A stretch of 32,263 nucleotides of DNA from Bacteroidota bacterium (GTDB lineage: Bacteria > Bacteroidota > Bacteroidia > Chitinophagales > Chitinophagaceae), in NCBI GenBank assembly GCA_024640225.1, contig JAHEFK010000014.1:23259-55521 (forward strand), read 5' to 3'. The notes under the pieces were generated by a model. It was not told the DNA's origin. It did no database searches and saw nothing but the letters and a program-made list of their open reading frames with translations. Positions within the stretch are counted from its first letter, which is position 1; the number at the start of each line of letters is the position of its first letter. Below are positions 1 through 32,263 of the stretch, piece by piece. A program made the position numbers and the translations under genes.

Positions 1-284
1 CCATCTGTACTATAAAAATTCAGACCAAAAACATTTTGGGTCCAAGCTGTTCCATTCCAAGTATAAAATCCATTTAAATCAGTTCGATAAATGGTAAGCC
101 CAAGTGCTGGTGCACTTGGATACGCAGTCATTCTTGGTATTAACAAGCCTTTGTCTGCAGATGCTATATCTAAAACAGAGGATGCATCAGGACTTGTTGT
201 ACCTATACCAATTTGAGCGAAAGAAAAAACAGGAATACTGAGTATTACTAAACTAAGGAATACGGAAATAAAAATTTTTATCAT
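1..284 (-). CDS. Secreted surface-type protein, N-terminal part only
   Basis: The 5' end of a gene that runs out of the window; 94 codons are readable from the ATG at 284. The protein begins with a signal peptide (basic MIK, hydrophobic core [17 protein letters not shown], cleavage near FAQ). It continues with [16 protein letters not shown], a short KGLLIPRMT stretch and a [16 protein letters not shown] segment. From memory, this opening is common to exported Bacteroidota proteins that carry C-terminal tail-fibre, S74-like or adhesin-like domains. The informative C-terminus is outside the window, so the function cannot be assigned. About 155 bp of AT-rich DNA separates it from the end of scpA on the same strand; I could not pick a clear promoter there. 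Confidence 0.75.
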
Positions 285-439
285 ATTTATTTAATTGTTT
301 AATTAAATAAATACTTAACAAAAATTATGCCAAAATATTAAAATGGGAAAAAATAATTTATAAAAATGCGTATATAATTATTAATCAATTATTTATAAAA
401 ATAAAAAAATAAAACTATATACAAAATCGTACTTAAATA

Positions 440-1210
440 TTATACCACTAGTGTTTCAGGTGCAGTATCCGAGGTGTTCCATTCCAGTATAAAATTATTT
501 CTACCAGATCCAATGGTAATACCTAAATAATTTAATTGCACTAATTCTAACATGGCTAGAAAGGTAAAAATAGCATGTATTTTATTTTCGCATTTCATGA
601 ACACATCTTCAAAAGAACTCTGAGAAGCTGATTTCATATAGTCTAATAAAAAAGCACGCTGCCCCTCTAAGCTATAATTATATTTAACAACAACATGTTG
701 AGGATTTGCATGCCTATCACGTAATTTTTTCATGATACGCTCAAAGGTATTCATCAACTTATACATGGTAACGGTTTGTATTTCGGTACCCTCTGCATAG
801 TCTTCCCCCAATTGATCTAATTCCTTTTTGATATTTCCTCTTTTTGCCAACAACATACGTTCTGCTTCTAGCAAAACCATTTGCTCAGAAGCTTCTTTGA
901 AACGTTTATATTCAAGAATTTTATCTACCAATTCTTGTCGAGGATCAATTTCATTACCCAATGCGTCTAACTCTTTTCGAGGCAACAACATCTTGGCTTT
1001 AATACGCATCAATGTTGAAACAAATAAAATAAACTCGCTAGCCATTTCTATATTCAATTCATCTAGGCCATGTATATAGGCCAAAAAGTCTTTAGTTAAA
1101 GAAAAAATTGGAATATTGTAAATATCCAATTCATCTCGCTCTATAAAGAACAATAATAAATCGAAAGGACCTTCGAATTGGGGTAATTTTATTTGATACG
1201 ATGCAGACAC
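440..1210 (-). CDS. scpA: Segregation and condensation protein A (ScpA)
   Basis: ScpA is the kleisin subunit that bridges the SMC heads and binds ScpB in the bacterial condensin complex. The N-terminus shows the family signature FEGPFDLLLFFIERDELDIYNIP (given here only to mark residues about 12-35), followed by the helical SMC-binding region (EFILFVSTLMRIKAKMLLPR). The C-terminal winged-helix region includes IHAIFTFLAMLELVQLN. At 256 residues the length is normal. The start codon is GTG at 1208-1210. There is no in-frame ATG upstream before a stop, and the next internal ATG is beyond residue 50. scpB is not in the window. It lies 73 bp downstream of the DUF3078 gene on the same strand and may be co-transcribed or have its own promoter; none is obvious. 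Confidence 0.93.
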   Translation of the reverse strand: MSASYQIKLPQFEGPFDLLLFFIERDELDIYNIPIFSLTKDFLAYIHGLDELNIEMASEFILFVSTLMRIKAKMLLPRKELDALGNEIDPRQELVDKILEYKRFKEASEQMVLLEAERMLLAKRGNIKKELDQLGEDYAEGTEIQTVTMYKLMNTFERIMKKLRDRHANPQHVVVKYNYSLEGQRAFLLDYMKSASQSSFEDVFMKCENKIHAIFTFLAMLELVQLNYLGITIGSGRNNFILEWNTSDTAPETLVV

Positions 1211-1283
1211 TTTTTCTAAATAAATTGAAATAGCAAGTTACAACTTTGTGGCTAATTATACAAACAAAGCACTTTTCTGTGCC

Positions 1284-2291
1284 TTATTTAAATTTATATT
1301 GAAAACCTATAGTGAAAATCTGCTTCATTTGCCACCATCCTAAACCATTTCCGGGTTCTGTAGCAGCATCATTTGCAGGTATATATGGAATATCATTATC
1401 ATAAATTAATGTAGTTGCAAGGGAAACATTAATTAATTTACTCGCTTTGAACGTCAATAAATTATCCCATAACCAATCGATATTACCTGGATTATCTTTT
1501 TTAATAATTAAACCATTTGCGCCAAGCGTATTTTGTGCTAAATAGTTAGTGTAGAAGTCCACACGAGTTTTATAAATAATATTTTTAGATAGCTCTTTAA
1601 CATAGCGACCAGAGAAATAAGCACCTAGCTCAGTTCTGCTTGTTTTTCCATATTCAATACCAAAAGCACCAGTAGGCAACAGTTTAGTAAATTCTGAACT
1701 AGCAAACGTCATACGGGCTGCTAAAGGAGAAAGAAACAAGGTAATTTGACTACCTTTTCTATACTCAAATCCTAGGGCAAGCGTAACATAACCAGGTGAT
1801 AAAAAATTAGAAGTTGGCTTATTAGTCCAATTGCTAGCTGCATAATCAAAGCCTTGCGTAAACTGTGTTTTGAAATTGGCTAAAGCCGTAAAATAAAAAT
1901 CTCTATTCGGCTTCATCTTATAACCATATTTTGATGTGAAATCAATACGATCATCTAATTTTCTTGGAACGAAAGAATTAGAATACGCATAAAATAATCC
2001 ATAACTTAAATCTAAGTTGTTAGACCAAATGTGTTTATGCTTATAACGGGTTAGATTTCCACTAAATAAGCCGGATATAGTTATAGACCCGAGTTCACCG
2101 CCGGCAGCCCAATTGTGCAAAAAACCCTGGTTACATCCAATATTGAGTGTGCCGGCATGCATCCATGCAACCGTGTCTATATTCGTATTCGATAAATTTT
2201 TCTGATATTTTTCTACTTCAGTTAATTGTGCATAAACAGAAATAGTCGTGCATATGAATGCAATAACGAGGGTGATGATTTGTTTTTTCAT
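1284..2291 (-). CDS. DUF3078 family outer-membrane protein
   Basis: 335 residues with a clear signal peptide (MKKQIITLVIAFICTTISVYAQ). The sequence has alternating aromatic/polar beta-strand character and ends in IGFQYKFK, a terminal aromatic strand of the kind recognised for outer-membrane barrel insertion. Motifs such as WMHAGTLNIGCNQGFLHNW and FNSNL-like strands match my memory of the DUF3078 family of Bacteroidota, which has no defined biochemical role. The ATG lies 9 bp after the stop of the GldB-like gene, so the two are probably one operon (lipoprotein first, barrel second). The family call is from recognition; the barrel topology is inference. Confidence 0.75.
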   Translation of the reverse strand: MKKQIITLVIAFICTTISVYAQLTEVEKYQKNLSNTNIDTVAWMHAGTLNIGCNQGFLHNWAAGGELGSITISGLFSGNLTRYKHKHIWSNNLDLSYGLFYAYSNSFVPRKLDDRIDFTSKYGYKMKPNRDFYFTALANFKTQFTQGFDYAASNWTNKPTSNFLSPGYVTLALGFEYRKGSQITLFLSPLAARMTFASSEFTKLLPTGAFGIEYGKTSRTELGAYFSGRYVKELSKNIIYKTRVDFYTNYLAQNTLGANGLIIKKDNPGNIDWLWDNLLTFKASKLINVSLATTLIYDNDIPYIPANDAATEPGNGLGWWQMKQIFTIGFQYKFK

Positions 2292-2300
2292 AACTTGTTT

Positions 2301-3341
2301 TTAGGGATTGTATCCTGCTGAGGTGAGGATGGTTAACTTGTTTTTTGAAGTGATTAATTGTTGAATAGTCGTTTTGGGATATTTAGATAAATAAGCTTTT
2401 ACAATTTTATAGCCAAGGTATGCGGTAATATTACCGGGACTTTCTGCTGGCATACCAATAGTAGTTGGGCCTTCTTGAATATAATTTACTATTAGATTTC
2501 TATTTTTTTCGTACAATAAATTTTCCTTTATAAAATAATTATAAATGCTCGCCTCTTCTTGTTCACACCATTCCCATTGTGCATCGGTATAAAGAAGTCG
2601 TAAAGCAGCAGATGTATTAGGCAATACACTTTCTAAATAACATTGTTCTATTCCTTTTTCTATCATAATTTCCGCTAAAGAGCTAGCCTTAGAGGAAGCT
2701 GTAGCAAGATCTAAATAAAGTGCTTTCATTACTGCTACAGGAATAAATTCAGCCGTATAAAATGCACTCGCATAACTCGGCACACCTATTGATGCATAAT
2801 ATGGAAATTGCGATCCCAGAAACATATCTAAACCAATTCCAACAAAGGAATGAAGAGAATCTTGATAGGTAATAGCTCCCCAATTATTTAAGTTGGAATT
2901 AAAATAAATAACTTGAGGAATCTTAAAGGATGGAAACAGTTTTTTGTGATTTTGAAAGGCATTGATAAGTTCCTCATCGATTGTGTTGGTGGAAGGATAT
3001 CGTTGCAATATTGTATCAAACAAACCTCTAAAATCATGATTGGTCAGTAATTTTCTAACACCTTGTTGAATGGCCGTTGAGGTATCCGTATAATTATTAT
3101 ACACCCCAAAGCCCATTAGCGTATCTAAATAAAACGGCAAAAACGTAGGATATTGTTTTTTAAGCTCTAAAAGTCCCGTTACTAAATGATTGGTGTCCAA
3201 TTTGAAAATGGATTGATCTAAGCGGTGGGTTTTAAAACTGTCTCTATTAAATAAATGACTGCTAACGGCATTGTTATTCGAATTACAAGCTGCAAAAAGC
3301 AAGATGACGAAACAAAAAACAATGTTTTTGAATAAATTCAT
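2301..3341 (-). CDS. GldB-like gliding-motility-type lipoprotein
   Basis: 346 residues if started at the ATG at 3341. An in-frame upstream ATG at 3443 would add 34 residues, but the 3341 start yields a proper lipoprotein signal (MNLFKNIVFCFVILLFAACN) with lipobox LFAAC and Cys19. It also places a TANNTTTG promoter element just upstream. The body has GldB-like features: RLDQSIFKLD early, DMFLGSQFPYY and GVPSYAS in the middle, and a PGNITAYLGYKIVKAYL segment near the end. GldB is required for gliding and type IX secretion in Flavobacterium, but many non-gliding Bacteroidota carry relatives, so motility is not implied. gldC is not adjacent. It is divergent from nadE, a pairing I recall for gldB loci. 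Confidence 0.78.
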   Translation of the reverse strand: MNLFKNIVFCFVILLFAACNSNNNAVSSHLFNRDSFKTHRLDQSIFKLDTNHLVTGLLELKKQYPTFLPFYLDTLMGFGVYNNYTDTSTAIQQGVRKLLTNHDFRGLFDTILQRYPSTNTIDEELINAFQNHKKLFPSFKIPQVIYFNSNLNNWGAITYQDSLHSFVGIGLDMFLGSQFPYYASIGVPSYASAFYTAEFIPVAVMKALYLDLATASSKASSLAEIMIEKGIEQCYLESVLPNTSAALRLLYTDAQWEWCEQEEASIYNYFIKENLLYEKNRNLIVNYIQEGPTTIGMPAESPGNITAYLGYKIVKAYLSKYPKTTIQQLITSKNKLTILTSAGYNP

Positions 3342-3346
3342 GATTG

Positions 3347-3354
3347 CAAAATTA
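3347..3354 (-). promoter_or_regulatory. -7 element TAATTTTG before the GldB-like gene
   Basis: Reads TAATTTTG on the minus strand, matching TANNTTTG, only 5 nt before the ATG at 3341. I see no TTG at the expected -33 spacing. If used, the mRNA would have almost no leader. Confidence 0.4.
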
Positions 3355-3420
3355 CTTAATCCTTTTAATAAAAATAAAACATTAAGCCATAAATTATAAA
3401 ATTTCTTTACGGAGCAATTG

Positions 3421-3428
3421 TATCTTTG
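3421..3428 (+). promoter_or_regulatory. -7 element TATCTTTG before nadE
   Basis: TATCTTTG matches TANNTTTG and ends 29 nt before the nadE ATG. The -33 region is weak (TTTC rather than TTG). Confidence 0.45.
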
Positions 3429-3457
3429 CGCATTGCTCTTCAACGATTAAAATTTTT

Positions 3458-5089
3458 ATGAAAATACTATTAGCACAGCAAAATTATCATATAGGAAATA
3501 TCTCTTATAATACTTCCAAAATAATAACTGCTATTGAACATGCTAAATCAGCTCAAGCATCCTTAGTTGTATTTTCAGAATTGGCTGTTTGTGGTTATCC
3601 GCCAAAAGATCTGTTAGAGCACCAACACGTTATAGAAGCCTGCAACTTAGCTATTCAAGAAATTGCAAACCATACTACTGATATTCATGTGCTATTAGGG
3701 GCGCCACACCTAAGTAATGACTCTGCTGGGACGAAAAGATTGTTTAATAGTGCATACCATTTACATAATGGAACAATTCAGCAAATTATACACAAAACAC
3801 TTTTACCAACTTACGACATCTTCGACGAGGCACGCTATTTTAATGTAGGAACTAAAAATCAGTGTATTGAAATAGAAGGTGTAAAATTTGCAGTAACCAT
3901 TTGCGAAGATATCTGGAATATTCAAAATCATAAATACGATACTCAACCTCTAGATGAATTGGTAAAAGAGCAACCCGACTGTATCATTAATTTAAGCGCC
4001 TCTCCTTTTGATTTCAAACAAGCGAATAATAGACTCCAAACCCTTTTAGCTAATACAAAAAAGTATCATTTACCTATAATTTATTGTAATGTAATAGGTG
4101 CACAAACCGATCTTATTTTTGATGGTGGATCTTTATACATGGATGCCAATGGGCTTATTGTTGCTCAAGCCAATAGTTTTGAAGAAGCGTATCTGTTCAT
4201 AGATACAGCAACAACAAGTGTAACAACTCAAGCTGCACAACCTACCGATAATGCTATTGCATCTATTCATCAAGCATTAATTCTTGGCATTAGAGATTAC
4301 TTTAGTAAGATGGGTTTTAAAAATGCCCTTATCGCTTCATCTGGTGGCATAGACAGTGCCGTAGTGGTGGCGTTAGCTTGTGCTGCTCTTGGATCAGACA
4401 AGGTTCATACGCTATTATTACCCTCCCCTTTCTCCTCTTCACATTCCGTTACGGATGCCATTGCATTAGCAAAGAACTTAAATTGCAGTCATGATATCAT
4501 TGCTATCGACTCCATTTATAATGGATTTGAGACTTCTTTAGCCAGCGCTTTCGAAGGGTTACCCTTTTCTGTAGCAGAGGAAAATTTACAATCAAGAATT
4601 AGGGGCAGCTTGGTAATGGCTTATGCTAATAAGTTTAATAAAATTGTACTGAATACGTCTAACAAAAGTGAATTGGCTACCGGATATGGCACGCTTTATG
4701 GCGATATGATTGGCGGATTAAGTATCCTTGGCGATTTATATAAAACGCAGGTTTATGCGTTGGCTCAATTTATAAACGCTGCCTCCGAAATCATTCCTAT
4801 TTCCATCATTGAAAAAGCGCCTTCAGCAGAATTGCGACCAAATCAAAAAGATAGCGATTCGCTACCAGCATATGATATACTTGATACTATTTTATATCAG
4901 CTCATAGAAGAACAAAAAAGTATTGAACACGTAATTGAAAATGGATTTGATGAAACGCTCGTAAAAAAAGCTGCACTATTACTCACGCAAAACGAATACA
5001 AACGCAATCAATTTTGCCCAATTTTAAGGGTTTCAAGTAAGAGTTTTGGATCTGGAAGAAGAATTCCAATTGTAGCACAACTCTATTAA
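3458..5089 (+). CDS. nadE: Glutamine-dependent NAD+ synthetase
   Basis: Catalyses ATP-dependent amidation of nicotinic-acid adenine dinucleotide to NAD+ using glutamine, the last step of NAD synthesis. It has 543 residues in two domains. The N-terminal nitrilase-type glutaminase (about 1-245) has a visible Glu-Lys-Cys triad: E41 in FSELAVCGYPP, K113 in HKTLLPTYD and C149 in VTICEDIW. The C-terminal synthetase (about 265-543) has the ATP-pyrophosphatase loop SGGIDSA at 295-301, and LNTSNKSELATGYGTLYGD and KAPSAELRPNQKDSDSLP further on. Because the glutaminase half is intact, the enzyme should use glutamine rather than only free ammonia. The gene is single, divergent from the GldB-like lipoprotein, and ends at a strong bidirectional terminator. 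Confidence 0.96.
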   Translation: MKILLAQQNYHIGNISYNTSKIITAIEHAKSAQASLVVFSELAVCGYPPKDLLEHQHVIEACNLAIQEIANHTTDIHVLLGAPHLSNDSAGTKRLFNSAYHLHNGTIQQIIHKTLLPTYDIFDEARYFNVGTKNQCIEIEGVKFAVTICEDIWNIQNHKYDTQPLDELVKEQPDCIINLSASPFDFKQANNRLQTLLANTKKYHLPIIYCNVIGAQTDLIFDGGSLYMDANGLIVAQANSFEEAYLFIDTATTSVTTQAAQPTDNAIASIHQALILGIRDYFSKMGFKNALIASSGGIDSAVVVALACAALGSDKVHTLLLPSPFSSSHSVTDAIALAKNLNCSHDIIAIDSIYNGFETSLASAFEGLPFSVAEENLQSRIRGSLVMAYANKFNKIVLNTSNKSELATGYGTLYGDMIGGLSILGDLYKTQVYALAQFINAASEIIPISIIEKAPSAELRPNQKDSDSLPAYDILDTILYQLIEEQKSIEHVIENGFDETLVKKAALLLTQNEYKRNQFCPILRVSSKSFGSGRRIPIVAQLY

Positions 5090-5101
5090 AACAAGCTCCA
5101 T

Positions 5102-5133
5102 AAAAAAAGTCTCGCAATTGCGAGACTTTTTTT
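5102..5133. terminator. Bidirectional terminator between nadE and rplS
   Basis: Perfect stem GTCTCGC / GCGAGAC around AATT, flanked by A7 on the left and T7 on the right. It serves the convergent nadE (plus) and rplS (minus) transcripts. Confidence 0.93.
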
Positions 5134-5149
5134 ATGGATGTAAATCCAA

Positions 5150-5506
5150 TTATTTTTGAACTTGTTTCTTTTCTTTAATACGAGCAGATTTACCAAAACG
5201 CTCACGTAAGTAAAATAATTTAGCACGACGTACACGACCCGTTTTATTTAAAACAATAGAGTCGATGTTTGGTGAAAATAAAGGGAAAACACGCTCAACA
5301 CCAATACCATCAGAAATTTTTCTAACGGTAAAAGTAGCTGTAAAACCAGTACCTTGACGTTTTAAAACATCTCCTTTAAAAGATTGGATACGCTCTTTCG
5401 CACCTTCAATAATTTTATAGTTTACAGTTACGTTATCACCTGCTTTGAATGTAGGGATTTCTTTATTTACTGTTAATTGCTCGTGGATATATTTTACTGC
5501 TTCCAT
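5150..5506 (-). CDS. rplS: 50S ribosomal protein L19
   Basis: 118 residues, the usual size of bL19, which sits at the 30S-50S interface. Family features are visible: [58 protein letters not shown] (marking residues roughly 20-85) and the basic end [13 protein letters not shown]. It lies 78 bp downstream of trmD and has its own well-formed promoter in that gap. It can therefore be expressed independently of rimM-trmD, as expected for a protein needed in much larger amounts. Confidence 0.97.
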
Positions 5507-5530
5507 TTGTTATAGTTGATTTTCGGACTG

Positions 5531-5561
5531 CAAAGGTATCATTTATTTTAAAAAATACAAA
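5531..5561 (-). promoter_or_regulatory. Promoter of rplS (TTTG-N19-TACCTTTG)
   Basis: On the minus strand, TTTG (complement at 5558-5561) is followed by exactly 19 nt and then TACCTTTG (5531-5538). It ends 24 nt before the rplS ATG. This is a full match to the Bacteroidota sigma-A form TTG-N19-TANNTTTG. Confidence 0.8.
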
Positions 5562-5584
5562 AAAATACTAGTTTTTTATTGAAT

Positions 5585-6262
5585 TTATTCATTTAGCAAG
5601 TCGGGACGGCGTTCTTGCGTGCGTTCAAGCGCATTTTGGGCCCTCCATTGTTCAATTTTCTTATGATCTCCATTCAATAATACCTCTGGTACTTCTAAAC
5701 CCTGAAACACTTTTGGTCGGGTATAAACGGCTGGGGCCAACAAATTATCTTGAAATGAATCTGTCAACGCTGAGGTTTCATCATTTAACACACCTGGAAT
5801 CAGTCTACCAATAGCATCTACAACTACTGTAGCTGCTAATTCTCCCCCACTCAACACATAATCACCAATTGAAATTTCATGCGTAACGTATAAACTGCGA
5901 ATACGCTCATCGATTCCTTTATAATGGCCGCAAATTATTAATAGATTCTTTTTTAAAGACAAGGTATTAGCCATTTTCTGATTGAAGGTTGGCCCATCTG
6001 GAGTCATATAAATAATGGCATCAAAGGTTTTTTGCTCTTTTAAATGTTCTATGGCATTCGCTAAAGGCTCCGGCATTAATACCATACCGGCACCACCTCC
6101 AAATTGATAATCATCAACTTGCGCGTGGCGATAGGTAGTATAATCTCTTAAATTATGGCAAGCAACCGTAAGCAAACCCTTTTCTTGAGCTCGTTTCATG
6201 ATAGAGTGCGCAAAGGCACTTTGCATTAATTCAGGAACAACGGAAATAATATCTATATGCAC
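5585..6262 (-). CDS. trmD: tRNA (guanine37-N1)-methyltransferase
   Basis: Methylates G37 of tRNAs reading CNN codons with S-adenosylmethionine, which prevents +1 frameshifting. It has 225 residues of the SPOUT/trefoil-knot fold. The visible family segments are DYQFGGGAGMVLMPEP (about 51-66), the knot sequences ICGHYKGIDERI (110-121) and EISIGDYVLSGGELA (129-143), and the catalytic-region Asp in LTDSF (about 168). The C-terminal helical domain ends EQWRAQNALERTQERRPDLL, typical of TrmD. The start lies 5 nt after the rimM stop, so the two genes are almost certainly co-translated. Confidence 0.96.
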   Translation of the reverse strand: MHIDIISVVPELMQSAFAHSIMKRAQEKGLLTVACHNLRDYTTYRHAQVDDYQFGGGAGMVLMPEPLANAIEHLKEQKTFDAIIYMTPDGPTFNQKMANTLSLKKNLLIICGHYKGIDERIRSLYVTHEISIGDYVLSGGELAATVVVDAIGRLIPGVLNDETSALTDSFQDNLLAPAVYTRPKVFQGLEVPEVLLNGDHKKIEQWRAQNALERTQERRPDLLNE

Positions 6263-6267
6263 GGTAT

Positions 6268-6780
6268 TTAATTTTGAGTATAAATTTCAATTAATCCCTC
6301 TGGCAAAGCCATTCGAATAAATTTGTTTTTTATGTTTAAGTCTTTAATCCAATCATCTACCAAGGGAATCAATACTTCCTGTTCATTAATAGTTAATTTA
6401 GCCAACCATTGAGGACCCATTTTTATAACATCTTCAATAGTGCCAATGCCACCTTTATTGGTGTCTACAATAGAAAAGCCAATCCATGCTAAGGGTGAAT
6501 CAGATGCTTCTTTTTGAATAACATTATCTTCAACATAAACAGCTTTGCCTACCATTTTTTTAGCGTCTTCTAATGCGTTTATATCTTCTATTTGAATATG
6601 ATATGTTGTAGCACTAATGCGTTGTACTTGATGCACAAAAAAGGGCACTAAACTACCCTTTATTAATTCTACCATGATAGGCATATCCTTCTTAAGCCAA
6701 TCTGCCTGAGCAACAGTATGTTCAAAAATAATTTTACCCTGTAAACCATTTGTGGCAACTAATTTTCCAACTCGTAACAT
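6268..6780 (-). CDS. rimM: Ribosome maturation factor RimM
   Basis: RimM assists assembly of the 30S head and binds S19. With the ATG at 6780 the protein has 170 residues and starts MLRVGKLVATNGLQGKI, which aligns with the canonical RimM opening (xRIGKIxxxHGLKGE). A longer reading begins only at a TTG at 6804 and adds eight residues, which I reject. The C-terminal PRC-barrel part is visible as DSPLAWIGFSIVD...GIGTIEDVIKMGPQWLAKL and PLVDDWIKDLNIKNKFIRMALPEGLIE. It heads a rimM-trmD pair. rpsP, which often precedes rimM, is absent; the upstream neighbour is the divergent nucleoside transporter. Confidence 0.93.
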   Translation of the reverse strand: MLRVGKLVATNGLQGKIIFEHTVAQADWLKKDMPIMVELIKGSLVPFFVHQVQRISATTYHIQIEDINALEDAKKMVGKAVYVEDNVIQKEASDSPLAWIGFSIVDTNKGGIGTIEDVIKMGPQWLAKLTINEQEVLIPLVDDWIKDLNIKNKFIRMALPEGLIEIYTQN

Positions 6781-6785
6781 AGGGG

Positions 6786-6793
6786 TAAAGGTA
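6786..6793 (-). promoter_or_regulatory. Candidate -7 element TACCTTTA before rimM
   Basis: TACCTTTA on the minus strand differs from TANNTTTG only at the last base and sits 5 nt from the rimM ATG. No TTG is seen at the expected upstream spacing. If genuine, rimM mRNA would be nearly leaderless. Confidence 0.3.
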
Positions 6794-6860
6794 CATAAAT
6801 TCAATTTCTTTTTATTTTTAAAATCATTCTAAATAATTACCTAAAATTGAAACATACAAG

Positions 6861-6868
6861 TATATTTG
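6861..6868 (+). promoter_or_regulatory. -7 element TATATTTG before the nucleoside transporter gene
   Basis: TATATTTG matches TANNTTTG and ends 32 nt before the ATG at 6901. The -33 element is unclear. Confidence 0.5.
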
Positions 6869-6900
6869 TTGGTAACCAATTTGATATTAAAATAATTGCC

Positions 6901-8166
6901 ATGGAGAGATTTACAGGAATAATAGGTATCGTGCTAATATTATCATTAGCTTTTCTTGCTTCCAACAATAGAAAAAAAATCAATCTTCGATTGGTATTTA
7001 GTGGCTTAGGACTACAAATGCTCATTGCCCTATTAATTTTGAAAGTGCCTACTGTACAAACCTTCTTTGAAAAGCTTGGAAAAGGCATGCAGAAAATTGA
7101 AGGCTTTGCTAAAGAAGGTGCCAATTTTGTTTATGGCGGAATCGCTAGCACAAAATTCGATGGCACAGTTGGCAATTATAATACCCCCAATACCTTTGTG
7201 TTTGCATTTAATGTTACAGCTACCATTATTTTAGTTTGTGTTATTGTAGCGATATTTTATCATGTAGGTATTATGCAACGTATCGTTTCTATAATTGCTA
7301 AAGCCATGAATTTTATTATGCGCGTAAGCGGCGCTGAAGCATTGAGCAATGTTGCCAGTGCATTCGTGGGGCAAGTAGAAGCTCAGGTAATGATTAGACC
7401 CTATATACCAACCATGACTAAAAGTGAACTACTGGCTTCTATGAGTGGCAGTTTAGCTTGTATAGCTGGGGGCATATTAATTGTTTATGCAAATATGGGT
7501 GCACAAGCAGGTATGGATTTAGCCCCTAAGTTAATTATGGCTAGTTTGATGGCAGCTCCTGGCGCCTTAGTCATTTCTAAAATCGTATTTCCAGAAACTG
7601 AACAATCACAAACAATGGGCGAAGTAAAATTGGAAGTTAAAAGTCCATATACCAATCTTATAGATGCAATTTCTCATGGCGCATCCGATGGCTTTAAAAT
7701 ATCTATGAATGTAATTGCAATGCTTATTGGATTTATCGCCTTGATTGCTTTTATCGATTGGAGCTTATTACATATCGTACACCTTTTCAATCCTAATTTT
7801 GATCTTTCGTTAAATTGGATTTTTGGTAAACTCTTTTATCCTTTTGCTTGGGCTATGGGTGTTCCATCGGTTGATGTAAATAGTGTGGCTACGCTGCTCG
7901 GACAAAAACTAACAATTAACGAGTTTGTAGCTTTTAGCAAATTGACAAGTCATCAAATTCCAATCGTAACCGAAAAAGGACTTTTAATTGTGAGCATTGC
8001 TATTTGTGGCTTTGCCAACTTTAGTAGTGTAGGTATGCAAATTGGCGGCATTAGTGCTTTAGCGCCTGAGCGTAGAGCCGACCTAGCAAAACTAGGCTTA
8101 AAAGCTTTGTTTTGTGGCACCTTAGCATCTTATCTTTCTGCAACCATAGCGGGCATATTAATGTAA
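6901..8166 (+). CDS. CNT-family nucleoside:cation symporter (NupC-like)
   Basis: Concentrative nucleoside transporter that imports nucleosides across the inner membrane with Na+ or H+. It has 421 residues from the ATG at 6901. An in-frame TTG at 6847 would add 18 polar residues, but it lies upstream of the likely promoter element. Recognition comes from the CNT core: the SNVASAFVGQVEAQVMIRPY region (about 150-170), TKSELLASMSGSLACIAGG, and the C-terminal FANFSSVGMQIGGISALAPERR followed by the last helix. The protein is hydrophobic throughout, with about 8-10 membrane segments. It is a single gene, divergent from rimM and followed by its own terminator. A nucleoside phosphorylase gene 22 kb away in this window would act on the imported substrates. 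Confidence 0.92.
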   Translation: MERFTGIIGIVLILSLAFLASNNRKKINLRLVFSGLGLQMLIALLILKVPTVQTFFEKLGKGMQKIEGFAKEGANFVYGGIASTKFDGTVGNYNTPNTFVFAFNVTATIILVCVIVAIFYHVGIMQRIVSIIAKAMNFIMRVSGAEALSNVASAFVGQVEAQVMIRPYIPTMTKSELLASMSGSLACIAGGILIVYANMGAQAGMDLAPKLIMASLMAAPGALVISKIVFPETEQSQTMGEVKLEVKSPYTNLIDAISHGASDGFKISMNVIAMLIGFIALIAFIDWSLLHIVHLFNPNFDLSLNWIFGKLFYPFAWAMGVPSVDVNSVATLLGQKLTINEFVAFSKLTSHQIPIVTEKGLLIVSIAICGFANFSSVGMQIGGISALAPERRADLAKLGLKALFCGTLASYLSATIAGILM

Positions 8167-8189
8167 CCTTACTAGCACAAAAATTTCAT

Positions 8190-8217
8190 AAACAGCCTAC
8201 CGAATGGTGGGCTGTTT
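8190..8217 (+). terminator. Rho-independent terminator after the CNT transporter
   Basis: Stem AAACAGCC / GGCTGTTT with an inner ACC/GGT pairing and a short loop, followed by ATTTTATT. It starts 24 nt after the stop codon. Confidence 0.8.
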
Positions 8218-8245
8218 ATTTTATTGGAAGCACTATTTTTTAAAG

Positions 8246-8261
8246 ATTAGTTTATACTAAT
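8246..8261. promoter_or_regulatory. Inverted repeat ATTAGT-TTAT-ACTAAT, candidate operator
   Basis: Perfect 6-bp arms around TTAT. The repeat ends 15 nt upstream of the TACATTTG element of the metal-transporter gene, so it would overlap the -33 region. Its position suits a repressor site, possibly for a metalloregulator; the regulator is unknown. Confidence 0.35.
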
Positions 8262-8276
8262 CAACTAATAATAAGT

Positions 8277-8284
8277 TACATTTG
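8277..8284 (+). promoter_or_regulatory. -7 element TACATTTG before the NRAMP-like gene
   Basis: TACATTTG matches TANNTTTG and ends 19 nt before the ATG at 8304. Confidence 0.5.
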
Positions 8285-8303
8285 ATAGTTAAAAGTTGTG
8301 AAC

Positions 8304-9557
8304 ATGAAAAAGAAAGCAATAAGTAGAACTAAAAAACTATTACAGTTTATAGGGCCCGGATTAGTTACCGGAGCTAGCGATGATGACCCTTCTGGTATTG
8401 CCACCTATTCTCAAGCAGGAGCAGCCTATGGTCTTGCTACTTTATGGACCTCCATAGTAGCCTTTCCTTTAATGGCTGGCATTCAGCAAATGTGCGCTAA
8501 AATTGGTATTGTAACGAATAATGGCCTAACGGGTACATTAAAAAAATACTATCCGAAATATATTCTTTACATCATGCTATTGTTTAGCTTTCCAGCTATT
8601 ATCATGAATATTGGAGCCGATATTGCCGGCATGGGAGCAGTAGGCAATTTGCTTTTCCCAGCCATAGATGCCAATTATTTTAGTGTCTTTTTTACCTTAC
8701 TCATGCTTGGATTAATCATTTATTTGCCTTACCACAAAATGGCATCCATTTTAAAGTACTTATGTATTGTAATGCTCGTATATTTTATAGTACCCTTTTT
8801 GTATCATCAAGATTTTAAAGCTATTTTCAAAGCAACCTTCATACCCAAAATTGAATTTAATAAAGATTTTATTGGCATCTTGGTGGGCATTCTAGGTACA
8901 ACCATCTCACCCTATTTGTTTTTTTGGCAAGCATCCGTGGAAGTGGAAGAACGAAAAAATAATTTAAAGCTAGTTGTCAACAAGAAGATTGTACAAGCAA
9001 TGGAAAAAGATGTTGATTTTGGTATGGGTTTTTCAGGCTTTGTCATGTATTTTATCATTCTTACTACCGGCACCGTTTTATACAATAACGGCATGCATGA
9101 AATCAACACGGTGCAAGATGCGGCTAATGCACTTAAACCACTTGCTGGAAATTTAGCCTATCTCCTTTTTTCCATTGGTGTTATTGGCACCGGTTTGATC
9201 GCCATACCTGTTTTGTGCGGTTCTCTTTCCTATATATTCACCGAAACATTTGGTTGGAATCAAGGGCTAGATAAAAAATTCCATGAAGCAAGAGCATTCT
9301 ATATAATCATTGCCATTTCTTTATTGTTGGGTTTATCCATGAATTATATAGGCTTGTCGCCCATTAAAGCATTGCTCTACACAGCTATACTTTACGGCTT
9401 AACAGCACCCGTTTTAATTGCTATTATTTTACACATTTCTAATAATAAAAAAATCATGGGCAAGTTTGTAAATACTTTGAAACTGAATATCCTCGGATTT
9501 CTGGCTTTTATAATTATGTCTATAGCAGCTATTGCCTTAATTTATCTTCAATTCTAA
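8304..9557 (+). CDS. NRAMP/SLC11-like divalent metal transporter, atypical metal site
   Basis: 417 residues from the ATG at 8304 (an in-frame GTG six bases earlier is possible). The family is recognised from LLQFIGPGLVTGASDDDPSGIATYSQAG in the first helix (residues about 13-40) and the overall 11-helix pattern. Canonical NRAMP proteins have DPGN in helix 1 and A-x-x-M-P-H in helix 6, where Asp, Asn and Met bind Mn2+/Fe2+. Here helix 1 has DPSG (28-31) and helix 6 has GTTISPY (198-204), so the Asn and Met positions become Gly and Ser. This resembles, from memory, the NRAMP-related Mg2+ transporter (NRMT) branch, so the substrate may be Mg2+ rather than Mn2+. That is inference. The gene stands alone between two terminators, with a possible operator upstream. 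Confidence 0.85.
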   Translation: MKKKAISRTKKLLQFIGPGLVTGASDDDPSGIATYSQAGAAYGLATLWTSIVAFPLMAGIQQMCAKIGIVTNNGLTGTLKKYYPKYILYIMLLFSFPAIIMNIGADIAGMGAVGNLLFPAIDANYFSVFFTLLMLGLIIYLPYHKMASILKYLCIVMLVYFIVPFLYHQDFKAIFKATFIPKIEFNKDFIGILVGILGTTISPYLFFWQASVEVEERKNNLKLVVNKKIVQAMEKDVDFGMGFSGFVMYFIILTTGTVLYNNGMHEINTVQDAANALKPLAGNLAYLLFSIGVIGTGLIAIPVLCGSLSYIFTETFGWNQGLDKKFHEARAFYIIIAISLLLGLSMNYIGLSPIKALLYTAILYGLTAPVLIAIILHISNNKKIMGKFVNTLKLNILGFLAFIIMSIAAIALIYLQF

Positions 9558-9558
9558 A

Positions 9559-9592
9559 AAAAAATCCCGACTGTAAGCAGTCGGGATTTTTT
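9559..9592. terminator. Bidirectional terminator between the NRAMP-like and DksA-like genes
   Basis: Stem TCCCGACTG / CAGTCGGGA around TAAG, with flanking A6 and T6 runs. It serves both convergent genes. Confidence 0.93.
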
Positions 9593-9607
9593 AAAAGAAA
9601 ATTTATA

Positions 9608-10915
9608 TTATTTTTTCATGCTATTTTTAGCTTCAATGCTAAGTGTAGCATGAGGTACTGCTCTCAATCTTGCCTTGTCAATTAATAAACCCGTAACACG
9701 ACAAATACCGTAGGTTTTATTTTCAATGCGAATAAGTGCTTTTTCTAAATTAGAAATAAATTGAATTTGACGACTAGCCATTTGTGATAAATTTTCGCGC
9801 TCCATAGCATTGCTTCCATCATCTACCGACATTCTATTTTCAGTATCTTCTGTACCACTCTCATCTTTACGCGTAATAAGGCCATTCAAGAAAGTTAATT
9901 CTTTTCTAGACAATTCAAGACGATTCAAAATCAATTCTTTAAATTCTGCTAATTCTTCATCGCTATATTTAAAGGTTTGCTTTGGCTCTTCTGCTGGCAT
10001 ATCTAAAATAGATCGAGTGAATTCTTCTTTGATCGTTTTTGACACCTTTTCTACTTCTGCTTTTGTTTCCTTTTGTTTTCTATGCGCTACAATAATACTT
10101 GGCTTATCTTCCATTTTCAAGCGAACCGTTGGTGTTGGAGCTGGCTTTGGCAATGGAGCTGATGAAGATTTTTTAATAGGCAATTTAGCTTTTTCAGCTG
10201 CGCTAAGTACTTTTACAGGAGGAGCAACGGGTTTCACCGGCTTTTTAGATTCTTTAGCCTTTGGTACCTCTTTTACTTTTACTTCCGGTTTAGCAACTGG
10301 TTTTACTACTTTAGGTGCTACTTTAGGGGCAACCTTTACTGGAGCCTTCACCACTTTCTTAGGTGCTGCTTTTTTAGCTACCTTCACTGGTGCTTTAGCA
10401 ACTTTTTTAGGAGCAACTTTTTTAGGAGCAACTTTTTTAGGAGCAACTTTTTTAACAGGAGCTTTCACGACTTTTTTAGGAGCCGCTTTTTTTACCACCT
10501 TTTTTACAGGAGCTTTCACAACTTTTTTAGGGGCTACTTTTTTAACCACCTTTACAGGTGCTTTAACTACTTTTTTAGGAGCTGCCTTTTTAACTACCTT
10601 TTTAACGGGTGCTTTGACTACTTTTTTAGGAGCCGCCTTTTTAACTATTTTTGCAGGTGCTTTTTTAGCTGCTTTAGGTGCAACTTTAGCATTTGATTTT
10701 TTACTCACAGGTTTGCTATTTTTTTTAACGACCACCTTTTTAGATGGACTTGCTTTTTTCTTATTTGCTACAACTGATGATGAAGATTTAGTAGCCTTTT
10801 TAACTACTACTTTTTTCGCAACTACTTTTTTCGCAGGTGCCTTACTTGCCTTAGCATTTACAGATTTCTTTTTAACAGCAACTTTGTTTGCAGTTTTTTT
10901 AATTTGTTTAGCCAT
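9608..10915 (-). CDS. DksA/TraR-family protein with long histone-H1-like basic tail
   Basis: 435 residues in three parts. Residues 1-230 are almost entirely Lys, Ala, Val and Pro, with five near-copies of a 14-17 residue unit of the form KKAAPKKVVKAPVK (about 92-197). Residues 231-314 are a mixed linker. Residues 315-435 are a DksA/TraR domain with a coiled coil (DEELAEFKELILNRLELSRK) and a C-terminal globule (YGICRVTGLLIDKARLRAVPHATLSIEAK). DksA binds RNA polymerase in the secondary channel. Here only one of four zinc-finger cysteines remains (C405). The E. coli tip motif DPVDRA appears as DDGSNA (365-370), so the second Asp is Ser. The basic tail suggests DNA or RNA binding, as in H1-like or AlgP-like proteins. 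The ATG is 7 nt after the ileS stop; ileS-dksA(-lspA) is an order I recall in this phylum, but lspA is absent here. Confidence 0.85.
   Translation of the reverse strand: MAKQIKKTANKVAVKKKSVNAKASKAPAKKVVAKKVVVKKATKSSSSVVANKKKASPSKKVVVKKNSKPVSKKSNAKVAPKAAKKAPAKIVKKAAPKKVVKAPVKKVVKKAAPKKVVKAPVKVVKKVAPKKVVKAPVKKVVKKAAPKKVVKAPVKKVAPKKVAPKKVAPKKVAKAPVKVAKKAAPKKVVKAPVKVAPKVAPKVVKPVAKPEVKVKEVPKAKESKKPVKPVAPPVKVLSAAEKAKLPIKKSSSAPLPKPAPTPTVRLKMEDKPSIIVAHRKQKETKAEVEKVSKTIKEEFTRSILDMPAEEPKQTFKYSDEELAEFKELILNRLELSRKELTFLNGLITRKDESGTEDTENRMSVDDGSNAMERENLSQMASRQIQFISNLEKALIRIENKTYGICRVTGLLIDKARLRAVPHATLSIEAKNSMKK
10325..10642 (-). repeat. In-frame Lys/Pro/Ala repeat region of the DksA-like gene
   Basis: Encodes residues about 92-197. 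There are five imperfect units coding KK(A/V)APKKVVKAPVK, spaced about 14-17 codons apart, one of them interrupted by a shorter 15-bp tandem. Because all units are multiples of three bases, unit gain or loss would alter tail length without frameshift. Confidence 0.85.
10398..10455 (-). repeat. 15-bp tandem repeat (codes KVAPK)
   Basis: The plus-strand unit GCAACTTTTTTAGGA starts at 10398, 10413 and 10428 with a fourth partial copy at 10443. It is a near-perfect direct tandem inside the basic tail and a probable site of replication slippage. Confidence 0.9.
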
Positions 10916-10922
10916 TGATTGG

Positions 10923-13900
10923 TTAATTTTTAGAAATTAATACAGTATACGTAATTTCATTCACCTCTATAGCAATTCCTTCTTGTAAGTCAGTTACAGT
11001 CTCAATATCATCAGATAGAATTTCGGCGCAAATATAATCATTAAATTGGTTTATTGCAGCATTTATTTTTTCATCTGTCTTTATCTTAACGTTAATTCGA
11101 TCCGTTAATTCAAAGTTACTATCCTTTCTAATTTTTTGAATTCGGTTCACTAATTCGCGAGCAATTCCTTCTCTTTCTAGATCTGGAGTAATCGTTAGAT
11201 CTAAAGCAGCCGTTAAAGTACCCTTGCTTGCCACAGACCAACCTGGAATATCATCAATAATCAATTCTACATCATTTAAAGATATATCAATCAATTGATT
11301 ATCTAATGTTATTTGAATTGATGCATTACGTTCTAGCTCTAAAATTTGCTCTTGCGTGAAGTTGGTAATTAATGCCGCAACCGCTTTCATTTGTGAGCCC
11401 AATTTTGCACCTAATGATTTAAAGTTTGGCTTTAATTTCTTTTTAATAAAACCATCATTATCAATTAAATACTCTATTTCTTTTATATTCACCTCATTGA
11501 TAATAATAGGGGCTACTAACTCTAATTGTTGTTGCATAGTTGCATTTAGAATTGGTATCAAAATTTTCTGTAAGGGTTGTCGAACTTTTATAGCAATCTT
11601 CTTTCTTATAGATAAAACTAGGGAAGAAATTTCTTGTGCCATTAGCATTCGTTCCTCCAAAGCAGTATCAATAATTTGTACTTTAGCGGCAGGATAGTTG
11701 GCCAAATGCACCGAAGCATGCCCCAATTTATTGGTCACATTATTTAAATTATGATACATCCAATCTGCAAAAAATGGCGAAATCGGAGCTATAAGCAAAC
11801 TCAAGGTCTCTAAACATTCGTATAAAGTTTGATACGCCGCTATCTTATCTTGCTCATATTCTCCTTTCCAAAAGCGTCTTCTACACAAACGAACATACCA
11901 ATTACTCAATTGCTCGTCTAGGAAGGTTTCAATAGCTCTACCCGCTTGCGTAGGCTCATAGTTATCTAAACTTTCCGTTACTTGTTTAATGAGTGATTGT
12001 AAAGCAGAAATAATCCATCTATCCAATTCTGGACGCTCTGCTACAGGAATATATGCTTCTTGGAAGCTAAACCCATCTACATTAGCGTATAAAGCAAAGA
12101 ATTGATAGGTATTGTATAAGGTTCCAAAGAACTTTCGTTGCACTTCATGAATGCCTTCTTCATCAAATTTTAAACTATCCCAAGGTGCTGCATTCGTAAT
12201 TAAATACCAACGAGTGGCATCGGCACTGTATTTTTCAATTGTTTTGAATGGATCAACTACATTGCCTAGGCGTTTGCTCATTTTATTACCCGACTTATCG
12301 AGCACTAAACCATTAGAAACGACTGTTTTGTAGGCAACCGTATCAAAAAGCATCACAGAAAGCGCATGGAGGGTATAAAACCAACCACGTGTTTGATCTA
12401 CCCCTTCGGCAATAAAATCTGCCGGGAAGGCACTATGTTGTTCTATTTTATCTTTATTTTCAAAAGGATAATGCCATTGTGCATAAGGCATAGCACCCGA
12501 ATCAAACCAAACATCAATTAAATCTGGCTCTCTTCGCATTGCTTTTCCGCTAGGGGAAACTAAAACCCATTCATCCACAAAAGGTTTATGTAAATCAATA
12601 GCTTCTTGTGTAACAACTTGCTGTAAACCTAATTGAGCATTTGCCTTTTCAATTTCTGATTGTAACTCTTCAATACTTCCAATGCAAATACGTTCGTCGC
12701 CCTCTTCAGTTGCCCAAATTGGCAATGGAGTACCCCAATATCTACTGCGCGATAAGTTCCAATCCACCATATTCTCCAACCAATTACCAAATCTTCCTTC
12801 ACCCGTAGCCTTAGGTTTCCAATTGATTGTTTTATTTAATTCAATCATTCGGTCTTTAACAGCGGTCGTTCTTATAAACCATGCATCTAATGGATAATAT
12901 ATGATAGGCTTATCCGTGCGCCAACAATGCGGATAGGTATGCTCATACTTTTCAACTTTAAATGCTTTTCCATCTAATTTTAATTGCACGGCAATATCTA
13001 CATCAATATCCTTGTAGTCTGCATCATCTTTATAGTTTTTCACAAATCGAGCACTCCATGGGCCAAGGCCATCAATGAATTTACCCTCTCTGTCTACCAT
13101 CACTAATATTCCGATATTATTTTTGGCGCCCACTTTATAGTCATCGGCTCCAAAAGCAGGTGCAGTATGCACAATTCCTGTTCCATCTTCTGTAGTAACA
13201 AAATCACCAACTATAACTCTGAAGGGATCGCCACCAGCTACTTCTTTTGCATTGGCTTCAAAGGGCATTAATTGATGATAACGAATACCTTCCAATTCTT
13301 TACCTTTATAGCTTGCAATTATTTCCCATGGCTGTGCTTTTTCATTTTCATTTACAATAGCAAAATCTACTCCTTTAAATTCATCTTTAAAGAATTTGCT
13401 GAGTAAAGCAGTTGCTAATACTACATGAATTGGAGCCTTGGTATAGGGATTTATGGATTTAACCAAACTATATTCAATAGCACCGCCCACGGTCAATCCA
13501 CAATTAGACGGCAATGTCCACGGTGTAGTAGTCCAAGCTAAGAAATGAATCTTTTCTTGATTGCTTTTAGCAAATAAGTTTGCAGAAGCTGCGTCTTGAA
13601 TAGCTTCAAACATAGCTACCACTGTAGTATCTTTTACATCTTTATAGGTTCCTGGTTGATTTAGTTCATGTGAACTTAAACCGGTGCCAGCAGCAGGCGA
13701 ATAAGGCTGAATGCTTACACTTTTGTATAAATAATCTTTTTTATAAAGCTCTTTAAGCGCCCACCAAAGCGTTTCAATATAATTATTGTCGAAGGTGATA
13801 TAAGGATCTGATAAATCTACCCAATAGCCCATCTGCTCGGTAATGCCATCCCATTTGTCTTTGTAGCGCATCACCACTTCACGGCATTTTTTATTATAAT

Positions 13901-14249
13901 CTGCTACACTGATGGTTTTACCAATATCCTCTTTCGTAATGCCTAATTCCTTTTCTACGCCCAACTCTACCGGTAAGCCATGTGTATCCCAGCCAGCTTT
14001 ACGATTCACCTCAAAACCCTGCATGGTTTTATATCTACAAATTAAATCTTTCAGCGTTCTAGAAATAACGTGGTGTATGCCCGGCAAACCATTAGCACTT
14101 GGTGGGCCTTCAAAAAACACAAAAGGCACAGAGCCACTTCTTTGCGTTATGCTTTTTTTAAAGGTGTCTGAGGATTTCCAATATGCTAAAAATTCCTGCT
14201 CTATAGCAGGCATTTGTAATTGTTTGTATTCTGTGTACTTTTGTGACAT
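10923..14249 (-). CDS. ileS: Isoleucyl-tRNA synthetase, type-2-like with GIHH signature
   Basis: Charges tRNA-Ile with isoleucine and edits misactivated valine. It has 1108 residues, the length of the long (eukaryote-like, type 2) form. Visible parts are the Rossmann entry FFEGPPSANGLPGIHH (47-60) and GWDTHGLPVE, the editing-domain segment LAWTTTPWTLPSNCGL, DGTGIVHTAPAFGADDY, the WFDSGAMPYAQWHYPF region, KMSKR at 656-660, the anticodon domain (LSNWYVRLCRRRFWKG) and a long C-terminal extension. The class-I HxGH signature is replaced by GIHH at 57-60, that is, the first and third residues are exchanged; the codons GGC ATA CAC CAC are clear. It is the first gene of an operon with the DksA-like gene. 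Type-2 IleRS usually gives natural mupirocin resistance. Confidence 0.97.
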   Translation of the reverse strand: MSQKYTEYKQLQMPAIEQEFLAYWKSSDTFKKSITQRSGSVPFVFFEGPPSANGLPGIHHVISRTLKDLICRYKTMQGFEVNRKAGWDTHGLPVELGVEKELGITKEDIGKTISVADYNKKCREVVMRYKDKWDGITEQMGYWVDLSDPYITFDNNYIETLWWALKELYKKDYLYKSVSIQPYSPAAGTGLSSHELNQPGTYKDVKDTTVVAMFEAIQDAASANLFAKSNQEKIHFLAWTTTPWTLPSNCGLTVGGAIEYSLVKSINPYTKAPIHVVLATALLSKFFKDEFKGVDFAIVNENEKAQPWEIIASYKGKELEGIRYHQLMPFEANAKEVAGGDPFRVIVGDFVTTEDGTGIVHTAPAFGADDYKVGAKNNIGILVMVDREGKFIDGLGPWSARFVKNYKDDADYKDIDVDIAVQLKLDGKAFKVEKYEHTYPHCWRTDKPIIYYPLDAWFIRTTAVKDRMIELNKTINWKPKATGEGRFGNWLENMVDWNLSRSRYWGTPLPIWATEEGDERICIGSIEELQSEIEKANAQLGLQQVVTQEAIDLHKPFVDEWVLVSPSGKAMRREPDLIDVWFDSGAMPYAQWHYPFENKDKIEQHSAFPADFIAEGVDQTRGWFYTLHALSVMLFDTVAYKTVVSNGLVLDKSGNKMSKRLGNVVDPFKTIEKYSADATRWYLITNAAPWDSLKFDEEGIHEVQRKFFGTLYNTYQFFALYANVDGFSFQEAYIPVAERPELDRWIISALQSLIKQVTESLDNYEPTQAGRAIETFLDEQLSNWYVRLCRRRFWKGEYEQDKIAAYQTLYECLETLSLLIAPISPFFADWMYHNLNNVTNKLGHASVHLANYPAAKVQIIDTALEERMLMAQEISSLVLSIRKKIAIKVRQPLQKILIPILNATMQQQLELVAPIIINEVNIKEIEYLIDNDGFIKKKLKPNFKSLGAKLGSQMKAVAALITNFTQEQILELERNASIQITLDNQLIDISLNDVELIIDDIPGWSVASKGTLTAALDLTITPDLEREGIARELVNRIQKIRKDSNFELTDRINVKIKTDEKINAAINQFNDYICAEILSDDIETVTDLQEGIAIEVNEITYTVLISKN

Positions 14250-14275
14250 AGCTTTTACTATAGGAATTAAGTGTA

Positions 14276-14283
14276 CAAAGTTA
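14276..14283 (-). promoter_or_regulatory. -7 element TAACTTTG before ileS
   Basis: TAACTTTG on the minus strand matches TANNTTTG and lies 26 nt from the ileS ATG. I saw no T-box-like leader: only about 20 nt of leader is predicted. Confidence 0.5.
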
Positions 14284-14328
14284 CAAAATAATGATGGTAT
14301 TTAAAATTGAAAACAAGCAAACAGCATA

Positions 14329-15453
14329 ATGAAAAATCGCTCATTTAGATATACATTAAGTTTTCTATTTATTATTGGAATAGGTAGCTTTATTATTGGT
14401 GCTTGTAAAAAAACGACTTCTGATAATTCCTATAGCATTAATGAACCGATAAGAGCAGTGGACTTGTCTTTTACCCCATTAATGGAATCTTATGGTGTTT
14501 CGTTTTCAGACAATAACAAAACCATGCCCTTGCTTCAAATATGCAAAAACCATGGCATTAATACCGTTCGAATTCGCTTATGGCATACACCCATAAGTAA
14601 TAGCAGCAGCTTAAATGAAGTGCTTAGTTTTGCAAAGCAATGCAAAACTGCGGGATTTAAATTTTATTTAGATCTACATTATAGCGACACTTGGGCTGAT
14701 CCTGGGAAACAAACATTACCCAATGCATGGAAAGCATGTACACGATTAAGCTTAGTGGATAGTGTTAGCCAGTATACAGAAAATGTTTTGCTCCAATTTA
14801 AAAATCAAAATTGCTTACCCGAATACATTCAAATTGGCAATGAAGTAAACCAAGGTATGCTATGGGACTTTGGTAAACTAGTGAACTTTAATGATACTAA
14901 CTGGAATTATTTTAAAGCGCTACAATTAGCGGCTATTAATAAAATAAAAACAATAAGCCCTTCTGCTCAAATAATTTTACATTATGCAGGCTTGCAGGGT
15001 GCTTATGATTTTTTTAGTAAGGCGCAACAAATGCAAATACCATTCGACCTTGTGGGCATTTCATATTACCCTTGGTGGCATGGCAATATGACTTCCTTAA
15101 AAAGTACTTTTGTACAACTGAATCAGCTTTCCAAACCAATAATCATTGCCGAAACCGCTTACCCGTTTACATTAAATTGGAACGATTGGACTAATAATAT
15201 TGTTGGAACTAGTAACCAATTACTTCCTACATTTCCGGCATCGCCCTTAGGACAAAGCAATTTTATTGATAGCCTTTGGAAAATCATTACCCCATCTAAT
15301 CCAAACCAAGCATTTGGCATTTGTTATTGGGCTCCAGAGTACGTTGCGTATAAAGGCGCTCAAGATACCAGCGCAAGTCCTTGGGAGAATTTATGTCTTT
15401 TCGACTTCCAAAATAATGCCTGTATTGGCATTAAAGCCTTAGGGGGCAAATAA
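14329..15453 (+). CDS. GH53 arabinogalactan endo-beta-1,4-galactanase, lipoprotein
   Basis: Predicted to hydrolyse beta-1,4-galactan side chains of pectin (type I arabinogalactan). It has 374 residues. The signal sequence ends in the lipobox IIGAC, giving Cys26 as the lipidated residue, so it should be envelope-anchored. GH53 features are clear: GINTVRIRLWHTP (76-88), LDLHYSDTWADPGKQTLPNAW (114-134), the acid/base Glu172 in IQIGNEVNQGMLW and the nucleophile Glu275 in IIIAETAYPF. A catalytic (beta/alpha)8 barrel fills the protein with no binding module. It is a single gene between ileS and glmM. No SusC/SusD pair, sigma/anti-sigma gene or other glycoside hydrolase is nearby, so it is not in a recognisable polysaccharide utilisation locus here. 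Confidence 0.93.
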   Translation: MKNRSFRYTLSFLFIIGIGSFIIGACKKTTSDNSYSINEPIRAVDLSFTPLMESYGVSFSDNNKTMPLLQICKNHGINTVRIRLWHTPISNSSSLNEVLSFAKQCKTAGFKFYLDLHYSDTWADPGKQTLPNAWKACTRLSLVDSVSQYTENVLLQFKNQNCLPEYIQIGNEVNQGMLWDFGKLVNFNDTNWNYFKALQLAAINKIKTISPSAQIILHYAGLQGAYDFFSKAQQMQIPFDLVGISYYPWWHGNMTSLKSTFVQLNQLSKPIIIAETAYPFTLNWNDWTNNIVGTSNQLLPTFPASPLGQSNFIDSLWKIITPSNPNQAFGICYWAPEYVAYKGAQDTSASPWENLCLFDFQNNACIGIKALGGK

Positions 15454-15488
15454 ATTAGACCTTTATATAATGTTTAGAAATAAACTAT

Positions 15489-15496
15489 TAATTTTG
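15489..15496 (+). promoter_or_regulatory. -7 element TAATTTTG before glmM
   Basis: TAATTTTG matches TANNTTTG and ends 20 nt before the glmM ATG; the -33 element is not clear. It implies glmM is transcribed separately from the GH53 gene 63 bp upstream. Confidence 0.4.
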
Positions 15497-15516
15497 ACTT
15501 TACTTACACACAACCT

Positions 15517-16899
15517 ATGACACTTATAAAATCAATTTCAGGCATTAGAGGAACCATTGGAGGAAAAGCAGGACAAAGTTTATCACCGATTGATATTGTA
15601 AAATATACCAGTTCCTACGTGGCGTGGGTAAAAAACAAGCAACCCAACGCTGCAAAAATTATTGTAGGAAGAGACGCGCGCATATCAGGAGCAATGGTTA
15701 GAAACATTGTAGTATCTACCATTCAAAGTTTAGGATTAGATGTAATCGATTTAGGCTTAAGCACTACACCTACTGTAGAAATGGCGGTTCAATTTGCAGC
15801 AGCCGATGGCGGTATTATCCTTACCGCAAGCCATAATCCGAGAGAATGGAATGCTTTGAAATTATTAAATCATAAAGGAGAATTTATTAGTGCTGAAGAT
15901 GGACAATGGATTTTAAATCATGCTGAAAATGAACACGTTTCTTTCTCCTCTATAGACCATATTGGCTCTGTAATAAGTGATAATAACTTTATGCAAGAGC
16001 ATATTGATGCTATTTTAAATCATCCACTAGTTGATAAAGAAGCAATTAAAAAACGTAATTTCAAAATTGTAATAGACCCTATAAATTCTACTGGGGCCAC
16101 CTTTGTACCAGCCTTATTGAAAGCATTAGGTGTTACGCAAATTGAATTAATAAACGAAACGGTGAATGGCGAATTTGCGCATAACCCAGAACCCTTACCA
16201 GAGCATTTATTTGAATTATGTAGCACGGTAGAAAAACACAAAGCTGATTTAGGCATTGCTGTTGATCCGGATGTAGATAGATTGTGTTTTGTAAACAACG
16301 ATGGTAGTTTGTTTGGCGAAGAATATACGTTAGTTGCCGTAGCAGATTATATCTTAAGCCACAAAAAGGGAAATACAGTTTCTAATTTATCATCTACAAG
16401 AGCTTTAAGGGATATTACCGAAAAGCATGGTGGCGCATATTTTGCTAGTGCTGTTGGCGAAGTTAATGTGGTTAATAAAATGAAAGCCGTGGATGCGGTA
16501 ATTGGCGGAGAAGGGAATGGTGGTATTATCGATCCGGAATTGCACTATGGTAGAGATGCTTTAATTGGAATCGCTTTGTTTTTAAGTCACTTAGCTAAAT
16601 TTGGAAAATCTATTAAAGAACTTCGAAACACTTATCCAAATTATATCATTTCAAAAAACAAAATTGAATTAAGTGCGGATGTTAATTTAAAAGATGTTTT
16701 AGAAAAGATTAAAGAAAAATACAAAAACCAACCAATAAATACGGAAGATGGTGTGAAGATAGAATTTGACAAGGATTGGGTGCATTTAAGAGGCTCTAAT
16801 ACCGAACCCATCATTCGAATTTATGCAGAAAGCAGTTCTGAAACAATGGCTGATAATATTGCGAAACGGATCATGCAAGACATTAGAGATATTATGTAA
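15517..16899 (+). CDS. glmM: Phosphoglucosamine mutase (phosphohexomutase family)
   Basis: Interconverts glucosamine-6-phosphate and glucosamine-1-phosphate on the route to UDP-GlcNAc for peptidoglycan and LPS. It has 460 residues of the alpha-D-phosphohexomutase fold. The phosphoserine loop is TASHNPREWNALK with Ser105, the metal loop is DPDVDRL, the sugar-binding loop is GGEGNGGIIDPELHYGRDA, and the phosphate-binding loop is RGSNTEPIIRIYAES near the C-terminus. In this phylum the same subfamily may also handle mannose or glucose phosphates, so the precise sugar is inferred. The gene is monocistronic and ends at a bidirectional terminator facing recA. Confidence 0.9.
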   Translation: MTLIKSISGIRGTIGGKAGQSLSPIDIVKYTSSYVAWVKNKQPNAAKIIVGRDARISGAMVRNIVVSTIQSLGLDVIDLGLSTTPTVEMAVQFAAADGGIILTASHNPREWNALKLLNHKGEFISAEDGQWILNHAENEHVSFSSIDHIGSVISDNNFMQEHIDAILNHPLVDKEAIKKRNFKIVIDPINSTGATFVPALLKALGVTQIELINETVNGEFAHNPEPLPEHLFELCSTVEKHKADLGIAVDPDVDRLCFVNNDGSLFGEEYTLVAVADYILSHKKGNTVSNLSSTRALRDITEKHGGAYFASAVGEVNVVNKMKAVDAVIGGEGNGGIIDPELHYGRDALIGIALFLSHLAKFGKSIKELRNTYPNYIISKNKIELSADVNLKDVLEKIKEKYKNQPINTEDGVKIEFDKDWVHLRGSNTEPIIRIYAESSSETMADNIAKRIMQDIRDIM

Positions 16900-16901
16900 A
16901 T

Positions 16902-16936
16902 AAAAAATCCCAAATCAATGATTTGGGATTTTTTTT
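16902..16936. terminator. Bidirectional terminator between glmM and recA
   Basis: Stem ATCCCAAAT / ATTTGGGAT around CAATG, with A-run before and T-run after. It serves glmM (plus) and recA (minus). Confidence 0.92.
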
Positions 16937-16942
16937 ATAGCA

Positions 16943-17938
16943 TTAAGCTTGTTTCAATAAGGATCTAATTTTGGCTTCCATTTCTGCAGCAGCTTCTGGA
17001 TTATCGTGCAAGAATTGTTTTACCGCTTCTCTACCTTGACCAATTTTGCTGTCGCCATAGCTAAACCATGAACCACTTTTTTGAAGTACGTTCAACTCTA
17101 CGCCCATATCAATAATCTCTCCTATTTTACTGATACCTTCTCCGAAAATAATATCAAATTCTACTTGACGGAATGGAGGTGCCACTTTATTTTTCACCAC
17201 TTTTACGCGGGTTCTATTACCACTGGCTGTATCACCATCTTTAATTTGGCTTATTCTTCTAATATCTAAACGAACAGAAGCATAAAACTTAAGGGCATTA
17301 CCACCGGTTGTTGTTTCTGGATTACCAAACATTACACCAATTTTTTCACGTAATTGATTGATGAATATGCAGCAACATCCTGTTCTTGAAATTGTAGCAG
17401 TTAATTTTCTCAATGCTTGACTCATCAAACGAGCGTGTAAGCCCATTTTACTATCACCCATTTCGCCTTCCAATTCTGATTTTGGAACTAAAGCAGCAAC
17501 GGAGTCAATAACTACTAAGTCTACTGCACCAGAAGAAATTAATCGATCTGCAATTTCTAATGCTTGCTCACCATAATCTGGTTGTGAAATAATTAAGGCA
17601 TCAACATCAACACCTAATTTTCTAGCATAATTAGCATCAAATGCGTGTTCTGCATCTATAATAGCACAAATACCACCCGCTTTTTGAGCTTCTGCAATCG
17701 TATGAATAGCAACGGTTGTTTTACCAGAAGATTCTGGACCATAAATTTCAACCACTCTACCCTTTGGAAAACCGCCAACACCAAGTGCTACATCTAATCC
17801 TAATGATCCTGTGCTTATTACCTCAATTTGTTCTTGATGCTTATCACCAAGCACCATTACCGAACCTTTTCCATAATCTTTTTCAATTTTGTCGAGTGCT
17901 AATTTGAGCACTTTTAATTTGTCATCTGCTGCAGCCAT
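16943..17938 (-). CDS. recA: Recombinase RecA
   Basis: ATP-dependent strand-exchange protein that also drives the SOS response where LexA is present. It has 331 residues. Walker A is GPESSGKT at 67-74, Walker B is in [12 protein letters not shown], and loop L2 is in the [23 protein letters not shown] region, which follows the L1-side segment [13 protein letters not shown]. The C-terminus ends KIRSLLKQA without the acidic tail seen in E. coli RecA. That tail normally damps DNA binding, so the protein may be less autoinhibited, but short tails are common outside Proteobacteria. It lies downstream of rpsL-rpsG but is separated from it by a terminator and has its own promoter. Confidence 0.98.
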
Positions 17939-17982
17939 GATTTATTTTTTTATCGTTTTATAATTTAGAATACTATTAAAAT

Positions 17983-18014
17983 CAAATTTATAGAAAATGG
18001 TTTAAACTACACAA
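17983..18014 (-). promoter_or_regulatory. Promoter of recA (TTG-N21-TAAATTTG)
   Basis: On the minus strand, TTG (complement 18012-18014) and TAAATTTG (complement 17983-17990) are 21 nt apart, 44 nt before the recA ATG. No known LexA-type operator was recognised. Confidence 0.6.
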
Positions 18015-18033
18015 TGCCATTTATCCACAAAAT

Positions 18034-18060
18034 AAAAAAAGTCGCTACTAGAGCGACTTT
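18034..18060 (-). terminator. Terminator after rpsG
   Basis: Stem AAAGTCGCT / AGCGACTTT around a 5-nt loop. On the minus strand it is followed by a T7 run, 20 nt past the rpsG stop. It ends the rpsL-rpsG transcript before recA. Confidence 0.88.
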
Positions 18061-18080
18061 CCTTATATAAATTAGCTTTA

Positions 18081-18548
18081 TTAAACTTTGAAGTGAGCAA
18101 ATGCTTTATTCGCATCAGCCATACGGTGTGTATCTTCTTTCTTTTTGAAAGCACCACCTTCATTTTTAGCAGCTGCAATTATCTCGTTAGATAATTTGTC
18201 AGCCATAGTACGACCGTTACGCTCACGAGCAAAACGAATCAACCATTTCATGCTTAATGAAATTTTACGATCAGGACGAACCTCTGTAGGAATTTGGAAA
18301 GTAGCACCACCAATACGACGGCTACGAACTTCAACTGCAGGAGTTACATTTTGCAAAGCGCGTTTCCACACTTCATATCCATCTTCACTTGTTGCTTTTG
18401 CAACTTTATCTAATGCATCATAAAAAATGCTTAATACGATAGTTTTGTTACCACCCCACATCAAACAGTTTACAAAACGTGTAACGTTTTTATCGTTGAA
18501 TTTTGGATCTGGTGCTAATGGTAATTTTTTAGCTTGTGCCTTCCTCAT
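18081..18548 (-). CDS. rpsG: 30S ribosomal protein S7
   Basis: 155 residues. uS7 nucleates assembly of the 30S head and contacts 16S rRNA and E-site tRNA. Recognised from MRKAQAKK and [22 protein letters not shown] at the start, [23 protein letters not shown] in the middle and [13 protein letters not shown] at the end. It lies 40 nt downstream of rpsL. fusA, which usually follows rpsG in the str operon, is missing; a terminator and recA come next. Confidence 0.98.
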
Positions 18549-18588
18549 GAGTAAGAATGACTTTTAGTTTTGTGTTATTAAAAATAGA

Positions 18589-18969
18589 TTATTTCTTCGC
18601 TTTTTCTTTCTTAGTTCCGTATTTAGAACGACTTTGCTTACGATCTTTCACACCTGCAGTGTCTAATGCACCACGAACGATATGATAACGAACACCCGGT
18701 AAGTCTTTTACACGACCACCACGAATCAATACGATAGAGTGTTCTTGTAAGTTGTGACCTTCACCTGGGATATACGCAATGATCTCCACTTTATTCGTTA
18801 AACGAACTTTAGCTACTTTACGTAACGCAGAGTTTGGTTTCTTAGGCGTAGTAGTGTACACACGGGTACAAACACCACGACGTTGTGGACAAGCATCTAA
18901 GGCTCTTGACTTAGATTTAACTCGAATTTGTTGGCGTCCTTTACGAACTAATTGTTGTATTGTAGGCAT
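18589..18969 (-). CDS. rpsL: 30S ribosomal protein S12
   Basis: 126 residues. uS12 is in the decoding centre and controls fidelity. The motifs [13 protein letters not shown] (39-51) and [17 protein letters not shown] (84-100) are intact. The lysines corresponding to E. coli K42 and K87, whose substitution gives streptomycin resistance, are both present, so the wild-type sensitive form is predicted at this gene. The Asp following the second lysine (D89), the site of RimO methylthiolation where that enzyme exists, is also kept. It is the first gene of the rpsL-rpsG pair, with a strong promoter. Confidence 0.98.
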
Positions 18970-19002
18970 TTCTTGTACTTGATATAAATTTCAAATGGAT
19001 TG

Positions 19003-19032
19003 CAAAGGTAATTTACTTTTACCAAAAAACAA
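19003..19032 (-). promoter_or_regulatory. Promoter of rpsL-rpsG (TTG-N19-TACCTTTG)
   Basis: On the minus strand, TTG (complement 19030-19032) and TACCTTTG (complement 19003-19010) have a 19-nt spacer, 33 nt before the ATG. It is the same architecture and the same -7 octamer as the rplS promoter. Confidence 0.8.
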
Positions 19033-19076
19033 CACTTTTATATAAATTTTGTAATATTTTTTCTAAAGAATAATAA

Positions 19077-19109
19077 AAACGGCTTTAAATGATTCATTTA
19101 AAGCCGTTT
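19077..19109 (-). terminator. Terminator after trxA
   Basis: 15-bp stem AAACGGCTTTAAATG / CATTTAAAGCCGTTT with loop ATT. On the minus strand it runs into TTTTTATT, 7 nt past the trxA stop. Confidence 0.92.
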
Positions 19110-19116
19110 AGATCTT

Positions 19117-19434
19117 TTACATATGTTGTTGAATCTTTTTATCGAATGCGGGTTTAGGTGCTGCACCTACTTGTTTATCAACTACTTGTCCGCCTTTAAT
19201 AAATAATACGCATGGAATACTCGTGATGCCATAATTTACAGACAAATTTGGGTTTTCGTCTACATTTACTTTACCTACATTCACTTTCCCTGCATATTCT
19301 GTAGATAATGCATCGATGGTTGGACCTAACGCCAAGCAAGGACCGCACCATGGAGCCCAAAAATCTACTACGCTTAATTTGTCGGATTGAAGAACTTCTG
19401 CTTCAAAATTTGCATCATTAAATACTGCTGCCAT
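19117..19434 (-). CDS. trxA: Thioredoxin
   Basis: 105 residues, the standard single-domain thioredoxin. It is a cytoplasmic dithiol-disulfide reductant for ribonucleotide reductase and others. The active site is WCGPC at 29-33 within VVDFWAPWCGPCLALGP, and the cis-Pro loop is GITSIPCVLFIKGGQ. There is no signal peptide, so a cytoplasmic location is expected. It has its own promoter and terminator between dnaE and rpsL. An extra cysteine follows the cis-proline (IPC). Confidence 0.96.
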   Translation of the reverse strand: MAAVFNDANFEAEVLQSDKLSVVDFWAPWCGPCLALGPTIDALSTEYAGKVNVGKVNVDENPNLSVNYGITSIPCVLFIKGGQVVDKQVGAAPKPAFDKKIQQHM

Positions 19435-19466
19435 TGTTTATGTTTTAGAATGTTTGTTTTAGAGTG

Positions 19467-19474
19467 CAAAGGTA
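19467..19474 (-). promoter_or_regulatory. -7 element TACCTTTG before trxA
   Basis: TACCTTTG on the minus strand, 32 nt before the trxA ATG; no clear -33 TTG at the right distance. dnaE ends about 60 nt upstream with no hairpin terminator of its own, so read-through into trxA is possible. Confidence 0.55.
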
Positions 19475-19537
19475 CTAAGGTTTTATGAAACTAATTATAA
19501 ATTACATCAATACCTTTATATACATTATGTGGAAAAT

Positions 19538-22500
19538 TTAGCTGTTTAATTCCAATTTATATTCAATATGAGATTGTGCATCCATATATTGTAATAATTC
19601 ATCCGTAATATCCATTTTTTGATTACCTAATTTTAATTTGGTGATCTCTTGAGTTGTTTCATCTGATATCCAAAACAAGACATCGCATTTCCCTGGATGC
19701 TCTAGAATGAGCCTGCGCATGGTTTGAATAAACTCTTGTGATACTTTATGTAAAGGCAATTTAATATTCAAACATTTACACCAAACTTTACGGGCTTGTT
19801 CCAACAACATCATATTTTGAATGGAGAATTCAAAATAATTTTCTCTAAAACGATGCTGCTGATAGGAACCGGTAATAATTAAAGACTGTCCATCTTTGAT
19901 ATAATTAGCATATTTCACATATTGCTCTTTCCAAAGTGTGAAGGTATAACTACCACTATAATCATTTAAATTGAAGCGACAATATTTAACCCCCGTTTTA
20001 GTAGTTAAATCTGCAGCATCGGTAACAAACCCAGCAATCTTCAGCACTTTATCTACACTGTTTTCTATCTGATCTACCGTATTGAAATTGAAATTCTTCA
20101 TTTCAAATTTAAACCCATCAAGCGGATGAGCACTCAGATAAATACCTACAACCTCTTTTTCTTTCTGCAATAATTCAGGTAATGACCAAGTGTCACAGGT
20201 AGGCATTTCTGGAGGCTTAATATCAGGCATAGCCATAGCACCAAATAAGCTGTTAGTAGAAGCACTTTTACTTGCTTGCACTTGGTTTCCAAATCGGACT
20301 AAACGTTCTATTCCACTAATGTTATCAGAAGGCGTAGCATAGAAATATTGTGCTCTATGCAAATCTGTAAAACTATCAAAAGCACCTGCTAATACTAGGC
20401 TTTCTAACGATCTTTTGTTAACGGTGCGTTGATTGACACGAGAAACAAAATCATATATACTAGCATAGTTACCATTCGTTTCTCTCTCTAATATTAAATC
20501 CTCCACGGCCGACTCTCCCACTCCTTTAATAGCATTCAATCCAAAACGAACTACGCCCGATTTATTTACCGAAAATCCTTTTCTACTCTCATTCACATCC
20601 GGACCTAAAACAGGTAAGTTCATGCGCCTACATTCCTCCATGAAGAAGGTAATCTTATCAATATTATTTTGGTTATTATTTAAAACGGCCGCCATGTACT
20701 CTGCTGGGTAATGCGCTTTTAAATAAGCTGTTTGATAAGCAACAAATGCATAACACGTAGAATGCGATTTATTAAACGCATACTGTGCAAAAGCTTCCCA
20801 GTCGGTCCAGATTTTATTTAATTTATCTTCTGGATGCTGCAACGCTGTTGCGCCCTTCATGAAATCGTCTTTCATTTTATCGAGCGTATATCGATCTTTT
20901 TTACCCATTGCTTTACGCAATACATCGGCTTGACCTTTTGTGAAATTGGCCAACTTTTGCGACAACAACATCACCTGTTCTTGATACACGGTAATACCAT
21001 AGGTATCAGCCAAGTATTCTTCCATTTCAGGAAGGTCATATACAATAGATTCTAGTCCGTGTTTACGCTTAATAAAATTGGGAATATATTGTATTGGACC
21101 TGGCCTATACAATGCATTCATTGCAATTAAATCATCAAACTTATCGGGTTTTAAATCGCGCAAGTGCTTTTGCATTCCCACACTTTCAAATTGAAAGGTG
21201 CCATTGGTAGCGCCGCTTTTATACAACTCAAATGTTTTCTCATCATCTAAGGGTATGGTATCTAAATCAATTTCGATACCATGATTTAATTTGATTAACT
21301 CTAATGCATCTTTTAAAATAGATAAGGTTTTCAAACCCAAAAAGTCCATTTTAATAACGCCTGCATTTTCAATTATTTTCCCTTCATATTGTGTTATAAG
21401 TAAATCAACTTCTTTACTGGTGGCAACTGGCAACAACTCACTCAAATCTTTCGGCGCAATAATAATACCTGCCGCATGTATACCCGTTCCCCTAACCGAA
21501 CCTTCTAATATTTCTGCTTGTCGCAATACATCACCTGCCAACGATTCTTCTTGATAGTACTTTCTAAGCTTAAGCACATTATCAATATCTTCTTGTTGCA
21601 AACCTTCTTTTTCCTTCAATCCCTTGTCTCCATCAATAGGTGCTGTTAATACTCTTTTCAAAGAAACACCCGGCTTGTCGGGCACTAGTTTTGCCAATCC
21701 ATTTGCTTCCATCAGTGGAAGATCTAAAACACGTGCTACATCCTTAATACTCATTTTGGCAGCCATTGTACCATAGGTTACAATGTGCGCTACTTGATTC
21801 TTTCCGTATTTATCAACTACATAATCGATAACTTTTTGTCGACCCGCATCATCAAAATCCGTGTCAATATCGGGCATGGACTTACGATCTGGATTTAAGA
21901 AACGCTCAAAAAGTAATTTGTACTTTATCGGATCAATATTCGTAATACCGATACAGTAAGCCACGGCTGAACCCGCCGCTGATCCACGACCTGGACCAAC
22001 AAATACACCCAGATCTCTACCTGCTTTAATAAAATCAGCTACAATTAAAAAGTAACCGGCAAAACCCATGGTTTTAACAGTAAACAATTCAAATTTTATG
22101 CGCTCTTCAATCTCAGCTGTAATTTCTTGGTAACGATGTTTTGCACCTTCCCAAGTAAGATGCTCTAAATAGGCATCCTGATCATTATTGAAATTTTCTG
22201 GCACTTTAAAGAAAGGCAATAAGATTTCCCTCTCCAATTTTAAAGGCTTTACTTTATCTACAATCAACTGTGTATTTTCAATTGCCTGTGGAATATCTTT
22301 AAATAAGGTACTCATTTCTTGAGTAGTCTTAAAATAAAATTGGTCGTTATAAAAAGCAAATCGTGTATTTCTATTCTGCGCTGCATCATCATCAACAAAC
22401 TCTTTCATGCTTGGCGTAGATTTCTTTTCGCCCGTATTGATGCACAATAAAATATCATGAGCGTTATAATCGGCCTGGTCTACATAGTGTGAGTCATTAG

Positions 22501-23158
22501 AAGCAATAACAGGCACTTGATATTTTTTTGCCCATTTTAAAAGCACTTCATTTACTTTTATTTGCTCTGGAATATCATGTCTTTGCAATTCTACATAATA
22601 ATCATCCCCAAATAAATCTAACCACCATTTAAACTCTTTTTCTGCTTCCTCTTCCCCTTTATTTAAAATAGCTTTTGGAACAGAAGCTCCTATACAACAA
22701 GTAGTAGCAATAAGTCCTTCGTGATATTGCAATACCAACTCTTTATCAATCCTAGGGTATTTACCATAAAGGCCTTCCATAAAACCTAGCGAACATAATT
22801 TCACAAGATTCTTATAGCCAATTTCATTTTTTGCTAAAAACAATTGATGATAGCGCTTATCCTTTTCTTCTCTAGAAAAACTTCTTTTATGCCTATTTTC
22901 TACCAGATAAAATTCACAACCAACAATTGGTTTTACAACCGGTTCAACGATATCATTTCCTAACTCATCTTTCCCAACAACTTTTTTATTTTTCCAAGCA
23001 GCTGCTACAAATTCAAAAGCACCAAACATATTGCCATGATCGGTTATGGCGATAGCTGGCATATTGTCTTCAGTAGCTTTATTATATAAGCGAGCAATGC
23101 TAGACGCACCGTCTAATAATGAAAATTGGGTATGATTGTGTAAATGAGAAAACTGCAT
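19538..23158 (-). CDS. dnaE: DNA polymerase III alpha subunit
   Basis: Replicative polymerase catalytic subunit, 1206 residues, of the DnaE1 type. The PHP domain is N-terminal (FSHLHNHTQFSLLDGASS, AITDHGNMFGAFEF). The polymerase core carries GPGRGSAAGSAVAYCIGITNIDP (shown only to mark about 390-412) and the catalytic acidic motif PDIDTDFDD with Asp430 and Asp432. A helix-hairpin-helix-like region (FGLNAIKGVGESAVEDL) follows. An OB domain (VLKIAGFVTDAADL...YSGSYTFTLW) lies near the C-terminus. No DEDD exonuclease domain is inserted in the PHP region, so proofreading must come from another protein or from the PHP domain. An inverted repeat lies just upstream of the ATG. Confidence 0.98.
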   Translation of the reverse strand: MQFSHLHNHTQFSLLDGASSIARLYNKATEDNMPAIAITDHGNMFGAFEFVAAAWKNKKVVGKDELGNDIVEPVVKPIVGCEFYLVENRHKRSFSREEKDKRYHQLFLAKNEIGYKNLVKLCSLGFMEGLYGKYPRIDKELVLQYHEGLIATTCCIGASVPKAILNKGEEEAEKEFKWWLDLFGDDYYVELQRHDIPEQIKVNEVLLKWAKKYQVPVIASNDSHYVDQADYNAHDILLCINTGEKKSTPSMKEFVDDDAAQNRNTRFAFYNDQFYFKTTQEMSTLFKDIPQAIENTQLIVDKVKPLKLEREILLPFFKVPENFNNDQDAYLEHLTWEGAKHRYQEITAEIEERIKFELFTVKTMGFAGYFLIVADFIKAGRDLGVFVGPGRGSAAGSAVAYCIGITNIDPIKYKLLFERFLNPDRKSMPDIDTDFDDAGRQKVIDYVVDKYGKNQVAHIVTYGTMAAKMSIKDVARVLDLPLMEANGLAKLVPDKPGVSLKRVLTAPIDGDKGLKEKEGLQQEDIDNVLKLRKYYQEESLAGDVLRQAEILEGSVRGTGIHAAGIIIAPKDLSELLPVATSKEVDLLITQYEGKIIENAGVIKMDFLGLKTLSILKDALELIKLNHGIEIDLDTIPLDDEKTFELYKSGATNGTFQFESVGMQKHLRDLKPDKFDDLIAMNALYRPGPIQYIPNFIKRKHGLESIVYDLPEMEEYLADTYGITVYQEQVMLLSQKLANFTKGQADVLRKAMGKKDRYTLDKMKDDFMKGATALQHPEDKLNKIWTDWEAFAQYAFNKSHSTCYAFVAYQTAYLKAHYPAEYMAAVLNNNQNNIDKITFFMEECRRMNLPVLGPDVNESRKGFSVNKSGVVRFGLNAIKGVGESAVEDLILERETNGNYASIYDFVSRVNQRTVNKRSLESLVLAGAFDSFTDLHRAQYFYATPSDNISGIERLVRFGNQVQASKSASTNSLFGAMAMPDIKPPEMPTCDTWSLPELLQKEKEVVGIYLSAHPLDGFKFEMKNFNFNTVDQIENSVDKVLKIAGFVTDAADLTTKTGVKYCRFNLNDYSGSYTFTLWKEQYVKYANYIKDGQSLIITGSYQQHRFRENYFEFSIQNMMLLEQARKVWCKCLNIKLPLHKVSQEFIQTMRRLILEHPGKCDVLFWISDETTQEITKLKLGNQKMDITDELLQYMDAQSHIEYKLELNS

Positions 23159-23170
23159 AAATTCTTAAAA

Positions 23171-23198
23171 TAATGAATACAAAACGTAGTATTCATTA
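23171..23198. repeat. 28-bp inverted repeat upstream of dnaE
   Basis: Arms TAATGAATAC and GTATTCATTA are perfect 10-bp complements around AAAACGTA. It lies 12 nt before the dnaE ATG and 52 nt past the pabB stop. It could be an operator or 5'-UTR hairpin for dnaE, or a weak AT-rich terminator for pabB; the following minus-strand bases TTTTAAG are only partly T-rich. Confidence 0.7.
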
Positions 23199-23250
23199 CC
23201 TACAAAGAAACGCAAAAATCAGGGCAAATAAAAACTAATTTTTAATAGGG

Positions 23251-24540
23251 CTATGCTATTTGAAATAGGGATTCTAAGGCTTTCACCTTCAATCTAAGTT
23301 CCTCCCATTCCTGATGAGGATCACTATCAATAGTGATGGCACCACCACTTGCAATAGCAATAGAATGTTCTTTCTCATTGATAAAAAAGGAACGAATTAC
23401 TACATTGAAATCAAAATCACCGTTTGGACTAACATAACCAATAGATCCAGAAAAAAGACCTCTTTGATATAGCTCCAACTGTTCAATCAATTGCATGACC
23501 ATTATTTTTGGAGCACCCGTCATACTCCCCATAGGAAATAGAGCTTTAATGATTTCCTCGAATCGTACGCCTTCTTTTAATTGACATTGAATAGTAGAAA
23601 TCAAATGATGCACCTGAGGAAAGGTATACACTTTTAAAAGTGCTGAAACTTCCACCGTACCGAGTTTGGCAATACGTGCCAAGTCATTCCTTACCAAATC
23701 AACGATCATTACATGCTCCGCTACTTCTTTTGATGAATTGAATAAAATTTCTTTTTGATGCTCATCTTGCTCCAAAGTAGAACCTCTTTTAATAGTGCCT
23801 TTTATTGGCTGAGACAAAGCAGTGTTGCCGTCTTTGGCTAAGAACCTTTCAGGACTCGCGCAAACCACTTGCTGATGTTTATTTTTATAATAAGTAGCAA
23901 ACGGAGATGGCGAATGCTTCATCAAAGAAGCAAATACTTGCAAAGAGGAAGTATGTAACATTTTAGCGTTAGCAACAACGCAATAGTTTAATTCATAGCA
24001 ATCTCCTTTTCTAATATGCTCTTGAATGCGTTGTATTTTAGCTTGATAGTCTGCTTGCGTTTCAGCAGCAGAAAAAACGAGCGCTTCTTGAATAGGCGGC
24101 ACAGTATCCCTACTTTGTAATATTTGAGCATAGATAAGGTCTGGATCTGGAGATACTATTACTAGGTCTAAACTATCGCGCTCTATATAAATTACAATAG
24201 CAGGCTTATAAAAAAGAGAAGCGGAAAACTCATTGAATACAGGTAAGGTATTGGCTAATTGTTTTTCAACAAATGATTTGTATGTATATGCAATATGACC
24301 AAAATGCCAATCTTGATTTTCGGCAAGCTCAATAGCTTCGACACCATAAAACGGAGCATCTTCCGCAGCAACACCAATCAACAATTCATATCTACCACTT
24401 GTTGTATAAATTGAATTTGTACACAAATAAGAAAAAATGCTGAATGGTTGTAACCAATTCAGCATTTTTAATTTCAACGATTCCAATTCATTAGCTTGAA
24501 ATGGAAAAGCTTTTTTGTTTTTATTATTATCTATACGCAT
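23251..24540 (-). CDS. pabB: Aminodeoxychorismate synthase component I
   Basis: Converts chorismate and ammonia to 4-amino-4-deoxychorismate for p-aminobenzoate and folate. It has 429 residues of the chorismate-utilising fold. SPERFLAKDG and QPIKGTIKRG identify the family. The PIKGT lysine (K247) favours ADC synthase over anthranilate synthase, which has PxAGT. Downstream are IVDLVRNDLARI, FPMGSMTGAPKIMVMQLIEQLE, and the C-terminal IASGGAITIDSDPHQEWEE. The amidotransferase partner pabA and lyase pabC are not in the window. The ATG directly abuts the stop codon of the upstream charged-protein gene (TAA then ATG with no spacer), so translation is probably coupled. Confidence 0.92.
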   Translation of the reverse strand: MRIDNNKNKKAFPFQANELESLKLKMLNWLQPFSIFSYLCTNSIYTTSGRYELLIGVAAEDAPFYGVEAIELAENQDWHFGHIAYTYKSFVEKQLANTLPVFNEFSASLFYKPAIVIYIERDSLDLVIVSPDPDLIYAQILQSRDTVPPIQEALVFSAAETQADYQAKIQRIQEHIRKGDCYELNYCVVANAKMLHTSSLQVFASLMKHSPSPFATYYKNKHQQVVCASPERFLAKDGNTALSQPIKGTIKRGSTLEQDEHQKEILFNSSKEVAEHVMIVDLVRNDLARIAKLGTVEVSALLKVYTFPQVHHLISTIQCQLKEGVRFEEIIKALFPMGSMTGAPKIMVMQLIEQLELYQRGLFSGSIGYVSPNGDFDFNVVIRSFFINEKEHSIAIASGGAITIDSDPHQEWEELRLKVKALESLFQIA

Positions 24541-24957
24541 TTAAAAATCATCATCATCATCATCATCAAAACCACCTTCGTTGAAAAAACCTAGATCTTT
24601 GAAATCATCGTCATCGTCGTCTTTTGAAGATTTTTTTGGACCAGATTTAGACTTAGATTTTGGCAATTCAAATTCCTCAAAATCTTTATCGATATCATAA
24701 TCATCTACATCATCAAAATCATCATCATCATCATCTTCCATATCATCATCAAAATCATCATCATCTATATCGTCATCTTCTTCAATTTTCTTTGTTGTTT
24801 TTTTGGTTGCTTTTACGGCAGCTTTTTTTGCAGGCTTAATTTCTTCTTCCTCTTCATCCTCAACCGTTTTTTTCTTTGCCGCTTTCTTAACGGGAGCATC
24901 TTTTTTTACTACCGCTGCTTTTTTAGTCGTGCTTTTTTTACTAGGTGTAGTCTTCAT
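24541..24957 (-). CDS. Block-charged (Lys-rich / Asp-rich) low-complexity protein
   Basis: 138 residues with almost no hydrophobic core. The charge alternates in blocks: Lys/Ala-rich 1-31, acidic 33-39, Lys-rich 41-57, strongly acidic 58-97 (mostly Asp), basic 98-112 (KSKSKSGPKKSSK) and acidic 113-138. The acidic end has two aromatic-glycine breaks (GFFNEGGF) and finishes in Phe. It should be intrinsically disordered. I do not recognise a function. Possible roles are a nucleic-acid chaperone-like or RNA-polymerase-associated acidic protein similar in character to RpoE/delta of Firmicutes, but that is only analogy. It lies between purA and pabB on the same strand, 76 nt after purA and with zero gap to pabB. 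Codon use is ordinary AT-rich. Confidence 0.8.
   Translation of the reverse strand: MKTTPSKKSTTKKAAVVKKDAPVKKAAKKKTVEDEEEEEIKPAKKAAVKATKKTTKKIEEDDDIDDDDFDDDMEDDDDDDFDDVDDYDIDKDFEEFELPKSKSKSGPKKSSKDDDDDDFKDLGFFNEGGFDDDDDDDF
24547..24567 (-). repeat. (ATC)7 trinucleotide run
   Basis: Seven perfect ATC triplets on the plus strand encode the Asp run next to the C-terminal Phe of the charged protein. Length change would stay in frame. Further ATC/GTC clusters lie at about 24606-24621 and 24717-24776. Confidence 0.9.
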
Positions 24958-25033
24958 GTTTTCAAAAACTTTATAGATGTAAAATTTTAAATCTTTATTG
25001 AAATTGCCAAATTTTTTTAAAACTTTTTTTCAA

Positions 25034-26299
25034 TTATTTTAAATGTATTAATTGATCCCTTCCAGGGCCATTTGAAATATATTCAATTTTAGTTTCAATA
25101 AATTGTTCAATAAAATTACAATAACTTATAAATGCTGGATCTAAATTTTCTTGTGTTGTACTTTTAGACGTTGGTTGTTCCCAACCAGGAAATTGTTTAT
25201 ATACCGGTTTAATTGTTGCATTGCAAACATCATATGGAAAATCTTCCGTAACCGTTCCATTCACATCATACGCCACACAAACTTCAACAGGTTTAAAGGC
25301 ATCTAAGATATCGGCTTTTGTAACAATTAGTTTAGTAACACCGCTCAACATTACCGCATATTTGAGTGCTACTAAATCAATCCATCCGCAACGACGAGGA
25401 CGACCCGTAGTTGCTCCAAACTCCCCACCTTCTTTTCTAATGGCTTCTCCTAATTCATCCATTAACTCGGTAGGAAATGGTCCGCCACCAACACGCGTAC
25501 AATACGCTTTCGTAATACCAAAAATATCTCTGATTTTTGTTGGAGCTACACCAAGGCCATTACAAACGCCGGCAGAAATGGTATTGGAACTGGTAACAAA
25601 TGGATAGGTTCCGAAATCGATATCGAGCATGCTACCCTGCGCACCTTCTGCAAGTACTTTCTTTCCTTGTTTCAGTTGATTGTTTAACCAATATTCTGCA
25701 TTAATAATTTGCAATTGTTTTAAATACTGCACCGCTTTGAAAAAGTCATCTTCCCATGCTTGCCAATCTACTACTTGTTCATATTGATTGAGCAATTGCA
25801 AATGTTTTTCTTTTAATCTATTGTAACGCGCTTCAAAATCATCTGCTAATATATCACCAATACGCAAACCATTTCTTCCGGTTTTGTCCATGTAAGCTGG
25901 ACCAATTCCTTTTAGCGTAGAACCAATTTTATCATTTCCTTTTGAAGCTTCTGAAGCTGCATCTAGGGCTCTATGTGTTGGAATAATGATATGCGCTCTT
26001 TGAGAAATAAACAATCTGCTCAACATGTCCGGTTGCAAAGCCAAAATAGTATCTATTTCTTTTTTCAACGTAACCGGATCTATAACGACACCATTGCCAA
26101 TAAGATTAAGACAGTGTGCATGAAAAACACCAGACGGTATCGTATGCAATACTACTTTTTGCCCATTTACATAAAGGGTGTGACCAGCATTTGGTCCACC
26201 TTGAAATCTTGCTATAATATCATATGAAGTAGCTAAGTAATCTACGATTTTACCTTTCCCTTCATCACCCCATTGCAATCCTAATAATACGTCTATCAT
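25034..26299 (-). CDS. purA: Adenylosuccinate synthetase
   Basis: GTP-dependent condensation of IMP and aspartate, the first committed step to AMP. It has 421 residues. The GTP/IMP loop is LLGLQWGDEGKGKIVDYLA (4-22), followed by RFQGGPNAGHTLYV, GIGPAYMDKTGRNGLR, AEGAQGSMLDIDFGTYPFVTSS, GVGGGPFPTE-type sequence (VGGGPFPTEL) and ATTGRPRRCGWID. All catalytic landmarks are present. It is a housekeeping enzyme with a good promoter, upstream of the charged-protein gene and pabB on the same strand. A common transcript is possible because no hairpin terminator is seen in the 76-nt gap. Confidence 0.97.
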   Translation of the reverse strand: MIDVLLGLQWGDEGKGKIVDYLATSYDIIARFQGGPNAGHTLYVNGQKVVLHTIPSGVFHAHCLNLIGNGVVIDPVTLKKEIDTILALQPDMLSRLFISQRAHIIIPTHRALDAASEASKGNDKIGSTLKGIGPAYMDKTGRNGLRIGDILADDFEARYNRLKEKHLQLLNQYEQVVDWQAWEDDFFKAVQYLKQLQIINAEYWLNNQLKQGKKVLAEGAQGSMLDIDFGTYPFVTSSNTISAGVCNGLGVAPTKIRDIFGITKAYCTRVGGGPFPTELMDELGEAIRKEGGEFGATTGRPRRCGWIDLVALKYAVMLSGVTKLIVTKADILDAFKPVEVCVAYDVNGTVTEDFPYDVCNATIKPVYKQFPGWEQPTSKSTTQENLDPAFISYCNFIEQFIETKIEYISNGPGRDQLIHLK

Positions 26300-26316
26300 T
26301 TTATTAATTTGAATTG

Positions 26317-26346
26317 TAAAGTTACTTTCAAAATTGGTTTCTCAAA
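26317..26346 (-). promoter_or_regulatory. Promoter of purA (TTTG-N18-TAACTTTA)
   Basis: On the minus strand, TTTG (complement 26343-26346) and TAACTTTA (complement 26317-26324) have an 18-nt spacer; only the last base of the -7 element departs from TANNTTTG. It lies 17 nt before the ATG. Confidence 0.6.
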
Positions 26347-26456
26347 CAATAAAAGAAAAAAAATAGAAAAAAATATGTCTTAAAAATCTATTTTGATTCC
26401 AATTCCATTTTGTTTTTAAAATACAGTATATTTAGCCTTAAAAGTTTGCCCAACGC

Positions 26457-26900
26457 ATGAGTGATAAAATATATTTGTTAGATTATGAAGAGCAGCAAGA
26501 AGACTTTTTTGCAGACTTTGTGCTCATAGGCATCACCTGCACTTTTAATACCGAAAAATTTGTTTGGCTACTCAATAAATACCTCAACATTGCCTTTCAT
26601 AGACAATTAGAGATGGATGTATTTATTTCTAAAAGCGAAGACGAGCAACAATATTTCCCCGTATTTACCTACCAAGCACCTTTAAAAAGCACTGAACATG
26701 TGCTTTATAAGCAAAAAGAAAAAACAGACTTTTTATTGCCAGAAATTAAAAATGTAGATTATCTGTGGGGCATGCGTGGTGGCGATGCCAACAACGAAGC
26801 CAGTTATCTCATACCCATCATCAAGCAAATTCCAGAAATACAATTTATTCAAGTTTTAGATCCCAAAAAGCTAAAGAACAAATTGAACATTGTACTATAA
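26457..26900 (+). CDS. IPExxxVDY family protein
   Basis: 147 residues, a small Bacteroidota-specific family named after a conserved motif that appears here as LPEIKNVDY (about 94-102). The protein is probably cytoplasmic: no signal peptide and no membrane segments. It is mixed alpha/beta in appearance, with the conserved C-terminal run IPIIKQIPEIQFIQVLDPKKLKNK (residues about 118-141). The biochemical role is unknown to me. The gene is divergent from purA and 100 nt before the DUF2723 gene, which has its own promoter element, so the two may not be linked. A TATATTTA box at 26427-26434 is a possible promoter. Confidence 0.85.
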   Translation: MSDKIYLLDYEEQQEDFFADFVLIGITCTFNTEKFVWLLNKYLNIAFHRQLEMDVFISKSEDEQQYFPVFTYQAPLKSTEHVLYKQKEKTDFLLPEIKNVDYLWGMRGGDANNEASYLIPIIKQIPEIQFIQVLDPKKLKNKLNIVL

Positions 26901-26966
26901 TGCCACTTGTAATTAATAATATTTGTTAAAACCTCAAATACAGTAGCACTCTTTGCGCTATTTTTC

Positions 26967-26974
26967 TATATTTG
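26967..26974 (+). promoter_or_regulatory. -7 element TATATTTG before the DUF2723 gene
   Basis: TATATTTG matches TANNTTTG and ends 26 nt before the ATG at 27001; no TTG at standard spacing. Confidence 0.45.
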
Positions 26975-27000
26975 TTGCAATACAATAAAACAAATCAACA

Positions 27001-30000
27001 ATGAATTATCGTAAAATTAACAACCTGACGGGTTGGATTATTGGCGCAATTGCCACTTTCGTTTATCTAATTACCATGGAGCCTACTGTGAGCTTTTGGG
27101 ATTGCGGCGAGTTTCTTGCTACCGCTCAAAAATTAGAAGTTGGTCACTCTCCAGGAGCTCCTTTATTTATGATGCTCGGAAGATTCTTTGGCATGTTAGC
27201 GCCTACTCCTGATAAAGTAGCACTTTACATCAATGGACTTTCTGCTACAATGAGTGGATTGACGATATTATTCCTCTTCTGGACCATCACCTATTTTGCA
27301 AAACGATTATTGGCTAAAAACGAAGAGCAACATTCCGGCTACAATACTTTATTGATAATGGGTAGCGGTATTGTTGGTGCTTTGGCTTATACCTTTTCTG
27401 ATACGTTCTGGTTTTCTGCTGTTGAAGCAGAGGTATATGCAACCTCTTCCTTTTTTACAGCTTTAGTATTTTGGGCTATCTTAAAATGGGAAGGCATCGC
27501 CGATCAAAAATACGCAGATCGTTGGTTGGTATTTATTGCTTACATGATTGGTTTATCAATAGGTATTCACTTATTGAACTTATTAACCATTCCTGCATTA
27601 GCAATGGTATATTATTTCAAACGCCATGAGGTAAATAGAAAAGGTATCATTATGACCTTTGTTATAGGTTGTGTATTCTTAGGTCTTGTTCAATTTGGCA
27701 TTATCCAAGGCATTCCTTTATTAGCTTCTAAATTTGAATTACTATTTGTTAATAGCTTTGGTTTGCCGCACGATATAGGCGCCATCTTCTTAATCTTATT
27801 ATTTGTTGGTTTATTAATCTACGGATTATTATGGGCTAAGAAAAAAGGCAACTACTTAGCACATACTACCCTATTAAGTTTCTTATTTGTATTCATTGGT
27901 TTCTTAAGTTATTTGGCACCCCTAATTCGATCTAGAGCAGATGTACCTATTGACATGACGAATCCTGATAATGCGTTTAGATTCTTATCGTATGTAAACA
28001 GGGAGCAGTTTGGTTCTCAACCAATTTTATATGGACCAACATTTGCTAGCTCGGTTACGGAATATGCTACTACTGGCGAAATCTATGACTTGGTTAAAAA
28101 AGATGGCAAAGAATCTTACGAAGTAATTGGCAAAAAACAAGAGCCTGTATTTGGAGACAAAACCCTTTTCCCAAGAATGTGGGATGGTAATGACCCATCG
28201 CATGTTGCTTTCTATAAAAGCTATTGCAATCTTTCAGATGGTGAAGCGCCAAGTGGTGCCGACAATATGAAATATTTCTTAGGCTATCAGTTAAACTGGA
28301 TGTGGTGGAGATATTTAATGTGGAACTATGCTGGACGTCAAAATGACTTTGAAGGTCAAGGGGATGCTAAAAACGGCAATTGGGCATCGGGTATAAAACC
28401 TATCGATCAGTTCTTTACTGGTGCTGGAGATGCAGACAAAATGCAAGATGGTTATAAAAATAATCCTGCTCGCAATCCATTATATTTCCTTCCACTAATC
28501 TTAGGCATCTTAGGAATTGTATTCCAATTTAATGCACATAAAAAAGATGGCTTTATAGTTGGTTTATTATTCTTCTTTACCGGTATAGCTATTGCCATTT
28601 ATCTTAATATGCCACCCAACCAACCAAGGGAACGTGACTATGCGTTTGCTGGCTCTACTTATGCATTTGCAATTTGGATAGGACTAGGTGTATTAATGGT
28701 AAATCAATTTTTCCAACGTTTTATAAAAGGCAATGTTGCAGCAATTTTAAGCATTGCACTTTGTATATTGGCTGTGCCTACTTTAATGGCTAAAGTAGAA
28801 TGGAATGATCATGACCGTTCTCAAAAAACCTTAGCAAGAGCTACTGCCTACAACACTCTTATGTCTTGTGAAGAAGGCGCTATCTTATTTACATTTGGCG
28901 ACAATGACACGTATCCATTGTGGTATCTGCAAGAAGTAGAAGGCATTCGCACGGACGTTCGTATCGTAAATTTAAGCTTATTGGGTATTGATTGGTATGT
29001 AGATCAATTATCATACAAAATCAATAAAAACGATGCGCTTCCTATGATATGGAAACGTAGCGACTATATGGGTGATGCTGGTAACTATACCGCCTATATG
29101 AAAGAGGATAAAATCCCAGAAGGTCAATATATCAATCTATTAGAGCTTTGCAAATACGCAATTGATCCTGCTACCAAACTACAGATGCAAAATGGCGGTG
29201 AAGCGAATCGCTTACCTACTAAAAATGCTAGCATTACAAGTTTAAGCAAAGATAAATTGGTACAAATGGGCATGATAAGTGCTGCAGATACCGACAAAAT
29301 AGATAATGAAGTAAGATTTACCATTAACAAGGATAATCTTATGAAAGACGATTTAGCCTTAATGAATATTATTGCAGGTATCGCCTCAGAGGGATGGAAA
29401 CGCCCTATCTATTTTGGAAGTGGCATGGGCGATAGTTATTTAGGCTTAAATGACTATTTAAAATTAGAAGGTACTGTTTATCGTTTAGTACCATTTAAAT
29501 ACAAACCAGGCATGTTCCCACCTTCTCAAGACTTAGGTTTTGTTGATGTAGAAAAAACTAAAAACCTATTCTTAAATAAATATATCTGGGGCAACGCTAA
29601 TAAGAAGAATGTTTATTTTGATGAGAAAAATAGAATCATGTTTGTTTCTTATCGCTTAAGTGCTGCGCGCTTAGCAGAAACATTGGCGGCTATGAATAGA
29701 AGCAAAGAAGGTATCGCAGTATTAGATAAGGTTATGGAGAATATTACAGAACAATCTTACTATTACGATTTCACTGCTATTTATGTTGCTATGGCGTATT
29801 ACCGTTGTGGCGCATTCGACAAAGCAAATGCACTAACTAAAAAAATAGTGAAAAATGCAGATGATGATATCGCTTGGATTAATAATTTGAATGATAACTT
29901 CAAAGAGTCGTTATATACCGATGTGAGAAGAGATATTCAAGGTATCTATATGTTATTGCAAAGTGCACAGCAAGCAGGTGATGCTAATGGCACTAAAACA

Positions 30001-30066
30001 CTCAATGATAAATTTACGCAATTACAAAAATTGCCAATCATACAAACCGTGATGCAACAACAATAA
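27001..30066 (+). CDS. DUF2723 membrane protein, GT-C/TMEM260-like predicted O-glycosyltransferase
   Basis: 1021 residues. The N-terminal half has many membrane helices. The first periplasmic loop carries MEPTVSFWDCGEFLATAQKLEVGHSPGAPL (residues about 26-55), with the Asp-Cys-Gly-Glu motif typical of DUF2723 and similar in place to the catalytic acidic loop of GT-C enzymes. A further conserved block is NMPPNQPRERDYAFAGS (about 536-552). The last 450 residues are mainly soluble. They include FTFGDNDTYPLWYLQEVEGIRTDVRIVN (marking about 636-665) and a helical, TPR-like end (SKEGIAVLDKVMEN, YYRCGAFDKANALTKKIV). The human relative TMEM260 is a protein O-mannosyltransferase. A role in Bacteroidota protein O-glycosylation is inference. 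It is monocistronic with a strong terminator. Confidence 0.85.
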   Translation: MNYRKINNLTGWIIGAIATFVYLITMEPTVSFWDCGEFLATAQKLEVGHSPGAPLFMMLGRFFGMLAPTPDKVALYINGLSATMSGLTILFLFWTITYFAKRLLAKNEEQHSGYNTLLIMGSGIVGALAYTFSDTFWFSAVEAEVYATSSFFTALVFWAILKWEGIADQKYADRWLVFIAYMIGLSIGIHLLNLLTIPALAMVYYFKRHEVNRKGIIMTFVIGCVFLGLVQFGIIQGIPLLASKFELLFVNSFGLPHDIGAIFLILLFVGLLIYGLLWAKKKGNYLAHTTLLSFLFVFIGFLSYLAPLIRSRADVPIDMTNPDNAFRFLSYVNREQFGSQPILYGPTFASSVTEYATTGEIYDLVKKDGKESYEVIGKKQEPVFGDKTLFPRMWDGNDPSHVAFYKSYCNLSDGEAPSGADNMKYFLGYQLNWMWWRYLMWNYAGRQNDFEGQGDAKNGNWASGIKPIDQFFTGAGDADKMQDGYKNNPARNPLYFLPLILGILGIVFQFNAHKKDGFIVGLLFFFTGIAIAIYLNMPPNQPRERDYAFAGSTYAFAIWIGLGVLMVNQFFQRFIKGNVAAILSIALCILAVPTLMAKVEWNDHDRSQKTLARATAYNTLMSCEEGAILFTFGDNDTYPLWYLQEVEGIRTDVRIVNLSLLGIDWYVDQLSYKINKNDALPMIWKRSDYMGDAGNYTAYMKEDKIPEGQYINLLELCKYAIDPATKLQMQNGGEANRLPTKNASITSLSKDKLVQMGMISAADTDKIDNEVRFTINKDNLMKDDLALMNIIAGIASEGWKRPIYFGSGMGDSYLGLNDYLKLEGTVYRLVPFKYKPGMFPPSQDLGFVDVEKTKNLFLNKYIWGNANKKNVYFDEKNRIMFVSYRLSAARLAETLAAMNRSKEGIAVLDKVMENITEQSYYYDFTAIYVAMAYYRCGAFDKANALTKKIVKNADDDIAWINNLNDNFKESLYTDVRRDIQGIYMLLQSAQQAGDANGTKTLNDKFTQLQKLPIIQTVMQQQ

Positions 30067-30079
30067 GTAGGAATAAAAA

Positions 30080-30114
30080 AATAATAAAGGCTCCCGTTGG
30101 GTGCCTTTATTATT
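30080..30114 (+). terminator. Terminator after the DUF2723 gene
   Basis: Stem AATAATAAAGGC / GCCTTTATTATT with an inner CCC/GGG pairing. It begins 14 nt past the stop and is followed by TAAAAC, so it is stronger as a hairpin than by T-run. Confidence 0.82.
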
Positions 30115-30123
30115 TAAAACAAA

Positions 30124-30151
30124 AAATCCAATGAATTGCTTCATTGGATTT
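30124..30151 (-). terminator. Terminator after tRNA-Cys
   Basis: 12-bp stem AAATCCAATGAA / TTCATTGGATTT around TTGC. On the minus strand it ends in a T6 run, directly after the tRNA 3' end. Confidence 0.9.
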
Positions 30152-30152
30152 G

Positions 30153-30223
30153 AGGTCGAGAGCGGATTCGAACCGCTGTAGAAGCTTTTGCAGAGCTCTG
30201 CCTAGCCACTCGGCCACCCGACC
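30153..30223 (-). tRNA. tRNA-Cys (GCA)
   Basis: 71 nt on the minus strand. Acceptor GGTCGGG pairs with CTCGACC (one G-T). The D-arm is GCCG...GGC. The anticodon stem GAGCT/AGCTT (one G-T) carries loop CTGCAAA with anticodon GCA at 30189-30191. The T-arm AGCGG/CCGCT has loop TTCGAAT. The discriminator is U, as expected for tRNA-Cys. The 3' CCA is not encoded. Its promoter and terminator are both visible, so it is a single-gene unit. Confidence 0.96.
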
Positions 30224-30237
30224 CTATTTTTGTTCTG

Positions 30238-30245
30238 CAAATGTA
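30238..30245 (-). promoter_or_regulatory. -7 element TACATTTG before tRNA-Cys
   Basis: TACATTTG on the minus strand ends 14 nt before the mature 5' end of the tRNA, leaving a short leader to be trimmed by RNase P. Confidence 0.55.
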
Positions 30246-30288
30246 TAAAAATTTCGTTTCTTTACACTATAAAACTTGATAAATTTTT

Positions 30289-31167
30289 ATGAATCAATCT
30301 ATAGGAGCATCTGAGTTAATAATAACCGAGAAAGGAAGTGTGTATCATTTAGATCTTCGTCCAGAAGAAATTGCAGATACCATTATTACAGTTGGAGATC
30401 CTAATAGAGTAAAAGAAATATCAAAACACTTCGATTCCATAGAGTGTAAGGCTAATCATAGAGAATTTGTTACGCATACCGGCTATATCGGCAAAAAAAG
30501 AATAAGTGTGGTAGCTACCGGTATTGGCCCAGACAATATCGACATTGTATTAAATGAATTAGATGCTTTAGTGAATATTGATTTTGAAAGTAGAACTATT
30601 AAATCAGCAAAAAAATCACTACAAATTATTCGCTTAGGCACATCGGGCTCCTTACAAGCGAACATTCCCGTTGATAGCCTTGTTGTATCATCATTTGCCA
30701 TTGGCTTAGACAATCTTATGCATTACTATGCTGCTACAAACAAGGAAGAGGAACAACAACTGCTAGAGGCATTTAATCAGCATACACAATTAGTTGACAA
30801 AGCAATTCAACCCTATATCGCTTCAAGCGCAACTTCTTTAAGCAAGCACTTTACAAGTGGTTTTCATCATGGGATCACCGTTACGTGTCCTGGTTTTTAC
30901 GGACCACAAGGTCGCGTTTTAAGAGCACCCCTAGCACAACCACAATTGATTAATCAATTAAGCACCTTTAAACATGAGCAGCATTTCATCAGCAACTTTG
31001 AAATGGAAACCTCTGCGATATATGGCTTAGCCAACTTATTAGGGCACCAAGCACTTTCAATTAGTGCCATTGTAGCCAATAGAATTCAACAAAATTTTTC
31101 GACAGATGGCAATGCAGCCGTTGAAAAGATGATTACAACTTGCTTACCCATCATTGCTAATTTATAA
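30289..31167 (+). CDS. Nucleoside phosphorylase (uridine phosphorylase-like)
   Basis: Phosphorolytic cleavage of nucleosides to base and (deoxy)ribose-1-phosphate. It has 292 residues of the PNP/UDP family. The phosphate-binding loop VGDPNRVKEI is at 36-45. Next are GIGPDNIDIVLNEL, RLGTSGSLQ, and the ribose/active-site segment NFEMETSAIYGLANLLGH near residue 245, where Glu-Met-Glu is the family signature. Uridine phosphorylase is the likely specificity from the overall pattern, but purine substrates are not excluded. It shares the direction of lgt, whose ATG is 11 nt beyond its stop, so the two probably form an operon although their functions are unrelated. Confidence 0.88.
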   Translation: MNQSIGASELIITEKGSVYHLDLRPEEIADTIITVGDPNRVKEISKHFDSIECKANHREFVTHTGYIGKKRISVVATGIGPDNIDIVLNELDALVNIDFESRTIKSAKKSLQIIRLGTSGSLQANIPVDSLVVSSFAIGLDNLMHYYAATNKEEEQQLLEAFNQHTQLVDKAIQPYIASSATSLSKHFTSGFHHGITVTCPGFYGPQGRVLRAPLAQPQLINQLSTFKHEQHFISNFEMETSAIYGLANLLGHQALSISAIVANRIQQNFSTDGNAAVEKMITTCLPIIANL

Positions 31168-31178
31168 TATTCATTTTT

Positions 31179-32263
31179 ATGTATCCCGATTTTCAGTATC
31201 TCTTTCAATCCTTATTAGGCACTGATCTACCAGCATGGTTGAGCCTATTTAAAACATTTGGCTTCCTAGTAGCCTTAAGCTTTATTGCGGCTGCTTATAC
31301 TTTAGTGAGCGAATTGAAAAGAAAAGAACAAGCTGGCTTACTTACTTACACAGAAAAGATAATTTGGAAAGGCAAAAAAGCAACAACACAAGATTATATT
31401 ATACAAGCTTTAATTGGATTTGTATTAGCCTATAAAATTGGTGGCATTATTCAAAATACGAGTGTTGTAGCTCTTAATCCATTAGCCTTTATCCTTTCAT
31501 TTGAAGGCACTTTGGGCATTGGTATATTGGGGGCTTTAATTACGTTAGGCATGAAGTACTTTGAAGAAAAAAAGAACCAATTAGAAAAACCTATTCAGGT
31601 AAAAATAAAAATCTATCCACATCAACGTATTAATGACATCGTAATGGTAGCTGCTATTGGTGGTATTATAGGCGCTAAAGTTTTTAATGCTTTTGAGACA
31701 TGGGATCAATTTATTCAAAATCCAATTGAGCAATTGATTGCATCGAGTGGACTAACCTTTTATGGCGGATTAATTATTGCTACACTTGCACTCTATCGCT
31801 ATGCAAAAAAACATCAAATTAATTTTGCGCACTTATGCGATGCTGCCGCTCCCGGTTTAATGCTGGCCTATGGCATTGGTCGCTTAGGCTGTCATTTTGC
31901 TGGTGATGGTGATTGGGGTATTTATAATAGTGCGTACATAAGCAAGCCAGATGGTACCTTACAATACGTAAGTACCGATACTTTTGAACAGGTAGCGCAT
32001 CAAGCAGCGCCCTATATGACCTATATAAATAATACGGTAGCACCGCATATGCATGTAGCAGCACCTAGTTGGCTGCCCAATTGGTTATTTGGCATGAACT
32101 ATGCGCACAATGTGAATCATGAAGGCATGCCTTTAATAGATTGCGTTGGTAATTATTGTACAGCATTGCCGGTAAGTGTATTCCCTACTCCACTATATGA
32201 AGCCATCGTTTGTATCTTGTTATTTGCTTTGATTTGGAAAATGAGAACCCATTTCCAACAACC
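31179..32263 (+). CDS. lgt: Prolipoprotein diacylglyceryl transferase, 3' end cut
   Basis: Transfers diacylglycerol from phosphatidylglycerol to the lipobox cysteine of prelipoproteins at the inner membrane. The frame is open from the ATG at 31179 to the window end, 361 codons and incomplete. Lgt features are GLTFYGGLIIATLALYRYAKKH, DAAAPGLMLAYGIGRLGCHFAGDGDWG with Arg235 (equivalent to the essential E. coli R143), and FPTPLYEAI near the cut end. About 90 residues more than E. coli precede that Arg, mostly a helix-loop stretch rich in Lys (KRKEQ, KGKKATTQ, EEKKNQLEK). The residue matching E. coli N146 is Cys238. It lies 11 nt after the phosphorylase gene. Confidence 0.93.
   Translation, partial: MYPDFQYLFQSLLGTDLPAWLSLFKTFGFLVALSFIAAAYTLVSELKRKEQAGLLTYTEKIIWKGKKATTQDYIIQALIGFVLAYKIGGIIQNTSVVALNPLAFILSFEGTLGIGILGALITLGMKYFEEKKNQLEKPIQVKIKIYPHQRINDIVMVAAIGGIIGAKVFNAFETWDQFIQNPIEQLIASSGLTFYGGLIIATLALYRYAKKHQINFAHLCDAAAPGLMLAYGIGRLGCHFAGDGDWGIYNSAYISKPDGTLQYVSTDTFEQVAHQAAPYMTYINNTVAPHMHVAAPSWLPNWLFGMNYAHNVNHEGMPLIDCVGNYCTALPVSVFPTPLYEAIVCILLFALIWKMRTHFQQ

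Follow-up and report, generated by a model that had tools for sequence, protein, structure and literature searches.

What would a histone-H1-like polycation do at the front of a DksA-like transcription factor? The question is raised by a single gene in the window, the 32,263-nucleotide stretch of Chitinophagaceae DNA analysed here. DksA and other secondary-channel factors exert their effect on RNA polymerase itself and not via promoter DNA (PMC6970531, in excerpt). Among open-licence full texts, no description of a DksA with a histone-H1-like or lysine-rich tail was found and no study of a DksA-like protein in Bacteroidota; a Bacteroides regulon paper names DksA in its reference list only (PMC12596196, in excerpt). 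The gene starts with ATG and its 435-residue product falls into three parts, a lysine-rich tail, a linker and a DksA domain (Table 1). It is the only DksA/TraR match found in the genome (1.85 Mb, 96.5% complete, 43 contigs). An earlier note on this DNA had described the protein as two-part; the tail and the C-terminal domain were recovered as it had them, whereas the 85-residue linker between the two, which has conserved motifs of its own and is not repeat-like, had been overlooked.

Table 1. Positions of the features discussed, in window coordinates
Feature	Position	Strand	Basis
Whole gene, tailed DksA-like protein (435 aa)	9608..10915	-	ORF list; sole DksA/TraR match in the genome
Residues 1-230, Lys/Ala/Val/Pro repeat tail	10226..10915	-	Repeats, composition, charge
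Residues 231-315, linker, non-repeat	9971..10225	-	Slower codon change than tail
Linker motif IIVAHRK, residues 274-280	10076..10096	-	Loose pattern [IV]A[HY][RK]
Linker motif EFTRSILD, residues 298-305	10001..10024	-	Form taken in the window gene by the family motif YxPEFTRSILD
DksA/TraR domain (residues 316-435): pair of long helices, globular part with one Cys	9611..9970	-	PF01258, AlphaFold2, Foldseek, VIA-align
Asp365-Asp366, predicted coiled-coil tip	9818..9823	-	Model; acidic in aligned sequences
ileS, isoleucyl-tRNA synthetase	10923..14249	-	ORF positions; Pfam tRNA-synt_1
Palindrome CCCGACTG-TAAG-CAGTCGGG, flanking A and T runs	9556..9592	.	Read directly

The C-terminal domain was recognized by Pfam PF01258 (29.7 bits; cut-off 24.9). 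All NCBIfam matches stayed under their cut-offs, the best being yteA (45.7 of 134.4 bits); the DksA equivalogs reached 41.0 of 105 bits (DksA_like, NF033459) and 40.0 of 115.5 bits (dksA, TIGR02420). An AlphaFold2 model of residues 236–435, built on a 102-row alignment, predicts the coiled coil, globular part and C-terminal helix of the DksA fold (pTM 0.55), with helices at 84–117, 131–163 and 192–199 in the numbering of the model. Mean pLDDT, taken by tens of residues, was 86–96 over most of the helices and lower in the tip loop (58–76; 111–130), the last 20 residues (67–78) and the linker (54–75). At E ≤ 0.001 Foldseek returned five matches, all of them DksA structures (4ijj_A, 1tjl, 4ijj_B, 5vsw and 7khi). 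VIA-align, which limits the comparison to Foldseek-ranked chains, gave Z = 13.0 to 4ijj, 12.9 to 1tjl and 10.2 to the Chlamydia protein, the best non-DksA row having Z = 8.6; unrelated coiled coils reach Z of about 8 in such comparisons, and long helices below about 13, a value near which the DksA rows lie, may share a mere common arrangement. The reading of the protein as a DksA-fold domain joined to an H1- or AlgP-like polycation is thus supported by profile, predicted fold and composition (see below).

The closest solved fold is DksA2 of Pseudomonas aeruginosa (4ijj; Foldseek E = 2.9e-05, VIA Z = 13.0 over 117 residues). Both are zinc-less, DksA2 keeping two Cys and the Chitinophagaceae domain one; the solved DksA2 chain has 129–130 residues and no such tail, and DksA2 is described, in excerpt, as a second paralogue made under zinc starvation, whereas the window genome yielded a single DksA. 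With its two Cys and no zinc bound, DksA2 is functional (PMC9213440, in excerpt). The E. coli protein (1tjl, 5vsw, 7khi) shares the coiled coil, the globular part, the C-terminal helix and the equivalents of R91 and K139. It is distant in sequence (22–23% identity in the structural matches) and differs from the domain studied here, which keeps one Cys of four, has His or Asn for K98 and Val for R129, carries the added tail and, over the aligned ranges, is longer (126 model residues to 119), for which a longer tip loop is the simplest explanation. The best sequence match among solved structures is DksA of Chlamydia trachomatis (6ptg, E = 7.9e-14), a 132-residue chain with no such tail, for which the VIA alignment covered 81 residues. 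Of the four zinc-finger Cys only the first is kept, as the earlier note had it, and the same holds for 102 of 102 aligned Bacteroidota sequences. The degenerate zinc finger is therefore general in the protein of this phylum, in agreement with the earlier note; the four-Cys arrangement for binding zinc is absent, and judged from the aligned residues the domain has lost its zinc ligands.

The tip of the coiled coil was a different matter. The earlier note had equated DPVDRA with DDGSNA, which puts Ser368 at E. coli D74, and had concluded that the second catalytic-type Asp is lost. This outcome depends on the alignment chosen. An ungapped count back from the shared Cys places Asp365 at D74. The structural alignment (118 of the 119 E. 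coli residues 26–144) most simply places Asp365 or Asp366 there, on the assumption of a one-residue shift within the second helix. One profile alignment (A1) gives Asp366, and the other (A2), which opens a four-residue gap, gives residue 369, one off the proposed 368. Position 365 is acidic (D or E) in 102/102 aligned sequences and 366 in 101/102; 368 is acidic in none of the 102, and 369 is Asp in 12, as counted from the commonest letters listed. In the model the second helix begins at Asp366, beside the low-confidence tip loop. Loss of the tip Asp is thus not supported, three of these four results putting an Asp of position 365 or 366 at D74. In E. coli DksA, D74 is very well conserved and essential (PMC6488371, in excerpt).

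Contacts with ppGpp appear to have changed. According to the excerpts of PMC7676912, ppGpp at site 2 is contacted by residues K98 and R129 of the E. coli protein, and Ala substitutions at these positions abolish the site and leave RNA polymerase binding intact; R91 and K139 are named there as well. The R91 equivalent is Arg in 101/102 sequences and that of K139 is Lys in all 102. At the K98 position we found His in 64, Asn in 29, Lys in 3 and other residues in 6, and the R129 position is Val in 101/102, so that the K98/R129 pair is not kept across the aligned sequences of the phylum. Since tail-less aligned sequences share these changes, any altered site-2 control would be independent of the tail. 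On the partner's side, the beta' rim-helix residues N680 and D684 of E. coli have identical counterparts in RpoC of the window genome, which has one Rel match and one GreA/GreB match. Judged from these residues, the domain probably still uses the secondary channel, with altered ppGpp control.

The tail was characterized by composition, charge and repeats. Residues 1–315 (tail and linker) consist of 31% K, 0% R (rounded down), 19% V, 15% A and 11% P, and have a net charge of +87. The best 100-residue segment has a net charge of +40, whereas +12 is the next highest value for the 20 ORFs of the window that start with ATG and have 150 aa or more; a charge of +40 is therefore far from chance. Tandem repeats with periods of 15, 24–27, 48–51 and 99 were found in the tail DNA, and the peptide contains APKKVVKAPVK five times and APKK eight times. 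In composition and repeats it is thus a long Lys/Ala/Pro-rich repeat of the histone-H1-like kind. S/TPKK motifs are typical of H1 tails; the pattern [ST]P[KR]K occurs 0 times in residues 1–230. From its composition the tail is presumably disordered. Some actinobacterial TraR/DksA proteins may also have Lys/Ala-rich starts. AlgP (AlgR3) and PhaF of Pseudomonas likewise have a long Lys/Ala/Pro repeat of histone-H1-like composition, compared with which the tail studied here is richer in Val. In AlgP, as described in excerpt, the repeat is joined to a helical domain, as the tail is to a domain here; it stands C-terminal, behind a 124-residue helical domain, whereas here it is N-terminal on a DksA domain.

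Several origins of such a sequence were considered. An assembly artefact, raised as a possibility in the earlier note, was rejected because extensions of normal length (183, 164, 182 and 200 aa) occur in four single-contig genomes and because codon changes in the tail are mostly synonymous (see below). Tail lengths in draft genomes are uncertain, given that in two relatives (L066 and L118) an assembly gap falls within the tail. Derivation of the tail from another gene of the window genome was also rejected, as it has no second match there at E ≤ 10. A PHROGs search for a phage origin gave 0 matches at E ≤ 0.1. An antisense plus-strand ORF (9810–10940), opposite the tail and part of the domain, was rejected as a gene, since both the Pfam match and the pattern of synonymous substitution belong to the minus frame. 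Elsewhere in the window, between a purA-like gene (by eye) and a chorismate-binding gene, lies a 138-residue minus-strand ORF (24541–24957) whose short Lys-rich start was not among the tail-search matches listed; the rest of it is strongly Asp/Glu-rich, which makes it a polyampholyte, and it has no Pfam match above cut-off.

In the linker, the loose pattern [IV]A[HY][RK] was matched in 22 of 116 long-extension entries, counting duplicates; among these 22, three are copies of the window gene and one (L048) is a match at a different place. The match starts 39–45 residues ahead of the domain in 20 of these entries, and the (I/V)AHR motif is a feature of the sub-clade of the window gene. A combined motif of the YxPEFTRSILD type was found in 41 of 55 Chitinophagaceae sequences (shuffled control: mean 0.005, maximum 1 in 200 shuffles). 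It misses the other 14, including the window gene, which is without the Tyr-x-Pro part, and a sub-clade with YxPxYTPLEKR; one locus (L054) keeps the linker form of its own sub-clade with almost no tail. A locus titled Phycisphaerales (L139, JASGCP010000074.1) has a linker of Chitinophagaceae type and is probably a misbinned contig.

The domain was then searched across Bacteroidota, as the earlier note had proposed. Of 392 genomes sampled from the phylum, 391 have it, as do 91 of 99 relatives (window genome included), of which the Chitinophagaceae set comprised 60 genomes, 55 with a domain match. In these 55 the extension (tail and linker) has a median of 183 residues and a range of 76 to 368, is at least 15% Lys in 53 and has a net charge of at least 0.1 per residue in 52, the exceptions being L006, L009 and L054, the last with a weakly basic extension of 91 residues. 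The shortest extension, 76 residues, is that of a frame-split gene. In L006 (genome G007) a Lys/Thr/Ser/Glu-rich tail and the linker-domain part lie in different frames, joined near a run of nine A (about 1150–1180); sequencing error, slippage or a broken gene could each account for this. Among 29 loci named Chitinophagaceae, 28 are tailed and one (L130, whose open frame starts inside the domain) is unscored; the tail of L118 was scored by hand owing to its assembly gap. Outside the family, 35 of 39 order-mates were scored, 14 as tailed and 21 as tail-less. Among the 150 matches listed for the phylum sample, the 15 from Chitinophagaceae all have open frames of 268–442 aa, and of the 135 others listed, 127 have open frames below 200 aa and 8 of at least 200 aa. 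Those 8 and one of 189 aa were examined: three, all from a family (f28) outside the order of Chitinophagaceae, have a Lys-rich extension of 110–124 residues, and six do not (one of them, L184, has 120 residues from the first ATG, with 5 Lys). The concern that most orthologues would turn out tail-less is thus justified for the matches listed outside the family and unfounded within it, and the tail belongs to the Chitinophagaceae as a family and not to the window genome alone.

The history of the tail was examined on a quick, single-gene tree of ileS C-terminal sequences (86 rows from 117 long enough; 36 left out for short ileS), with a tail defined as at least 60 residues with a net charge of at least 10. 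At least 10 changes are needed, of which starred branches force 5 or more, compared with about 29 for shuffled labels; gain and loss are indistinguishable on this tree, and the f28 tail is absent from it. It would appear, then, that the tail was gained or lost several times among related lineages. Codons were compared between the window genome and a congener (G002). The domain showed 39 synonymous and 0 nonsynonymous changes in 120 codons, the linker (from residue 236) 21 and 6, and the tail (boundary at residue 235) 61 and 35, with 45 gap columns. Median K/(K+R) was 0.96 in the extension and 0.50 in the domain, higher in the extension in 55/55 Chitinophagaceae, and in these 55 the extension's ratio did not correlate with GC. 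Taken together, the codon counts and the K/(K+R) values indicate fast turnover of the repeats with the lysine character kept.

The gene starts 7 nt after the ileS stop codon. Of 92 loci, among which the window gene accounts for three, 87 have ileS upstream; in another count this was so for 70 of 80. As tail-less relatives keep the same neighbour, this arrangement is uninformative on the tail. On the other side an Nramp-type transporter gene converges on the DksA-like gene, and the palindrome between the two (Table 1) is a possible shared terminator; it was not flagged in a simple terminator scan, whose 5 sites lie elsewhere in the region (mean for shuffled sequence, 3.7). Past the DksA-like gene, three Chitinophagaceae have their next long ORF on the opposite strand, and in two tail-less relatives, L143 (Pedobacter) and L153 (Sphingobacterium), an apparent lspA (by eye) follows it. 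In an uncultured Bacteroidales (L141, RUG470, ONNK01000015.1) ileS and the DksA-like gene form a single open frame of 1296 codons, which is either a real fusion or a sequence error.

We consider the most likely function, with about an even chance of being right, to be that of a regulator acting in the secondary channel, with the tail as its tether to DNA or RNA. The two halves of this proposal differ in strength. A secondary-channel role of the domain at RNA polymerase is well favoured by what the domain retains. If that role is granted, DNA as the anchor of the tail is somewhat favoured over RNA, polyphosphate or nothing at all, by analogy and from composition; tail peptides of AlgP bind DNA (PMC9239181, in excerpt). 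The coiled coil would enter the secondary channel and alter initiation or pausing, as in E. coli DksA. The tail would bind DNA (or nascent RNA) electrostatically and non-specifically, as its composition and the precedent suggest, and may thereby raise the local concentration of the factor at transcribed regions of the nucleoid or lengthen its stay on polymerase. Control by ppGpp at site 2 would be weak or unlike that of E. coli, because K98 is replaced by His or Asn and R129 by Val. Against a tether must be weighed that many Bacteroidota are tail-less and that the extension of L054 is short and weakly basic. A polycation could equally bind rRNA, mRNA or polyphosphate.

Binding to RNA is the first alternative. 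The tail would hold the factor on nascent transcripts or ribosomes, and the DksA domain would then affect elongating or paused polymerase as well as transcription-translation coupling. Polylysine binds any nucleic acid, and the gene closely follows ileS, a translation gene, in most loci. However, the same neighbourhood in tail-less relatives tells against this argument, nothing in the protein is RNA-specific and Pfam shows no RNA-binding domain in it; we regard this explanation as unlikely. The tail may instead be a nearly neutral low-complexity expansion without function, tolerated because it is disordered. The rapid turnover of the repeats between two congeners (gap columns and nonsynonymous changes in the tail, no nonsynonymous change in the domain) and the spread of extension lengths, the lower end being the frame-split gene, are what such an expansion would produce. 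Yet the Lys content is maintained in nearly all Chitinophagaceae orthologues, Lys is preferred to Arg irrespective of GC content, synonymous changes outnumber nonsynonymous ones within the tail itself, and the tail was apparently gained or lost several times, so that lack of function seems distinctly unlikely.

We judge it very unlikely that the tail, by binding polyphosphate or other polyanions, attaches the factor to polyP granules in starving cells, in the manner of AlgP of Pseudomonas. The precedent is a KPAA-repeat tail found on polyP granules and needed for their even spacing (PMC9239181, in excerpt), and the window genome has a polyphosphate kinase gene; this gene is widespread (7 of 14 control genomes) and shows no tie to the DksA-like gene.

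Just as improbable is that the Chitinophagaceae factor doubles as a linker-histone-like nucleoid protein, an H1-like function having moved onto the regulator; if true, chromosome compaction and transcription control would be combined in one molecule. Hc1 (PF07432), a small H1-like family named after Chlamydia and common in Bacteroidota, is a separate short gene, unlike the fused tail. Its profile matched neither the tailed protein (Pfam, E ≤ 1) nor anything in the window genome. Hc1 was found in 247 of 392 genomes of the phylum, but in 0 of the 15 Chitinophagaceae of that sample, and this strong contrast suggested that Hc1 was replaced by the tail. In the relatives set it was found in 1 of 60 Chitinophagaceae and in 8 of all 99 genomes, tailed or not. 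A simple swap of Hc1 for the tail was nevertheless rejected: among order-mates no association was seen (Hc1 in 3 of 14 tailed and 3 of 21 tail-less; Fisher P = 0.66), and the three tailed f28 genomes also have Hc1, which leaves a link between Hc1 and the tail unsupported. That the protein is mainly a nucleoid protein whose DksA domain no longer acts on RNA polymerase would fit a zinc finger left with one ligand of four and the loss of two residues at the ppGpp site, but is highly improbable in view of the domain being the slowest part of the protein, its tip acidity and R91 equivalent being nearly invariant, the same domain standing beside ileS in tail-less relatives and the zinc-less DksA2 of P. 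aeruginosa being functional (PMC9213440, in excerpt).

A regulator tethered by its tail therefore remains our preferred reading. A family-wide polycation, repeatedly gained or lost, on the only DksA of the cell would be a natural tethering experiment. It bears on the stringent response in Bacteroidota, whose DksA-like protein is without the zinc ligands and two of the ppGpp-site residues.
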